Of a DNA stretch of 64,000 bases, positions 1-64,000 are shown piece after piece. The stretch is from assembly GCF_002201515.1 (NCBI RefSeq), contig NZ_CP021421.1:1054001-1118000 (forward strand). Reading direction: 5' to 3'. A program made the position numbers and the translations under genes. Source of the stretch: Muribaculum intestinale. Its GTDB lineage: Bacteria; Bacteroidota; Bacteroidia; Bacteroidales; Muribaculaceae. The notes beneath the pieces were generated by a model. It had not been told where the DNA came from and searched no databases. It worked only from the letters and a program-made list of their open reading frames with translations. Positions within the stretch are counted from its first letter, which is position 1, and each line of letters starts with the position of its first letter.

Positions 1-508
1 CAGGCCACGCAAAATATCCCGACTGTACATAATATGTAAGATTTACAGGTATCACTCCGAAAAAGATAATCACAGCCACCTCGCCAAGCCCGTGGCGCGA
101 CAGCGGATACGGCCCGGCGCTGTAGGCCATGGCACCAATCGCTATGACTATGCCGGCAATAAGAAGCCACCAGCCTCCCCACCACAGCAACGACAGACCC
201 ACACAGCAAGCCATGCCGAGAGTGGCATACGTGGCGCGGAGCATCGCGCCGGGGGTGATGTCGCCCTCGGTAACTCCGCGGCGCGGACCGTCGCGTCCGG
301 CTCGGTCAAGACCGTCACGGTAGTCATAATATTCGTTGGCAAAATTCGAGGCCACCTGCGCCAGCAGGGCAAATATCAGACACAGCGTCGCAGGCGCAGC
401 CTTAAAGGTGCCGTCGCCTACATTATATCCTATCGCCGTCAGCACTCCGGCTGCAGAAACAGGCAGTGTGCGCAGACGCATGGCTTCAATCCACGGTTTC
501 AGAGTCAT
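1..508 (-). CDS. menA: 1,4-dihydroxy-2-naphthoate polyprenyltransferase, N-terminal part
   Basis: UbiA-family membrane prenyltransferase that attaches a polyprenyl chain to 1,4-dihydroxy-2-naphthoate in menaquinone synthesis. Read from an ATG at 508 on the minus strand, the frame stays open for 169 codons to the window edge, so the C-terminal part lies outside. The first aspartate-rich motif is visible at about residues 55-71 (NFANEYYDYRDGLDRAG), followed by GPRRGVTEG at 74-82; the N...D..D-G spacing and the GPRR sequence are typical of MenA rather than UbiA or ChlG. Hydrophobic segments lie around residues 15-30, 38-55, 95-130 and 145-160. The long open frame on the opposite strand here is a shadow. 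The adjacent minus-strand ATPase gene ends 57 bases upstream. Family assignment is firm; specificity is inferred from the motif. Confidence 0.85.
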   Translation of the reverse strand, partial: MTLKPWIEAMRLRTLPVSAAGVLTAIGYNVGDGTFKAAPATLCLIFALLAQVASNFANEYYDYRDGLDRAGRDGPRRGVTEGDITPGAMLRATYATLGMACCVGLSLLWWGGWWLLIAGIVIAIGAMAYSAGPYPLSRHGLGEVAVIIFFGVIPVNLTYYVQSGYFAWP

Positions 509-512
509 ATTC

Positions 513-526
513 TTAGAGCTTGTTTA
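513..526. repeat. Solo insertion-element-like end upstream of menA
   Basis: TTAGAGCTTGTTTA lies just in front of the menA start codon (reading leftward) and matches the first ten bases (GAGCTTGTTT) of both termini of the MITE at 31274-31622. No second end is visible between menA and the ATPase gene. It may be a relic or coincidence. Confidence 0.3.
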
Positions 527-564
527 CGTAGGAAAGTCCTGATTACAGGGGGGCAGACACCCTC

Positions 565-2169
565 TCAGTCGATTTCCGATATTGAGTTTTCCGACAGTTT
601 TGCCGAAGCCTCGTCGTCGGTGATGCCAAAACATCTTGTCACCGCGCGGCGTATACTGTCGGCCTCCGGAGAGTCCTCCTTCAGGATTTCGATTATCGCG
701 GCCACATACGCATCATGATTTTTCAGCCCGCACAGCTCGGCCACATTGCTCTGCCCTACCATCGACTTCTGGTTGTACACCCTGAGTATCGACTGATAGT
801 CGCCCCCTTCGGCATACCCCCGGAAATCGCGCACAAGCCCGTTGTATATGTCGCGCGGACGCAGGGCATTGACCAGATCGGCCATATGCTGCTCAAGTTT
901 GTCAATCGACGGGAATCGCCCGTCGATACGGTATTCCACCATACGTTTCACCCGGTGGCGTGTATGCATGAGCGCCTGCTGCTTGAGCTCGCCGCGAAAC
1001 ATGTTTATCACCGACTTGCGCACACGGTCAAACACTCGGTCGTCATTGCGGTGGAAATGCCGTGCCACGGCCCTTACCACATCCTCAAGCATCAGTATAT
1101 TTTCAATCTCAGCCACATCTGGCACGAAGATACGCTTCTTGCGCAGATAAGCCACCTCATGGGCGTCGCGACGGTCACGGTCGACTATGCCGTGGCTGTC
1201 GAGATGGTGGAATGAATTCAGGTCGTTGAACGTGCGAGTGGCCTCTATCACCTTGTTGCAACTACCCAGCGAGCGCACCGTATAGTTGGTAAACACCAGC
1301 GGATAGAGCTTGGCATCGATGCTGTGGGTGCCGTCGCCCTCGATAAACAGCACCGGCTTGCGCGCGCCTACTATAGTAGTATATATCTCGTCGTCAAGAG
1401 GAGTCCCGGCGGGCAGCACGGCATAGTCCCAGCGCTGGGCCTCGGCGTCATACCCGCGCACCCATATCACATCGGGGCGCACGCGCGATGTCATAAACTC
1501 CACGTCGTGGGTTGTGTATACCCACGTGCATTCGGGGCGCAACGACTCTACCTTGTCCCATATCATGCCCATCACCGACGGGTGGAGGAACATCCCCGGA
1601 CTGTCTACAAACATCACGGCATCCTCCGGAGCAAGTACTGCGGCACCGAACGTATAAAGCACAGCCTTCTCTCCGTCCGACAGACGCATCTGCGAGTAAG
1701 CGCTGTCATCCTCCTTGCGGCTGAACAGCAGACGTCCGCTCTCCCTGAGAATACGGCTGTCGGGAAACACCTCCTGCCAAGCGCTGATCACACGGTCAAG
1801 ACACGTAGGCTCCATCCGGCCTCCCGAATGCTTGTGCAAAAGCAGGTGCAACACCTCATCGAGCAGCAGCAGAGCCATCACACGCTCAAACTGGGTATGG
1901 TGGTCGCTGCGCATAAATGGCGAACGCTCTGTGGCCGCCTCATAAAGCACGTCGACCGATCCTTCCAGAGTGTCGGTGCTGTCAGCACGATACAGCGCGT
2001 TAAGAGCCGAGATACGGAACACCGGCATGCTCATGCCGGTCTCCTCGACAAGACGCTCGGTAAACCGGGTCTTACCCGAACCGTTTGCTCCTATTATTAT
2101 AATGCGCCGGGAGTCATCGTCGATAACCTCGCGCGTAGAGTCAAGCTGTGGCGGAAGCGTGAGTTTCAT
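565..2169 (-). CDS. AAA ATPase fused to a DUF4435 (TOPRIM-like) domain
   Basis: 534 residues in two parts. Residues 1-265 form an ABC/OLD-type ATPase: Walker A GANGSGKT at 27-34, signature-like LSDGEK at 163-168, Walker B region ending in V-D-S-P at 188-191, and switch-like T-T-H-D at 219-222. Residues about 270-440 match DUF4435: F-I-E-G-D-G with E277, then V-D-R-D-R with D330 and D332, and an E-I-E motif at 354-356, the acidic set expected of a TOPRIM metal site. The glutamate that normally follows the Walker B aspartate is replaced by S190. ATPase plus DUF4435/TOPRIM is the architecture of OLD-like and PARIS (AriA/AriB) phage-defence proteins; a defence role is an inference, because no restriction system or other defence gene is adjacent. 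It could also be a housekeeping nucleic-acid ATPase of Bacteroidales. Confidence 0.8.
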   Translation of the reverse strand: MKLTLPPQLDSTREVIDDDSRRIIIIGANGSGKTRFTERLVEETGMSMPVFRISALNALYRADSTDTLEGSVDVLYEAATERSPFMRSDHHTQFERVMALLLLDEVLHLLLHKHSGGRMEPTCLDRVISAWQEVFPDSRILRESGRLLFSRKEDDSAYSQMRLSDGEKAVLYTFGAAVLAPEDAVMFVDSPGMFLHPSVMGMIWDKVESLRPECTWVYTTHDVEFMTSRVRPDVIWVRGYDAEAQRWDYAVLPAGTPLDDEIYTTIVGARKPVLFIEGDGTHSIDAKLYPLVFTNYTVRSLGSCNKVIEATRTFNDLNSFHHLDSHGIVDRDRRDAHEVAYLRKKRIFVPDVAEIENILMLEDVVRAVARHFHRNDDRVFDRVRKSVINMFRGELKQQALMHTRHRVKRMVEYRIDGRFPSIDKLEQHMADLVNALRPRDIYNGLVRDFRGYAEGGDYQSILRVYNQKSMVGQSNVAELCGLKNHDAYVAAIIEILKEDSPEADSIRRAVTRCFGITDDEASAKLSENSISEID

Positions 2170-2384
2170 ATGCTGTCGATGTTTTGAGTCAGTAAAGTTA
2201 ACAAATTATTCCTTACAGTCAATCAACCCTCCCAACGTTTGTCAACAATGCGGCAACGGGAAATCAAGGAAAATCAGGATTCCCATCCCCCAATCCTGCT
2301 CTTTATATCACCTCGCCACTCTCAACAAGCCGTGCATTTCAGATTATGTCCAATGTTCATCACTCATAATTTCCCATTTACAAG
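2170..2384. other. AT-rich intergenic region at the end of the membrane-protein array
   Basis: 215 bases between the start of the ATPase gene (reading left) and the stop of the last array gene. On the minus strand a TAACTTTA box at about 2193-2200 could be a weak promoter for the ATPase gene. No convincing ORF, RNA or repeat is seen. Confidence 0.4.
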
Positions 2385-2975
2385 TTAATACCCCGAAAAT
2401 GGCAGATGGACATTATTCCATCCTATTGCAATGGCAAACAGAGCAATTATACCGCCAAAGAATGCCAATATACCACCGACACAAAATGCCCATGTAATCA
2501 TTACCCATTTCCTGTGCCACGATTTATCCATTTTTTCAAACTTCTTGTAATATTTCAGATAATTATCATTTGTAAATACAGCCCTATAAGCCGGAATATA
2601 ACATAACCAAATAGGCACCACCAACATGACAATAAGTAAAACAGGATTTATATATTCAAATACTCTAATGTATATTCCATTAAGCAAAAATGATATGAAA
2701 ATAGAATACCCTCCATAAAAAAATCCAAAGTTATCATTAGCAAATAGAATATGGAAACCTCTTTTTTTATTATTAAAATATCCATATGTTTCCTTCTCAC
2801 GATTTGCTATATGTATATCCAATCGTTCCTGTTTTTTGGGAGAAAGAAATAGTACTCCAAAAAACAATAGGAATCTACCTATCACCTTATCAATAACAAG
2901 CTGTAATCTTCTACTCCCTCGCCAAATGCAGTAATGCACTGCATTAAGGAAATATGCAAATCTATCACCTCTCAT
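2385..2975 (-). CDS. Array membrane protein, subtype A, copy 1 (last in transcription order)
   Basis: 196 residues with no recognised family. It opens with R-F-A-Y-F-L-N-A-V-H-Y-C-I-W-R-G, a signature shared by all five intact copies (R-F-x-Y-F-L-N-x-x-H-Y-C-I-W). Predicted membrane spans lie near residues 85-105, 109-130 and 158-185, with a possible fourth near 32-46; there is no signal peptide. Subtype A markers are W-R-G at 18-20, the E-K-E-T-Y-x-Y-F segment near 60 and G-F-H-I near 73. The last 45 residues are almost identical to those of the copy at 4825-5409, while the N-terminal halves differ much more, which points to gene conversion. The start matches the paralogs. AT-rich composition contrasts with the flanking genes. 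Function unknown. Confidence 0.75.
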   Translation of the reverse strand: MRGDRFAYFLNAVHYCIWRGSRRLQLVIDKVIGRFLLFFGVLFLSPKKQERLDIHIANREKETYGYFNNKKRGFHILFANDNFGFFYGGYSIFISFLLNGIYIRVFEYINPVLLIVMLVVPIWLCYIPAYRAVFTNDNYLKYYKKFEKMDKSWHRKWVMITWAFCVGGILAFFGGIIALFAIAIGWNNVHLPFSGY

Positions 2976-2994
2976 AGCTCCATTTCACATTTAA

Positions 2995-3585
2995 TCAATG
3001 CCCCAGGATTGGGAAACGAAAATTCTCCAAGCCGATCATTATATCAAATAATATCGCCACTCCGAATATGACAATAGCAAATCCTCCAAAACAGAATACA
3101 ATCGTTATTCTCTTCCACTTCTTATGCCATTTCTTTCCTTTTGTTTCGAATTCTTTGAAATACTTCAAGTAACGGTTATCGGCAAACACAGCCTTATAAG
3201 CTGGAATATAACATATTACAATAGTGACAAGTAGAGTCGTCATGGCTATCACATGATTTACCGCACCATAATTTTTATATATCAGTCCCAATATCACAAA
3301 AGATAGAAAACCGGGGTAACACGAATAAATGTAGTCGAACTTATACTTAGCCCACCCGATATAAAGCCCCTTCTTTTTATCATACTTAAACTCATATAGT
3401 TGCTGTTCACGCATTGCCAAATAAGCATAAAGTCTCTCCTGACAATTCCTTGAACACATATACCTGGCAAAAAGACGAATACTGCCAAAGACCAGTTTAT
3501 GCATAAAATTACTGTAGCTAATAGCATGAAGCCAAATGCAATAATGCATTACATTCAGAAAATATGCAAATCTATCACCTCTCAT
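2995..3585 (-). CDS. Array membrane protein, subtype B, copy 2
   Basis: 196 residues, unrecognised family, start aligned with the paralogs. It carries the common N-terminal signature but with W-L-H in place of W-R-G. Subtype B markers are C-S-R-N-C-Q-E-R-L-Y-A-Y near 44-55, A-M-R-E-Q-Q near 57-62 and S-C-Y-P-x-F-L-S-F near 88-96. Hydrophobic segments occur near 90-105, 112-128 and 160-185. The C-terminus ends in E-N-F-R-F-P-I-L-G-H. It lies 19 bases upstream of subtype A copy 1 in transcription order, so the pair is probably co-transcribed. A second frame inside the gene at 3294-3527 is a shadow. Function unknown; an inner-membrane protein of an accessory, AT-rich island. Confidence 0.75.
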   Translation of the reverse strand: MRGDRFAYFLNVMHYCIWLHAISYSNFMHKLVFGSIRLFARYMCSRNCQERLYAYLAMREQQLYEFKYDKKKGLYIGWAKYKFDYIYSCYPGFLSFVILGLIYKNYGAVNHVIAMTTLLVTIVICYIPAYKAVFADNRYLKYFKEFETKGKKWHKKWKRITIVFCFGGFAIVIFGVAILFDIMIGLENFRFPILGH

Positions 3586-3641
3586 AGTGTTCTATTTTAC
3601 TCTTAGAATCTGTATCATCTGAATTTAAACAGTTTCTTAAA

Positions 3642-4241
3642 TCAATGCGGCAGGAATGGTAAATCTATGTTATTGTATCCACCAACTACAATAGCCATCA
3701 TTGTAATTATCCCGAAAATTTCGATTACTATCCCTCCGACACAGAATATCCATGTTATTAATGTCCATTTTTTATGCCATCTATTATCCTCCTTCTCAAA
3801 CTGCTTGAAATACTTCAAGTAACGGCTATCGGTAAACACAGCCTTATAGGCTGGAATATAACTCACCACTATCGGAATTATTGATATGATAATAAATAAC
3901 GTCGGATTAATGACTGCCACAAAATTTCTAAGCAGGATGCCTGCAATCAGAAATGACAGAAAAACTGAATAACATAAATAAAACATACCAAATCTATGAT
4001 GTGCCCATCTTATATGAAAACCACTTTTCTTATTATAAAAATAATCATGTGTTTCCTTCTCATGATTTGCCAAATGGGCACACAGACGTCCTTTATACTT
4101 CTTGGTAAGAAATAGCGTGGCAAAAACCAACAGGAATCCTCCTATCACTTTATAAAGCACATGTCCTACCCTTATATCTCCTCGCCAAATGCAATAATGC
4201 ATTACATTCAGAAAATATGCAAATCGATTGTTATCTATCAT
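3642..4241 (-). CDS. Array membrane protein, subtype A, copy 3
   Basis: 199 residues from the preferred ATG at 4241. An in-frame ATG three codons further upstream (4250) exists, but the paralogs begin M-x-(G/D/E)-D-R-F, which aligns with the 4241 start (M-I-D-N-N-R-F). It shows the subtype A features W-R-G-D-I-R-V, N-H-E-K-E-T-x-D-Y-F-Y-N-K-K and G-F-H-I, and three membrane spans near residues 90-108, 115-133 and 165-190. The C-terminus ends G-Y-N-N-I-D-L-P-F-L-P-H. The next gene upstream stops about 15 bases away, so the array is tightly packed. No function can be assigned. Confidence 0.72.
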   Translation of the reverse strand: MIDNNRFAYFLNVMHYCIWRGDIRVGHVLYKVIGGFLLVFATLFLTKKYKGRLCAHLANHEKETHDYFYNKKSGFHIRWAHHRFGMFYLCYSVFLSFLIAGILLRNFVAVINPTLFIIISIIPIVVSYIPAYKAVFTDSRYLKYFKQFEKEDNRWHKKWTLITWIFCVGGIVIEIFGIITMMAIVVGGYNNIDLPFLPH

Positions 4242-4256
4242 ATCATACATGACCGG

Positions 4257-4814
4257 TTACCACAATAGAATAGCCCATGCAGCAGCTATAGACAATAAAG
4301 AAATCAGGACTCCCCCAATACAGAACGCAGTGGTGATTCTCGCCCATTTACGATGCCAAGCCCTATTCTCTTTCTCAAATTCCTTGAAATATTCAAGGTA
4401 GCGATTATTTGAAAAGACTGCTTTATAGACCGGAATATATCCCAAACCAATTGGCCCAGCAAGAGTGCCAATCATTACGATTGGAGTAATATCTCCATTG
4501 ATTTTAAGTATCAACCCAAACATGAGGAATGACAGGAAACACGGATAACACGAATAAACGTAGCCGAACTCATACTTCGACAACCCTATATAAACCCCGT
4601 TCTTTTTATCATGCTTAAACTCATATATTTGCTGTTCACGCATTGCCATATAAGCATAAAGTCTCTCCTGACAATTCCTTGAACACATATACTTGGCAAA
4701 AAGACGTATACTGCCAAAGACCAGTTTATGAATAAAATTGCCAATCCATATCTCATGAAGCCAAATGCAGTAATGCACTGCATTCAGGAAATATGCAAAT
4801 CTATCCTCAACCAT
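4257..4814 (-). CDS. Array membrane protein, subtype B, copy 4 (shorter C-terminus)
   Basis: 185 residues. Subtype B throughout: W-L-H at 18-20, the C-S-R-N-C-Q-E-R-L-Y-A-Y block, A-M-R-E-Q-Q and S-C-Y-P-C-F-L-S-F. It ends early at A-W-A-I-L-L-W, lacking the roughly ten-residue polar tail (G-L-E-N-x-R-F-P) seen in copy 2 and in the broken copy at 5427-5572. Three hydrophobic segments are predicted. Whether the early stop matters is unknown. It is separated from subtype A copy 5 by only 10 bases, supporting one polycistronic transcript running leftward. Confidence 0.73.
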   Translation of the reverse strand: MVEDRFAYFLNAVHYCIWLHEIWIGNFIHKLVFGSIRLFAKYMCSRNCQERLYAYMAMREQQIYEFKHDKKNGVYIGLSKYEFGYVYSCYPCFLSFLMFGLILKINGDITPIVMIGTLAGPIGLGYIPVYKAVFSNNRYLEYFKEFEKENRAWHRKWARITTAFCIGGVLISLLSIAAAWAILLW

Positions 4815-4824
4815 AATCTATATG

Positions 4825-5409
4825 CTACAAAAAAGGCAGATGGACATTACTCCATCCTATCGCGATAGCGAACAAAGCAATTATACCTCCAAAGAATGCC
4901 AATATACCACCGACACAAAATGCCCATGTAATCATTACCCATTTTCTGTGCCACGATTTATCCATTTTTTCAAATTCCTTGAAATATTTCAGATAACGAT
5001 CATCGGAAAAGACCACTTTATTGGCAGGAATGTAGAACAACCAAATAGGAGATATTAATATTATACCAAATATTATAGGACTAATCAGTCCAAACACTCT
5101 AAACAATATTCCTTCCAATAAAAATGATATGCAAGCTGAATAACATAAATAAAAAACAATTACCCGATAATGCGCCCAATTAATATGAAATCCGGTTTTC
5201 TTATTATAGAAATAATCATATGTTTCCTTTTCATGATTTACTACATGAGCATACAAGCGAGCCTTGTATTTCTTCGAAAGAAAGATTGTTACAAAAACCA
5301 ACAGGAATCCTCCCATAATTTTATCAAAGAAAAGGCGTACCCTTATATCTCCTCGCCAAATACAGTAATGCACCGCATTAAGGAAATATTCGAATCTATC
5401 ATCTCTCAT
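4825..5409 (-). CDS. Array membrane protein, subtype A, copy 5 (first intact gene)
   Basis: 194 residues. Subtype A: W-R-G-D-I-R-V, N-H-E-K-E-T-Y-D-Y-F-Y-N-K-K, G-F-H-I. Residues 150-190 (starting M-D-K-S-W-H-R-K-W-V-M) are nearly identical to copy 1, whereas the N-terminal half is closer to copy 3, so this gene looks like a mosaic. Hydrophobic segments near 88-107, 110-130 and 158-185. It is the most upstream intact member; immediately before it lies the remnant of a subtype B gene. Function unknown. Confidence 0.73.
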   Translation of the reverse strand: MRDDRFEYFLNAVHYCIWRGDIRVRLFFDKIMGGFLLVFVTIFLSKKYKARLYAHVVNHEKETYDYFYNKKTGFHINWAHYRVIVFYLCYSACISFLLEGILFRVFGLISPIIFGIILISPIWLFYIPANKVVFSDDRYLKYFKEFEKMDKSWHRKWVMITWAFCVGGILAFFGGIIALFAIAIGWSNVHLPFL

Positions 5410-5426
5410 AGCTACATTTTATGCTT

Positions 5427-5572
5427 AATCAATGCCTCGGGAATGGAAAACGAATATTCTCCAATCCAATCATTATTCTCAACAGTGAGGCTATACCACA
5501 TAGGTATAGCATAATACCTCCGATACATAATACCCAGGGTATTCTCTTCCTCAAACTCCTTAGAGCATGTTT
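5427..5572 (-). pseudogene. Remnant of a sixth array gene, subtype B, C-terminal piece only
   Basis: Read on the minus strand, the sequence encodes K-E-F-E-E-E-N, then after a frame change and loss of about eight codons K-R-I-P-W-V-L-C-I-G-G, then G-L-E-N-I-R-F-P-F-P-R-H and a stop. These match the region from K-E-F-E-K-E-N through F-C-x-G-G to G-L-E-N-F-R-F-P-I-L-G-H of subtype B copy 2. Everything upstream of K-E-F-E is missing. The break falls directly at a TTAGAGCATGTTTA sequence (5570-5583 on the plus strand) that resembles the ends of the element at 31274-31622. It is therefore a gene truncated at an insertion-element-like border and then frame-damaged. Confidence 0.7.
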
Positions 5573-5583
5573 AAAATATTTAA
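5570..5583. repeat. Solo insertion-element-like end
   Basis: TTAGAGCATGTTTA differs at one base from the TTAGAGCTTGTTTA sequence near 513-526 and resembles the GAGCTTGTTT termini of the MITE at 31274-31622. It marks exactly where homology of the broken sixth array gene ends. The preceding TTAG fits the YTAR-type target of IS5-like elements. A lone end with no transposase; assignment is tentative. Confidence 0.4.
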
Positions 5584-5606
5584 GATATAATCCCTTTCAT
5601 AATTAA

Positions 5607-5871
5607 AATACAAAAGGAAATTGTGATTGCAAACTTACTAAAATTTTCTCAGTTTACAATATTTCACACAACGCGATGCCGGTATATTTTCGCGCGTTAT
5701 TGCGACGATTGGAGCAATTGGCTGTTTAGCTATGTTTTGTAACATATTGCTCCATGACGCGTTTCTCAAATATTTTCTGTAATTTGCCAACCGTTGCCAC
5801 TCGGCATGACACCCACAGGCGCTCACGCCACGGCAACAGACTACTTTTTCTCACTATAAACTTCTAATAAC
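5607..5871 (+). promoter_or_regulatory. Long leader/promoter region of fusA2
   Basis: 265 bases without a credible gene between the array remnant and fusA2. A strict TAnnTTTG box is not found, only weaker variants such as TAATTTG near 5779. In Bacteroides the fusA2 gene is known to be activated by the carbon-starvation regulator Cur; a site for it would be expected here but cannot be recognised by eye. Confidence 0.35.
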
Positions 5872-8028
5872 ATGAAGGTTTACAAGACAAGCGAAATCAA
5901 AAACATAGCCTTGCTTGGTAGCAAAGGCTCCGGTAAAACCACACTCGCCGAAGCGATGCTTTACGAGTGTGGAGTTATAAAACGTCGCGGCAATGTCGAG
6001 TCAGGCAACACCGTCAGCGACTATTTCCCGGTGGAGAAAGAGTATGGCTACTCAGTATTCTCTACCATTTTTTACGCCGAATTCCTTGGCAAGAAACTCA
6101 ATGTAATCGACTGTCCGGGCGCCGACGACTTCGTAGGAAACGCCATCACAGCCCTTAACGTAACAGATACCGGCGTCATCCTCATCGACGCGCAGTATGG
6201 CGTGGAAGTAGGCACCCAGAATATTTTCCGCACCACGGCTTCCCTGAAAAAGCCGGTTATATTCGCCCTCAACCAGCTCGACGGCGAAAAAGCCGATTAC
6301 GACAATGTAATCGAGCAGATGACCGAAATCTTCGGCCCAAAAGTAACACCTATACAATACCCCATCAACGTCGGCCCGGGCTTCAACGCCATGATTGACG
6401 TGCTACTAATGAAAAAATACTCCTGGGGCCCCGACGGCGGAGTTCCCACTATTGAGGAAATACCGGCCGAAGAACACGATCGCGCCCGGGAGCTGCACCA
6501 GAAACTCGTCGAGGCTGCCGCCGAAAACGACGAGACCCTGATGGAAAAATTCTTCGATCAGGGCCACCTCACCGAGGACGAGATGCGCGAAGGCATCCGC
6601 AAAGGCCTCGTCGACCGCTCAATCTTCCCCGTATTCTGCGTAAGCGCCCTCAAGGACATGGGCGTACGCCGTATGATGGAATTCCTCGGCAACGTAGTGC
6701 CCTTTGTTGAGGATATGCCCGCGCCGGTCGACACCGAAGGCGAAGAGGTAAAACCCGACTCCGACGGTCCCCTCTCCCTGTTCATGTTCAAGACCACCAT
6801 CGAGCCACATATCGGCGAAGTCAGCTACTTCAAGGTAATGAGCGGCACACTCACCCCGGGTGTCGACCTCACCAACGTTGACCGCGGCTCAAAAGAACGC
6901 ATCGCACAGGTGTTCTGCGTATGCGGCCAGATTAAGACTCCCGTCGACAAACTTTGTGCCGGAGATATCGGCGCCACCGTAAAACTGAAAGACGCCCGCA
7001 CCGGAAACACCCTTGACGAAAAGGGTTGTGAGTACCGTTTCGACTTCATAAAGTATCCCGCGCCCAAATATCAGCGCGCCGTACGTCCCGTCACCGAGGC
7101 CGACGCCGAGAAACTCTCGGAAATCCTCACCCGCATGCATGAAGAAGACCCGACATGGGAAGTGCAGCAGTCAAAAGAGCTCAAGCAGACCATACTCTCG
7201 GGCCAGGGTGAATTCCACCTGCGCACACTCAAATGGCGCGTCGAAAACAACGACAAGCTCCCCATCATATTCGAAGAGCCGCGCATACCGTATCGCGAGA
7301 CTATCACGAAAGCCGCACGTGCCGACTACCGTCACAAGAAACAGTCGGGTGGCGCCGGACAGTTCGGCGAGGTTCACCTGATCATCGAGCCATACACCGA
7401 AGGAATGCCAGCGCCCGACACCTACAAGTTCGGCAACCAGGAGTTTAAGATGAACGTGCGCGACACTCAGGAGATACCCCTCGAATGGGGCGGCAAGCTG
7501 GTGGTGTGCAATTGTATCGTCGGCGGAGCCATCGACGCACGCTTTATCCCCGCAATCGTAAAGGGACTCATGGATCGCATGGAACAGGGCCCGCTCACAG
7601 GCAGCTATGCCCGCGACGTGCGCGTATGCATCTACGACGGCAAGATGCATCCCGTCGACTCCAACGAAATATCATTCCGACTGGCCGGACGCAACGCATT
7701 CTCCGAGGCTTTCCGCAACGCCAATCCCAAGATTCTTGAACCGGTATACGATGTCGACGTATTCGTTCCAGCCGATGTCATGGGCGACGTGATGAGCGAC
7801 CTTCAGGGACGCCGTGCCATAATCATGGGTATGGCCAGCGAAAACGGATTCGAGAAAATCTCCGCTCGTGTGCCCCTCAAAGAGATGTCATCCTACTCTA
7901 CCGCACTTAGCTCTATCACAGGTGGCCGCTCTTCATTTACCATGAAGTTCAGCTCCTATGAGCTCGTGCCTTCCGACGTTCAGGAAAAACTCCTCAAGGC
8001 ATATGCCGAGTCGCAGTCTGAAGAATAA
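5872..8028 (+). CDS. fusA2: Elongation factor G paralog EF-G2 with degenerate GTPase motifs
   Basis: 718 residues with the five-domain layout of EF-G. The P-loop G-S-K-G-S-G-K-T (16-23) is kept, but other G-domain motifs are altered: switch I, normally R-G-I-T, reads Y-G-Y-S (58-61); G3, normally D-T-P-G-H, reads D-C-P-G-A (80-84), losing the catalytic histidine; G4 reads N-Q-L-D (134-137). This pattern fits the Bacteroides EF-G2 paralog, reported to support translocation without GTP hydrolysis and to be needed for gut colonisation. Domains II to V follow, with domain IV around residues 470-600. It stands alone on the plus strand after a long leader and ends at a hairpin terminator (8071-8105), so it is monocistronic. 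The canonical EF-G must lie elsewhere. A tetracycline-resistance ribosomal protection protein is the alternative, but the degenerate motifs argue against it. Confidence 0.88.
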   Translation: MKVYKTSEIKNIALLGSKGSGKTTLAEAMLYECGVIKRRGNVESGNTVSDYFPVEKEYGYSVFSTIFYAEFLGKKLNVIDCPGADDFVGNAITALNVTDTGVILIDAQYGVEVGTQNIFRTTASLKKPVIFALNQLDGEKADYDNVIEQMTEIFGPKVTPIQYPINVGPGFNAMIDVLLMKKYSWGPDGGVPTIEEIPAEEHDRARELHQKLVEAAAENDETLMEKFFDQGHLTEDEMREGIRKGLVDRSIFPVFCVSALKDMGVRRMMEFLGNVVPFVEDMPAPVDTEGEEVKPDSDGPLSLFMFKTTIEPHIGEVSYFKVMSGTLTPGVDLTNVDRGSKERIAQVFCVCGQIKTPVDKLCAGDIGATVKLKDARTGNTLDEKGCEYRFDFIKYPAPKYQRAVRPVTEADAEKLSEILTRMHEEDPTWEVQQSKELKQTILSGQGEFHLRTLKWRVENNDKLPIIFEEPRIPYRETITKAARADYRHKKQSGGAGQFGEVHLIIEPYTEGMPAPDTYKFGNQEFKMNVRDTQEIPLEWGGKLVVCNCIVGGAIDARFIPAIVKGLMDRMEQGPLTGSYARDVRVCIYDGKMHPVDSNEISFRLAGRNAFSEAFRNANPKILEPVYDVDVFVPADVMGDVMSDLQGRRAIIMGMASENGFEKISARVPLKEMSSYSTALSSITGGRSSFTMKFSSYELVPSDVQEKLLKAYAESQSEE

Positions 8029-8070
8029 AGAAACTGGTTAAAATATCATCTACTACCATTTTTAAAACCC

Positions 8071-8105
8071 GCAGGCGCGCCCATCAAAAGGTGCGTCTGC
8101 TTTTT
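8071..8105 (+). terminator. Intrinsic terminator after fusA2
   Basis: GCAGGCGCGCC (8071-8081) pairs with GGTGCGTCTGC (8090-8100), allowing two G-U pairs, around an 8-base loop and is followed by TTTTT. It ends the fusA2 transcript and separates it from argF'. Confidence 0.8.
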
Positions 8106-8171
8106 GCATATATCCCATCCGCTCCATCACGAGAAATCATCTTGACTTCACCGCGTTACCGGCTTTTTTCG

Positions 8172-8179
8172 TATCTTTG
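8172..8179 (+). promoter_or_regulatory. Bacteroidetes -7 box upstream of argF'
   Basis: TATCTTTG matches the TAnnTTTG -7 consensus. A TTG at 8142-8144 lies 27 bases upstream, longer than the usual 19-21, so the -33 element is uncertain. Transcription would start near 8186 and give a leader of about 115 bases before the chosen argF' start. Confidence 0.5.
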
Positions 8180-8302
8180 CATAATGAAGCCATACAGACC
8201 GCCCTTACGAAAGGTCAATGACGTCACAGTCATTCATCCCGCGGACACTCCGCCAGGCTTCCATTGTTGAATATCAGAAGAATAACCCAAAAAGCAGAAA
8301 CT

Positions 8303-9256
8303 ATGCGCAATTTCATTTCAGTATCAGATATAGGTCCTCTTGACCGCGCTGTGGCCGAGGCCCTCGAAGTAAAAGCCAACCGCTTTGCCTACAAACATCT
8401 CGGTGAGAACCGCACGCTAATGATGATTTTCTTCAACTCATCGCTCCGCACGCGTCTCTCCACCCAGAAAGCGGCCCTCAATCTCGGCATGAATGTAATC
8501 GTGCTCGACGTCAACCAGGGCGCATGGAAACTCGAGACCGAACGCGGAGTCATCATGGACGGTGACAAGCCGGAGCACCTGCTTGAGGCAATCCCTGTGA
8601 TGGGATGCTACTGCGATATAATCGGTGTTCGCTCGTTCGCCCGATTCGAGTCGAAAGAAGATGACTATCAGGAGAAAGTCATCAACCAGTTCATACGCTA
8701 CTCAGAGCGCCCGGTATTCTCAATGGAGGCCGCGACACGCCACCCCCTCCAGTCGTTTGCCGACCTCATCACAATCGAAGAGCATAAGACCGTCGACCGA
8801 CCCAAAATAGTAATGACCTGGGCGCCTCACCCCAAAGCACTCCCGCAGGCTGTGCCCAACTCGTTTGCCGAATGGATGAACGCCACCGACTACGATTTCG
8901 TGATAACCCATCCGCGAGGCTACGAGCTCGACCCGAGATTTGTTGGCAACGCCAGAGTGGAATACGACCAGGACAAGGCTCTCGCCGGAGCCGACTTCGT
9001 ATATGCCAAAAACTGGAGCGCATTCGCCGACCCCGACTATGGAAAAGTCCTGTCAACCGACCGTTCATGGACTGTAACAGCTGAGAAGATGGCACTGACC
9101 AACAACGCATTCTTCATGCATTGTCTCCCCGTTCGCCGCAACATGATTGTAAGCGACGACGTCATCGAAGGGCCGCGCTCACTTGTAATCCCCGAAGCCG
9201 CCAACCGCGAAATTTCCGCCCAGGTGGTGCTGAAACGAATGCTCGAAGATCTTTAA
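8303..9256 (+). CDS. argF': N-succinyl-L-ornithine carbamoyltransferase
   Basis: Transfers the carbamoyl group from carbamoyl phosphate to N-succinylornithine in the succinylated arginine pathway of Bacteroidales. 317 residues from the ATG at 8303, which begins M-R-N-F-I-S and agrees with the known family start; an in-frame ATG at 8264 would add 13 unconserved residues. Carbamoyl-phosphate-binding S-S-L-R-T-R is at 46-51, H-P-L-Q near 160, and H-C-L-P-V-R-R near 277-283. Residue 90 in D-G-D-K-P is proline, the residue known in the Bacteroides fragilis enzyme to select succinyl over acetyl substrates. The channel gene follows after 15 bases, suggesting co-transcription. Assignment is strong. 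Confidence 0.93.
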   Translation: MRNFISVSDIGPLDRAVAEALEVKANRFAYKHLGENRTLMMIFFNSSLRTRLSTQKAALNLGMNVIVLDVNQGAWKLETERGVIMDGDKPEHLLEAIPVMGCYCDIIGVRSFARFESKEDDYQEKVINQFIRYSERPVFSMEAATRHPLQSFADLITIEEHKTVDRPKIVMTWAPHPKALPQAVPNSFAEWMNATDYDFVITHPRGYELDPRFVGNARVEYDQDKALAGADFVYAKNWSAFADPDYGKVLSTDRSWTVTAEKMALTNNAFFMHCLPVRRNMIVSDDVIEGPRSLVIPEAANREISAQVVLKRMLEDL

Positions 9257-9271
9257 CCGTCAATCGTTTAA

Positions 9272-10078
9272 ATGGCTACACATACACCTAAAGAAGTTAT
9301 CGACAAAGTAGCGGGCATCGGCGCGGCCAAGGCCGACCTCAGCTCAGGCCGCAACGGCACTTACGCCCGCTTCGCTCTCCTTACCATACTCGCCGGCGTA
9401 TATATCGCTTTCGGAGGAGTGCTATCAGTGATTCTCGGATTCGGATTCCCCGAAATCACAGCCGCAAACCCCGCCATGCAGAAGTTGCTGAGCGGTGCCG
9501 CGTTCCCCATAGGACTCATACTCGTGGTAGTGCTCGGTGCCGAACTGTTTACAGGCAACAACGCCATGCTCATGCCCTCATGGCTCATGAAGCGCTGCTC
9601 GGCGTGGGACATAATTGTAAACTGGACACTCGTCTATCTCGGCAACTTTGTCGGCGCTCTCCTTTTCGTGTATATGCTCGTATACCTTACCGGACTGCTA
9701 AGCCCCGAGCCCTACCATTCATCCATAATCGCTGTGGCGCAGGCCAAAGTATCGCTCCCCTGGCTCACCGCATTCCTACGAGGCATAGGTGCCAACTGGT
9801 GCGTATGCCTTGCCATATGGCTCGCCCTGTCCGCCAAAAGCTCCGGCGCGAAGATGTTCGGATGCTGGCTCCCGGTAATGGCTTTTGTAGTCCTCGGCTA
9901 CGAGCACTCTATCGCCAACATGTTCTTCATACCCGCGGCAATGCTTGAAGGAGCCGGAATCACCGTCTCTCAGATGATTGTCGACAACCTCATCCCCGTC
10001 ACCCTCGGCAATATTATCGGGGGAGCGCTGTTTGTGGGCTGTGTCCACGCCTATCTGCATCTCGACCACAAGAAATGA
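9272..10078 (+). CDS. Formate/nitrite transporter (FNT) family channel
   Basis: 268 residues with six predicted membrane spans and the FNT signatures: G-A-E-L-F-T-G-N-N-A near residue 89 and G-A-N-W-C-V-C-L-A near 172. The central-pore histidine is in G-Y-E-H-S-I-A-N-M-F near 210. It moves formate, nitrite or related monovalent anions across the inner membrane; which one cannot be told from sequence. The start 15 bases after argF' and the 4-base overlap with the next gene place it in the middle of a three-gene unit. Formate export would fit an anaerobic fermenter. The symbol focA is plausible but not certain. Confidence 0.88.
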   Translation: MATHTPKEVIDKVAGIGAAKADLSSGRNGTYARFALLTILAGVYIAFGGVLSVILGFGFPEITAANPAMQKLLSGAAFPIGLILVVVLGAELFTGNNAMLMPSWLMKRCSAWDIIVNWTLVYLGNFVGALLFVYMLVYLTGLLSPEPYHSSIIAVAQAKVSLPWLTAFLRGIGANWCVCLAIWLALSAKSSGAKMFGCWLPVMAFVVLGYEHSIANMFFIPAAMLEGAGITVSQMIVDNLIPVTLGNIIGGALFVGCVHAYLHLDHKK

Positions 10079-11886
10079 TGAAACCAATCCTGTCACGGCT
10101 GTTTCCGGCCGACATGTGGCGCGGACGCCTGTCTGTGCTCGTTGTCGCCGCGTTCCTCAAGCTCATCCTGTTCGACGTAGTGTGGTGCACAGGCACCACA
10201 TTCCGCGCCATGTCCGACATAGGCCTCTACCTCAACTCCCTGCTCGGGGCGCTCCTGCTGGTGCTCCCTTATATGGTGTCGCGCAGGTTCTGGATAGCCG
10301 TGACTGTACTGTTCCTGGCCGACGGCGTGCTCGTGGCCAATCTGATGTATTGCCGCACATATTTCACGGCTATACCCCTCGACAGCTATCTTCTCGCCGG
10401 AAATCTCTCCGACTTCACCGCAAGCGTGGCCGACTCGATGCGATGGCTCGACATACTGATTCCGCTTACCACAGTTGCGGCCTGGATAATCGGACGTCGC
10501 ATGCCGCGACGCTTCCCGCCACGGTCTACACTGCGCTACCTTGTCTGCCTCGCGGTCGCAGCGCTCCTCGCTGCCATAGCGGCCATGTGCCGCGGCGGAT
10601 TCCGTGCCCATTATTCGCGCCTGCAGGAGTCTTGCTACTACACCACATGCACCACACCGATATATACCGTAGGCGGCTCGGTCATGTACGATATCCTGAG
10701 CGGCAATTCACGCGCGCTCGACGAAGCCGGCCGCGCGCGCATCGACTCATGGATGGAGCAAAAAGAAAGACACCGCCCCCACCGCGCTCTCCCCGACTCC
10801 ATCGGCGTCCGCGACAACCTGGTGATTATACTGTGCGAATCGCTCGAAAGCTGGGTTATCGACCGCAAGGTCGACGGAGTGGAGATTACCCCCGTGCTCG
10901 ACTCTCTCATCGCCGACACCGCATCCACTCTCTATGCGCCCAACGTGCTGACTCAAGTCGCCGCCGGACGCTCAATCGACTGCCAGCTCCTCGTCAATGC
11001 CGGCATGCTGCCGATGCAGTCGAGCGTATATTCGATGCGCTATCCCCAGAACCGCTACTACACCCTCAACCGGGCCCTCGCTGAAAAAAACGGTGCACGC
11101 TCCTACATACTCACATGCGACAAGCCTATCGTGTGGAATCAGGAACCGATTGCTCGGGCATTCGGCATCGACACCCTCCTCACACGGTCATCCTGGCGCA
11201 ACGACGAGCTCGTTGGCAACCCCGCCAAACTGAGCGACGGCTCATTCATGCACCAGGCTGTAGAGAAAATGCAGGCCGGAGAAATATGGCCCGTCGGGGA
11301 AAACGCATTCCTACAGTTTGTGACATACTCCGGACACAACCCATTCCGACTCCCTGAGAATCTGCGCACGGTGACATTCTCCGACCGCTTCCCGGAGCGC
11401 ATGCGCGACTATATGATGATGGCACATTACACCGACAGTGCCATCGGCACCCTGCTATCATATCTGCGCTCGCGTCCCGACTACGACCGCACACTGATAG
11501 TGATTACAGGCGACCACGAAGGGCTCGCAATGGATCGAGCAGCCATTCTCGACAATCCCGACGCACGGGAAATAGTGTCGCCTGGACAATACACCCCGCT
11601 GATTGTAGTCAACTCCCCGGTAGGGGGACGATACGACGCCGTTCTCGGACAGGCCGACATATACCCCACCCTGCTCAACCTCATGCAACTCGACTCATAC
11701 CGGTGGAAAGGGATGGGCAACAGTATCCTCGACCCCTCCAAGGCCCCGTTTGCAATAAGTTCCATGACAGGCGAACTCGTCGGCGACACTACCGCAGTAT
11801 CTCCCGAAGCGCTCTCCAACATTCGCTCGGCCCGAGCCATATCCGACCTCATTATCTCCACCGACGCATTTGCCATCATGCCCTGA
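10075..11886 (+). CDS. LtaS-like membrane sulfatase-fold phosphotransferase
   Basis: 603 residues. About five transmembrane spans in residues 20-175 are followed by an extracytoplasmic alkaline-phosphatase/sulfatase fold, the layout of lipoteichoic acid synthases and phosphoethanolamine or phosphoglycerol transferases. Metal-site residues are visible: E255 in C-E-S-L-E-S-W, the catalytic nucleophile position S300 in A-G-R-S-I-D-C-Q, H421 in Y-S-G-H-N-P-F, and D480-H481 in T-G-D-H-E-G. Gram-positive LtaS uses threonine at the nucleophile position; serine here is conservative. As a Gram-negative, this organism has no lipoteichoic acid, so transfer of a phospho-headgroup to glycolipid, LPS or capsule is more likely. 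The ATG overlaps the stop of the channel gene, so translation is probably coupled. Confidence 0.8.
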   Translation: MMKPILSRLFPADMWRGRLSVLVVAAFLKLILFDVVWCTGTTFRAMSDIGLYLNSLLGALLLVLPYMVSRRFWIAVTVLFLADGVLVANLMYCRTYFTAIPLDSYLLAGNLSDFTASVADSMRWLDILIPLTTVAAWIIGRRMPRRFPPRSTLRYLVCLAVAALLAAIAAMCRGGFRAHYSRLQESCYYTTCTTPIYTVGGSVMYDILSGNSRALDEAGRARIDSWMEQKERHRPHRALPDSIGVRDNLVIILCESLESWVIDRKVDGVEITPVLDSLIADTASTLYAPNVLTQVAAGRSIDCQLLVNAGMLPMQSSVYSMRYPQNRYYTLNRALAEKNGARSYILTCDKPIVWNQEPIARAFGIDTLLTRSSWRNDELVGNPAKLSDGSFMHQAVEKMQAGEIWPVGENAFLQFVTYSGHNPFRLPENLRTVTFSDRFPERMRDYMMMAHYTDSAIGTLLSYLRSRPDYDRTLIVITGDHEGLAMDRAAILDNPDAREIVSPGQYTPLIVVNSPVGGRYDAVLGQADIYPTLLNLMQLDSYRWKGMGNSILDPSKAPFAISSMTGELVGDTTAVSPEALSNIRSARAISDLIISTDAFAIMP

Positions 11887-11929
11887 CATAACGGCATATG
11901 CATCGAAGAAGGCCTCACACCCACAACCC

Positions 11930-12060
11930 AACGCGTTAGCGCACAGCCCCTTTTGGAGCGTCCACAACGTTAGCCTATGGTAAGAGCCGCGTTAGCGGTT
12001 CGCAACCATAGGTCGCTGTCCCTCCCCCGAATGCCTAGCGTAGCCCGGCGACTTTACACC
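11930..12060 (+). repeat. Structured repeat, copy a
   Basis: About 130 bases shared with five other copies in 11.9-16.8 kb. The order is: CGCGTTAGCG, a GC-rich hairpin around CAGCCCC, CAACGTTAG, an outer stem CCTATGGT (11974-11981) pairing with ACCATAGG (12005-12012), an inner stem GAGCCGC/GCGGTTC, and a pyrimidine run ending in AATGCCTAGCGTAGCCCGGC. It lies between the LtaS-like gene and duplicated gene 1. Confidence 0.8.
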
Positions 12061-12149
12061 AACCCACCCACCAACATCACCATAACCCGCCGCCCCGGTC
12101 CCATCCCCAACTGCACCCCGTACCGGCGTGTTAAATATCCATAATCGGC

Positions 12150-12180
12150 TTGCGATAATCTTGATTTCATGCTATCTTGC
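12150..12180 (+). promoter_or_regulatory. Promoter of duplicated gene 1
   Basis: TTG (12150-12152), 20 bases, then TATCTTGC (12173-12180), close to the Bacteroidetes TTTG-N19/20-TAnnTTTG pattern. Transcription would begin near 12187, which excludes the upstream in-frame ATG at 12177 and supports the start at 12273. The same arrangement is found in front of duplicated gene 2. A CCATGGAAAT...ATTCCATGG dyad follows in the leader. Confidence 0.6.
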
Positions 12181-12272
12181 AAAAATTATCGATGGGAGCC
12201 ATGGAAATCACTTACAAATCGAAATTCCATGGAAACACCTATCTATCTCACCAATCTGTCGAAAGTCCGCGT

Positions 12273-13823
12273 ATGAATCCCTGCATTAAATCCATCCTCG
12301 CCACCGCAATTGCCGCATCGGCGGCACTGACACCCGCCAATGCCGGGCAACTGAAAATCACCGTCGACTCAGCGCGACATGTGGTCATAATCCCCGCCGT
12401 AGAGGGTGGCGCCGACGTGGCCGTGGCCATAGTCGACGGTCGTATATCGTCGCCCGACACCACAGTCACCATTGCATCACAGCTGCTGATGCAGAACGAC
12501 CTGCACGGACATGTCGAGGATGCGGCATGGTATCTGCGCACCCCTCGACGTGAGGCCGACCCTGCCGCCGACGCTCTGATGCTGACTCAGGGATGGACAC
12601 GCTACGACATGCCGGCGGCAATTCGCGGCGAAATCAACGACTCACTCCCCTACCCGCTGGAAATCGGAGCCCAGCTCGACGGAGTAATCCGCTCCAAATG
12701 GCGCGGAAAGCCACTGGCAGGAGTCACGGCCAACGTGCTTGCACCGCGCATGGCCGACGGTGCATCGGCCGTCACCGACTCCCTCGGGCGCTTCCACATC
12801 ACCGGAATCGAATGGGCCGACTCTACATTCTTTGTAATCAGCGCCATGAACTCAAAGGGAAAACTCGAAGAAAACATTCATCCCGACTTCGATTCATTCC
12901 CAACTATAGACATTCTCCCCGAATCGCAGTCAATAGCCGAATCGTTCGCCGCTCTCGACGAAGACCCCGACCGATGGGACAACTACGTGGCCCGACTCAA
13001 CTCATCTCCGCAGGGAATGCAAATCTCACTACGCGAGGTCGTGGTCCGCGCCACCAAAAAGCGCGAAGGGGCCAACGCCATCGACTATCTTGCCTCCGTC
13101 TATATACGCCCCGACGATGACAAAGATATCCGTTCATATGAAGAAGCCGTCACTCACATCCCCGGTGTTAACGTGATAAATGACAGATTAATGTATCATC
13201 AAACCCCAGTTTCCGTATGGGTTGACGGTCGCTATCTTGGATCTGCCGATGCACAGACCAGGATTCGCAAAAGTGGAGCGTCTCTTCGCACAAGAAAGAT
13301 GAATACCACATCTCAACAAACATATGGCATTGGTGGTACTTCTCCTTTAGATTTAAATGAGACTACTGCTTATAATGGCAATTCTTATAATAATCTATAT
13401 GATATCGGATTGTTCACAAATAACTTAAAACTTATCGATTTAGAGAACATGTACCCATTCGCTGATAATGAATCAGTTGCATATATTCCCCCACATCTTT
13501 CAGTATTATTTAAAAATGGAGCCAATACAGATGGGGGCGTTTTAAATATAAAGACTAAACATCCCGGCAAAATATCAAACACCTTGTCTCCTGAATTCCG
13601 AACTATATCTCCGCTCGGCTACCAGAGGCGAAAAAAATTCTACGCTCCCGCGTACACACCCGAAGGTATTCCGGAGGGCGAGACCGGTGCCACCTTACAA
13701 TGGCTCCCTGCTGTCGACCTCACGCAATCAGTAGAGCTACCCCTCCCCGCCAACATCTCCTCATCCGAAATCGCGGTAGCCGTCGAGGGCCTCACACCGC
13801 AAGGCTCGGTCATCTCCAATTAG
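12273..13823 (+). CDS. Secreted carboxypeptidase-regulatory/TonB-plug-like protein, duplicated gene 1
   Basis: 516 residues from the ATG at 12273. The start is chosen because a signal peptide follows (M-N-P-C-I-K...A-N-A-G) and the predicted promoter overlaps the upstream ATG. Residues 40-110 resemble the macroglobulin-like part of large Bacteroidales envelope proteins (L-M-L-T-Q-G-W-T-R-Y-D near 105-115); residues 125-190 form a carboxypeptidase regulatory-like beta domain; residues about 250-320 resemble a TonB receptor plug (L-R-E-V-V-V...I-P-G-V-N-V...V-W-V-D-G-R-Y); the C-terminus has the L-G-Y-Q-R-R-K-K-F-Y block. No beta barrel follows, so it is not a transporter; it looks like the C-terminal half of the larger (about 850-residue) family with its own signal peptide. 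The middle section is AT-rich. Function unknown. Confidence 0.72.
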   Translation: MNPCIKSILATAIAASAALTPANAGQLKITVDSARHVVIIPAVEGGADVAVAIVDGRISSPDTTVTIASQLLMQNDLHGHVEDAAWYLRTPRREADPAADALMLTQGWTRYDMPAAIRGEINDSLPYPLEIGAQLDGVIRSKWRGKPLAGVTANVLAPRMADGASAVTDSLGRFHITGIEWADSTFFVISAMNSKGKLEENIHPDFDSFPTIDILPESQSIAESFAALDEDPDRWDNYVARLNSSPQGMQISLREVVVRATKKREGANAIDYLASVYIRPDDDKDIRSYEEAVTHIPGVNVINDRLMYHQTPVSVWVDGRYLGSADAQTRIRKSGASLRTRKMNTTSQQTYGIGGTSPLDLNETTAYNGNSYNNLYDIGLFTNNLKLIDLENMYPFADNESVAYIPPHLSVLFKNGANTDGGVLNIKTKHPGKISNTLSPEFRTISPLGYQRRKKFYAPAYTPEGIPEGETGATLQWLPAVDLTQSVELPLPANISSSEIAVAVEGLTPQGSVISN

Positions 13824-13965
13824 CGAAATAGTCGCCGGGCTACGCCGGGCATTCCGAGGATGGGGACACCACAATCCTATGGCTGCGAACCGCTAACGCG
13901 GCTCTTACCATAGGCTAACGTTGTGAACGCCCCCAGAGGGGCTGTACGCTAATGCGTTGGGTTGC
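13824..13965 (-). repeat. Structured repeat, copy b (inverted)
   Basis: Same element as copy a in the opposite orientation, starting at the stop codon of duplicated gene 1. Outer stem arms CCTATGG (13876-13882) and CCATAGG (13908-13914) enclose the inner stem. Partial repeat material (CAGCCGTGCGCTAACGC) follows to about 14030. Confidence 0.8.
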
Positions 13966-14074
13966 CAATGTATCCAAAACGTAATACGAATTGTGAACGA
14001 CCACAAAACAGCCGTGCGCTAACGCATCCGCATGTCATTAACTCCTATTCCCCATCCGGCTCACACCCACAACT
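13966..14074. repeat. Partial repeat fragments
   Basis: Contains GCCGTGCGCTAACGC at about 14011-14025 and a CATCCGCATGTCATTAACTC block that recurs at about 16379-16398. No coding potential is visible. Together with copies b and c it fills the 570 bases between the duplicated genes. Confidence 0.55.
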
Positions 14075-14200
14075 CCCCGCGTTAGCGCATAGCCCCTTTT
14101 GGGGCGTCCACAACGTTAGCCCCACCCAAGAGCCGCCATAGCGGTTCACAGGGTGGGGTTAGTCCCCCTCCCCCGAAATGCCCGGCGTAGCCCGGCGACT
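14075..14200 (+). repeat. Structured repeat, copy c
   Basis: Forward copy. Here the outer stem is CCCCACCC (14120-14127) with GGGTGGGG (14151-14158), a different sequence from copies a, b and d but again fully complementary. The inner stem and the AATGCCCGGCGTAGCCCGGCG tail are conserved. Confidence 0.8.
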
Positions 14201-14267
14201 GAACACCATCCCAGCCCCCAACATCCCCTCATGCCCCGTACCGACGTGTTAAATATCCATAATCTAA

Positions 14268-14298
14268 TTGCAATAATCTTGATTTTATGCTATCTTGC
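14268..14298 (+). promoter_or_regulatory. Promoter of duplicated gene 2
   Basis: TTG (14268-14270), 20 bases, TATCTTGC (14291-14298), identical in layout to the promoter at 12150-12180. The 100-base leader that follows is nearly the same in both genes, so both should be expressed alike. Confidence 0.6.
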
Positions 14299-14393
14299 GA
14301 AAACTATCGATGAGATCCATGGAAATCACTTACAAATCGAAATTCCATGGAAACGCCTATATATATACTCACCAATCTGTCGAAAGTCCGCGT

Positions 14394-16019
14394 ATGAATC
14401 CCTACATTAAATCCATCCTTGCCACCGCAATTGCCGCATCGGCGGCACTGACACCCGCCAACGCCGGGCAACTGAAAATCACCGTCGACTCAGCGCGCCA
14501 TGTGGTCATAATCCCTGCCGTGGAGGGTGGAGCCGACGTGGCCGTGTCCATCGTCGACGGTCGTATATCGTCGCCCGACACCACAGTCACCATCGCATCG
14601 CAGCTGCTGATGCAGAACGACTTGCGCGGACATGTCGAGGATGCCGCATGGTATCTGCGCACACCGCGCCGTGAGGCCGACCCCGCCGCCGACGCTCTGA
14701 TGCTGACTCAGGGATGGACACGCTACGACATGCCGGCGGCAATTCGCGGCGAAATCAACGACTCACTCCCCTACCCGCTGGAAATCGGAGCCCAGCTCGA
14801 CGGAGTAATCCGCTCGAAATGGCGCGGAAAGCCACTGGCAGGAGTCACGGCCAACGTGCTCGCACCGCGCATGGCCGACGGTGCATCGGCCGTCACCGAC
14901 TCCCTCGGGCGCTTCCACATCACCGGAATCGAATGGGCAGATGGCACATATTTTGTAATCGGAGCAGTCAACAAAAAAGGATATTTCGAAGAAAACATCT
15001 ATCCCGATTTCGATAGTTATCCCGAAGTCACGGCTCTACCTCAGAAGCAGTTGAGAACATCGGCGGAATCTGATGAGAAACAGTCATCCGAGGAGTATAT
15101 AGCGCGCATAAAGTCATCCATCCAAGGCATGCATGTCGCTCTTCAGGAGGTGGTCGTCCACGGAAAAAGCCGCCACAAAGGTGAGAATATAATTGAGCGA
15201 CTTTCTTATATGACAGTCCGTCCCGGCGAGGATGACAACATACTCTGCTATGCCGATGCCGTGGCCAATGTGCCAGGCATAAACATCGTCGGTAACATTC
15301 TCATGCATCATCAAGTACCGGTAAGCATCTGGGTCGATGGCCGTTACATAGGATATTATATAGATCCGAAACAAATTGTACAGAACATATTTGGCAACGG
15401 TAACTCAGATTGGATTAATCGTGAGAACAACAAGATTCTGCAATCCAAAAATGATAATGGTGGAAATTCTGTGACCTCATCATCAAAACCTCTTATTTAT
15501 AAAGGCCTCGGAGAGTATTCTGCAAAAATTGCAGAAAATGCATTAAATTCCAATAACACTAGAACAGCATCATCGGATAATTCTGAGAATAGCAACCATA
15601 GTGACAGAATATCTTTATCAGAACTTGAGTCAATGTACCCATTTCTTAACAACGAATCAGTTTCTTACGTACCGCCTCATTTGTCTGTTCTTTTTAGTCC
15701 TGGAGGAGGAAACATAATGGACAAAACAGGAGGTATACTAAGTATAAATACAAAATGCCCTGGAAAACTGCATCGCAAATTACCTAGAGAATTCAATCTC
15801 ATTACTCCTCTTGGCTACCAAAAGCGCAAAAAATTCTATACCCCTGCGTACACTCTCGAGGGTATTCCTAAGGACGATACCGGCGCCACCCTACAATGGC
15901 TACCGATTGTCGACCTCACGCAATTGGTAGAACTCCCTATCCCCGCCAATATCTCCCCATCCGAAATCACAGTATCCGTCGAGGGCCTCACTCCGCAAGG
16001 CTCAATCATCTCCAATTAG
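14394..16019 (+). CDS. Secreted carboxypeptidase-regulatory/TonB-plug-like protein, duplicated gene 2
   Basis: 541 residues from the ATG at 14394, equivalent to the start of duplicated gene 1. Residues 1 to about 181 differ from gene 1 at only three positions (ending at G-I-E-W-A-D). Beyond that the sequences diverge abruptly, with a different, AT-rich and serine/asparagine-rich middle part (about residues 330-430), and then converge again over the last 75 residues (about three quarters identical), from L-G-Y-Q to the S-N terminus. The plug-like block (L-Q-E-V-V-V-H-G...V-P-G-I-N-I-V...I-W-V-D-G-R-Y) is kept. The pattern suggests tandem duplication followed by replacement of the middle. Exported or periplasmic by its signal peptide; function unknown. 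Confidence 0.72.
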   Translation: MNPYIKSILATAIAASAALTPANAGQLKITVDSARHVVIIPAVEGGADVAVSIVDGRISSPDTTVTIASQLLMQNDLRGHVEDAAWYLRTPRREADPAADALMLTQGWTRYDMPAAIRGEINDSLPYPLEIGAQLDGVIRSKWRGKPLAGVTANVLAPRMADGASAVTDSLGRFHITGIEWADGTYFVIGAVNKKGYFEENIYPDFDSYPEVTALPQKQLRTSAESDEKQSSEEYIARIKSSIQGMHVALQEVVVHGKSRHKGENIIERLSYMTVRPGEDDNILCYADAVANVPGINIVGNILMHHQVPVSIWVDGRYIGYYIDPKQIVQNIFGNGNSDWINRENNKILQSKNDNGGNSVTSSSKPLIYKGLGEYSAKIAENALNSNNTRTASSDNSENSNHSDRISLSELESMYPFLNNESVSYVPPHLSVLFSPGGGNIMDKTGGILSINTKCPGKLHRKLPREFNLITPLGYQKRKKFYTPAYTLEGIPKDDTGATLQWLPIVDLTQLVELPIPANISPSEITVSVEGLTPQGSIISN

Positions 16020-16160
16020 CGAAATAGTCGCCGGGCTACGCCGGGCATTCCGAGGATGGGGACACCACAATCCTATGGCTGCGAACCGCTAACGCGGCTT
16101 TTACCATAGGCTAACGTTGTAGACGCCCCCAGAGGGGCTGTGCGCTAACGCGTTGGGTTG
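16020..16160 (-). repeat. Structured repeat, copy d (inverted)
   Basis: Nearly identical to copy b and at the same place relative to its gene, beginning at the stop codon of duplicated gene 2. Outer stem of the CCTATGG/CCATAGG type. The repeat was therefore part of the duplicated unit. Confidence 0.8.
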
Positions 16161-16424
16161 CCAATGTATACAAAACGAAATACAGATTGTGAACAGCCAC
16201 AAAAACAGCCGTGCGCTAACGCGGGGAGTTGCAGCTGCAACAAAATCATATCACCAAACAATCATGCATTTAACATTAGTCGCCTGTGTAACACTATCTT
16301 ATATATTATCCCAATTTCCGCACCACACACCCTCATCCGGCTCCATCCATAAATCTCCACGTTAGCACATAGCCCAAGCATCCGCATGTCATTAACTCCT
16401 ATACCCCATCCGGCTCACATCCAC
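16161..16424. repeat. Partial repeats and AT-rich filler
   Basis: Holds fragments of the structured repeat (for example GCCGTGCGCTAACGCGGGGAGTTG at about 16209-16232, described here by position and key bases) and a second copy of the CATCCGCATGTCATTAACTC block. The small open frames here are repeat-derived. No gene is supported. Confidence 0.5.
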
Positions 16425-16555
16425 AACTCCCCGCGTTAGCGCACAGCCCCTCTGGGGGCGTCAACAATGTTAGCCCCACCCAAGAGCCGCATTAGCGGTT
16501 CGCAGGGTGGGGTTGGCCCCCTCCCCCCCGAATGCCCGGCGTAGCCCGGCGACTG
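16425..16555 (+). repeat. Structured repeat, copy e
   Basis: Forward copy with the CCCCACC/GGGTGGGG outer stem, inner stem GAGCCGC/GCGGTTC and the AATGCCCGGCGTAGCCCGGCG tail. Confidence 0.8.
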
Positions 16556-16603
16556 AACACCATCCCAACCACCAATACCAACATACCATCCCGGCTCACA
16601 TCC

Positions 16604-16740
16604 ACAACCCAACGCGTTAGCGCACATCCCCTTTGGGGGCGTCCACAACGTTAGCCCCACCCAAGAGCCGCCATAGCGGTTCGCAGGGTGGGGTTGGTCC
16701 CCTCCCCCGAAATGCCCGGCGTAGCCCGGCGACTTTACAC
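16604..16740 (+). repeat. Structured repeat, copy f
   Basis: Forward copy immediately after copy e, also with the CCCCACCC/GGGTGGGG outer stem. From 16741 to the kinase gene there is only AT-rich leader. A 134-codon minus-strand frame across copies e and f is an artefact of the repeat. Confidence 0.8.
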
Positions 16741-16882
16741 CAACCCAACCCACCAACATCACCATAATGATCCATTTAACATCCCCGTGGCGGCCCAGGA
16801 TTGCGCTCGGGAAAATGGGATGAATAAAAGTTATTGTCAAAGCGTCGAGTGATGAACATATGTTTCCATATTATATTGCTGA

Positions 16883-16916
16883 TTTGAACTTTTATCAGAA
16901 ATAATTTGTAACTTTA
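16883..16916 (+). promoter_or_regulatory. Probable promoter of the nucleoside kinase gene
   Basis: TTTG (16883-16886), 22 bases, TAACTTTA (16909-16916), an approximate Bacteroidetes promoter ending 25 bases before the ATG at 16942. Confidence 0.4.
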
Positions 16917-16941
16917 AGGAGACACGTTTCATCACATATTT

Positions 16942-18615
16942 ATGAGTTCAACATTAAAAATTTACTGCAAAAACATAGGCGAATATGTAGAGTTTCAAGG
17001 TGGACAGACCCTCATGGAAATCTACAACACTCTCGCCGACCGTATACCGCAGCGCCCCATTTGCGCCCACGTCAACAACAAGACCGAAGACCTCTCCTAC
17101 CCCCTCTTCGCGCCAAAGCAGGTCGAGTTTCTGACAGCCATGAGCCCCTCGGGCCACAGGGTATATATCCGTTCGCTCTGCATGATGCTCTACCGCGCGG
17201 TAGTGGCCCTCTATCCCGGCGCACGGCTCATTATAGAGCACTCTATCGGACGAGGCTACTATTGCCGTATCACAGGCTCGGACGTTGCCATGTCGCAACA
17301 GGTTGTCGACTCTCTGCGCGATTACATGCACTCGCTTGTCAGGCGTGCGCTCCCGTTTGAGCGCAAGGAGCGCCTGACCTCCGATGTCATAAAGATATTC
17401 GAGGAACAGGGCCTTGACGACAAGGTGAAACTGCTGCAAAGTCTCCACGACCTCTACACGGTATACTACCGACTCGACGGTGTGTGCGACAGCTACTACG
17501 GCAACCTCGCACCATCGACCGACATGTGCCCGGTGTTCGACCTGCAACTCTTCGAAGAAGGATTTCTGCTCATGGGCATGGCCAAAGATGACCCTACAGC
17601 CGCCGAGTCACCGATAATGCAGAAAAAAATGTATCACGCCTTCACCGACTATCTCGCGTTCAACCGCGTAATCGGAGTGGCCAATGTGGGCGAGCTCAAC
17701 CTTGCCATAGCCCATAAGGAGGCCCCGATGCTGATCAACGTGGCCGAAGCGCTCCACGACAAGAAAATCGGGCGCATATCCGACGAGATTCAGAGCCGCT
17801 ACAACGAGGGCGGAGCACGTGTGGTGCTCATCGCCGGGCCATCGTCATCCGGAAAGACAACATTCACAAAACGCCTTGCCATACAGTTGATGACCAACCT
17901 CCTTGAGCCTAAGATGATATCGCTCGACGACTATTTCGTCAACCGCGAAGACACCCCGCGCGAACCCGACGGCGACTACGACTACGAGTCGCTGTATGCT
18001 CTCGACCTGCATCAGTTCAACGCCGACCTCAACGCCCTGCTTGCCGGGGAGGAAGTGAAGCTCCCGACCTACAACTTCGAACTTGGACGACGTGTATACA
18101 AAGGCAAGACCCTTAAGCTCACCAACCGCAGCGTACTCCTCATCGAGGGCATCCATGGCCTAAACCCCGAGCTTACAAAAGAGATTGACGCCCGCATGAA
18201 GTTTATGATCTACGTCTCGGCCCTTACCACCCTGTCGATTGACGACCACAACTGGGTGCCCACCTCCGACAACCGTTTGCTACGCCGCATGGTGCGCGAC
18301 AGCCGCTACCGTGGAGTCAGTGCCACCGAGACAATACGCCGCTGGCCGAGTGTGCGCCGCGGTGAGGACAAATGGATATACCCCTATCAGGAGAATGCCG
18401 ATGCAATGTTCAATTCATCGCTCATATTCGAATTGAGCGTAATAAAGGAATACGCCGAAGAGCTGCTGCGCGGAGTGCCGCGCGACATACCCGAGTACGC
18501 CGAAGCCTATCGACTGCGCACTCTCCTGGGCTATTTCACACCCATCACCGACAAGACAATCCCCTCCACCTCCCTCCTCCGCGAGTTTCTCGGCGGCTCG
18601 TCATTCCGCTATTGA
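16942..18615 (+). CDS. Nucleoside (uridine-type) kinase with TGS and ThrRS-like domains
   Basis: 557 residues. The N-terminal 65 residues resemble a TGS domain; residues about 70-240 resemble the second additional domain of threonyl-tRNA synthetase, here without a synthetase; residues 290-500 are a phosphoribulokinase/uridine-kinase fold with P-loop G-P-S-S-S-G-K-T at 299-306 and D-D-Y-F-V near 330. This three-part architecture is the common Bacteroidetes nucleoside kinase and is expected to phosphorylate uridine or cytidine in pyrimidine salvage. It is cytoplasmic. It has its own promoter and no close plus-strand neighbour; the facing gene downstream is separated by a hairpin. Confidence 0.85.
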   Translation: MSSTLKIYCKNIGEYVEFQGGQTLMEIYNTLADRIPQRPICAHVNNKTEDLSYPLFAPKQVEFLTAMSPSGHRVYIRSLCMMLYRAVVALYPGARLIIEHSIGRGYYCRITGSDVAMSQQVVDSLRDYMHSLVRRALPFERKERLTSDVIKIFEEQGLDDKVKLLQSLHDLYTVYYRLDGVCDSYYGNLAPSTDMCPVFDLQLFEEGFLLMGMAKDDPTAAESPIMQKKMYHAFTDYLAFNRVIGVANVGELNLAIAHKEAPMLINVAEALHDKKIGRISDEIQSRYNEGGARVVLIAGPSSSGKTTFTKRLAIQLMTNLLEPKMISLDDYFVNREDTPREPDGDYDYESLYALDLHQFNADLNALLAGEEVKLPTYNFELGRRVYKGKTLKLTNRSVLLIEGIHGLNPELTKEIDARMKFMIYVSALTTLSIDDHNWVPTSDNRLLRRMVRDSRYRGVSATETIRRWPSVRRGEDKWIYPYQENADAMFNSSLIFELSVIKEYAEELLRGVPRDIPEYAEAYRLRTLLGYFTPITDKTIPSTSLLREFLGGSSFRY

Positions 18616-18654
18616 TTCTCACGCCATACACAGCAACATCTTCGACAATCTATA

Positions 18655-18698
18655 GACAGCGCCACAAAAGCCTCATACGCGACTTTTGTGGCGCTGTC
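18655..18698. terminator. Inverted repeat between converging genes
   Basis: A perfect 16-base inverted repeat (18655-18670 with 18683-18698, core GCGCCACAAAAG) with a 12-base loop sits between the kinase gene and the converging GH43 gene. It lacks a clear T-run on either side, so it may act as a bidirectional terminator or processing hairpin. Confidence 0.55.
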
Positions 18699-18755
18699 CA
18701 CGTTCAACCATGCAATATGCCTATATGATTAGGTGCATGTAGATATATCATGTCA

Positions 18756-20453
18756 TCAGTCTCTGCTCTCGACATAGAGGCCTATCGTTGCCCCGGTAAA
18801 TCCGCCGGTACGCTCACATGCAAGATAGGAGGCATCCACATCCTCGGCCACAGGAGTCCATTCGGCATCCCGCGCGGCCTCCCTTACGTAGAAATCATAG
18901 CATATGCCGTCGGATACCACCCGCAGTTCCACATCACGGCCGGCCTTGCAGGGCATCTCCGCCGATGCGATTACACGCACCTCCTTTGGTGAGAGCGTGC
19001 GCAACTCCACACGGTCGCCACACACGGCAAGATAATACTGTCTCGATTCATTCTTGAGCATCAGCAGCCCGGCCGACTCTCCGCCGTTGCGCGGCTTGAA
19101 TCTGACACGTGTCGAAGCCTCAAACTTATGATGCTGGATACGCCGGCCCACATATGCCGGTACCCCCTTCCCGGTTGACAGTTCGCGGCAGCACTGCATA
19201 CGCAGGCACTCTCCGTCGAGATGGCAATAATCTGCGGTCGTGCCGCGAAGGCCGATCCACTCCGGACGCAGGCTCTCCCCCTTGAAGTGGTCGCTCCAGG
19301 TAAAGTTGCCCGAACTGCCCCATGAGGGGTCATGCTTAACGCCCTCGCGATGCAGAGTCAGCGGGACAGTATCCTGCGACTGGGTAAAATACGGGAATCC
19401 GTCGCGACTCCACTTTACTGGCATCAGGTATGTCTCACGACCGAGAGCCTGAAATCCTCCCGGCCCGGGACGGCATCCGAGGAACACTCCCCACCATTCT
19501 CCCTCAGGAGTCATTACAAGGTCGGCATGCCCGGTGCAGGTGATAGGATTTGTGCGCTTTTCCTTGAGATAACGCTGCGTAAGCGCCGGATTTCGGCTCC
19601 AGCGGGTAAACTCTCCGCGAAGGCTGTCGGCACGGTAGATGACAGCCGAATGATGGTTGCTTGTGCCACCCTCCGCACATATCAGGAAGTAGCGCCCGTC
19701 AATTTTGTAGATATGAGGCCCCTCGTCGCGGTCGAGATGCTCCTCCGGACCGACGCCGGCCTCGGCCAACGGCCACGAATCCCCGACAGTCTGGCCCGAC
19801 TCGGGGTCAAAGGCGATAAACCGTATGCAGCGGTAGTTGCTCCACTTCGGTCGCCCGGTCGTATCCTCCTTATATACTATGTATGCGCTCCCGTCGTCGT
19901 CAAAAAACAGAGAGGGGTCAATGCCGTCGATACCCTTCAGCCACACCGGATTGCTCCACGAACCCTCGGGATCGGTGGCGGTGACATAGAAATGTCCCTC
20001 CTTGCTCCCGACATCCGTGGTTATCATATAGTAGGTTGAATTGTGGGGATTGTACGAAATCTGCGGAGCATATATGCCTCCGCGGTCAAGGCTCTGCCCT
20101 ACAAGACCGGGCAACTGCTCCGGACGGTCAAGTATATTGCGCACAAGACGCCAGTTGACAAGGTCGCGGCTATGGTACAGAGGCACTCCGGGAAAATAAC
20201 CGAATGTGGAGGTGACAAGATAATAGTCTTCACCAGTGCGCACAACACTCGGGTCGGAGTACCATCCGGCTATTACCGGATTGTAGAAATCGCCATCCCC
20301 CTTAAGAGGATTGGCATTATAATAATCGTCGTTTCCAATATATACAAACGAACTGAACTCAGCCTGTCCGACAGCTTTTTTGCCTGCCGTCAGCGACGCC
20401 GCGCCTATTGCGGCCATTATAGCCAGCGAGTATATGCTCTGTGTCAGTCTCAT
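18756..20453 (-). CDS. Glycoside hydrolase family 43 (beta-xylosidase/arabinofuranosidase type)
   Basis: 565 residues with a signal peptide (residues 1 to about 23). The five-bladed propeller carries the GH43 catalytic set: D67 in W-Y-S-D-P-S, D179 in G-I-D-P-S-L, and E244 in D-E-G-P-H-I. The C-terminal part (about 370-565, starting near W-S-D-H-F) is the concanavalin-like domain found in the beta-xylosidase/arabinosidase group of GH43. It removes xylose or arabinose from plant polysaccharide chains; the exact substrate is not decidable from sequence. It starts 7 bases after the stop of the GH3 gene, so the two form an operon transcribed leftward. Confidence 0.88.
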   Translation of the reverse strand: MRLTQSIYSLAIMAAIGAASLTAGKKAVGQAEFSSFVYIGNDDYYNANPLKGDGDFYNPVIAGWYSDPSVVRTGEDYYLVTSTFGYFPGVPLYHSRDLVNWRLVRNILDRPEQLPGLVGQSLDRGGIYAPQISYNPHNSTYYMITTDVGSKEGHFYVTATDPEGSWSNPVWLKGIDGIDPSLFFDDDGSAYIVYKEDTTGRPKWSNYRCIRFIAFDPESGQTVGDSWPLAEAGVGPEEHLDRDEGPHIYKIDGRYFLICAEGGTSNHHSAVIYRADSLRGEFTRWSRNPALTQRYLKEKRTNPITCTGHADLVMTPEGEWWGVFLGCRPGPGGFQALGRETYLMPVKWSRDGFPYFTQSQDTVPLTLHREGVKHDPSWGSSGNFTWSDHFKGESLRPEWIGLRGTTADYCHLDGECLRMQCCRELSTGKGVPAYVGRRIQHHKFEASTRVRFKPRNGGESAGLLMLKNESRQYYLAVCGDRVELRTLSPKEVRVIASAEMPCKAGRDVELRVVSDGICYDFYVREAARDAEWTPVAEDVDASYLACERTGGFTGATIGLYVESRD

Positions 20454-20460
20454 GAGGTTA

Positions 20461-23025
20461 TCAAATGGTTACACTTATGGTTTTCAATTCATTGTCGCGG
20501 CTCGACGGCCCTACCATCACATCATACCGGCCCGGCTGCACACGCATGCGTCCCGACTCCTCGTCCCATGTCTCAAGCAGTTTGTCCGACAGTGGAATGC
20601 TTACCGTACGCTTCTCGCCGGGCGCGAGTGTCACACGCTCATAACCGCGCAGAGTCTTGTTGGGCCCTTTCTCATCCCCCCGGCGACGAAGATACAGTTG
20701 CACTATTTCTGTGCCGGCCACTTTGCCGGTATTACGTACCTCCACAGTCACGATACCGTCGGCATAGCGGGGCTTGCCATACTTATATGTAGTATAGCTC
20801 AGTCCGTGGCCGAACGGAAACAGAGGCGCCTCGCGCAGATAGCGGTATGTGCGTCCCTCCATACGGTACTCGTCGAAGGGTGGCAACTGGGCGTCGTCGC
20901 AGTAGAATGTCACCGGCAGTTTGCCGCACGGATTGAAGTCGCCGCACAGCACCTCGGCCACAGCCGTGCCACCCTCCTGGCCGGGATACCAAGCCTGTAG
21001 TATGGCGTCGCAGCTCTGCATCTCCGGCGACAGAGCCACCGCACTGCCGCTGCAGTTGACAAGCACCACCTTCTTGCCCGCGCTTTTGAGCGCGCGCAGT
21101 ATCTCGCGCTGAATGGCTGGGAGCTCTATCGACGTGCGGTCGCCGTCGTCAAATCCCGGCTCGCGCACCTTGGCCTGCTCGCGCTCGAATGCGGGAGATA
21201 TCCCCCCGGCAAACACTACTATGTCGGCATCGCCGGCACGAGCCACCACCTCATCGACAGTCAGCTCCTTCTGTCGGCATATGTCGAAATTGAGAGTAGC
21301 AGCATCGGCTACCTGCATATAGTCTACACCGATATCATAGCGTTTGCCCTTCTTCACCGCAAGTTTGCGGCTGCGGTGGTTGAGCGGTTCGGCCTTCCAG
21401 CGCTCGTACACGGTGTCGCCGTTGATAATTATGCGCAATCCGTCGTCGTTGTTGTAGATTACATCAAGCTCCTCGTCGGCCTCGGCCACAAACGACCCGC
21501 GAAGGCGCAGAGTGAAATGCTCAAGTTCGACTCCGGGAGCGAACACCGTGTTGCCCCCGTTGTCAAGATTCACAGGCGAGGTGTAGCGCGCTGTAGCAGC
21601 CGGCTCGCCGGCCATCTCGGTATTGTTCCAGTAGGTTCCGCTCATTCCGGGAGTGCCGTCTTCTCCGGTGATGCGGTCGAATATGCTTACCTTCTCTGTC
21701 GACGATGTTATGCCGCAAGCCTGCATATACGGCAGGGAGTCGCCCAGACGGCCACGCATGCCCTGAAGTATCGTCACCGTATGGCTTGGCTGACCGTAGT
21801 ATATGCCCCACTGCATTGTCGAGTCGGCGGCATTCGGCCCCATCACCATTATCTTCTTGCCGGTATCCAGCGGTAGCACCCCGTTGTTCTTAAGCAGCAC
21901 CATCTGTTCGCGCGCCGCCTGCAGAGCGAGGTCGCGGTGGGCCCGGCAGTCGACAACACTCATCGGTATCGACGTCCACTCCACAAGCGAGTCGGGATCA
22001 AAATCACCGAGACGGAAGCGCTCGGCAAGCAGACGCCTTACACACACATCGACAGCATCCTCGCCGAGATAACCTCTCTTCACGGCCTCGGGGAGATGCT
22101 TGTATACCGAGCCACACTCGACATCGGTACCGCTCATCACACCGAGTGCGGTAGCCGTGCGGGCGTCCTCCGCCACACCGTGGCGCTTAGGCAGATAGAA
22201 ATCGTTGATGGCTCCGCAGTCGCTCACCACCATTCCGTCAAAGCCCCATTCGTCGCGGAGTATCTGCTGAAGCAGGCGGTTGCTCCCGCAGCATGCCTCA
22301 CCCTCAAAGCGCTGGTAGGCACACATCACCTCTCTCACCCCGCCGTCGTGCACCAGACTTTCGAATGCCGGAAGATAAGTCTCCCACAGGTCGCGCGCCG
22401 GTAGATTCTCTATATTGAAATTATGGCGAGTCTTCTCAGGACCGCTGTGTACAGCGAAATGCTTTGCGCAGGCAAGCAGCTTGATATACTTCCGGGATGT
22501 GTCGCCCTGCAGGGCCTGCACTACGCGTGTACCCATACGCCCGTTCATATAAGGGTCTTCGCCATAGCTCTCCTGGCCGCGGCCCCACCGGGGGTCACGG
22601 AAGATATTCACTGTCGGTGTCCAGAAACTCAGACACTTGTACTTGCCCATCTGCCCGCGGCGACGCGCTTCGGTGTTTTTAGCTCGGGCTTCGTCGCTCA
22701 CCGCCGTAAACACACGGTCAATCATCTCATCATCAAACGAGGCCGCCATGCCGATACACGACGGAAACACCGTGGCAAGCCCGTTGCGCCCGACACCGTG
22801 CAGAGCCTCGCTCCACCAGTCGAACGCAGGGATACCAAGGCGCTCAATAGCCGGCGAACTGTTCATCATCAGACGGGCTTTCTCATCTATGGTAAGACGT
22901 CCGCAGAGGTCGGCGGCACGCTCCTCCGGGCTGAGTGACGCATCGAGATAAGGCGCTCGCTGGGCATGCCCTGCCATTACCGACCCGACAGCCGCAAGCA
23001 TGATTATAATTCGTGGTAGTCTCAT
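20461..23025 (-). CDS. Glycoside hydrolase family 3 with PA14 insert
   Basis: 854 residues with a signal peptide ending near A-G-H-A-Q. The TIM-barrel domain holds the substrate-binding motif K-H-F-A-V-H-S-G-P-E near 188-197 and nucleophile D269 in M-V-V-S-D-C-G-A-I. The second alpha/beta domain is interrupted by a PA14-like beta domain (about 440-590), and a fibronectin-III-like domain closes the protein (about 720-850). The layout matches periplasmic beta-xylosidases and beta-glucosidases of Bacteroidales; pairing with GH43 suggests xylan or arabinan side-chain processing. It is the first gene of the two-gene unit; a -7-like box lies at 23060-23067. Confidence 0.88.
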   Translation of the reverse strand: MRLPRIIIMLAAVGSVMAGHAQRAPYLDASLSPEERAADLCGRLTIDEKARLMMNSSPAIERLGIPAFDWWSEALHGVGRNGLATVFPSCIGMAASFDDEMIDRVFTAVSDEARAKNTEARRRGQMGKYKCLSFWTPTVNIFRDPRWGRGQESYGEDPYMNGRMGTRVVQALQGDTSRKYIKLLACAKHFAVHSGPEKTRHNFNIENLPARDLWETYLPAFESLVHDGGVREVMCAYQRFEGEACCGSNRLLQQILRDEWGFDGMVVSDCGAINDFYLPKRHGVAEDARTATALGVMSGTDVECGSVYKHLPEAVKRGYLGEDAVDVCVRRLLAERFRLGDFDPDSLVEWTSIPMSVVDCRAHRDLALQAAREQMVLLKNNGVLPLDTGKKIMVMGPNAADSTMQWGIYYGQPSHTVTILQGMRGRLGDSLPYMQACGITSSTEKVSIFDRITGEDGTPGMSGTYWNNTEMAGEPAATARYTSPVNLDNGGNTVFAPGVELEHFTLRLRGSFVAEADEELDVIYNNDDGLRIIINGDTVYERWKAEPLNHRSRKLAVKKGKRYDIGVDYMQVADAATLNFDICRQKELTVDEVVARAGDADIVVFAGGISPAFEREQAKVREPGFDDGDRTSIELPAIQREILRALKSAGKKVVLVNCSGSAVALSPEMQSCDAILQAWYPGQEGGTAVAEVLCGDFNPCGKLPVTFYCDDAQLPPFDEYRMEGRTYRYLREAPLFPFGHGLSYTTYKYGKPRYADGIVTVEVRNTGKVAGTEIVQLYLRRRGDEKGPNKTLRGYERVTLAPGEKRTVSIPLSDKLLETWDEESGRMRVQPGRYDVMVGPSSRDNELKTISVTI

Positions 23026-23342
23026 AAGGTTAAGTATATTTGCTTTCTATGTTTTTGTGCGAAGATAAATCGTATATCGCTCTTTAAAGCGCACTTATTA
23101 TCGCAAAAAGCCCCGAGCCGACTGCGATGGCGCAAATTTGTCGGAAAGGGTGTATTTTTTGACTTTTCAGCTGATTCGCGGGCCCGGAGTATTCCTCCGC
23201 TTCAATCTTTAGCATAATTTTGCCGGCGAAGTCATTTGTGCAAATAACCATAGGCAGATTTTTATCTCATAATCCAATATCCGTTAAGGGTGCCGGAAAG
23301 ATATTGCTCCGGCATTCATAACCTTAAAATCAACCATCATTC
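23026..23342. promoter_or_regulatory. Divergent regulatory region between GH3 and the pectinesterase gene
   Basis: 317 bases between divergent genes. It holds the minus-strand box at 23060-23067 and a plus-strand TAATTTTG at 23215-23222 that would give a pectinesterase leader of about 115 bases. No ORF, tRNA or repeat is visible. Binding sites for a shared regulator would be expected here. Confidence 0.5.
23060..23067 (-). promoter_or_regulatory. Candidate -7 box of the GH3-GH43 operon
   Basis: On the minus strand the bases read TATCTTCG, one change from TAnnTTTG, about 35 bases before the GH3 start. No clean -33 TTTG is seen. Confidence 0.35.
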
Positions 23343-26300
23343 ATGCTTAAAAAATTTAATTCAGCCCTGACCCTGTCGGCCATAATGGCGATAGGAGGAC
23401 TCTCGGCCGCTGCCGCTTCGGGCGACCCAGTGTCAATCCCGACACCGGCCGGAACATTCATCGACTGGAACAACTGCGACTTCAACGGCACGTCCGGCAA
23501 AGTCGAGAACAACGGCGACAACATCGGCTCCACCGGTGAAAACACAAATGTCACTTTCAACCTCGTCAGCGAGGAGGAAAGCAGCTATCAGTTCACCATC
23601 GCCACCGGGCACAAAGGCACAGCCTATATGGACATCTCCATATCCACAGCCGATTGCGACACTCTGTTCAAAGCAGTCCACAAGATGGAGAACACCGGTA
23701 GCTGGACACCATCCACGACCTCTAAATTCTACACTCCGGCACTCCCCGCCGGCAGTTACATCCTCACCCTCAAGGCCCGCGACCTCGAAGGGAGCAACTA
23801 TGCCGGCAACTGGGGCAAGCTCGCGCTCTACAATGACTTCGCCGACAACTCCGAGCACATCCCCGGCACTGTGACAATCGCAAAATCCGACCTCATCGGC
23901 GGAGCACGCAACGAGGGCCAGAATATCGGATACATAAAGGACGGCTGCGGCACATCCAACGAAATCACTGTCGACCAGGCCGGTGTATACGCCATGACCC
24001 TTCCCTTGTCGCGCTATGGCGACGGCGTGCTCAATGTCACTGTCACCGACCAGAACAATGGTGTAGAGGCCGAGACCAACTGGCCCATTCCCGCCGAATC
24101 ATCGAATTACACTGAGCATGTAATCAACCTCGAAGGCGAACTCACCACAGGCCGCAAGGTGCTCAAACTTGTCTTCAACGCCGGTCACGGTGGCTTTATC
24201 GCCAACTACAAAGACATGGTGCTGGAGAAAATTGCCGACAACTGCGCCACATTCCGCGGCGTGGCTATCGACGGTCAGGATGTGACCGCCGGTGAAGGAT
24301 ACAACTGGAACTGCAACCTCCCGCTCGACTTCAACGCCACCACCACCATCAAGACCAACGCCAATGCCAACGCCATCATCACAGCAACCGCTGTCGACGG
24401 CGAAGGTAACGCGGTGGCAGTGACCGACAACGGCGACGGCACATACACACTCCCCACCCCCGAGGGAAGCACTCAGACAATCGTCACATTCAATGTATCA
24501 GCCAAGGAGGGTGTCGTCGTATTCCATGACACATACACCCTGCGTCTCTACCGCATAGGCGACATCATCATCAACGCTCTCACTATCGACGAGGTAGATG
24601 CTCCCGCCGAACTCCTGGCAGCCCTCAACGCTTCGGGCACCGACGTCACAGCCACTCTCAGCGACTGGATTTTCACCGCCGAGCCTACAATCGTGGCCAC
24701 ATTCACCGACAACAGCAAAGTGACAGCCACCGGCTCTGTCAACGGCGCCGAAGGCACATTCACCTTCAAGGGAGAGGCAGGTTCGAAGAGCAAAAACTAT
24801 ACAATCAACGTATCCGGATTCCACTTCTACACAGCAGCCGACAACGACGAGATGGTAAAACTCGTCTACGACTCTTCGCTCAATCAGGCCGACGGCTCGT
24901 GGAGCAACGGTTCATACAGCCTCAATCCTGCCAACGACGGCTGGGGCGGCACACAGTTCAAATTCAAGAACAACACCGAAATCACTCTATCCGTACCCGC
25001 CAATGTGGTTATCAAGCAGATTAAGTTCACAAATCTCAAGGACAACTACACACCCGGCACTATCGGCTATGTGACTTCCGAAGGCGCCACAGTCTACCTC
25101 CCCACTGCCACCTACTTCCGCAACGGCGACGGAGCCGAGAAGAACATATTTGTAAACTTCGAGGGACACAAAGCAGGCACACCCGTGAAATTCCTCTTCA
25201 CCCCCGGCAGCCAGCCCGTGGCATGGTTTGAAATCCTCGTCAACAAGGAAGCCCTCTCCACACCTCCCGCAGTCAACAGCTCGTCGGCCACACCTACTGC
25301 CAACGTAAACCACGCCGTGGCCACATTCAACTTCGACCGCGAGATGAAGAGCGTCACAGCCTTTGTCGGAAAACAGGATGTAGAAGGCGAGGTAGCCGGT
25401 GCCACCGTGCGCTTCAAAGTATGGGATCTCCCCTACAATACCACCTCCGAGCTCGTGATTCCCGCCGGCAAGGCCGAGGATACATTCGGCAATGTCAATG
25501 ACAAGGATATCGTACTCTCCATGACCGTAGGCGCTCCCGCCACAGTCGAGGCAATCGAGCCTGTAGTGGTAACAAATGTCGACGAATGGAAAGCAGCCTT
25601 CGCAGCTGTGGCAGCATCCAACAATACTGCCGACGCTCCCCGTGCGGTAATCTTCGTGAAAAACGGCGACTACGACTTCGGCTCTGAAGAGCAGACTCTC
25701 CGCGCATACAACGTGTCGATTGTAGGTGAGAGCCGCGAAGGCGTAATCCTCCACGGCAACCGCACCGGTATCTCCAACCCCATCATCTCTACCCGCAACG
25801 CCACCGGCACATATTTCCAGGACCTCACCATCCGCAACGACCTCGACTTCGGTGCCGACAAGCGTCAGGGTGTAGGAGCAGCATTCTACGGAGGCAACAA
25901 GGACATCCTCTCTAATGTAGCCCTCCAGTCGATTCAAGACACCTATGTAACCGGCAGCCAGAGCTATCTCGACCGTTGCTTCATCCACGGTTCTGTCGAC
26001 TATATCTGCGGAGGCGGCGACCACTTCTTCGACCACTGCGACATCATCCATGAGATTGCCGGCGGATACATCACCGCCCCCTCTACCTCGGCCAACAACA
26101 AGTACGGCTACGTATTCGAGAGCAACACGATATCAGGCTATGGCCCCTACGTCCTCGGACGCCCCTGGCAGAACGAACCCCGCGCCTACTTCCTCAACAC
26201 CGTGATGATAGCCGAGGCAAGCGCCGAAGGATGGGGCTCTATGGGCACTCTACCGACCCACTTCTACGAGTACAACTCTATGGACAAGGACGGAAACCCC

Positions 26301-26822
26301 ATCGACCTCAGCACCCGCAAGAACTCTCCGACATCGACCAACACCTACACTCCGGTGCTCACCGAGGAGGAAGCCGCACGCCTTACCGTACGCAACGTAC
26401 TCTGCGGCAACGACTCCTGGGATCCCGCATCGGCCACACTGCAGTGTGAGGCTCCCGAAAGCATCGCTATTGCCGAAGGCGTTCTCACCTGGTCGACCGT
26501 AGACAACGCATCGGGCTACGCCGTATTCCGCAACGGAGAGTACCTCGCCCACACCACCACCAACCGCTATGAGCTTAACGCCAACGACGGAGCATCATAC
26601 ACCGTACGCGCGGCCAACGCCCACGGCGGTCTGGGTGCGGCATCCGAGCCCGCTACCGGCGGCACATCAGGTATCGACGCAGTCACCGGCGAGACCGGTG
26701 CTGTATCCACCGTATACTACAACCTCCAGGGTGTGCAGGTCAACGCCAACACCAAAGGCGCCGTGATACGCGTGGAAATCCTCCCCGACGGCACACGCCA
26801 CTCCGAGAAGATCATAAAATAA
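23343..26822 (+). CDS. Secreted multidomain pectinesterase (carbohydrate esterase family 8)
   Basis: 1159 residues. A signal peptide (1 to about 25) is followed by two beta domains with CBM-like appearance, bacterial-Ig-like repeats, and a C-terminal pectinesterase helix (about 740-1030). The catalytic set is present: Q865-D866 in S-I-Q-D-T-Y, D886 in G-S-V-D-Y-I-C-G, and R940-W942 in L-G-R-P-W-Q. It demethylates homogalacturonan, making it a substrate for the pectate lyases encoded next. A fibronectin-like domain and the tail Y-Y-N-L-Q-G-V-Q-V...I-I-K close the protein; this tail type recurs on neighbouring secreted proteins. Terminated by the hairpin at 26850-26887. The esterase assignment is strong; the accessory domains are unassigned. 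Confidence 0.88.
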   Translation: MLKKFNSALTLSAIMAIGGLSAAAASGDPVSIPTPAGTFIDWNNCDFNGTSGKVENNGDNIGSTGENTNVTFNLVSEEESSYQFTIATGHKGTAYMDISISTADCDTLFKAVHKMENTGSWTPSTTSKFYTPALPAGSYILTLKARDLEGSNYAGNWGKLALYNDFADNSEHIPGTVTIAKSDLIGGARNEGQNIGYIKDGCGTSNEITVDQAGVYAMTLPLSRYGDGVLNVTVTDQNNGVEAETNWPIPAESSNYTEHVINLEGELTTGRKVLKLVFNAGHGGFIANYKDMVLEKIADNCATFRGVAIDGQDVTAGEGYNWNCNLPLDFNATTTIKTNANANAIITATAVDGEGNAVAVTDNGDGTYTLPTPEGSTQTIVTFNVSAKEGVVVFHDTYTLRLYRIGDIIINALTIDEVDAPAELLAALNASGTDVTATLSDWIFTAEPTIVATFTDNSKVTATGSVNGAEGTFTFKGEAGSKSKNYTINVSGFHFYTAADNDEMVKLVYDSSLNQADGSWSNGSYSLNPANDGWGGTQFKFKNNTEITLSVPANVVIKQIKFTNLKDNYTPGTIGYVTSEGATVYLPTATYFRNGDGAEKNIFVNFEGHKAGTPVKFLFTPGSQPVAWFEILVNKEALSTPPAVNSSSATPTANVNHAVATFNFDREMKSVTAFVGKQDVEGEVAGATVRFKVWDLPYNTTSELVIPAGKAEDTFGNVNDKDIVLSMTVGAPATVEAIEPVVVTNVDEWKAAFAAVAASNNTADAPRAVIFVKNGDYDFGSEEQTLRAYNVSIVGESREGVILHGNRTGISNPIISTRNATGTYFQDLTIRNDLDFGADKRQGVGAAFYGGNKDILSNVALQSIQDTYVTGSQSYLDRCFIHGSVDYICGGGDHFFDHCDIIHEIAGGYITAPSTSANNKYGYVFESNTISGYGPYVLGRPWQNEPRAYFLNTVMIAEASAEGWGSMGTLPTHFYEYNSMDKDGNPIDLSTRKNSPTSTNTYTPVLTEEEAARLTVRNVLCGNDSWDPASATLQCEAPESIAIAEGVLTWSTVDNASGYAVFRNGEYLAHTTTNRYELNANDGASYTVRAANAHGGLGAASEPATGGTSGIDAVTGETGAVSTVYYNLQGVQVNANTKGAVIRVEILPDGTRHSEKIIK

Positions 26823-26849
26823 TCTTCCTGTAATCTACGCACACCGACA

Positions 26850-26887
26850 CGGGGCACGCCACATCCGAGGCGTGCCCCGCTTGTTTA
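26850..26887 (+). terminator. Intrinsic terminator after the pectinesterase gene
   Basis: CGGGGCACGC (26850-26859) pairs with GCGTGCCCCG (26870-26879), followed by CTTGTTT. A strong 10-base GC stem. Confidence 0.75.
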
Positions 26888-26971
26888 TCATTGGCGTAAT
26901 TTCCACCTACAATTTGTCCGAATCCACCATCTTTCGGCAAATTTTCACCCCCTTATGCTGTACATGTTGCC

Positions 26972-26979
26972 TAATTTTG
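26972..26979 (+). promoter_or_regulatory. -7 box of the pectate lyase operon
   Basis: TAATTTTG fits TAnnTTTG and lies 22 bases before the chosen start at 27001; it rules out the upstream start of the same open frame at 26872. The -33 element is not obvious. Confidence 0.5.
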
Positions 26980-27000
26980 CACCGACCAATCTACGATGTC

Positions 27001-29103
27001 ATGAAAACCAGACTCCTGATTAAATACATGATGCTCATCATCGCTTCCGTAGCCGCCTCGGCTCAGGAGCGCATCGAGCGCACGCCGGCATTCCCCGGAG
27101 CCGAGGGATGGGGGCGATATGTGACAGGCGGACGTGGCGGAAAGGTGCTCCATGTGACCAATCTGCGCGACTCCGGCTACGGATCGCTGCGATGGGCCTG
27201 CGAGCAGACCGGCCCGCGCATCGTAGTGTTTGACATCTCAGGCACCATATATCTGCAGAGCGACCTCAAGATTACCAACGGCAACCTCACCCTCGCCGGA
27301 CAGACAGCCCCCGGCGACGGCATCTGTGTGGCCGACTACCCCGTGACTTTCGCCTGCCCCAATATCATTGCCCGCTACATGCGTTTCCGTCCGGGCAACC
27401 GCATGGCCGAGACTGAAGGCGACGGATTCGAGCCCGACGGCCTCGGTGCCGTCGACTCGCGCCTCATCATTGTCGACCACTGCTCGATATCATGGAGTGT
27501 CGACGAATGCTGCTCAATCTATGGCAACCGTTTCACCACCGTACAGTGGTGTATCATATCCCAGAGCCTGCGCTACGGAGGACACTCTAAAAATACCCAC
27601 GGCTACGGAGCCATGATGGGCGGCGAGGGCGCATCATACCACCACAATCTGCTTGTGCACCACGACTCGCGCTGTCCGCGCCTGGGTGAACGCCCCGCCA
27701 CCGGAGCTCGCGACACCACCGACTTCCGCTGCAATGTAATGTACAACTGGAGCGGACAGGGATGCTACGGAGCCGAGAACATGAACGCCAACATCGTCAA
27801 CAACTACTATAAGCCCGGCCCGGGCACAATTGCCTCACGCGCAGTCGGCTACCAGCGCCGCATATGCGGAGTCGGAGTCAACGAGCAGGAGGGACACGAG
27901 ATGTACCACGTGTGGGCACGCCTGTTTGTCGACGGAAATGTCAACCCCCGCCACCCGGCCGTAGACGCCGACAACTGGGGTCTCGGCATATGGCAACAGA
28001 TTTCCGACACCTACCGCAACAACCCCGCAAAATACAACCTCGACGAGAAACGCATGCGTCTCTCCGAGCCGATGAAATACTACCGTGTGACCACCCACTC
28101 CGCAGCCGACGCCTACAGCCGTGTGCTCGACCATGCAGGAGCGTCACTGTCGCGCGACTCCCATGATGCCCTCATGGTATCCGATGTGCGCGAGGGCATC
28201 GCCACCTACACAGGCTCAGGAGCCGGAAACGCAAAGGGCATAATCGACTCGCCCTACGACAATCGCCCCGCCGATGCTCCCGACAACTGGAACCCATGGC
28301 CCGTGCTAAACTCTACGGAAGCGCCGCTCGATACCGACCGCGACGGCATGCCCGACGCCTGGGAACTCGCCCGCGGACTCGACCCCGCCGACCCCGCCGA
28401 CGCGCTCCTCACCGACGACGAGGGATATACAATGGTAGAGGTATACATCAACTCGCTCGTCGACCACATCACCGAAGCCCAGAACGAAGGCGGCACCGCC
28501 GACGGCGACCTCGAATACCTTCCCGACATACTCCCCTCATACACTGTCGCCACATCCACACGCATCCCCTCGACATGGAATTTCGGCAACGACATCACAC
28601 TCTCCAACGACGCCGGAAAGAGCTACGGCACCCGAGGCGACTACATACGCCTAGCACGCGACGTGCGCCACACTCTCACCCTCCCGTCGCGAGCCGAGGT
28701 CGACCGCATACGCTTCGAGGGATTCACCTACTACAGTTCCGACAGCTATTCCGATGCTTCGCTTACCGAAATCAACGGCACGGCATATCCGGAATCGACA
28801 TTCGCCATCGCGAAAAATTCCGACATATCCACCGTCCCGTCATCCTTCGAGATAAAGCTGGATGAGCCTGCTGCCGACCGGATTACATTCACATGGCAAG
28901 GCAATAATCCATGCGTGCGGATTACACTCCTCACATCCAACCCATCGACCACAGCCGCCATCGGCACAACCGTTGACTACCCCACCGAAGGCTACGGATA
29001 CGACCCCGCATGGTACACCATCCAGGGCCACAGACTCCCCGCCGAGCCATCAGTTCCCGGACTATATATCCACCACGGACGCAAAATAATAATTCGAAAA
29101 TAA
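27001..29103 (+). CDS. Secreted pectate lyase, PL1-type, first of tandem pair
   Basis: 700 residues from the ATG at 27001, chosen because a signal peptide follows (ending A-S-A-Q) and the promoter box sits just before it. The right-handed beta-helix carries the pectate-lyase features F-P-G-A-E-G-W-G-R near 30, T-T-L-A-G-Q-T-A-P-G-D-G-like block (L-T-L-A-G-Q-T-A-P-G) near 90 and I-V-D-H-C-S-I-S-W-S near 155. It cleaves de-esterified homogalacturonan by calcium-dependent beta-elimination. Residues about 445-460 contain D-T-D-R-D-G-M-P-D-A-W-E, a thrombospondin-3/dockerin-like calcium loop. The C-terminal beta domain and tail W-Y-T-I-Q-G-H...I-I-I-R-K follow. Only 11 bases separate it from its paralog. 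Confidence 0.87.
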   Translation: MKTRLLIKYMMLIIASVAASAQERIERTPAFPGAEGWGRYVTGGRGGKVLHVTNLRDSGYGSLRWACEQTGPRIVVFDISGTIYLQSDLKITNGNLTLAGQTAPGDGICVADYPVTFACPNIIARYMRFRPGNRMAETEGDGFEPDGLGAVDSRLIIVDHCSISWSVDECCSIYGNRFTTVQWCIISQSLRYGGHSKNTHGYGAMMGGEGASYHHNLLVHHDSRCPRLGERPATGARDTTDFRCNVMYNWSGQGCYGAENMNANIVNNYYKPGPGTIASRAVGYQRRICGVGVNEQEGHEMYHVWARLFVDGNVNPRHPAVDADNWGLGIWQQISDTYRNNPAKYNLDEKRMRLSEPMKYYRVTTHSAADAYSRVLDHAGASLSRDSHDALMVSDVREGIATYTGSGAGNAKGIIDSPYDNRPADAPDNWNPWPVLNSTEAPLDTDRDGMPDAWELARGLDPADPADALLTDDEGYTMVEVYINSLVDHITEAQNEGGTADGDLEYLPDILPSYTVATSTRIPSTWNFGNDITLSNDAGKSYGTRGDYIRLARDVRHTLTLPSRAEVDRIRFEGFTYYSSDSYSDASLTEINGTAYPESTFAIAKNSDISTVPSSFEIKLDEPAADRITFTWQGNNPCVRITLLTSNPSTTAAIGTTVDYPTEGYGYDPAWYTIQGHRLPAEPSVPGLYIHHGRKIIIRK

Positions 29104-29114
29104 TCTACCGAATC

Positions 29115-31190
29115 ATGAAATATCTTCTCCCCATCATCGCATTGCCTCTGCTCGTATCGGCAGCCGACACTCCTGAAAAGACTCCGGCGTTTCCCGGAGC
29201 TGAAGGTTTCGGACGCTACACCACCGGCGGACGCGGCGGCAATGTATACCACGTCACCAGCCTCAAGGATGACGCCCGCCTGAAAGGCACCCTGCGCTGG
29301 GCGCTCGCTCAGTCGGGCCCGCGTACCATAGTATTCGACGTGTCGGGCACTATACATCTTTCATCCGGACTCACCATTTCATCAAATACAACCATTGCCG
29401 GACAGACAGCCCCCGGCGACGGCATATGCATCGCCGACTATCCCGTCAGCATCGCCGGAAACTGCATCGTACGCTACATGCGTTTCCGACTCGGCAACAC
29501 CAACGTGACAGCCAACGGCGCCGACGGCTGGGACGGCCTGTCGGTAATGGACACCCACGATGTCATCGTCGACCACTGCTCGATATCCTGGAGTATCGAC
29601 GAATGCTGCTCAATTCTCGGCAACACCAACACCACCCTGCAGTGGAGCATTATCGACCAGAGCCTCGTAAATGCCGGCCACTCCAAAGGCGCACACGGAT
29701 ACGGAGGCAACTGGGGCGGCTCCGGGGCTTCGTTCCACCACAACCTGATTGCACACCACGGATCGCGCACTCCGCGACTCGGTCCGCGCCCCACAACTCA
29801 GCTCGACGAACGCATGGACATGCGCAACAATGTCATCTTCAACTTCGGAGGCAACGGATGCTATGGAGGCGAGGGAATGAACGTGAACATCGTCAACAAC
29901 TACTACAAGCCCGGACCGGCCACGCCCACCAACTACCGGGGCCGACGCATTGCCGGCATAGGCGTGCGCACCAACTCCTACTGCGAGACATACCCCGCAT
30001 ACACCCCGGCTCTCCATCTCTGGGGAAAATTCTTCGTGGAAGGAAACGTCAACACAAAATATTCCGACGTGACCGCCGACAACTGGAAAAACGGTTTCCT
30101 CAACCAGATTGACAAAAGCGACAAAGCCACCGACGGCACATATCCCGGCGACGACGCCCTGCGCCTCGACTCGCCAATCGACTTTATCACCACCACAACC
30201 CACTCGGCCGACGACACCTACGCACGCGTACTCGACTATGCCGGCGCTTCGCTGTCGCGCGACTCCCACGACGACCTCATTATCGACGACACCCGCCGGG
30301 GCACAGCCACATACACCGGCTCGGGCAACAGCCGCGGACTCATCAACAGCCAGAATGACAACAAACCCTCGGATGCCCCCGCCAACTGGTCGGCCTGGCC
30401 CGACCTCATGTCGGCCACAGCGCCCGTCGATACCGACGGCGACGGAATACCCGACGAGTGGGAGACCGAGCATGGCCTCAACCCCAACAACCCCGCCGAC
30501 GCCCTCACCCTCGACGAGGAGCGATACACCATGCTCGAAGTATACCTCAACTCGCTCGTAGAGCACATCACCGAGGCTCAGAACGAAGGCGGCACCTCCG
30601 AGGGTGCGCTGATATACTCCGACCCGATTCCCGAAAGCTACACCATATGCACCGCCAACCGCGAAGGCTCCACATGGAGCTTCGGCAACGGCATATCCAT
30701 CTCAAATACCGGAGGAAAAGGATATGGTACAAAGGGCGACTTCATCCGCATCAACGAGGATGTGACCCACACTGTCACACTACCCCCATATGCCGAAATA
30801 AGCCGATTGAAGTTTGAGGGATGCACATACTACACCTCCGACAAACACTCCGACGCCTCGCTCATAGGCCTCAATGGCGCTGAATTCAACCCCGGCGATT
30901 ATGTAATCGCCAAAAACTCCACAGCCGACAACCCCGACTCTTTCGAAGTCGCACTCTCAAGTCCCGCCAAGGAGTCGCTGACATTCAGCTTCACAGGCAA
31001 CCGCCCGTGCGTACGCATCACTCTCTTCACCGCCAACCCATCCACCTCTGGCATTGAAGAGACTGTAGCCGACGACAGCGAAAACGCCGACGACGCCTGG
31101 TACACACTCCAGGGCATACGTCTCGACCGACAGCCCTCGGCTCCCGGACTGTATATCCACAACGGACGAAAAATATTCATACGCAGATAG
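29115..31190 (+). CDS. Secreted pectate lyase, PL1-type, second of tandem pair
   Basis: 691 residues from the ATG at 29115; the same frame is open upstream into the previous gene, but the signal peptide (M-K-Y-L-L-P-I-I-A-L...A-A-D) fixes this start. It shares the whole layout of the preceding lyase: F-P-G-A-E-G-F-G-R, I-A-G-Q-T-A-P-G-D-G, I-V-D-H-C-S-I-S-W-S, the calcium loop D-T-D-G-D-G-I-P-D-E-W-E near 440, and the tail W-Y-T-L-Q-G-I...I-F-I-R-R. The divergence suggests an old duplication and different substrate preferences (for example chain length or methylation). Co-transcribed with the first lyase. Confidence 0.87.
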   Translation: MKYLLPIIALPLLVSAADTPEKTPAFPGAEGFGRYTTGGRGGNVYHVTSLKDDARLKGTLRWALAQSGPRTIVFDVSGTIHLSSGLTISSNTTIAGQTAPGDGICIADYPVSIAGNCIVRYMRFRLGNTNVTANGADGWDGLSVMDTHDVIVDHCSISWSIDECCSILGNTNTTLQWSIIDQSLVNAGHSKGAHGYGGNWGGSGASFHHNLIAHHGSRTPRLGPRPTTQLDERMDMRNNVIFNFGGNGCYGGEGMNVNIVNNYYKPGPATPTNYRGRRIAGIGVRTNSYCETYPAYTPALHLWGKFFVEGNVNTKYSDVTADNWKNGFLNQIDKSDKATDGTYPGDDALRLDSPIDFITTTTHSADDTYARVLDYAGASLSRDSHDDLIIDDTRRGTATYTGSGNSRGLINSQNDNKPSDAPANWSAWPDLMSATAPVDTDGDGIPDEWETEHGLNPNNPADALTLDEERYTMLEVYLNSLVEHITEAQNEGGTSEGALIYSDPIPESYTICTANREGSTWSFGNGISISNTGGKGYGTKGDFIRINEDVTHTVTLPPYAEISRLKFEGCTYYTSDKHSDASLIGLNGAEFNPGDYVIAKNSTADNPDSFEVALSSPAKESLTFSFTGNRPCVRITLFTANPSTSGIEETVADDSENADDAWYTLQGIRLDRQPSAPGLYIHNGRKIFIRR

Positions 31191-31203
31191 ATGATTTTCA
31201 ACG

Positions 31204-31248
31204 GTCAGGCCTACGACCGTATCTCTACAGTCAATGGGCCTGACCTGC
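31204..31248 (+). terminator. Possible hairpin after the pectate lyases
   Basis: GGTCAGGCC (about 31204-31212) is complementary to GGCCTGACC about 25 bases downstream. There is no T-run, so termination here is uncertain; the strong terminator lies at 31717-31757 beyond the MITE, which suggests the MITE may have been inserted between the genes and their terminator. Confidence 0.35.
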
Positions 31249-31273
31249 TAAGGATTAAAAAAGATTGGGTTAA

Positions 31274-31622
31274 GAGCTTGTTTAATAATAAATGTTACCG
31301 TCAGGGCGGTCAGTCGTCGGGCAGATTTTCGCATGTGATGAGGGAGTTATGGGGTCCCATAACGACCGAAGAACGGGCGGAAATATGCCGGCGAATGACC
31401 GAAGGGAGGTAATTTATTTCATATCGTTGATATATTTTTGCATTTATTTTAGAAGCAGCCAAGAGATTGTATAAGTTATAAAGTTACCTTTTGTCTCGTA
31501 TATCTTGGCCGCTTTTCGCCCTGTTCCTCAGTCATGTACATAAAGTACACTCCTTCGGCACATGTCGAAAATCGACTCAAGCTATACGACCCTGGCGGCA
31601 ACATTTATTATCAAACAAGCTC
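31274..31622. mobile_element. MITE-like element, about 350 bp
   Basis: Two inverted ends of about 33 bases (31274-31306 and 31590-31622), starting GAGCTTGTTT and containing AATAATAAATGTT, match with only a few differences. They are flanked by a TAA direct repeat (31271-31273 and 31623-31625), within TTAA/CTAA contexts that fit the YTAR target of IS5-family elements. No transposase is present; the short frame reading through the left end is not a gene. Likely a non-autonomous element mobilised by an IS5-like transposase elsewhere. Confidence 0.75.
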
Positions 31623-31716
31623 TAAGTAAACACGTATAGGCTGCACTTTTTTTTAGATTTTATCACATACTTTTTCACAGACATTTTCAAATATCCATAA
31701 ACAACGCAACCTATTC

Positions 31717-31757
31717 GGCTCCGCTCCTGTGTGATACAGTGGCGGAGCCTTTTTTTT
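31717..31757 (+). terminator. Strong intrinsic terminator
   Basis: GGCTCCGC (31717-31724) pairs with GCGGAGCC (31742-31749), with an inner CTGT/ACAG pair, followed by eight T. It would stop transcripts coming from the pectate lyase genes or from the MITE. Confidence 0.85.
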
Positions 31758-31802
31758 GAGGTTTTTTCACAGCAAAAGTAACTTTTGCTGTGAAAAAACC
31801 TC
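31758..31802. repeat. Perfect 45-base palindrome
   Basis: Arms of 22 bases (31758-31779 and 31781-31802, core TTTTTTCACAGCAAAAGT) are exactly complementary around a single A at 31780. It directly abuts the T-run of the terminator at 31717-31757. Such a hairpin could act in either direction as a terminator or processing site, or be a cruciform. Confidence 0.8.
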
Positions 31803-31922
31803 TTACAGACCTTATCTACCCCAATGCGCAACATGCATATGAAATTTTATGATTGCTCTACATCATCGACACACGGCTGCATCCGGCGATGATTGAGATT
31901 CACCGATATCAACCTCATTAAT

Positions 31923-31953
31923 TTTGTACTCCCGCCCGTTTTCCGTACCTTTG
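31923..31953 (+). promoter_or_regulatory. Promoter of the large secreted protein gene
   Basis: TTTG (31923-31926), exactly 19 bases, TACCTTTG (31946-31953): a textbook Bacteroidetes promoter. Transcription starts near 31960, giving a leader of about 59 bases before 32019 and excluding the TTG start of the longer open frame at 31893. Confidence 0.75.
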
Positions 31954-32018
31954 CCTCGGTAATTTCGTTAATATCATCACGATATCCCTTATCCAATCAT
32001 AATCACTTAAATTTTTTG

Positions 32019-35000
32019 ATGAAACAACTTGTTACTATGTTGGCGGCTATATATGCCGCAGGAATCTCTATTCCATCGCTTGCTGCCGACACATCCACGA
32101 CTGTGCCTCAGATGAAAGGTATGGTAATTTCGTCGCAGGATGAAACCTTGACCGGCCTGTGGACCCTCCCCGTCACAGCCACCGGCACATGGCAGATGGA
32201 CATCGCCATGGACCCCGGATACGCATCGTTCTACAACGGAGTAATGTACGGCGACGTATATTATGCCACCCGATGCAATGCCCAGTACGGCACCATCGTA
32301 TACGTCGACGCATATTCGATGACCGACGGAACCAAACTCTGGACCAACTATCCAAAACTCACAGCACTCCCCTACGACCTCACCCTGAATCCATACGATG
32401 ACAAAATCTACGGATTCTTCTCCAACGAGAAAAATACAGGTATGGTGCTCGCCACCATCTCCTACGACAAGGCCGGCGAGACCGTGACACCGATACGCGA
32501 GATGGAGGGCAACTGGATTGCTATCGCAGCCGATCCCTCCGGACAACTCTACGGCATATCGTCGGATTTGGATATACAGGGCACCTCGGTAAAGGTCAAC
32601 TCATCGTCGCTACATAAAATCGACCGTCTCACCGGAGAGACTACTCTCGTCGGTGAGACCGGACAGCTCCCCCTCATCACCGGCTCGGCCACAATCGACG
32701 CCCGCAGCGGACGCATGTTCTGGACGGTAGGCCCCGACGCCTCGCAGAGCTACCTCTGCGAGGTGGACCTCACCACCGGAAAGGCCACAAAGCTGATGGA
32801 CTTCGCCGCAGGACGCCAGGTGGTAGGTCTCTATGTGCCCACCCCTCCGGCCGAGGACGACGCTCCGGCCGCTGTGACCGATGCCGAAGCCATATTCGAC
32901 GAAGGCTCACTCAACGGATATGTCAGCTTCACCGTTCCGGCGTCGCTCTACGACGGCACAGCAGCCTCCGGAGAGATTTCATACACAGTCCTCTGCAACG
33001 GCAGCGAGGCTGCATCCGGCACCACATCATTCGGAGCCGCCACAAAGGCCGAGGTAACTGTGGCCGAACGAGGAAAATACACCTTCACCATCTCCGTGGC
33101 CAACGACAAAGGCTCATCGCCCAAGGTTACAGTCGACAAGTTTGTAGGCTTCGGCACCCCGACAGCTCCCGAAGGTGTGACTGCCGAAAACACCGACGGC
33201 ACCATTACCGTGGCATGGAAACCCGTATCGGAGTCGGCCGACGGAGGATACATCGATGCAGCAGCCGTGACATACACAGTGAAACGCATCCCCGGCGATG
33301 TCGTGATTGCACGCAACGTCAGCGCCACATCAGTGACCGACACCCCCGATGCCGCTGCCGGAATGCAGGCCTACAGCTATACCGTCACCGCCGACAACCA
33401 TTCTTGCCTGTCGGCGGCCTCCGAATCCAACAAGGTAGTGTGCGGCAACCCCGTGCTCCCATGGTCGGAGGATTTTGCCTCGGCTGAGTCTATCGGTTTC
33501 TTCACTGTGGTCGATGCCAACGGCGACGGCAAGACTTGGGAATATGCCTCCGGACTCGTACGCGTCAAGTACGGCACTGTCACCATGGACGACTGGCTGA
33601 TATCTCCACCCTTGCGTCTTGAGGCCGGAAAGATGTATCGCACCACCTTCAAGGCACGCAGCTCCAACGCCCGCTATCCCGAGAAAATCGAGGCAAAATG
33701 GGGTGCGGGAGCTACCCCGGCCGACATGACCTCGACACTCGTGGAGCCTGTGACTCTCTCGGGCGACTACGAGACATTCGGCGACCTCATTAGCCCGGCC
33801 ACTTCAGGCATATATCACATCGGTCTGCACGGTATCTCCGACGCCGACATGTACAACCTCGAAGTATGCATGATATCGGTTGAGGCCGGCATTAACGCCG
33901 GTGCACCCTCGCGCCCCACAGAGCTGGCTGTGACAGCCGACGCCAATGGCGACTACAAGGCCACCGTGTCGATGAAGGCACCCGCGACCGACATGAGCGG
34001 AGCCGCGCTGTCGGCCATCGACCGTATCGAGCTTAGTCGCGGCGAGACTCTCGTACACACATTCACAGCACCGGCTCCCGGCGCCATCCTCACTTACGAT
34101 GATATTCTCGAACAGGGTGGCGACTACACCTACCGCGCCGTTGCCTACAAAGGCGAGGATGCCGGCCCCGAAGCCTCACTGACTGCCTTCGTAGGCACAC
34201 CGCTTGCAGCCGCGCCCGCATCGGTAGCCATATCCGAAGCCTCCGACGGCGAAATCACACTGTCGTGGAACGAGGTATCGCTCTCTGCCGACGGCAACGC
34301 CATCAATCCCGCCAGAGTGCGCTACAACATCTATGACGCAAACGCTTACGGCGAACCGGTGGCCGAAAACGTGTCAGGCACATCGTTCACATTCACAGGT
34401 GTGGAGACCGGCACACAGAAGTTTGTGCAGTACTCCGTATCGGCTGTCACCGACCGCGGCGAGAGCGACCGCACCATGACAAAGAGCATCCCCGCGGGCA
34501 CTCCCTACAAGGAATTCCATGAATCGTATGCCGGAGGACGCGCCTCGACCGTCTACATGACCGAGCGCATCAACTATGGCAACTGGGCGCCTCAGGCCGA
34601 CGACAGCGACGTAACATCGCAGGACGGCGACGGCGGTCTGATGACCATGAACGGATATTTCGCCGGATACTGCGGCGCTATGACGACAGGCAAGATTAGC
34701 CTGGCCGACATGAAGGCTCCCATCCTGCGCTTCTACAGCTATACCCCCGACAACGACCTGCTCGACCTTAATCCGCTGGCTGTGGCCGTGAGCGCCGACG
34801 GCGGCGAATGGACCGAGATTTTCAACAAGACCGTAGTGGAAATCGGCCCGACACGCGGATGGCATGAGGTAATCGTGTCGCTCGCCGAATATGCAGGCCG
34901 CAACATAAGCCTGAAGTTTACCGCAACCACCCACGACCGTCCCTACATCGCCACATATATCGACAATATCAATGTAGAGTCGATGGCCGGCATCGACCTT

Positions 35001-36353
35001 GAGGTGAAGGCTATCAGCGCGCCCGCCCACGTGAGAGGAGGCGAGAAATTCAGAATTGCAGTCGACATCGCCAACAACGGCGCTGAGAACGCCGCCGACT
35101 ATATCGTCGAGATTTATGCCGACGGCAACCTCCTTGACATTGTCGACGGCGACCCCATACCCTCTCTGGGCAGTGGCTCGGTTGAGTTCACCACTACCAT
35201 GAGCCCGCTCTCCGACAAGGCTGTCGCCTTCAAGGCAATCGTGTCGCACACCGACGATACCACCAACGACAACGACGCCTCGGAGACCCTGACAGTGACA
35301 CCTTTGGTATCGCCCCTCCCTGCGCCGGCATTCCTGACCGCCACACAGTCGGCCGACGGCAGCGTGGCCCTCTCATGGACAGCTCCAGAGATTGCGGCGG
35401 CTCCCGCATCGCCGGTCACCGACGACTTCGAGTCGACCGAAGCATGGAGCCACTATGCCGACGGATGGGCCATGAGAGACCTTGACGGCGCAGCTGTCTG
35501 CGGATTCGCCCAGGCCGACCTCCCCGGCATCGAAGCCGGAAAGACCCTCGCGTCATTCTTCATGTTCAGCGCCACCGGCATGTTTGAAGGCAACAAATAC
35601 CTTATGCCCAACTCAGGCAAGCAGTATCTTGCCGCATTCGCACGCTACGACAACGGTACTACCGACGACTGGGCCATATCGCCCGAGCTCAGCGGCGAGG
35701 CCCAGACAGTATCGTTCTACATCCGCAGCTACGATGCCGCCTATCCCGAACGTGTCGAGGTGCTCTACTCGACCGGCTCGCTCGAACCGGCCGACTTCAT
35801 CCCTACAGGCGTCTCTGTCGACAAAGTGCCCGGCTCATGGACACAATGTCAGGCCGACCTACCACAGGGAGCACGCAACTTTGCAATACGCTCATGCGCT
35901 ACCAACTCGTTTATGCTGATGCTCGACGACGTAACCTTCACCCCGCTCTCTTCCTATGGCATGGAAGTGACCGGCTACAACGTGTACCGCGACGGACGGC
36001 TTGTCAACGACACCCCCGTCACCGCTACCTCCTTTACCGACAATGTCGACAATCCCGACTCACACCTATGGACTGTGACAGCACTCTACGGCGAACGCGA
36101 GTCGAAAGGTTCCGACCCGGTTACTGCCGGAACTTCGTCGATCGACTCACCCTCGGCCGACGGCATCGCAATCCGCGCTGAAGCCGGACGCATCGTAATC
36201 ACCGGATGCGAAGGTCTCCCGGTGATGGTATCGGCTGCCGATGGCCGTGTCATATACAACGGCCTTGGCGAGGCTCTGACCGAAATCACCACAGGCGCCG
36301 GAGTCTATGTAGTGAAAGCATCTTCAAAGGTGGCCAAGCTCATTGTAAGATAA
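32019..36353 (+). CDS. Large secreted beta-propeller/fibronectin/jelly-roll protein
   Basis: 1444 residues from the ATG at 32019, selected by the promoter and by a signal peptide ending near S-L-A-A-D. Residues about 40-290 look like propeller blades with repeated Y/W-rich strands; after that fibronectin-III-like domains alternate with three jelly-roll domains of the choice-of-anchor-J/MAM type (W-S-E-D-F near 525; a block near 880-1010; D-D-F-E-S-T-E-A-W near 1135). The last 45 residues (S-A-A-D-G-R-V-I-Y...G-V-Y-V-V-K-A...K-L-I-V-R) resemble a type IX secretion sorting domain. It is probably displayed or released outside the cell and could bind polysaccharide or protein. No catalytic motif is recognised. 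Hairpin terminator follows. Confidence 0.75.
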   Translation: MKQLVTMLAAIYAAGISIPSLAADTSTTVPQMKGMVISSQDETLTGLWTLPVTATGTWQMDIAMDPGYASFYNGVMYGDVYYATRCNAQYGTIVYVDAYSMTDGTKLWTNYPKLTALPYDLTLNPYDDKIYGFFSNEKNTGMVLATISYDKAGETVTPIREMEGNWIAIAADPSGQLYGISSDLDIQGTSVKVNSSSLHKIDRLTGETTLVGETGQLPLITGSATIDARSGRMFWTVGPDASQSYLCEVDLTTGKATKLMDFAAGRQVVGLYVPTPPAEDDAPAAVTDAEAIFDEGSLNGYVSFTVPASLYDGTAASGEISYTVLCNGSEAASGTTSFGAATKAEVTVAERGKYTFTISVANDKGSSPKVTVDKFVGFGTPTAPEGVTAENTDGTITVAWKPVSESADGGYIDAAAVTYTVKRIPGDVVIARNVSATSVTDTPDAAAGMQAYSYTVTADNHSCLSAASESNKVVCGNPVLPWSEDFASAESIGFFTVVDANGDGKTWEYASGLVRVKYGTVTMDDWLISPPLRLEAGKMYRTTFKARSSNARYPEKIEAKWGAGATPADMTSTLVEPVTLSGDYETFGDLISPATSGIYHIGLHGISDADMYNLEVCMISVEAGINAGAPSRPTELAVTADANGDYKATVSMKAPATDMSGAALSAIDRIELSRGETLVHTFTAPAPGAILTYDDILEQGGDYTYRAVAYKGEDAGPEASLTAFVGTPLAAAPASVAISEASDGEITLSWNEVSLSADGNAINPARVRYNIYDANAYGEPVAENVSGTSFTFTGVETGTQKFVQYSVSAVTDRGESDRTMTKSIPAGTPYKEFHESYAGGRASTVYMTERINYGNWAPQADDSDVTSQDGDGGLMTMNGYFAGYCGAMTTGKISLADMKAPILRFYSYTPDNDLLDLNPLAVAVSADGGEWTEIFNKTVVEIGPTRGWHEVIVSLAEYAGRNISLKFTATTHDRPYIATYIDNINVESMAGIDLEVKAISAPAHVRGGEKFRIAVDIANNGAENAADYIVEIYADGNLLDIVDGDPIPSLGSGSVEFTTTMSPLSDKAVAFKAIVSHTDDTTNDNDASETLTVTPLVSPLPAPAFLTATQSADGSVALSWTAPEIAAAPASPVTDDFESTEAWSHYADGWAMRDLDGAAVCGFAQADLPGIEAGKTLASFFMFSATGMFEGNKYLMPNSGKQYLAAFARYDNGTTDDWAISPELSGEAQTVSFYIRSYDAAYPERVEVLYSTGSLEPADFIPTGVSVDKVPGSWTQCQADLPQGARNFAIRSCATNSFMLMLDDVTFTPLSSYGMEVTGYNVYRDGRLVNDTPVTATSFTDNVDNPDSHLWTVTALYGERESKGSDPVTAGTSSIDSPSADGIAIRAEAGRIVITGCEGLPVMVSAADGRVIYNGLGEALTEITTGAGVYVVKASSKVAKLIVR

Positions 36354-36382
36354 GCCACACAGCCACAACAACCCCATCCCGC

Positions 36383-36420
36383 AACCCCGGAGCGTGCCAT
36401 ACGCTTCGGGGTTGCTTTTA
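36383..36420 (+). terminator. Terminator after the large secreted protein gene
   Basis: AACCCCGGAGCG (36383-36394) pairs with CGCTTCGGGGTT (36402-36413) with one mismatch, followed by GCTTTT. Confidence 0.7.
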
Positions 36421-36642
36421 TCATGACATTGCCACACCTCAGAGATTTTTATGTTATAAAGCACTAAAACAAACTTTTACACCTCTTGCGATAAAATTTC
36501 ACCCATTTAAGGGCCACTCCGCTACTAACTTAGCGGTCGGAAAACCTATCCGACATATCCGTCATTCAACTCACACCGTTTCCGACGGAATACAAGTAAC
36601 CACAGCAATCCAAATTGAAGAATTAACCACAGATAAGTTATC

Positions 36643-38061
36643 ATGAAGAAAACTTTACTCCTTTCAGCAGCCCTTCTCGCGATGGGCTTCGCCTCTGCCC
36701 AGACAGTGCAGGACATCAACACAAATCCGCTGAAACTCGGTGGCGAATACAGCAAATGTGTAGCTGTATATCCCCGTGTGCCCGCTACAGCCGATGAGAA
36801 ACTTCCCGATCCCTCTATCGACAAAAACCGCTATGCATGGGAACAGCAGCAGGAAGTTGTTGAGCAGACCGCTGATTTCTGGGAAGGCGACTACATGGAT
36901 CTCAAAATCAACAACACCAAGGAATCGCAGTACATCCTCCACTTCCAGTATGCCGTAAAGACCGACGGCGCAAACATCGTGTTTGAGCTTTACAACGGAG
37001 AAGACCTCGAACGTGCTCTCGACCCCATCTATCTGGCCAACGAAAAGAGCAACTGGAACGCTCTCTACGACGCTATGGCATTCTTCGACGAGGAAATCCC
37101 CGAAGGCGAATACACTCTGCGCGTCACATTCCACCACGACAACACCAAGGAGACCGCCAACCTCGCCAACTTCTGGTTTGAGGCCAAGGACCAGATCAAA
37201 TACTTCTCTCTCTTCACCGGAGTATATCCCGAACAGGCCGGTACAATAAAGGTATCGCCCGCCGCAAACAACTATCTCGAAGGCACTACCATCAGCATCA
37301 CAGCCACTCCCAGCGCCGGTGACGACGACACAACCTACAAGTTCATCAACTTCACCAACGATGACAACGGCGACGAGTACACCGCCAACCCCTACACCTT
37401 CGAAATCTTCGAAAGCATGTCGATTACAGCTATGTTCGAGGCAGTAAGCTCTGTCAACGACATCCCCGGCACTATCGACCTCAACACCAAGAAAATCGGT
37501 GGCGTGAAGGAAGAGTCCAAGGCTGTGACACTCGACGGTTCGTCATACCTCGAAGGCGAGATTGTGCCCTATCTCTGCAACTATACCGCCAACAAGTCGG
37601 AGCAGTTCATCCTCAACGTGACAAAAGCCGGCAACTATACTCTCATATGCCCCACTGCTACAAAGCAGGAAGCCGCCAACATCGAGTTTAACATCTTTGA
37701 CAAGGCCGCTTACGACGCCGACCCCACTGTAGCTCCTGAAGCAACCTTCAACATAGCAGCCGAAAAGACCGGCAACTGGCAGAAGTTTGTCACCAACAAG
37801 GTTGAAAACATCAACCTCACCGAAGGCAAGAAACTCATGACTCTCAAGTTCACCGAACCCGTGGCCAACAAGTATACCGCCAATGTACTTTACATGAGCT
37901 TCGGCATCGGCGATGACTTCGGCGGCAGCAGCGCCATCGAGGATATCGAGATTGAGGACGCTGACGCTCCCGTAAAGGCTTACAACCTCCAGGGTATCCC
38001 CGTAAATCCCGAGGTTGCCAAGGGCCTCCTCATCATCAACGGCAAGAAAGTTGTCAAGTAA
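36643..38061 (+). CDS. Secreted protein with two carbohydrate-binding-like beta domains
   Basis: 472 residues. A clear signal peptide (M-K-K-T-L-L-L...A-S-A-Q) is followed by a beta domain (about 25-185), an InlB-B/Big-like repeat (about 190-265: A-G-T-I-K-V-S-P...E-G-T-T-I-S-I-T-A-T-P), and a second beta domain (about 270-425) that resembles the first and the N-terminal domains of the pectinesterase. The tail A-Y-N-L-Q-G-I-P-V...N-G-K-K-V-V-K belongs to the group shared by the pectin enzymes. No catalytic motif is seen; a carbohydrate-binding accessory protein is the best inference. The 289-base gap before it shows no clean promoter. Confidence 0.7.
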   Translation: MKKTLLLSAALLAMGFASAQTVQDINTNPLKLGGEYSKCVAVYPRVPATADEKLPDPSIDKNRYAWEQQQEVVEQTADFWEGDYMDLKINNTKESQYILHFQYAVKTDGANIVFELYNGEDLERALDPIYLANEKSNWNALYDAMAFFDEEIPEGEYTLRVTFHHDNTKETANLANFWFEAKDQIKYFSLFTGVYPEQAGTIKVSPAANNYLEGTTISITATPSAGDDDTTYKFINFTNDDNGDEYTANPYTFEIFESMSITAMFEAVSSVNDIPGTIDLNTKKIGGVKEESKAVTLDGSSYLEGEIVPYLCNYTANKSEQFILNVTKAGNYTLICPTATKQEAANIEFNIFDKAAYDADPTVAPEATFNIAAEKTGNWQKFVTNKVENINLTEGKKLMTLKFTEPVANKYTANVLYMSFGIGDDFGGSSAIEDIEIEDADAPVKAYNLQGIPVNPEVAKGLLIINGKKVVK

Positions 38062-38109
38062 TCAGAAATCCCCAATAGCTGCGTGAGCAGCCTTGCAATT
38101 CGTAATCCC

Positions 38110-38143
38110 GAGCGCGGACCCACCATAGGTCCGCGCTCTTTCC
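38110..38143 (+). terminator. Terminator after the 472-residue secreted protein gene
   Basis: GAGCGCGGACC (38110-38120) is perfectly complementary to GGTCCGCGCTC (38128-38138), followed by TTTCC. Confidence 0.75.
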
Positions 38144-38263
38144 ATATATACATCTCTGTATATCACCGCTCTCCTCTTCCCCGCTGGCCACCGGTTCAGC
38201 CCTATAGCCCCACTCTACCGACCATACAGCCATCTGAGTTTGCGCAAAAAAGACGCACAAAGA

Positions 38264-38295
38264 TTTGCATATTACAATATATCATTATATCTTTG
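38264..38295 (+). promoter_or_regulatory. Promoter of the M15-type peptidase gene
   Basis: TTTG (38264-38267), 20 bases, TATCTTTG (38288-38295): near-perfect Bacteroidetes promoter. Transcription starts near 38302, which excludes the upstream start of the same frame at 38240 and supports 38330. Confidence 0.75.
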
Positions 38296-38329
38296 CATCA
38301 AGAACACAACACACAGCATATTTATTACT

Positions 38330-38761
38330 ATGAATAAAAACACCCTAATCGCTCTCTCGGTGGTAGCCGCCGAGGCAGTCGTGCCGCTCGACGCCAAAGA
38401 GGCGGCATCCCACTTCACCATCCGCGAACTCACCCATTCGGCTACTGCCCGACGGCTCGGCATCGACAACACTCCGCCGCCTCAGGCCGTTGAAGCCATG
38501 TACCGTCTTATCAACGACGTGCTTGAGCCGGCACGCATTCAGTACGGCTCACCGATATATGTAAATAGCGGATACCGGTGCAAGGCACTCAACAAAGCAG
38601 TAGGCGGCGCCGAGCGCTCCTACCATCTTGCAGGCCGCGCCGCCGACCTCACTACAGGCTCTATAGAAGGCAACCGGCGACTATACGAGATATTGTGCAC
38701 ACTGCCCCACCGCGAACTCATACTGGAGCGCGGAGGCATATGGATACATGTAGCCTGGTGA
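38330..38761 (+). CDS. Peptidase M15A-like (D-Ala-D-Ala carboxypeptidase type) protein
   Basis: 143 residues from the ATG at 38330. The zinc-peptidase motifs are visible: S-G-Y-R-C-K-A-L-N near 78-86, S-Y-H-L-A-G-R-A-A-D near 95-104 (H and D ligands), and the final W-I-H-V-A-W supplying the third ligand. It should cleave peptidoglycan cross-bridges or stem peptides. The hydrophobic first 20 residues may serve as an export signal but no clean cleavage site is visible. The family is common in phage lysis modules and as single genes in gut Bacteroidales; no phage genes flank it here. Confidence 0.8.
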   Translation: MNKNTLIALSVVAAEAVVPLDAKEAASHFTIRELTHSATARRLGIDNTPPPQAVEAMYRLINDVLEPARIQYGSPIYVNSGYRCKALNKAVGGAERSYHLAGRAADLTTGSIEGNRRLYEILCTLPHRELILERGGIWIHVAW

Positions 38762-38893
38762 TAGCAGAAGCCGGGGCATAAAGTCACTGTCGCAGGCTCA
38801 AATGCCTGCAACCAATACTAAAACAACAATTCTATGAACACACAATCACCGGCGCGGTATATGCGCCGTCATCCCGGAAAACCTGTGCCCGGC

Positions 38894-40186
38894 CTACTCC
38901 TTGTCGGAACCGGCGGTGGCGCTCTTTGTGAGCCTTATCAGCTCAAGGCGCGTAGCCGTGCGGCGCAGGATAGTCAGCGTCCATCCGTCAAGCTCGATGG
39001 TCGCTCCCTGCACGGGAATCTCTCCCAGATTATGCAGGATGAAGCCGGCCAGAGTCTGATACTCGTCGCTCTCCTCAAGATCGATTCCGAAAGAATCGTG
39101 CAGATAACTGATTTCACAGCGCCCGGAAAACTCATACACTCCGGGCTCCACCTCACGGGCAGTAAGCCGTGCATTGTCATGCTCGTCCTGGATATCGCCG
39201 AAAATCTCCTCGACAAGGTCCTCAAGCGACACAAGCCCTGCCGTGCCGCCGAACTCATCAACCACGATAGCCATCGAACGTTTCTCGCTGAGCAGACGTC
39301 GCATCATCTTGTTGGCCAGAAGTGTCTCGGGAGCGAAAAGCACCGGCTTTATGGCCTCTTTCCAGTCGCTGTCGGGAGTAAAGAGCTCGCTGACATGGAT
39401 ATATCCCAGCACATTGTCGATATCTTCGCGATAGACAAGTATCTTGCTCCTGCCCGACGATGTAAACAGGGCCGACAGCTCGTCGCGGTCGGTACTGTCG
39501 ATATTCACCGCCACAATCTCATTGCGCGGAGTCATGCAGTCGCGCAGATGTGTCGACGAGAAATCAATGGCATTGTGGAATATCTTCACCTCGTTCTCGA
39601 CCTTGGCCTCCGACGCACGCTCGTCGATATTGGTCTGGATATACTGGTTGAGATCGCCCACGGTAAGCACCCCGAGGGTATGGTTTACATTGCGTATGCC
39701 TGCCATCCACATCAAGGCCTTGGAAAGCCAGGTGGTAAAAGCCGACACCGGATAGAGCACCACCCAGAACACGAATATCGGGAGAGAGAACACCCTCAGC
39801 GACGAATTGGGATTGATACGGAATATCGTCTTGGGGAAGAACTCGCCTGTAAGGAGTATTATCGCGGTAGAGATAAGAGTCTGTATGATAAGGATTCCGG
39901 CCTCGTTGGGACACCACACGGCAATCCACGGCTCAAGCAGGGCCGCCGCTCCCATGCCATAGATTACAAGCACGATATTGTTGCCCACAAGTATGGTGGA
40001 TATAAACAGCTCCTGACGGCTATAGTAGAGATTGATGATTTTGCCTATGAAGCCTCCGCGCTTTACGTCAATCTCAACCTTGACACGATTGGACGATATA
40101 TAGGCTATCTCGACACCCGAAAAGAGGGCCGAGAGCACCAGCGAGACTATTGTGATTATGAGCCATACGCTCCAGTTGGGATCCAT
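38894..40186 (-). CDS. CNNM/CBS/CorC-HlyC domain membrane protein (hemolysin family)
   Basis: 430 residues. An N-terminal CNNM transmembrane domain with about three to four spans (1-200, including F-S-G-V-E-I-A-Y near 22-29 and V-G-N-N near 67-70), two CBS motifs (about 210-330, with E-D-L-V-E-E-I-F-G near 328-336) and a C-terminal CorC/HlyC beta domain (about 345-425). Members are thought to handle magnesium or other divalent cations; in Bacteroidetes a related protein is GldE of the gliding machinery. It is the last gene of the leftward envelope cluster, 60 bases after lptC. A lytic hemolysin role is not implied. Confidence 0.85.
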   Translation of the reverse strand: MDPNWSVWLIITIVSLVLSALFSGVEIAYISSNRVKVEIDVKRGGFIGKIINLYYSRQELFISTILVGNNIVLVIYGMGAAALLEPWIAVWCPNEAGILIIQTLISTAIILLTGEFFPKTIFRINPNSSLRVFSLPIFVFWVVLYPVSAFTTWLSKALMWMAGIRNVNHTLGVLTVGDLNQYIQTNIDERASEAKVENEVKIFHNAIDFSSTHLRDCMTPRNEIVAVNIDSTDRDELSALFTSSGRSKILVYREDIDNVLGYIHVSELFTPDSDWKEAIKPVLFAPETLLANKMMRRLLSEKRSMAIVVDEFGGTAGLVSLEDLVEEIFGDIQDEHDNARLTAREVEPGVYEFSGRCEISYLHDSFGIDLEESDEYQTLAGFILHNLGEIPVQGATIELDGWTLTILRRTATRLELIRLTKSATAGSDKE

Positions 40187-40246
40187 ATCCTTAGAGATGG
40201 GTTAATGTTTGAAAAAACAGATTTCCGACACGGCACTGCACGGCCA

Positions 40247-40951
40247 CTAAGGCCGCCGTCCCGGTGGCCGGGAAGGAAGCACCGGCTTACTGGGCCGGTT
40301 GGGCGGCGGCAGCCTGTCAGGGCCCTTTGCTTCGGCCACACTGCCGGCCGAGGGTGCATCAGCGGCTCCGCTCTCTTTGCCGGGATTGAAGTCGCTCGCC
40401 GGAAAGATGCCTGTCGGATTGGTGATACGGTAGTTGGTCATCTTGTCGTTTGACTCGAAGCCGTACCCCTCTATTGTGCGGTCGGCGCGCTCTATATGGA
40501 TAAACGAGTCGGAATAGACTTTGTTGAGACGCTGGTCCCAGAACACCTGCTGGGACAGGAATTTCTCGCCAACGGTGTTGAGGATATTGACATTGCCGTC
40601 AAGACGCCAGAGACCGCGCTGACTGAAGTAGGTGGCGGAGTCGCACTGCACTGTGGCCTCTATCCCGAAATCCTTGTCAAACTTCTCGAGATAGAGTCCG
40701 TCGGGGAAACGCCACATAGGCACCTGGGCCTCATCATATACGAGCCAGTTGTCGGTAGTGACGCGATAACGTATCTGTCCGCTGTCCGATATGAGCGTAG
40801 TCACCGTGTGGGTGGTCATGGTCGGCACACTGTCGCCTACCACATTGAGGCTCACCACCTCGGTCTTCTCATCCTTGCACGCACCGGCGGCGCCCGCAAG
40901 AATCATCACGCAGACTATACCCGGAAGAGCACGCATCGCCCGTGAGGTCAT
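40247..40951 (-). CDS. lptC: LPS export ABC transporter periplasmic protein LptC
   Basis: 234 residues. The N-terminus carries a lipobox with the cysteine at residue 25 (L-A-G-A-A-G-A-C), as is usual for the lipoprotein form of LptC in Bacteroidetes. The beta-jellyroll repeats (W-R-F-P-D-G-L-Y-L-E-K-F near 79-90, G-L-W-R-L-D-G-N-V near 112-120, S-Q-Q-V-F-W-D near 132-138) match LptC/OstA. It links the LptBFG transporter to the periplasmic LptA bridge. The C-terminal 45 residues are proline/alanine rich and probably disordered. Its start overlaps the stop of the upstream barrel gene by 4 bases, so translation is likely coupled. Confidence 0.85.
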   Translation of the reverse strand: MTSRAMRALPGIVCVMILAGAAGACKDEKTEVVSLNVVGDSVPTMTTHTVTTLISDSGQIRYRVTTDNWLVYDEAQVPMWRFPDGLYLEKFDKDFGIEATVQCDSATYFSQRGLWRLDGNVNILNTVGEKFLSQQVFWDQRLNKVYSDSFIHIERADRTIEGYGFESNDKMTNYRITNPTGIFPASDFNPGKESGAADAPSAGSVAEAKGPDRLPPPNRPSKPVLPSRPPGRRP

Positions 40952-42225
40952 CGTATCTTGTTTTTATAGAACCAGCGTTCGTTGAAGTTGATACCCAGCG
41001 TGATGTTGATATAGTCCTCTTTGATAAGCGAGTTGGGGCTGGCCTGACGGTGGCGCCACTCCACGCCGAAGTTGATAAGAGTCTTCCCGGCGGGGGCAGG
41101 CAAGCCGAGACCAATCGAGGCCCCGTACTCCTTGATTGTATTTCCGAGTACCTTGATATAGCTGTTTTCATAGAAACCGCCTCCACGGTAGGTGACACGC
41201 TGCAGATAGCTGCCGCGGCTTTTCGGTGTATACTGCGCGCCGACAGCGAGCTTCCATCTATCGCTGAACTCAAGAGTCTGCTTTTCCGAGTCGATGTCGG
41301 GAAACTTTGCGTCGCTCCATGGCGAATAGGTGAAGTCGACCTCGGCCATCAGTTTCTCGCGCCACTGCCAGTTGATACCGGCTCCCCACACTGCCGGAAG
41401 GGTATACTTGTGGCGTAGCGAGGTGTAGCCCACGGTGTCGGCCTTGTTGGAAGTCTGGGTCATGTCGTAGTTGAGACCCCAGGCATGGCCCAGCAGAGTC
41501 TTGCCGGGCGAGAAGGTAAGACCGGCGGTGACACGGTTGTCACGGTTGATATCATAGCCGTACTGAATACCGAACTGCAGATGATAGTCGCGCACCTCTA
41601 CCTGAGTCTCGAAGAGTGTCTGCGAACCGTTGTTGGTGTATACGTAGGTATCGTTGATGACTGTGCCGAAGAGATAGCCGAAGTTGACACCTGCGCTGAG
41701 CCCCTTGACCGGACGTATCGAATAGCCGGCAAACAGCCAGTTGAGACCACCCTCGCCCGAACGGGCCTCGCTACCGTTGCTGATGCTGTTGGAAAACGAG
41801 TATCCCACCGACGAGAAGGGCACAAGACCGAGGGCCATACCCATGTTCTTGGCCACCGGAAACTGCATGGTGACGTAATTGAGGCCACCTCCGAACTCCT
41901 GCTCGTTGTGGCGCGCTCCCTGTGTGTCGGTCTCGCTGCTCCAGAGCTTCGACATCGTTATGCCCATATCGAAAAGGAATGTGATGGAGTCGATGGCGGC
42001 ATAGCTCGCGGGATTCATCACATTGACCTGACGGCCTGAAGCCATGGCATAGCCCACACCGCCCATCGAGCGCTGTGCCGATGTAGCCTGGTCGTTAAGT
42101 ATGCCGTAGCCGTATTTTGAGTATGGAGTCATCCCCTCCTGGGCGCTCGCGCAAAGTGAAGGGAGGAGACATGCTGCGCTCATGGCAGCCGTGATGATTG
42201 ATTTGCGTAGATTCATTAATCGCAT
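40948..42225 (-). CDS. FadL-like outer membrane beta-barrel protein
   Basis: 425 residues; a signal peptide (ending C-A-S-A-Q) precedes a barrel of alternating strands rich in aromatic residues and glycine. The beginning of the mature part, S-K-Y-G-Y-G-I-L-N-D-Q...R-S-M-G-G-V-G, and the N-P-A-S-Y-A segment near 72-77 are typical of the OmpP1/FadL-like family in Bacteroidetes. The ligand is unknown; hydrophobic compounds are possible. An in-frame ATG three codons later would also leave a complete signal peptide. It sits between coaX and lptC, an arrangement conserved in this order, hinting at an envelope role. Confidence 0.8.
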   Translation of the reverse strand: MRLMNLRKSIITAAMSAACLLPSLCASAQEGMTPYSKYGYGILNDQATSAQRSMGGVGYAMASGRQVNVMNPASYAAIDSITFLFDMGITMSKLWSSETDTQGARHNEQEFGGGLNYVTMQFPVAKNMGMALGLVPFSSVGYSFSNSISNGSEARSGEGGLNWLFAGYSIRPVKGLSAGVNFGYLFGTVINDTYVYTNNGSQTLFETQVEVRDYHLQFGIQYGYDINRDNRVTAGLTFSPGKTLLGHAWGLNYDMTQTSNKADTVGYTSLRHKYTLPAVWGAGINWQWREKLMAEVDFTYSPWSDAKFPDIDSEKQTLEFSDRWKLAVGAQYTPKSRGSYLQRVTYRGGGFYENSYIKVLGNTIKEYGASIGLGLPAPAGKTLINFGVEWRHRQASPNSLIKEDYINITLGINFNERWFYKNKIR

Positions 42226-42267
42226 GTATTGGGCCCGCGCGCGGCGGGACGATATGGGAGTGTTGAT

Positions 42268-43014
42268 TTATTGGAGAGCCTGGTTGTATTGCAATATGCA
42301 GTTGAGCCCGCGCACTACCAGTGCCGGCTCTACTATCACATCTGCGGCATGGTGCTGCGGCACAAAAGGCGCCAGACGCACGGCATCGCCGCCGGTAAGT
42401 ATCACCGCGGCATCGTCGGGGAGCATCCGGCGGTAGTAGTCGATTTCACCTGCCACGCCACGCACGATACCGGCCGTAATGGCCCGCGGGGTGTCGGTGC
42501 CCCATAGCGCCACATCGCCCGGAGTCTCTACATTAACGAGCGGCAGACGCTCGGTGTGACGGTTGAGAGCCTCGGCGCGAAGCCACAGCCCGGGAGCGAT
42601 GTTCCCTCCGAGGAAGTTGCCGTCGGGCTGCAGCACGTCGTAGGTAATCGCCGTGCCGGCATCGACTACAAGCACCGTACGCCCGGGAAGCATGGCCCTG
42701 GCGCCGGCGACGGCGGCGATACGGTCACGGCCAAGCGACGAGGGGGTGGCGTAGCCGATGGTGATAGGGAGAGGGAGCAGAGATGTCAGCTCGTAGACCT
42801 TGCCCGCGATTTCACGCAAAGTGACAATTATATTCTCACTGTGGTGGGTCACAGAGCAGTATATCGCCGCTTCGATAGGGGCGGATACAGCCACACGGCG
42901 CAGCACTTCCGGCAGAAGGTCTTCGCACCGCCACTGTTCTACAAGGCTATCACCCTCAAAAACTGCGATTTTGGCAGTAGAGTTGCCCTGGTCTATGACG
43001 AGATTATATGACAT
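42268..43014 (-). CDS. coaX: Type III pantothenate kinase
   Basis: Phosphorylates pantothenate in the first step of coenzyme A synthesis. 248 residues from the ATG at 43014, which begins M-S-Y-N-L-V-I-D-Q-G-N-S; the longer open frame to 43113 adds 33 residues without conservation. The ASKHA-fold motifs are clear: D8-Q-G-N-S-T at the start, G-x-D-R near 98-101 (L-G-R-D-R-I-A-A-V), and V-L-V-V-D-A-G-T-A-I-T-Y-D near 114-126. It lies in a cluster with envelope genes, which is common in Bacteroidales. Confidence 0.9.
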   Translation of the reverse strand: MSYNLVIDQGNSTAKIAVFEGDSLVEQWRCEDLLPEVLRRVAVSAPIEAAIYCSVTHHSENIIVTLREIAGKVYELTSLLPLPITIGYATPSSLGRDRIAAVAGARAMLPGRTVLVVDAGTAITYDVLQPDGNFLGGNIAPGLWLRAEALNRHTERLPLVNVETPGDVALWGTDTPRAITAGIVRGVAGEIDYYRRMLPDDAAVILTGGDAVRLAPFVPQHHAADVIVEPALVVRGLNCILQYNQALQ

Positions 43015-43146
43015 TGCGATGACAAAATTAACTAATATTGCCGAATATCGCATGAATTTCCCCCATAAAATAGAGGAACCTCGTGATTTTAAGAGATTTT
43101 GTAGCGATTTCAAGGGTATGGCGGCACACCCCGGCTGTAAACTACA

Positions 43147-43512
43147 CTACCCTTTGCGCATGGCACGAGGTATCATAATCGAGGTGTAGATGAGTATGGC
43201 TCCTCCGGCGAGGGTGAACGCGAGCCAGTCGCCGGCTCCCGCTCCGGGCCAGAACATGAAGAACGCTCCGGCGCAGAAGAATATCGCCGACCACGATTCG
43301 ATGCGCATAAGCCTCTTTACTCTTAGAGGCACACTATCGGGCACGCGGCTGAAAAGACGTCCGACAAGACACACGGCGGCTCCGGCGGCATATATCCAGC
43401 GGTAGACCGAAAGCCCCATGCCAAGAATAGGCAACAGCACTCCGGCTACGATAAGGAGCAGCCCGGCGGTAACAAGCCATGCCTGCCATCCTGAGGATTT
43501 TGTATTATCCAT
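43147..43512 (-). CDS. Small four-span membrane protein
   Basis: 121 residues with four hydrophobic segments at about 12-30, 35-50, 72-88 and 94-112, and short polar loops. No family is recognised beyond a general resemblance to small Bacteroidales membrane proteins that accompany divIC and coaX. Downstream of divIC by 49 bases and upstream of coaX by 132 bases on the same strand. Inner membrane; function unknown. Confidence 0.65.
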   Translation of the reverse strand: MDNTKSSGWQAWLVTAGLLLIVAGVLLPILGMGLSVYRWIYAAGAAVCLVGRLFSRVPDSVPLRVKRLMRIESWSAIFFCAGAFFMFWPGAGAGDWLAFTLAGGAILIYTSIMIPRAMRKG

Positions 43513-43561
43513 TGTTAATTCTTCTAAGTTCTTCTAAGAAAGTATATGTCTGAGCGTCGGA

Positions 43562-43852
43562 TTAGTCTACGAGATACACATCCTCGTTCTCACGCTGCAT
43601 ATGGTAATTCTCGCGCACGATACGCTCCATTGTCTCCGGATCGGTGTCGAGGGCATGGTTCATACGCCGGTAATAGAGCAACGTATCCTCATTGTCGCGT
43701 ATCTCCTCGCGCAACTCCTTGATGCGGGTGGTGTATTCCACCGACTTCACAAACGAGTTGTCGTTGAAGAATAGCACTATCACGACAAATGTGATAAGTA
43801 TCAGAAATGTCACCGACAGATAACGCCGGCACCACGTAAACACTTTTTTCAT
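43562..43852 (-). CDS. Septum formation initiator, DivIC/FtsB family
   Basis: 96 residues: a short cytoplasmic start, one membrane span (about 12-30), then a coiled coil (about 35-60, rich in I-K-E-L-R-E-E-I) and the D-P-E-T-M-E-R-I-V-R-E-N-Y-H-M motif typical of FtsB/DivIC. It would act in the divisome with FtsL and FtsQ-type proteins. It begins 12 bases after the M6 protease gene and probably shares its transcript, although it is an essential-type gene and may also have an internal promoter. Confidence 0.85.
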   Translation of the reverse strand: MKKVFTWCRRYLSVTFLILITFVVIVLFFNDNSFVKSVEYTTRIKELREEIRDNEDTLLYYRRMNHALDTDPETMERIVRENYHMQRENEDVYLVD

Positions 43853-43864
43853 ATGTCCGGTAAT

Positions 43865-46597
43865 TTAGGGCACGCGTACCAGGCGGCGGTTGTGGATATA
43901 CAGGCCGGGAGCCGACGGACGTACGTCAAGGCGCAGGCCGGTAAGCGTATACCAAGGAGAGTCCACACCCTCGTCGTCGACAACTATATCGCCTATACCC
44001 GAGGAGCCGGTGGTGGTGAATACAATCCACTGCGACGGACGGCTCTTCAGTCCGCTGCCGTCGTCGGCAATTACTCGGTAAGCATACACTGTGCCAGGGG
44101 CGAGGCCGGTCACCTCAAGCGATGTGGCGCTGCCGGCTTCCTTCGGAGCAATACCGGCGTCGTGGTATGAATATGTCTCGTCGTAGATTACCGATATGTC
44201 GTCGAGCACAACCCAGTTGACAGTGCCGGTCATGGTAAATTTCAGGCCGTAGGCATCCTTGCCGAGCACATCCTTGCCGAGAGTCACCATGAGTGCCTCC
44301 TTGTCGGTCGACTTGTAGGCGGCGGCTCGCTCGCGGTACACCTCTGTGGCATTACCGTCGCTGTCGATTGTCTCTACGATAAGGGATGCCGTTGTAAGCG
44401 AGGAGCTTGAGCTTACGAAGAATCTCACGCTGTCGATCGGGCGCTCCCATGCAGGCACGGTGAGCGAAGTGCCCTCTTTAAGAGTGATGGCCGGAGCGGA
44501 TGCGCCGTAGCGCTGAGTGTTCCATGTTGCGGTCGACACCCATCCGTCATTATTTACCTGACGTCCGGTGAAATCTTCTGTGAATGTGCGGCCTTCGACA
44601 CCCTCGCATATTGCGATTTCGACCGTATACGACTTGGCGATAGGCAGATGTTCCCACACAGCGGTGACACCATCGGCTGCGACAGCCTCGGGCTCAAGAG
44701 CGTTGACAGTATGCACCGATATGGGCAGATAGCCGGTAGTGACGGCAGTCTCGCAGTAGAAGCAATCGTTGCCAATCATCCACACAAGGCGGCATGTATA
44801 GCCTGTGCCCTCGGCAAGGGTAGTGGTGTAGGAGTTGGTGTAGACACGCTCGCTCTGCACCGGATTGCCGTCAGCGTCATATATGTACACGATATAGTAC
44901 TCGGCATCCTTCACGGGACTCCACGACAGGGTGACGGTGTTGGCCTCGACCACAGGTTCGTTGAGTACCGAGGCATTGGCCTCCACCTGGTTGCCGCCAT
45001 TTATGTTGAAATACACGTTGCCCCCTTCCGACTCGTAGATACCGTCGATTTCCACTCCGAGCTTGCGTCCGTTCCAGTCTTCTATGGTGTGGCCCATCAC
45101 ATTCATTGTGCCGGGGAAAGAGGCCGCCGAAGTAGAGGTGTGGGTGATATCGCCGCTCGCCTCCACGATGTCAACACGTGGATGAGTGCTATACTGGTTC
45201 ACACGGTTGATGGCCCAGGCTGTTGCATTGAAATCGATATGCCACATAAGCATGCCATGCCCGGGCAGATAGCTGTCCCAACCAAGCAGCTGTCGGTTTT
45301 CGAGCAGGAAGAACTCGTCGGCCGTGGATGTGCGCACGAGTTTCACGTCATTGTATCCCTCCTCGGAAGTAGCCGGCCTCAGCAGCGAGTTGCCGGTTTT
45401 TTCGGCAACAATCACCTCGGGTGTGAGCCATCCGAGAGTCCAGCGCTCGTAGGCCGAGTGGAGAGGCGGGGTGCGGGAGTCGTTGCTGTAGCTACCCTGG
45501 TCCATTATCGACCACAGGCCGGGAGTATGCTGATGGGTATATTGTACCTCGTAAAGGTCGGGGAGACCCAGCGCATGGGAGAATTCGTGGCAGAATGTGC
45601 CGATGCCGGCGATATAGTTGGAGAAACCGCGCAACTCGTTGGAGCATGTATAGTTGCCCAAAGCCACGCCGTCGTGCACTACACGGCCGCCTACCTGAGT
45701 AGAATGTGGCCACACGCATGTCTTGTCGCCGGTGTCGGCCTGGCTGAAGCCGGCATAAAAGAGATATACGTTGTCGACAACGCCATCGTTGTCAGTATCA
45801 TATATGCTAAAATCCACCTGGTCGTCGATAAGGTTGCAGGCATCCCTGATTAGAATCTGAGTGTTCTCCGCGCCTCCGTTACCGGCATAATAGGCCGAAG
45901 TCTGGGGCAATTTCACCGGGCCGTAGAGGTCGAGCTCGGGAGCATACTTGCCATTGGAGGATGCCACGAAATAGTCGCGTACCGAGCCTGTGCAGTTATA
46001 GTCGGAATACCCCTCTTCGTTGAGCATACGGTAGAATGTGTCGTAGGGGTCCTGAATAGTGAACTCCTTGTCGGCAAACTCTATAAGAACGACCAGCAGT
46101 CGTGGCTTGCCGAGCGAGGGTGTGGTAGGATGACATGCCTCGCGGTGATGGTCGATGTCGTCAACCGGAGGTATTATCCCGGTGGCGGGGCCCTCGATGC
46201 GGCTTATGCGCTGCACATCCCTTGCCCGGTTCAGCTCGCTGATTCGGGCACCGACCACGGCCTCGCGGTCGATACTCCTGAGCATGGCATTGTCAGCGGC
46301 ACCGCGCATCTCTACATCGACTGCGCGGCAATCGGTCGACACGATATTGCCGGAGACATCCTTTTTTGCATAATTATAGAATCCCGAGGCATCCTGCATG
46401 AGCAGATAGCCATCAGTGGTGGTGACGAAACTGCCATGTTCGTCGCCGTGAAGGCGCACGGTCAGTTCAGTTCCGTCGGGCAGTGTTTTAGTTATAGGAT
46501 AGGGAGTGGCAGGTACGGCGGCCATATCTATCGCCGACATGGACACAATGCATAGCGCTGAAATACCTTTCACCAGACTTTTTATGGAAATATTCAT
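43865..46597 (-). CDS. Secreted M6-family metalloprotease
   Basis: 910 residues. A signal peptide (1 to about 27), a propeptide-like section, then the immune-inhibitor-A-type catalytic domain with zinc motif H-E-F-S-H at 337-341 followed by A-L-G-L-P-D, and the downstream L-W-S-I-M-D Met-turn near 369-374. Fibronectin-III-like domains (about 550-720), a jelly-roll domain (about 650-840) and a C-terminal tail W-Y-T-L-T-G-L-R...R-V-P follow; the tail is of the type shared with the pectin enzymes. It should degrade extracellular proteins. The promoter lies at 46633-46662. It is the first gene of the leftward cluster and an unusual partner for a cell-division gene. Confidence 0.85.
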   Translation of the reverse strand: MNISIKSLVKGISALCIVSMSAIDMAAVPATPYPITKTLPDGTELTVRLHGDEHGSFVTTTDGYLLMQDASGFYNYAKKDVSGNIVSTDCRAVDVEMRGAADNAMLRSIDREAVVGARISELNRARDVQRISRIEGPATGIIPPVDDIDHHREACHPTTPSLGKPRLLVVLIEFADKEFTIQDPYDTFYRMLNEEGYSDYNCTGSVRDYFVASSNGKYAPELDLYGPVKLPQTSAYYAGNGGAENTQILIRDACNLIDDQVDFSIYDTDNDGVVDNVYLFYAGFSQADTGDKTCVWPHSTQVGGRVVHDGVALGNYTCSNELRGFSNYIAGIGTFCHEFSHALGLPDLYEVQYTHQHTPGLWSIMDQGSYSNDSRTPPLHSAYERWTLGWLTPEVIVAEKTGNSLLRPATSEEGYNDVKLVRTSTADEFFLLENRQLLGWDSYLPGHGMLMWHIDFNATAWAINRVNQYSTHPRVDIVEASGDITHTSTSAASFPGTMNVMGHTIEDWNGRKLGVEIDGIYESEGGNVYFNINGGNQVEANASVLNEPVVEANTVTLSWSPVKDAEYYIVYIYDADGNPVQSERVYTNSYTTTLAEGTGYTCRLVWMIGNDCFYCETAVTTGYLPISVHTVNALEPEAVAADGVTAVWEHLPIAKSYTVEIAICEGVEGRTFTEDFTGRQVNNDGWVSTATWNTQRYGASAPAITLKEGTSLTVPAWERPIDSVRFFVSSSSSLTTASLIVETIDSDGNATEVYRERAAAYKSTDKEALMVTLGKDVLGKDAYGLKFTMTGTVNWVVLDDISVIYDETYSYHDAGIAPKEAGSATSLEVTGLAPGTVYAYRVIADDGSGLKSRPSQWIVFTTTGSSGIGDIVVDDEGVDSPWYTLTGLRLDVRPSAPGLYIHNRRLVRVP

Positions 46598-46632
46598 TGC
46601 GGATAATGATTACATACTTATTGTACCGGATG

Positions 46633-46662
46633 CAAAATTAATGAATTTAAGGGAGTCGGAAA
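46633..46662 (-). promoter_or_regulatory. Promoter of the M6 protease gene and envelope cluster
   Basis: On the minus strand: TTTC (46662-46659), 18 bases, TAATTTTG (46640-46633), then about 35 bases to the ATG at 46597. Good -7 and fair -33 match to the Bacteroidetes consensus. Confidence 0.55.
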
Positions 46663-47098
46663 GCCGAGCATATGCAAAAATATGCAAAATGACATAGCTA
46701 TCATGTTGATTGATATGAATATTAGGGTGGGAAAATGCAAAAATATGTTTTAAAACACAAAAATACGTACTATAGATTTTCCGTACATCTGCGGCATTAA
46801 TAGTGGAGAGCCGTTAAAAATGGCCGTATCCACTGCCTTTTTTAACAACGTCCCTTTAACCAACAATCAATCATGATGACCAACCATCCACTTTCATCAG
46901 GCCTGACAGCGGCAACACATAAAGCGGTTGCCGGCTGCCACAGATATCTCCGCAGCGCGCCATGCACGGAGAGGGCCGGCATATCCTGCGGATTCCATCA
47001 CCATATCATACACGACGGAACCCACCTGAGCGATGCTCCATACAGAGGGGAGAGTAAAATATTGTATTAAGGTAAAAACGATTGTAAACAGGTAAAAT
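46663..47098. other. Intergenic region upstream of the sigma factor
   Basis: Together with the promoter and hairpin on either side this covers 593 bases between divergent genes. A 65-codon plus-strand frame at 46873-47070 has no signature of a real protein. The region could carry a leader RNA, since a strong terminator follows at 47099. Confidence 0.4.
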
Positions 47099-47141
47099 GG
47101 CCGGGGAGAACAATCTCCCGGTTCTGCCCCGGCCTTTTTTT
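47099..47141 (+). terminator. Strong terminator or attenuator ahead of the ECF sigma gene
   Basis: GGCCGGGG (47099-47106) pairs with CCCCGGCC (47127-47134) and an inner AGAAC/GTTCT pair extends the stem; seven T follow. It lies only 50 bases before the sigma-factor ATG, so it either ends an upstream plus-strand transcript or controls read-through into the operon. Confidence 0.8.
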
Positions 47142-47190
47142 GAGAATGTCTCCAACCTGAATGCCAAACCCCGCCTGAGAGCACCCCGCA

Positions 47191-47763
47191 ATGACAACCA
47201 TCGAAAAACCAGGCAACCTGCTGCACCGGATAAGCCAAGGCGACGAGCGCGCTTTCGATCAGTTTATGGGCCAATGGACATCAAAACTTTACCACTACGC
47301 GATGACCATGCTCAGATCAAAGGAGAGCGTAGAGGAGGTGGTCAGCGATGTATTCCTACAGGTATGGAAGTCGCGGGAAAAACTGGCTGAGGTTGAATAC
47401 ATGGGTCAGTGGCTGCGCACAATCACTTACTGCAAGGTTGTGAACAAGCTGCGCTACGAATCGGGAAAGCCGACATTTGTATCGCTCGACGATATAGACA
47501 CGTTCGTGATTCCTCCCGTCGAGGCTCCCGACGAAAGCATCCTGAGCCACGAACAGCAGGAAGAGGTCAACAAGGCACTGGAGACACTGCCCCCGAAGTG
47601 CAAACATGTATTCTTTCTGGCAAAAATCGAAAGGATGCCTTACAAACAGATAGCCACGATGCTCAACATATCACTGTCGACGGTCAACTACCATGTAGGA
47701 TACGCCATGGAGTACCTTCGCAACCGATTAATCCATAAAACCGACAATGAACAGCAACAATGA
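47191..47763 (+). CDS. ECF RNA polymerase sigma factor
   Basis: 190 residues with sigma region 2 (about 15-90, including S-D-V-F-L-Q-V-W near 53-60) and region 4 (about 125-180, with P-Y-K-Q-I-A-T-M-L near 154-162 and S-T-V-N-Y-H near 167-172). Group of extracytoplasmic sigma factors that serve SusC/D-type systems, activated by release from a FecR-like anti-sigma factor. The next gene, that anti-sigma factor, overlaps by 17 bases, so translation is coupled. It most likely directs transcription of the susC operon beginning at 48771. Confidence 0.9.
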   Translation: MTTIEKPGNLLHRISQGDERAFDQFMGQWTSKLYHYAMTMLRSKESVEEVVSDVFLQVWKSREKLAEVEYMGQWLRTITYCKVVNKLRYESGKPTFVSLDDIDTFVIPPVEAPDESILSHEQQEEVNKALETLPPKCKHVFFLAKIERMPYKQIATMLNISLSTVNYHVGYAMEYLRNRLIHKTDNEQQQ

Positions 47764-48709
47764 CATAGAAAATACCCGGAAAGTCTCGGCCCGGAAATGG
47801 GACGAACTGCTCGACAGGTACTTCTCAAGCGTGATTCTCCCTAAGGTCGACACCGAGAGGGTGATGACGCTGACGCGCCTGAAGATACTCCATGAGCGCA
47901 TGTCGCGCTCGCGGAGTATGTGGCGCATGATATCGCTGTGCTCCGTGGCGGCATGCTTCGCAATAGTGGTAGCCATGACGGTGGCTTACAGAGAGGAGAA
48001 GGGTGTCGCCGCCTCATCGGTCATCCTTGCCGACGGCACCGCGTCAGACGATACAGGCTTAGATGATTACAACGAGCTGAACGTGCCGGCCGGTCAGCGC
48101 ATGACACTGATGCTCGCCGACGGCACCAGGCTGATGGCCAACTCGCGCTCGCAAGTGAGATACCCCTCGCGGTTTGACGGCGACACGCGCCGCATATGGG
48201 CCTCGGGCGAGGTGTATCTGGAGGTAGCCAAGGATGCCGACCGTCCGTTTGTCATGTCGGGCGACGGGTTCGATGTGACGGTACTCGGCACCACCTTCTG
48301 CGTCAGCAGCTACCATCCCGGCAAAGCGAGCATCGTGCTGGTAGAGGGGAGCGTGGCCGTGACCACCGATACCCACGAATGCATACGCATGCGTCCGAGC
48401 CAGAAAGTGGATATAGCCGAAGGCTCTGTCGACGGGATATCGGTTGTCGACACCTCATTCTATACCTGCTGGACCAAGGGCGCCATAATGCTCAAGGACC
48501 AGACACTCGGCGAGGTGGCCGAGCGGCTAAGCATATATTACGATGTGGATATCGAGACCGACCCGACCCTATACAACCGCCGCCTGTACGGTCACCTCGA
48601 CCTCAAGGAGGATATCGGCGAGGTGCTGTCGGTACTGTGCTCCACCATATCAATGGATGCCGACAAGGCAAGCGACGACAGCCGCCGTTACCGACTGACT
48701 GCCAGATAG
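47747..48709 (+). CDS. FecR-family anti-sigma factor
   Basis: 320 residues. A short cytoplasmic sigma-binding part (1-60), one membrane span (61-81), the periplasmic FecR domain (about 105-210, with P-A-G-Q-R-M-T-L-M-L-A-D-G-T near 106-119 and S-G-E-V-Y-L-E-V near 147-154), and a C-terminal DUF4974 domain (about 245-318) that resembles an STN domain and would contact the N-terminal domain of SusC. It holds the sigma factor inactive until the substrate-loaded SusC signals. The 17-base overlap with the sigma gene is usual for the pair. Confidence 0.88.
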   Translation: MNSNNDIENTRKVSARKWDELLDRYFSSVILPKVDTERVMTLTRLKILHERMSRSRSMWRMISLCSVAACFAIVVAMTVAYREEKGVAASSVILADGTASDDTGLDDYNELNVPAGQRMTLMLADGTRLMANSRSQVRYPSRFDGDTRRIWASGEVYLEVAKDADRPFVMSGDGFDVTVLGTTFCVSSYHPGKASIVLVEGSVAVTTDTHECIRMRPSQKVDIAEGSVDGISVVDTSFYTCWTKGAIMLKDQTLGEVAERLSIYYDVDIETDPTLYNRRLYGHLDLKEDIGEVLSVLCSTISMDADKASDDSRRYRLTAR

Positions 48710-48770
48710 GCATACTCCTCAACAATTTACTGAATAAATCAACTATAATAATTAACCAATCAAACTAATA

Positions 48771-51700
48771 ATGAGACATAACTTCCAAAGAGCAATGTGT
48801 ACAGGCATGCTGTGGCTCTGCGGGGCGATGGTCGCACCCTCCCTCGCAGTGGCGGCCGACTCATCCGCCACACAGGCTCAGGCAGGTACATCCTCTGTGA
48901 AGCAGAACAGCAAGTCAGTAAGCGAAGTGCTCAAGTATATCGAGACGCACAGCGACTACATGTTTGTGTATGCCGAAGGCGCCAACCGTCAGCTCGACAA
49001 ACGCATCAACATCACCCTGTCGGGCAATAATGTCGACGCCATACTCGCCGACATGTGTGCGAAGGCAAAGCTCGATTATCGCATTTTCGGACGCCAGGTG
49101 ACACTCTTCCCAAAGGGAAAGATGCCAAAAAACCTGGAGGCCACCACCATGGTCAAAGGTACGGTAGTAGATAACTCGGGTGAACCGCTCGTAGGCGCCG
49201 CCGTAGTGGTAAAGGGCGCCGGCGAAGGCACAATGACCGACCTTGACGGAAATTTCATGCTCCCTGCAAGTAAAGGACAGCAGTTGGAGATATCTTATGT
49301 AGGATTCGCCACAAAGGATGTCACCGTAGGCGACGGCCCGATGGAAATCAGGATGTCGGAATCGACCAACAATCTCGACGAGGTGGTGGTAGTGGGCTAC
49401 GGCACAATGAAGAAGAAAGACCTCACCGGCGGCCTTACCGTAGTAGGCGAGGAGGCTCTCAAGATGTCGGGCTCGGCCAACCTTATGGACCGCCTCGTGG
49501 GTCAGGTGGCCGGCTTCTCGATTACCTCAAGCGAGGCAAAACCGGGCAGCGACCAGAGTCTGCTCATCCGCGGCACCAACTCTCTGTCAGGCGGCAACTC
49601 TCCTCTGGTGGTTCTTGACGGTATACCCTATGAAGGCTCAATAGGAGATATCGACCCCAACATCGTAGAGTCCCTTACCGTACTCAAGGACGCCTCGTCG
49701 GTAGCCATCTACGGTTCGCGCGGCTCCAACGGTGTAATTCTTATCCAGACTAAAAAAGGCACGAAGAGCAACGCCAAGGTAGTCTACAAAGGCACCTTCG
49801 CCGTGGCATCGGAGATGCAGCGCATCGAGACCATGGGTCCCAACGAATACATCCAGTTCAAGCAGGATCTCGGCCGTCTGGGCACCAAGAAACTCACCGG
49901 CATCGACCTTGATCCGCTATACGGCCAGGTAATCAGCGCCAGCGAGCGTATCAACTACGCCCAGGGGATTACCCGCGACTGGCAGGACGATGTGTTCCGT
50001 ACCTCATTTCAGCACAATCACCAGCTCTCCATCTCAGGCGGCACCGACGCTACCTCATACATGGCCGCAGTTTCATACCTCGACCAGCCAGGTGTAGTGG
50101 TCAACTCCAACTACGAGCGTATCAACGTATACACTTCAATCCAGCAGGTTCTCAACAAGTGGCTCACCATCGGACTCACCGGCCAGTTTGTCAACCGTGA
50201 GACCGGCGGCAACACTCCCAATCTCGAGCACGCTATCAAGCAGGCACCCTACGGTATATTCATGGCTGACGACGGCAACTACTACGACGAGCCGATGGAC
50301 TACTCCAACCTCCCCCACCCCATGCGCAACGTAAGGGCCGACAGCAAGAATACCAGCCGTAACGTGCTCTACAACGGATTCATCGAAATCGCGCCGGTAA
50401 AGGGCCTGACGCTCAAATCGCAGTACGGCTACAACTACCGCGACAACTACACCGGCACATACTATGGGCGCAACACCGCCGATGGACAGAAAGCCGAAGG
50501 CAAAGGCTCGGTAAGCACCTCGCGCACCGTCGACTGGACCTGGGAAAACATCGTCAAGTATGACAATACATTCGGCAAGCACCATATCGATCTCACCGCC
50601 CTCTACTCCATGCAGGAGAAAAACAACAAGGGCACATCGGGCAGTGCCGAGAGCTTCATCAACGACGACATGAGCTTCTACTCGCTCGGCAACGGAGAGA
50701 AGAATATCAAGACCGGCTCAAGTTTCTGGAAAGAAACCATGATGTCGATGATGGGACGTATCAACTACATGTTCGACAGCAAGTATATGGTTACACTCAC
50801 CGGTCGTAGCGACGGCGCATCTGTATTCGGACGCAACAACAAGTATGCGTTCTTCCCCTCGGCCGCCCTCGCATGGCATATCGGCAATGAATCGTTCCTG
50901 CGCGACAACGCCCAGTGGCTCGACATGCTCAAGCTGCGCCTCTCATACGGTGCCAACGGCAACAACGCCATATCCCGCTATACAACACTCGACCGCCTTT
51001 ATACCGACGCCGGTATAAAATACGTATGGGGCGACGGCTCCTCGGCTGTCAACGCCACCTTCCTCCCCACCTCCGACGGCGTAGGCAACCCCAACCTCAA
51101 ATGGGAGACAACCTATACCGCCAACATCGGTATCGACTACTCGTTCTTCAACGGACGCATCAACGGCAGCATCGACATTTACCGCTCGCGCACCAAGGAC
51201 CTGCTGATGAAGCGCACCGTGCCCATCATGAACGGCTACAAGAACATAATGGACAATATCGGCGAGACCGAGAACAAGGGTATAGAGGCCACCCTCAACA
51301 CCATCAACATCCAGACCCAGGATTTCCAGTGGCGTACCAGCCTCAGCTTCTTCCTTAACCGCGACAAGATTGTAGAGCTGCGCGGTGACGGCAAGGATGA
51401 CATCAACAACAAATGGTTTATCGGCAAGCCCCTTTCGGTATTCTACGACTTCAATGTAATCGGCATATGGCAGGAGGGTGACGAATTCACCTACACCGAC
51501 GCCGCAGGCAACACAGTGACCCGCCAGAAAGGCGCACAGCCCGGCGACGCCAAGCTCGAGGATGTCAACGGCGACGGAGTAATCACCGACGATGACAAGA
51601 AGGTAATCGGCAGCAAGCGTCCGTCGTTCACACTGTCGATGTCCAACCAGTTCAACTACAAGCAGTTCTACGCTTCATTTATGCTTTACGGCTCGTTTGG

Positions 51701-52076
51701 CCGATGGATGTCGGACAACATCCCCGATATCTCACAGTACACCTTCAGTACTTCCAATTATATCCACGGCGTGAAGTACTGGACTCCCGAGCATCCCGAA
51801 AACACCGACGCCCCGTCGCCAGGCTATGTAAAGACGTTCAGCCACGGTTACTATAAGAAACAGAACTATCTGCAAATCAAGAACATCACCATCGGATACT
51901 CGTTCCTCAAGGAGGATGTGAAGAGATTCGGTCTCTCGGGCCTCGACATCAACGTAGGCGTAGACAACCTCCATGTCTTCTCCAACATGCGCCAGTTGCT
52001 CAACTACGACAACACCTGGTTTGCCTCCTACCCGATGCAGCGCGCATGGCGCCTCGGACTTACCGTAACATTCTAA
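48771..52076 (+). CDS. SusC/RagA-type TonB-dependent transporter with STN domain
   Basis: 1101 residues. Signal peptide (about 1-30), STN signalling domain (about 40-112, with S-V-S-E-V-L-K-Y-I near 48-56), carboxypeptidase-regulatory domain (about 125-200, with G-E-P-L-V-G-A-A-V-V near 139-148), plug (about 205-330, starting E-V-V-V-V-G-Y-G-T) and a 22-strand barrel to the C-terminal T-V-T-F. Imports oligosaccharides across the outer membrane using TonB energy, with SusD as lid. The STN domain links it to the FecR/ECF pair directly upstream, so substrate binding probably induces the operon. It is 62 bases after fecR and 13 bases before susD. Confidence 0.93.
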   Translation: MRHNFQRAMCTGMLWLCGAMVAPSLAVAADSSATQAQAGTSSVKQNSKSVSEVLKYIETHSDYMFVYAEGANRQLDKRINITLSGNNVDAILADMCAKAKLDYRIFGRQVTLFPKGKMPKNLEATTMVKGTVVDNSGEPLVGAAVVVKGAGEGTMTDLDGNFMLPASKGQQLEISYVGFATKDVTVGDGPMEIRMSESTNNLDEVVVVGYGTMKKKDLTGGLTVVGEEALKMSGSANLMDRLVGQVAGFSITSSEAKPGSDQSLLIRGTNSLSGGNSPLVVLDGIPYEGSIGDIDPNIVESLTVLKDASSVAIYGSRGSNGVILIQTKKGTKSNAKVVYKGTFAVASEMQRIETMGPNEYIQFKQDLGRLGTKKLTGIDLDPLYGQVISASERINYAQGITRDWQDDVFRTSFQHNHQLSISGGTDATSYMAAVSYLDQPGVVVNSNYERINVYTSIQQVLNKWLTIGLTGQFVNRETGGNTPNLEHAIKQAPYGIFMADDGNYYDEPMDYSNLPHPMRNVRADSKNTSRNVLYNGFIEIAPVKGLTLKSQYGYNYRDNYTGTYYGRNTADGQKAEGKGSVSTSRTVDWTWENIVKYDNTFGKHHIDLTALYSMQEKNNKGTSGSAESFINDDMSFYSLGNGEKNIKTGSSFWKETMMSMMGRINYMFDSKYMVTLTGRSDGASVFGRNNKYAFFPSAALAWHIGNESFLRDNAQWLDMLKLRLSYGANGNNAISRYTTLDRLYTDAGIKYVWGDGSSAVNATFLPTSDGVGNPNLKWETTYTANIGIDYSFFNGRINGSIDIYRSRTKDLLMKRTVPIMNGYKNIMDNIGETENKGIEATLNTINIQTQDFQWRTSLSFFLNRDKIVELRGDGKDDINNKWFIGKPLSVFYDFNVIGIWQEGDEFTYTDAAGNTVTRQKGAQPGDAKLEDVNGDGVITDDDKKVIGSKRPSFTLSMSNQFNYKQFYASFMLYGSFGRWMSDNIPDISQYTFSTSNYIHGVKYWTPEHPENTDAPSPGYVKTFSHGYYKKQNYLQIKNITIGYSFLKEDVKRFGLSGLDINVGVDNLHVFSNMRQLLNYDNTWFASYPMQRAWRLGLTVTF

Positions 52077-52089
52077 ACCGAATACCATC

Positions 52090-53733
52090 ATGAACAAGAT
52101 ACTCAAATATACATCAGTCATAGCCCTTGCAATGGCTGCCACAAGCTGCTCAGACTTCCTTGACGAAGAACTCAAGAGCTCGCTCTCTCCGGAAAACACC
52201 TTCACAAGCTCATTAGGTTTCGAAGCAGGCAGTGCAGGTCTCTACTCACTTGCCCGCTCGGAGTACAACACCTGGGGCGAGAAGGGAGCATTCATGCACA
52301 ACGGCGCATGCGCCTATGCCGTGCAGCAGATAGCCACCGACATTGTGTTCCAGAGCGGTGCCAAGGATGGCTCTCTGACCCACTACGCCAACCTGACGAT
52401 GACACCCTCCACTCTCTTCATCGAATCGTACTGGAACTGGTCGTACTCGCTTATCAACGCGGCCAATGAGATTCTCATCTACGCTAATAAAAACAACAAC
52501 TGGTCGTACCCGACCGACAAGGCGCTCTATCAGGCCGAGGCCCGCTTCTTCCGCGCCTATGGTTACCGCTCGCTCCAGTATCTCTACGGCGATGCTCCCT
52601 GGGTAGAGACCATCCAGCAGCCTTTTGTGCTCAACTTCACCCGCACTCCCCGCGCCGAGCTGCTGTCGCATATGGTCGATGACCTTAAATTTGCCGTCGA
52701 CAATCTCCCCGTGAATCCCGATGCCGTAAAGCCCGGCAAGCTCACAAAGTGGGCTGCCCTGCATCTGCTCGCAGAAGTATACCTCTGTCAGAAAGATTAT
52801 GAGAATGCCCGCAAATGCGCCCGGCAGGTAATCGACAGCGGCTACTTCTCGCTGATGAAAGAGCGCTTCGGAGCCGAGAAAGGCAAACCCGGCGACTACT
52901 TCCACGACCTCTTTGTCGAGAACAATCAGAACCGCACAAGCGGCAATCAGGAGAGCATATGGGTAATGCAGTTTGAGTACAAGACTGTAGGCGGCGGCAC
53001 ACCATCCGACGACTGGACGCGCCGCGACTGGCTCCCCCAGTACCACCAGCTTGGCTCATTCTTCAAAATCTGCTCGGAATACGGCGGCCGCGGCCTCGCA
53101 CAGATTGCCCCCTTCAAGTGGTGGATCGGCACCAAGAACACTAACGCCACTCCCGAGGCCGGCAATGTGCCCGACGGCATATTCGAGGATACCGATATCC
53201 GCAACTCGGAGTACAACTTCAAGCGCGAATGGATTGCCAACCAGGAATCTACAAAAGGACAGCGCGTACATATCACCGACAAGTACTGGCAGGACGGCTG
53301 GCTGTTCCCCGCCCCCACCAAGTTTTTCTTCGCCCACGATGATGACCTGACCCACACCGGCAGCTACCGCGACCGCATGAAGTTCCGCCTGTCGGAGACC
53401 TATCTGCTGCTTGCCGAAGCCTATCTCGGCCTCAACGATGCAGATAATGCCGCCAAGGCCGTCAATGTAGTGCGCAACCGCGCCAAGGCATCGTCGGTAA
53501 GCGCCTCACAGATGGACATGGACTTCCTGCTCGATGAGCGCATCCGCGAGCTCGTAGGCGAAGAGAGCCGCCGCTTCACACTGGTGCGCACGGGCAAATA
53601 TGTAGACCGTGTGCGCAAGTACAACGAAGTGCTCCGCAATACCGTCGACGAGCACCACGCCCTCTGGCCGGTGCCCAAGACCATCATTGACGCCAACCGC
53701 GACATTGAGTTCCCCCAGAATCCCGGATATTAA
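52090..53733 (+). CDS. SusD/RagB-type surface glycan-binding lipoprotein
   Basis: 547 residues. Lipobox with cysteine 20 (A-A-T-S-C) followed by S-D-F-L-D-E-E, an acidic start that fits the Bacteroidetes surface-export signal. The helical TPR-like body has the usual R-F-F-R-A-Y motif near 155-160, and the C-terminal R-D-R-M-K-F-R-L-S-E-T-Y-L-L-L-A-E-A block near 428-445 is diagnostic. It forms the lid of the SusC barrel and binds incoming glycan. The ligand cannot be named from sequence; the neighbouring enzymes suggest galactan or other pectin side chains. Confidence 0.92.
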   Translation: MNKILKYTSVIALAMAATSCSDFLDEELKSSLSPENTFTSSLGFEAGSAGLYSLARSEYNTWGEKGAFMHNGACAYAVQQIATDIVFQSGAKDGSLTHYANLTMTPSTLFIESYWNWSYSLINAANEILIYANKNNNWSYPTDKALYQAEARFFRAYGYRSLQYLYGDAPWVETIQQPFVLNFTRTPRAELLSHMVDDLKFAVDNLPVNPDAVKPGKLTKWAALHLLAEVYLCQKDYENARKCARQVIDSGYFSLMKERFGAEKGKPGDYFHDLFVENNQNRTSGNQESIWVMQFEYKTVGGGTPSDDWTRRDWLPQYHQLGSFFKICSEYGGRGLAQIAPFKWWIGTKNTNATPEAGNVPDGIFEDTDIRNSEYNFKREWIANQESTKGQRVHITDKYWQDGWLFPAPTKFFFAHDDDLTHTGSYRDRMKFRLSETYLLLAEAYLGLNDADNAAKAVNVVRNRAKASSVSASQMDMDFLLDERIRELVGEESRRFTLVRTGKYVDRVRKYNEVLRNTVDEHHALWPVPKTIIDANRDIEFPQNPGY

Positions 53734-53755
53734 TCATACATTCAATCGATAAAAC

Positions 53756-55042
53756 ATGAAACCCATATATTATATAAAAGCGGCCGTAATGGGTGCAGCC
53801 GTGCTCGCGGCAGCCTCTTGCACCTACGACCCGTATGAGACGGACATCGACCCCACAATGGAAACGATGACCCTCAAATGTGAGAATCCGATGGTAGAGA
53901 TTGACGAGAACAATCTTAACGCACCGGCACTCACATTCACCTGGAGCGGCGCCCGCCATCTGCCCGAGGAGTATGTGCTTACATACAAGGCCGAACTCGA
54001 CGTGCTCGGCAACAGCTTCGGCTCAAAGACAGTAATCACCTCGGGAGTCGGATTCGACTACACCTACGACGACGCTACCGGCCTATATTCGGCCACATTT
54101 ACCAACGAGCAGCTCAACAACTGGTACAAGGACCGCTGGGCACTCCCCGCCAACAAGAATTTCACACTGGAATTCCGTGTGATGGCACAATGGAACGGCG
54201 GCTCTGAATTTGAGGCACCCGAGGTGCGAAAGGTCAGCGCAGAGATAAAGCCCATACAGGTAATAATATTTGACTGCGACAGGATGATGCTCGGAGGCAA
54301 TGCCATAGCCGAAAGCACAGATATCAACAAGACTCTCGAAAACGAGAATATCTACGCCTGGAAGGGTGCCCTCACCGCCGGCGAGCTACAGATACCTATA
54401 GAATTTGACGGATTGACCTACTACCTGCGCAACACCGACGGCTCGACCAACATAGCCGACGGCACCGCCATGGCCGTGGAAATGACCGAGACCAAGAGTG
54501 CATGGAATATCCCTGCCGCCGGCGACTACCGCATCGTAGTCAACATGACCGAAAAGAGTGCCACCATCTACTCGGAGGCCACCGACCTGAAGCCGCTCGT
54601 AGTGACATTCCACCCAAGCGGCGACGAGACCAATCCTGAAGTCTCCATTGAGGTGAACGACCTATATGCCTTCGGAGACGGCACCGACTGGGGCGTGAAG
54701 ACCCTCAACCTGGTGCAGTCGCTCGCCGACCCGCAGGTGTTTATCTTCGACGGCGCCAACAACGCGCTCAAGACCCTCGGAGGCGGCATGAAGTTCTGTA
54801 TCTCGAAGAGCTTCACCGACGCCAACGGCGGCACCTGGAATCAGAACAACTCATTCTGCTACACCTGTCCGCTGACTGCCGAAGGGAATAAACAGAACGT
54901 AAAGGCCGAGCTCAACAAGGTGTTCGACCTCCACTGCGGCGCCGACAAAGAGACCCGCAACTCCTACATGGGAGTCCCCTCGGGCAGCAACTTCATTGTG
55001 TTTGACCTGCGTCACAACACATTCCTGGCATCAAAAAGATAA
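53756..55042 (+). CDS. SusE/SusF-like surface glycan-binding lipoprotein
   Basis: 428 residues. Lipobox with cysteine 22 (A-A-A-S-C). The N-terminal domain (about 40-165) resembles the SusE Ig-like domain (P-A-L-T-F-T-W-S near 62-69), followed by two beta domains (about 175-275 and 280-425) of the SusE/SusF carbohydrate-binding type, the last ending F-I-V-F-D-L-R-H-N-T. It should sit at the cell surface and increase substrate capture for the SusCD pair. Placed 22 bases after susD, in the canonical C-D-E order. Starch is only one possible ligand of such domains. Confidence 0.82.
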   Translation: MKPIYYIKAAVMGAAVLAAASCTYDPYETDIDPTMETMTLKCENPMVEIDENNLNAPALTFTWSGARHLPEEYVLTYKAELDVLGNSFGSKTVITSGVGFDYTYDDATGLYSATFTNEQLNNWYKDRWALPANKNFTLEFRVMAQWNGGSEFEAPEVRKVSAEIKPIQVIIFDCDRMMLGGNAIAESTDINKTLENENIYAWKGALTAGELQIPIEFDGLTYYLRNTDGSTNIADGTAMAVEMTETKSAWNIPAAGDYRIVVNMTEKSATIYSEATDLKPLVVTFHPSGDETNPEVSIEVNDLYAFGDGTDWGVKTLNLVQSLADPQVFIFDGANNALKTLGGGMKFCISKSFTDANGGTWNQNNSFCYTCPLTAEGNKQNVKAELNKVFDLHCGADKETRNSYMGVPSGSNFIVFDLRHNTFLASKR

Positions 55043-55053
55043 CACAACTGTAT

Positions 55054-55092
55054 ACCGGCCGGATCAGTCATGACCGACATAATCCGGCCGGT
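55054..55092 (+). terminator. Intercistronic hairpin between susE-like and DUF4832 genes
   Basis: ACCGGCCGGAT (55054-55064) and ATCCGGCCGGT (55082-55092) are perfectly complementary with a 17-base loop. No T-run follows, so partial termination or mRNA processing is more likely than full stop. Confidence 0.5.
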
Positions 55093-55109
55093 CATCACAC
55101 AAATCTCTT

Positions 55110-56693
55110 ATGCAAATCAACAGAATGATATCAGCCACAATAGTAGGAGCGGCTCTGACGCTCTGCTCATGCGGAGGCGGAGATGACGCCCAGGCCGCCG
55201 ACAACTCAGGCCAGGGCGGAGGCAGCATAACAGGCAACACCGAGCTGTCGTTTACAGCCAACACGACCGACCTGCTGCGCAACCCGATGAACGGATGGGT
55301 GATGTATGTATCGGGCTCGGCCGACCCCTCATATTTCGACCGCCAGATTTATCTGTCGGAACTCGGCAAGAATGTCTACGTGCGCGACTATGCATCGGCC
55401 TGCTATATCCGCACCGGATGGAAATCGCTCAATCCCGCCGACGGAAAGTATGCCTGGGAGGACCCCTCGACCCCAATCTACAAGCTCGTGGCCCGTGCCG
55501 AAGAACTCGGTCTGCCGATTGCCTTCCGTGTGGTAGTCGACGGTCGCGACCAGCGAGAGAACACCCCGCAGTTTGTGTTTGACGCCGGCGCAGAGTACTG
55601 GCTCGAAAACGACCGGTATCCCGACCGCAAGACTCCGCTGGCAATGGATCCAATCTGGCGCCAGTACTATGAGAAATTCGTGCGCGCATTCGCGCAACGC
55701 TTCAACAATGCGGAGACCACAGCATTTATCGACGCCTATGGTCTCGGCAAATGGGGCGAGGGACACAATGTGTGCTACGAACAGGGCAACGCCATCACCG
55801 ACAAGACAGTTGAGTACAAGGCCAATACAATGGAGTGGATCACACGTCTTTATGCCGACAACTTCACCGAGGTGCCTCTGGTAATCAACTACCACCGCCA
55901 GCTTGGCCATCCCGTAAGCTCTGGCAAGAACGCACAACCCGACAGCGAGGCTCTGCTGGCCATAGCTATACGCAACGGATATTGTCTGCGCTCCGACGCC
56001 ATCGGCATGAACAACGCCGAGTGGGGCTACAACTCATGGGAGAAGGCATTTGCCCGTACCTGGAACTACAAGCTCCCCATACTGATGGAAGGAGGCTGGA
56101 TTGTGAGTCAGCACAGCTACTGGAACGACGACAAGAAGTATCGCAGAGACCACCCCGAGGATGTGCGTCAGGGCGAATTCGACGACTCGAAGGAGGCACG
56201 TGTCAACATGATGGACTTCCGCGTAGGCGACGAGACCGAATCATGGTTCAAGACCAGCTTCAACCTGGTGAAACGATTCATTGCCGAGGGAGGTTACCGT
56301 CTGTATCCCGACAAGTTGTCTCTGCCGACGGCAATCAAAGGCGGACAGACAGCTACAATCGGACACCGCTGGCGCAATGTAGGCTGGGGTTATCTGCCCA
56401 ACAACCTTCAGCAGTGGAACTACAAGTACAAAGTGGCTTTTGCTCTGCTCGACCGCAACGGCGAGCCGGTACAGGTATTCGTCGACAAAGAGTGCGAGCC
56501 ATCGCATTGGCAGGAGGGTAATCCCTATGACTACCGCTTCAATGTATCGCCATCGGTAAGCGCCGGCGAATACACATGGGGTGTGGCCATCGTCAATACC
56601 CGGGACGACAATAAGCCGGGTATAAAACTGGCGCTGTCGAGCAAACCCGCCCAATCGGGCTGGATTGCTCTGTCGAAAGTAAGAGTCGACTGA
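55110..56693 (+). CDS. DUF4832/DUF4874-type surface lipoprotein, probable glycan-active protein
   Basis: 527 residues. Lipobox near cysteine 21 (T-L-C-S-C), followed by G-G-G-D-D, which fits the surface-export signal. The first 370 residues (N-P-M-N-G-W near 57-62, then repeated beta/alpha units) have a TIM-barrel look with conserved acidic positions such as K-W-G-E-G near 213-217; the last 130 residues form a beta sandwich (G-H-R-W-R-N-V-G near 420-427) called DUF4832. Related proteins occur next to SusCD pairs and are suspected glycosidases or glycan-binding proteins, but no activity is established that I can name. It is the last gene before the terminator at 56746-56780. Confidence 0.72.
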   Translation: MQINRMISATIVGAALTLCSCGGGDDAQAADNSGQGGGSITGNTELSFTANTTDLLRNPMNGWVMYVSGSADPSYFDRQIYLSELGKNVYVRDYASACYIRTGWKSLNPADGKYAWEDPSTPIYKLVARAEELGLPIAFRVVVDGRDQRENTPQFVFDAGAEYWLENDRYPDRKTPLAMDPIWRQYYEKFVRAFAQRFNNAETTAFIDAYGLGKWGEGHNVCYEQGNAITDKTVEYKANTMEWITRLYADNFTEVPLVINYHRQLGHPVSSGKNAQPDSEALLAIAIRNGYCLRSDAIGMNNAEWGYNSWEKAFARTWNYKLPILMEGGWIVSQHSYWNDDKKYRRDHPEDVRQGEFDDSKEARVNMMDFRVGDETESWFKTSFNLVKRFIAEGGYRLYPDKLSLPTAIKGGQTATIGHRWRNVGWGYLPNNLQQWNYKYKVAFALLDRNGEPVQVFVDKECEPSHWQEGNPYDYRFNVSPSVSAGEYTWGVAIVNTRDDNKPGIKLALSSKPAQSGWIALSKVRVD

Positions 56694-56745
56694 ACACAGG
56701 CAATCTATCCATATACCCTACGAAACCGGTCAACCGGTTTCCGAG

Positions 56746-56780
56746 AATCAGCGCCCGGATTTTTTCGGGCGCTGATTTTG
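56746..56780 (+). terminator. Terminator of the susCDE-DUF4832 operon
   Basis: AATCAGCGCCCG (56746-56757) is complementary to CGGGCGCTGATT (56766-56777), loop GATTTTTT, tail TTG. Strong stem, weak T-run. Confidence 0.7.
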
Positions 56781-57057
56781 TATCATGGCGGCAATTTCTA
56801 CAGATTTGCTTTTTTGTCGAAGCGGCTATACTCATTACTCCGAATTGCAGTAAAACAGACGGAAAAACCGCTAAATATCATTAACAATGGTGAATTAACC
56901 AAATAAACTATAACGAAAACAGGCCAATTTTACCGCATTTATCACCAAAAAGTGACTTAACTGAGTGAGTAACAAAGTTTTTAGCAAAAAGTTCATCCAA
57001 CGTGCTGATTTTATTATTATTTTGACTTTGAATTCGTTACAACCGAGGGAAAGGCAG

Positions 57058-57284
57058 TAACTTTGCATCAGCTTGTTGAAAGTGACCAGGGAATTCGGAT
57101 AACACAGCTGTAAATGAATGTTTCCACTCTTCATTCTCATATCTGCCTGACGGCTGACGTTCCGCAGTCTCCCTCTACTTCTAATTGTTGACAGTTGGCA
57201 ACATTTTGTTAGACTACAGAGAATATATACTTGAATTTTGGTTATGAGGGAGTGCGCATCTGTGAAGATGTGCACTTTCATTTT
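57058..57284 (+). ncRNA. Candidate small RNA, about 210 nt, own promoter and terminator
   Basis: TAACTTTG (57058-57065) fits the -7 box, with a TTCG 21 bases upstream as weak -33. A hairpin AGTGCGCATCT (57251-57261) with AGATGTGCACT (57266-57276) and tail TTCATTTT ends the unit. Between them there is no convincing ORF on the plus strand. Local hairpins such as CTGC...GCAG near 57147-57173 are possible. Length, promoter and terminator resemble the Bacteroidales-1/6S-like class of RNAs, but homology cannot be confirmed by eye. Confidence 0.5.
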
Positions 57285-57340
57285 ATAGATAAGTCATGAT
57301 AGACCTTTTGCCTTAGCAGTAAGTCAGATCAGGCAGGTAT

Positions 57341-57420
57341 AAAAAAAAATTACTCGTCGTCACGACGAATAATCTTCTTAACCTTAAATCTAATACCATG
57401 AAAAACACGTTGCAAAGGTA
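57341..57420 (-). ncRNA. Candidate short minus-strand transcript
   Basis: Minus-strand TACCTTTG (57420-57413) is a perfect -7 box. About 35 bases downstream lies a hairpin ATTATTCGTCGT/ACGACGAGTAAT (57373-57362 with 57360-57349) followed by a nine-T run (57349-57341): a complete promoter-terminator unit of about 65 nt. A tiny frame starting ATG at 57399 (M-V-L-D-L-R-L-R-R-L) runs through the terminator; whether it is translated is unknown. The unit converges on the plus-strand RNA at 57058-57284. Confidence 0.5.
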
Positions 57421-60759
<3,339 letters not shown>

Positions 60760-60794
60760 TAACGTGCTTCCCCGGGCATACACAGCCTACAACC

Positions 60795-60830
60795 GCAAGG
60801 GCGCCGCGACTCAATCGTCGGCGCCCTTGC
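60795..60830 (+). terminator. Hairpin after the GH2 gene
   Basis: GCAAGGGCGCCG (60795-60806) is complementary to CGGCGCCCTTGC (60819-60830). No T-run follows, so termination may be partial; the next gene begins at 60993. Confidence 0.55.
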
Positions 60831-60992
60831 CATATTATGCAGAAGCGCAAAGGTGGCATGAAGGGATACAATCTGTCGGAAACAGGGGAAGATACCGGCA
60901 CGAATGCATCTACGGATTGCCCATTAGCTTATTATGGTGTATATTCGCATCAAAAGTCAACACACCAATATCACTATCCAGATATCCGAGCA

Positions 60993-62464
60993 ATGAAATT
61001 TGTATCAGCAACCCTATGCAGAATTTTAGCAGTCATAGCCATATTATGGACCTTTCCCGGGGCCTATGGCTCAGACTATGGCCAACTCCCTTTTGACATG
61101 CAGGAGGTAAAGGCTCCTTCGATACCGGAGTATACCGTATCGCTCATCGATTTCGGCGCCACCGGCGACGGACACCACCACAATACCGAGGCATTCCAAA
61201 GGGCTTTCGAGCATCTGAAGGAGAAGGGCGGAGGGCATCTGAACGTTGAGCCCGGAATATGGCTCACGGGGCCTATTGCCCTGGAGAGCAATACCGACCT
61301 TCATCTCGAACATGGCTCCATACTACTGTTCTCCGACAACCGCGACGACTATCCTCTGTTTCGCTGGGATGTGGCCGACAATCCGGCGAGGGAATGTGTG
61401 TCGCCAATCAGCGCATTTGACAAGCACGACATATCGATTACCGGCCACGGCACTATCAACGGACGCGGAGAGATATGGCGTCCTGTAAAGAAAATGAAGC
61501 TCACCAACAACCAGTGGAAGAAACTGTGTGGCGGAGGCACACTGTCGGACGACGGACACATATGGTATCCGTCGGAGAGCATAAAGGAGTGCACCCATGA
61601 AAAAATCGGGGGTGCCGCTCCCGACGACGACCTCGCATGGGAGAGCATGAGAGAATTCCTCCGTCCGGTAATGGTGCTGCCGGTGAGGTGTGAGCGTGTG
61701 CTGTTTGAGGACGTGACATTCGAGAACTCTCCGCGATGGAATGTACGTCCGCTGCTCTGCCGCGATGTAACGTAACCATCCGTAATCCGGCGTACGCACA
61801 GAATGGCGACGGACTTGATATCGAGTCGTGCAGCAACGTGCATGTGACGGGATGCACATTCGACGTCGGTGACGATGCCATATGCATCAAGTCGGGTAAA
61901 GACCGGGCCGGACGCATGCGTGGCGCTCCAACATCAAATGTACTGATAGAAGAGTGCAAGGTATACAGCGGGCATGGCGGATTCGTAATCGGCTCGGAGA
62001 TGTCGGGAGGCGTCTACAACGTGGCCGTGCGCAACTGTCTGTTTATAGGCACCGACACGGGCATCAAATTCAAGTCGACACGCGGCCGCGGAGGTGCTGT
62101 AAGTGGTATACATATCTCCGAGATAAAGATGGTCGGCATAGCCGGCGACGCCATCACGGCCGACCTGTATTATGGCCGTAAGACAGCCGGACAGCATGCG
62201 GAGCCCGTCGACGAGTCAACTCCGGTATTCGACGGCATATCGATATCCGGCATATCATGCACAGGCGCGGCAAGAGCCATATGGCTCAACGGACTGCCGG
62301 AGATGCCGATACGCAATATATCCATTTCCAACTCGACAATATCGGCGGAAGCCGGAGCGATAATCAACAACGCCGATTCAGTTACGCTCCACAACGTGAC
62401 CATAAACCACTCGACAGGCTCGCGCCTTACAGTAACCAACACAGCCAACCTTACCGACCGCTGA
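60993..62464 (+). pseudogene. Frameshifted GH28 polygalacturonase
   Basis: Start ATG at 60993 with signal peptide (M-K-F-V-S-A...A-Y-G-S). The first frame gives the N-terminal half of a GH28 beta-helix (I-D-F-G-A-T-G-D-G near 46-54, F-E-N-S-P-R-W-N-V near 243-251) and stops at 61773-61775. The second half continues in another frame to 62464 with all catalytic motifs: N-G-D-G-L-D, D-D-A-I-C-I-K-S-G, G-H-G-G-F-V-I-G-S-E and I-K-F-K. The shift equals loss of 1 (mod 3) bases at GATGTAACGTAACC (61764-61777), and the linker between C-R-D-V-T and T-I-R-N-P is a few residues shorter than in relatives, so a roughly 10-base deletion between GATGTAAC-like repeats is plausible. Inactive unless it is a sequencing error. 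Confidence 0.8.
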
Positions 62465-62493
62465 CCCATCGGCACCGACAGCAACAGTCGTGT

Positions 62494-62543
62494 CAACTCA
62501 AAAACGCCATTCAGCAATCTTGCTGAATGGCGTTTTTGAGTTG
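62494..62543. terminator. Bidirectional terminator, perfect 24-base inverted repeat
   Basis: Arms 62494-62517 and 62520-62543 are exactly complementary around a two-base loop (TC), with AAAAACGCC/GGCGTTTTT near the bases of the stem. It lies between the GH28 remnant and the converging transporter gene and can end both transcripts. Confidence 0.8.
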
Positions 62544-62597
62544 CAAACCTGACAATCTGAAATTGCAGAATGTGGAAGTATCCGAATAAAGGGGGAA

Positions 62598-63995
62598 TCA
62601 GTCGTCGGCACGACGTGCATTCCATACGAGGAGGGTGAGGAGAACTGATATTGCTGCGGCGCCAATCCAGAACCAATTGACGTAGGTGAAGTCGTAGATG
62701 TCGGCGCCGGTGACGGCGTCAACGGTCTTGTGGCCTTCAATCAGGATGCCGTTCATCACATCCTGAAGCCCGGCGCCGATGTAGCTGGCGATGCCAACCA
62801 CACCAAGTGCGGCACCTGCGGCTGTGCGTGGAGCGATATCAACGGCCATCAAGCCTCCGAGGAAACATATGAGCACACCTATGCCAAGGCCGAATAGCAC
62901 CATGGCAGTGGCGTCGAGCCAAAAATGCCCGCCCGGCACAAGGAGAAAGAGACAAAGAGCCGCGACGTTCATCAGGCCGAACACAAGCGCGGGAACGTTG
63001 CGGGAACCGTTGAACATCCTGTCGGAAATCAGGCCGGAGGCCACAGTGCCAACAATGCCGCATACGGAACTAATCGATATAATCAGCGACGCGTCAAGGG
63101 TACTGTATCCCTTCTGTGCCTCAAGGTAGAACACACCCCAGGAGTTGACGGCATAGCGCGAGATGTACATGAACGCCGAGGCAAGAGCAAGACACCATAT
63201 GGCGGGATTGCGCAGCACGGCCTTCTGGGCCCGGTTGAAGTCGGCCGAGTCGGGTTTCTTCACGTCACCGGACACAACCTTGGCCGATGGAGATTCCGGA
63301 TTGGTAAATCCGAGGCTCTGTGGAGTATCGTGCATGAAAAGCATTATGAGCAAAAAACCACACAGACCAATCACTCCCGCACCGAGCATACCGTAGCGCC
63401 AGCCTGCCCAACTTACAAGCATGGCTATGGTTATGAAGGTGATGGCCTCGCCCAGATTGTGGGAGGCCGACCAGAAGCCATAGTAAGTGCCACGGTCCTT
63501 TGATGTGTACCAACGGTTGAGCGACACAACTCCTGCAGGAGCGCCCATTGACTGGAACCATCCGTTCATGCCCCAGAGTATGGCGAACACCCAAAACATC
63601 TCTGTCATGCCAAGGACAAGGTTGACAACGGCTGTAAGGAGCAGCCCTGTAGCCATAAATCTACGGGCATTGCATCGGTCGGCGAGGAATCCGTTGGCCA
63701 TCTTACCGACAGCGTATACGAAAAACAGGCATGAGCCGATGATGCCGAGCTGAGTCTCGGTAAACACACCGTCATCAACAATGGGTTTACGCACGATATT
63801 CATAGATAGACGGCACACATAATACAGTGCATATCCAATCGTGGCCGACAGAAATGTGGCAATGCGCACTCGGCGGAACCTCTCGCGGTCATTGTTCACC
63901 TCGGGCGCCGGCGCCGATATTCGATAAAAACCGGCGACTCGGCTCCACAGCGACTGACCAGAAGAAGAGGACGCAATAGAATCGGTAACTTCCAT
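62598..63995 (-). CDS. MFS transporter of the organophosphate:phosphate antiporter type
   Basis: 465 residues with about twelve membrane spans. The segment Y-Y-V-C-R-L-S-M-N-I-V-R-K-P near 58-71 and the G-K-M-A-N-G-F-L-A-D-R-C-N-A-R motif near 96-110 match the GlpT/UhpT/UhpC group. It probably exchanges glycerol-3-phosphate or a sugar phosphate for inorganic phosphate across the inner membrane; UhpC-like sensor function is an alternative. The start at 63995 leaves a 40-residue cytoplasmic N-terminus, and only five bases of the window remain upstream, so the promoter is not visible. Confidence 0.85.
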   Translation of the reverse strand: MEVTDSIASSSSGQSLWSRVAGFYRISAPAPEVNNDRERFRRVRIATFLSATIGYALYYVCRLSMNIVRKPIVDDGVFTETQLGIIGSCLFFVYAVGKMANGFLADRCNARRFMATGLLLTAVVNLVLGMTEMFWVFAILWGMNGWFQSMGAPAGVVSLNRWYTSKDRGTYYGFWSASHNLGEAITFITIAMLVSWAGWRYGMLGAGVIGLCGFLLIMLFMHDTPQSLGFTNPESPSAKVVSGDVKKPDSADFNRAQKAVLRNPAIWCLALASAFMYISRYAVNSWGVFYLEAQKGYSTLDASLIISISSVCGIVGTVASGLISDRMFNGSRNVPALVFGLMNVAALCLFLLVPGGHFWLDATAMVLFGLGIGVLICFLGGLMAVDIAPRTAAGAALGVVGIASYIGAGLQDVMNGILIEGHKTVDAVTGADIYDFTYVNWFWIGAAAISVLLTLLVWNARRADD

Positions 63996-64000
63996 AGTCT

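Follow-up and report, generated by a model that had tools for sequence, protein, structure and literature searches.

An orphan array of polytopic membrane-protein paralogues in Muribaculum intestinale as a probable polyimmunity locus against RHS membrane toxins

A 64,000-nt stretch of the Muribaculum intestinale genome (hereafter the window) was found to carry five intact tandem genes of one family, all on the minus strand and encoding proteins of 185-202 aa (Table 1). The intergenic gaps were 10, 6, 56 and 19 nt from gene 1 to gene 5, and the pairwise identity among the five proteins ranged from 41 to 67%. An earlier reading of this DNA from the sequence only had counted six genes. The five were intact, but the sixth proved to be a decayed remnant: its open frame of 55 aa matched positions 139-184 of the family profile (E 0.0013), and a longer family match over it contained two internal stops. 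The array was much more AT-rich than its surroundings, as had been claimed (35% against 55% G+C). Its G+C content was 0.351, against a mean of 0.550 (sd 0.023, minimum 0.498) for stretches of 3188 nt sampled from the rest of the window, and the lowest-G+C stretch of that length in the window began at position 2501.

Table 1. Positions of the array genes and of selected modules in the window
Feature	Position	Strand	Description
Gene 1	4825..5409	-	194 aa, WRG-type N module; polytopic membrane protein; predicted immunity protein
Gene 2	4257..4814	-	185 aa, WLH-type; counterpart is M1 in L023
Gene 3	3642..4250	-	202 aa, WRG-type; counterpart is M2 in L023
Gene 4	2995..3585	-	196 aa, WLH-type
Gene 5	2385..2975	-	196 aa, WRG-type
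Sixth-gene remnant	5432..5596	-	decayed 3' part, 55-codon open frame, stops upstream
Variable N module of gene 3	4011..4187	-	residues 22-80; exchangeable cassette defining 'WRG' / 'WLH'
Conserved block of gene 3	3741..3863	-	residues 130-170, with YIPAYKAVF, YLKYFKQFEKED and WHKKW

None of the five window genes (0/5) scored above a curated cut-off in Pfam or NCBIfam, and this polytopic membrane family was without a name in Pfam, NCBIfam, PADLOC and PHROG. A family alignment of 100 rows was built from the five window proteins and 95 of the 127 proteins found; two Pfam families, SpoIIM and DUF4184, each matched one of its members at E ≤0.001. Pfam models exist for SUKH, Imm6, Imm11, Imm28, Imm33, Imm36 and Imm41. 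The AlphaFold2 model of gene 3 was all helical with a mean pLDDT of 88.2, and no PDB match to this helical membrane-protein fold was returned by Foldseek at E 0.001 or better. The distribution was patchy, with the family present in 16 of 397 genomes of the taxonomic family and 6 of 393 of the order, the own genome counted. The latter, a single contig of 3.3 Mb, held one locus only.

A likely function of the family was indicated by its neighbours in other genomes. Over all surveys 28 family loci were collected, leaving out G660:C82 and G004:C345, where the family matches were too weak or short. The 5' flank was readable in 26 of them, as G044:C23 and G421:C107 started at a contig end. A shared glycine-zipper toxin tail, complete or in part, was located directly upstream of a family gene in 12 of these 26 loci, the family gene following on the same strand. 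In L024 and L025 the family genes overlapped the 3' ends of RHS genes with TIGR03696 cores (E 7e-20 and 5e-18, respectively). An RHS core above the curated NCBIfam cut-off was recorded in seven of the nine upstream genes tested from the 12 loci, the other three loci having tail pieces; the core of L134 fell below the cut-off and none was found by NCBIfam in L083. The distance from the toxin stop to the family start was determined for 13 pairs. Seven overlapped by 1-43 nt, three were 6-32 nt apart and two 166 and 189 nt apart; the remaining pair was separated by 2031 nt with a transposase-like ORF, recognised by eye, in between. In G364 the RHS frames were broken and the family genes were short (113, 127 and 169 aa).

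The toxin-tail alignment consisted of nine rows, all from loci where a family gene had already been seen, and it was used in a reverse search. Five places outside the alignment were matched at E ≤1e-9 (G430, G229:C81, G631, G108:C68 and G161). A family gene lay 25 nt or less downstream of the tail in all four that had a readable 3' flank, the matches at G229 (E 7e-5) and G631 (E 1e-3) being weak, and the fifth contig ended 148 nt past the toxin. The divergence of toxin and immunity proteins was correlated over 12 pairs (Mantel r 0.59, p 0.0002; L071, whose toxin is a 77-aa fragment, was left out), a correlation that would also be expected from shared descent. The other 14 of the 26 readable loci were without the tail; four of these, from genus g17, and others are divergent and may have another role.

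No toxin gene stood next to the array, as stated in the sequence-only reading, so no cognate could be assigned to any of the five window genes. The tail was not matched anywhere in the own genome, and its single RHS core carried a different tail. The proposal of an immunity set was supported by the toxin linkage in other genomes.

The array lies between an AriAB-like gene (DUF4435/AAA) and EF-G2. The number of genes at this site varied among relatives: five and a remnant in the window, three in the nearest relative, L023, and none in G013, where the AriAB-like gene and EF-G2 were 242 nt apart. Another contig of G013 carried family genes behind a toxin; that contig is 4 kb long and belongs to a MAG that is 82% complete, and its binning could be wrong.

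Two types were distinguished within the first ~100 residues, in the order WRG-WLH-WRG-WLH-WRG over genes 1-5. The earlier claim of two alternating subtypes (B for WRG, A for WLH) thus held for the five intact genes; the remnant lacked the subtype-defining part and could not be typed, and the subtype blocks covered only residues ~18-100, outside which the proteins did not follow the A/B split. Likewise, the block described as a fixed E-K-E-T-Y was present in two of the three WRG genes, when the third reads EKETH. Strict alternation is one of 10 possible orders for three B and two A genes, hence the order alone was not significant.

It had further been suggested that the array arose by two or more joint duplications of an ancestral A-B pair. 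This was not borne out by the modular pattern of divergence. The identity between the WLH genes 2 and 4 fell from 81% in residues 22-80 to 29% in residues 101-129 and 25% in residues 171-202, and their dS jumped from 0.21 in codons 22-80 to 1.50 in codons 81-130. The two genes were also placed apart in the C-part tree (unrooted, gene 2 on a long branch; the trees took in 36 of the 100 alignment rows), and the three intact genes of L023 at the same site were ordered A-B-B. Consequently, duplication of a fixed A-B pair is not supported. Between gene 1 and M3 dS rose in the same way, from 0.03 in codons 22-80 to 0.66 in codons 81-130 and 0.63 in codons 131-170. Gene 4 was identical over residues 22-80 to EEL42_09100 (P0018) of Muribaculaceae Isolate-100 and only 42% identical over residues 171-202, and the C-terminal part of gene 5 resembled that of gene 1 (93% identity over residues 171-202). 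The two subtypes belong to a set of about 15 variants of a single N-terminal module; judging from these identities and dS values, the module appears to move between paralogues by recombination.

Other readings of the array were considered. One is that A and B are both required as subunits of a single complex for membrane immunity or sensing, which would explain why the alternation is kept. The alternation over five genes agrees with this, as do a WRG-type and a WLH-type protein with adjacent locus tags (EEL42_09095 and EEL42_09100) in Isolate-100. A real precedent is known in Staphylococcus, where the polytopic proteins ExiC and ExiD are described as protecting against the glycine-zipper toxin EsxX only together and as occurring also as orphans (PMC12744356), and the two-subunit reading was kept as a rival on that account. 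It is, however, unproven and disfavoured, since seven toxin loci carry one family gene in the stretch read, behind the toxin in L025, L081, L083, L134, L135 and L136 and behind a toxin fragment in L071. In addition, A and B are paralogous members of a single family, the alternation has a 1/10 chance, and the order in L023 differs. The N modules of two genes in G004 are identical, whereas the three N modules in L024, and likewise those in L064, are all unlike one another. Two interacting subunits are thus considered quite improbable.

It is unlikely, too, that the array is a decaying relic no longer under selection, which had arrived together with a toxin lost since then. The remnant does lie at the 5' end, where the toxin would have stood, and the array is AT-rich. 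The dN/dS ratios against L023 were also near neutral, at 0.58 (gene 2) and 0.47 (gene 3) over whole genes and 0.71 for both pairs outside the first 21 codons; 15 and 11 changes underlie the latter values, too few to separate weak constraint from none or to show clearly that the array is constrained. Against decay, open frames were kept in five of the six genes, and L023 retained three intact genes at the same site. A joint anti-phage system of the array and the AriAB-like gene would account for their adjacency on the same strand, for the PADLOC AriAB match (E 2.7e-83) and for the same neighbours in L023. Such a system is very hard to reconcile with the presence of the AriAB-like gene without the array in G013 and with a tblastn search of that gene against 28 stretches with family genes elsewhere, in which only L023 was matched.

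We proposed instead that the array represents a homogeneous polyimmunity locus of the orphan kind, made up of a Bacteroidales immunity family not described before and directed against RHS membrane toxins, and a probability of about 0.8 was given to this reading. Each gene would encode a helical inner-membrane immunity protein, and the cognate toxins would be the glycine-zipper C-terminal tails of RHS proteins that probably exit the cell by way of a Sec signal peptide, which was seen by eye. We infer toxicity, protection and their mechanism as follows. The tail would insert into the target membrane and depolarise it, a pore reading based on Gly-rich patterns and hydropathy. The immunity protein would bind its own cognate tail in the membrane and block it. 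The variable modules at residues ~22-80 and 101-129 may set the tail recognised, and the conserved blocks may provide a shared scaffold while also serving as sites of crossover. Horizontal transfer probably brought the locus to its site between the AriAB-like gene and EF-G2, where it is proposed to have been retained because it protects against competitors carrying the toxins. More tentatively, the array might act as a diversity generator, with crossovers in the conserved blocks at residues ~5-21, 84-100 and 130-170 moving the 22-80 cassette and, separately, the 101-129 cassette from one paralogue or strain to another, which would let a cell assemble immunity to toxin variants it never carried.

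On this reading the array is a known kind of locus with a new family. Homogeneous polyimmunity loci are described as tandem, co-oriented and closely spaced paralogues of one immunity family, with no toxin between the genes and with a gene number that varies between relatives (Zhang et al. 2012, PMC3482391). The array likewise consists of tandem paralogues of one family, whose immunity nature is suggested by linkage, on one strand with gaps of 6-56 nt and no toxin between the genes, and close relatives vary in how many genes they have and of which type. The family matches no Pfam model, so it is distinct from the families named there that Pfam covers (SUKH, Imm6, Imm11, Imm28, Imm33, Imm36 and Imm41); it is also a membrane protein.

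The AID and rAID clusters of gut Bacteroidales are similarly described as co-oriented orphan immunity genes of 100-300 codons (PMC12247911). In contrast to the rAID clusters of that account, no tyrosine recombinase was near the array: PF00589 gave 36 matches in the own genome at E ≤0.001, none within 160 kb of the array (C1:1056385-1059572). RHS repeats and Rhs regions are mentioned among Bacteroidales type VI effectors in the same source, and a type VI link of the toxin-bearing relatives is possible. The orphan arrays of Vibrio cholerae, as described, are also immunity genes without effectors shaped by transfer and recombination, but lie in type VI clusters (PMC5361080).

In Staphylococcus aureus, EsaG paralogues are reported to recombine through conserved blocks, as proposed here, and TsaI, found in strings of 2-16, is a polytopic membrane immunity protein against a membrane-depolarising toxin (PMC9484751). 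By that description the recombining family is not TsaI, little recombination being reported in tsaI, whereas in the array the mosaic family is itself the putative membrane immunity. CDI ionophore toxins are comparable in being polymorphic toxins of membranes whose cognate immunity proteins, CdiI, are specific and highly divergent; the delivery protein (CdiA) and the toxin domain differ (PMC11630599). Tse5 and Tsi5 are alike in that pores are made in membranes by the C-terminal product of an effector, Tse5, against which Tsi5 is the cognate immunity protein; a difference is that Tse5 is a Pseudomonas type VI effector (PMC9637101). Tse5 is described as an Rhs protein (PMC10684867).

Thus, a likely function is suggested for a membrane-protein family unnamed in four libraries, candidate toxin tails are named, and attention is drawn to RHS membrane toxins as a class present in Muribaculaceae and further Bacteroidales. 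Of greatest interest is the mosaic make-up of the membrane immunity. Should specificity be set by the variable module, the natural shuffling would provide ready-made chimeras for the recognition of membrane-inserted toxins by membrane immunity proteins.

The array was found to consist of five intact genes encoding proteins of 185-202 aa, separated by gaps of 10, 6, 56 and 19 nt and read as predicted immunity proteins. Six tandem genes had been proposed by the sequence-only reading; five of these stood, and the sixth was reduced to a remnant preceding gene 1 on the same strand. Gene 3, searched against the own genome (a single contig of 3.3 Mb) at E 0.01, hit the six places of the array and nowhere else. 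The block was indeed AT-rich against its surroundings, as had been claimed, with a G+C of 0.351 versus 0.550 in sampled stretches of the window.

Coordinates of the array and its flanking genes in the window
Feature	Position	Strand	Remark
AriAB-like DUF4435/AAA gene	565-2169	minus	flank of array; PADLOC AriAB, E 2.7e-83
Five intact array genes	2385-5409	minus	gene 1 at the 5409 end
Remnant of a sixth gene	5432-5596		open frame
EF-G2	5872-8028	plus	other flank of array

The AlphaFold2 model of gene 3, built with the 100-row family alignment A2, was all helical (mean pLDDT 88.2, pTM 0.79), with helices at 9-47, 50-62, 64-72, 78-110, 116-152 and 156-189. The family-averaged hydropathy peaked at 96-114, 114-132 and 169-187, with an extra peak at 31-49 in gene 3, and the stretches 48-77 and 133-158 were polar and net positive. 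Taken together, these features point to four membrane segments, the first one weak, and would place both polar stretches in the cytoplasm. No PDB structure was retrieved by Foldseek at E 0.001 or better.

Relatives of these genes were found behind predicted toxins. In public contigs of a Muribaculum MAG (L024) and Prevotella sp. HJM029 (L025), family genes overlapped the 3' ends of RHS genes whose cores matched TIGR03696. In surveys with A2, 16 of the 397 genomes from the bacterial family held a member, as did 6 of the 393 from the order; both counts include the own genome. After two weak matches were dropped, the surveys, L025 and the toxin searches gave 28 family loci, 26 of them with a readable 5' flank. 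A toxin tail or its fragment lay directly upstream in 12 of the 26, in one case with a transposase-like ORF between; by eye, such an ORF separates an RHS toxin from its three family genes in L070 (9780-10961, genome G339). An RHS core scored above the cut-off in 7 of 9 upstream genes tested, and ORFs overlapped in 7 of 13 toxin-family pairs, with start codons picked mechanically. For the 14 other readable loci, no toxin tail was detected at the locus or in their genomes, most of which were incomplete assemblies.

The toxin-tail profile A3 comprised nine rows, every one from a locus already known to hold a family gene. Its reverse search at E 1e-9 or better reached five loci outside its construction; four carried a family gene at most 25 nt downstream (two of these matches were weak, E 7e-5 and 1e-3), and the fifth ran off its contig. 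In L025, two ORFs at 5314-7855, immediately upstream of the RHS-immunity pair, resemble tyrosine recombinases by eye; L064 and L068 have similar ORFs close to family genes. In L134 (G631:C1:1278000-1286000), a row of ORFs shares a nearly identical RHS core end with differing tails, which gives it the appearance of a toxin cassette array.

Pfam recorded RHS and FG-GAP repeats in three long RHS proteins, SpvB in two and TcdB_toxin_midN in one, and several N-termini resembled Sec signal peptides by eye. Glycine made up 19-31% of the last 90 residues of the tails (77 in L071), small-xxx-small-xxx-small patterns were more frequent than in composition-shuffled sequences for all 13 tails (a fraction of at most 0.044 of the shuffles reached as many), and hydropathy peaked near the C-terminus in 12 of 13. 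This combination suggests a putative membrane-inserting hairpin.

Two subtypes with fixed blocks, B (WRG; genes 1, 3 and 5) and A (WLH; genes 2 and 4), had been described. The distinction held over the first ~100 residues. In A2, single-linkage clustering at 50% identity split residues 24-77 into 15 groups and kept residues 84-185 as one, so A and B are two variants of one variable module. Judged from the alignments, the modules move independently of each other. Among 4950 protein pairs, 204 combined at least 80% identity in the C part with 40% or less in the N part; the reverse pattern, at least 80% in N against 60% or less in C, was seen in 14. Gene 4 and homologue P0018 were 100% identical over residues 22-80 and 42% over 171-202; for homologues P0002 and P0017 the values were 20% and 91%. 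Silent-site divergence jumped between modules in parallel with protein identity.

Trees were calculated from 36 of the 100 A2 rows and midpoint rooted. The expected separate clades of A and B were recovered as supported groups for the N module but not for the C part, where gene 4 stood beside the WRG genes and gene 2 elsewhere on a long branch. Nor could the alternation be upheld as a meaningful order: three B and two A genes alternate by chance in 1 of 10 orders, and the nearest relative, L023, a Muribaculum MAG locus at the same site, reads A-B-B. Against L023, dN/dS was 0.58 (gene 2) and 0.47 (gene 3) for the whole gene; with the first 21 codons excluded, both genes gave 0.71, from 15 and 11 changes. 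These values indicate neither clear constraint nor positive selection.

On genome sequence, the array is a putative orphan, one without a matching toxin tail in its own genome: A3 found no match there, and the single RHS core bears a different tail. This core lies at G000:C1:182253-182447 (L085), beside an ORF that is lipase-like by eye. The AriAB-like flank gene encodes a single-gene AAA/DUF4435 protein; AriAB is the PARIS system. In the relative G013, this gene occurs without the array, 242 nt from EF-G2 at the same chromosomal site, and a 4-kb contig of that MAG (82% complete) holds family genes behind a toxin. Among 13 other genomes of the genus (12 readable), two placed the AriAB-like gene next to EF-G2, in one case together with the array and in the other without it, and 10 had neither that gene nor the array in the stretch examined. 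G004 and G013, relatives of the same genus, thus carry the kind of toxin the array would help against.

The family has no name in Pfam, NCBIfam, PADLOC or PHROG. Among the homologues listed (the best 120 of each of two sets, of 127 and 149), the few source names were 'hypothetical protein', with two exceptions, 'amino acid transporter' and 'membrane protein YidH (DUF202 family)', each given once. One listed homologue of 156 aa, P0037, on a 1433-nt contig, carried a HisG Pfam domain and aligned with 100% identity to 37% of gene 3; an assembly chimera or a rearrangement may explain it. No description of the family appeared among the entries listed by literature searches, which does not prove that none exists. 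The rAID system, as defined in PMC12247911, was rejected for the array because no recombinase is nearby. The array fits the homogeneous polyimmunity loci described by Zhang et al. 2012 (PMC3482391).

According to PMC9484751, EsaG and TipC recombine via conserved blocks, but little recombination was found in the membrane immunity family TsaI. Unlike TsaI, the family of the array would be one of membrane immunity proteins in which recombination does occur.
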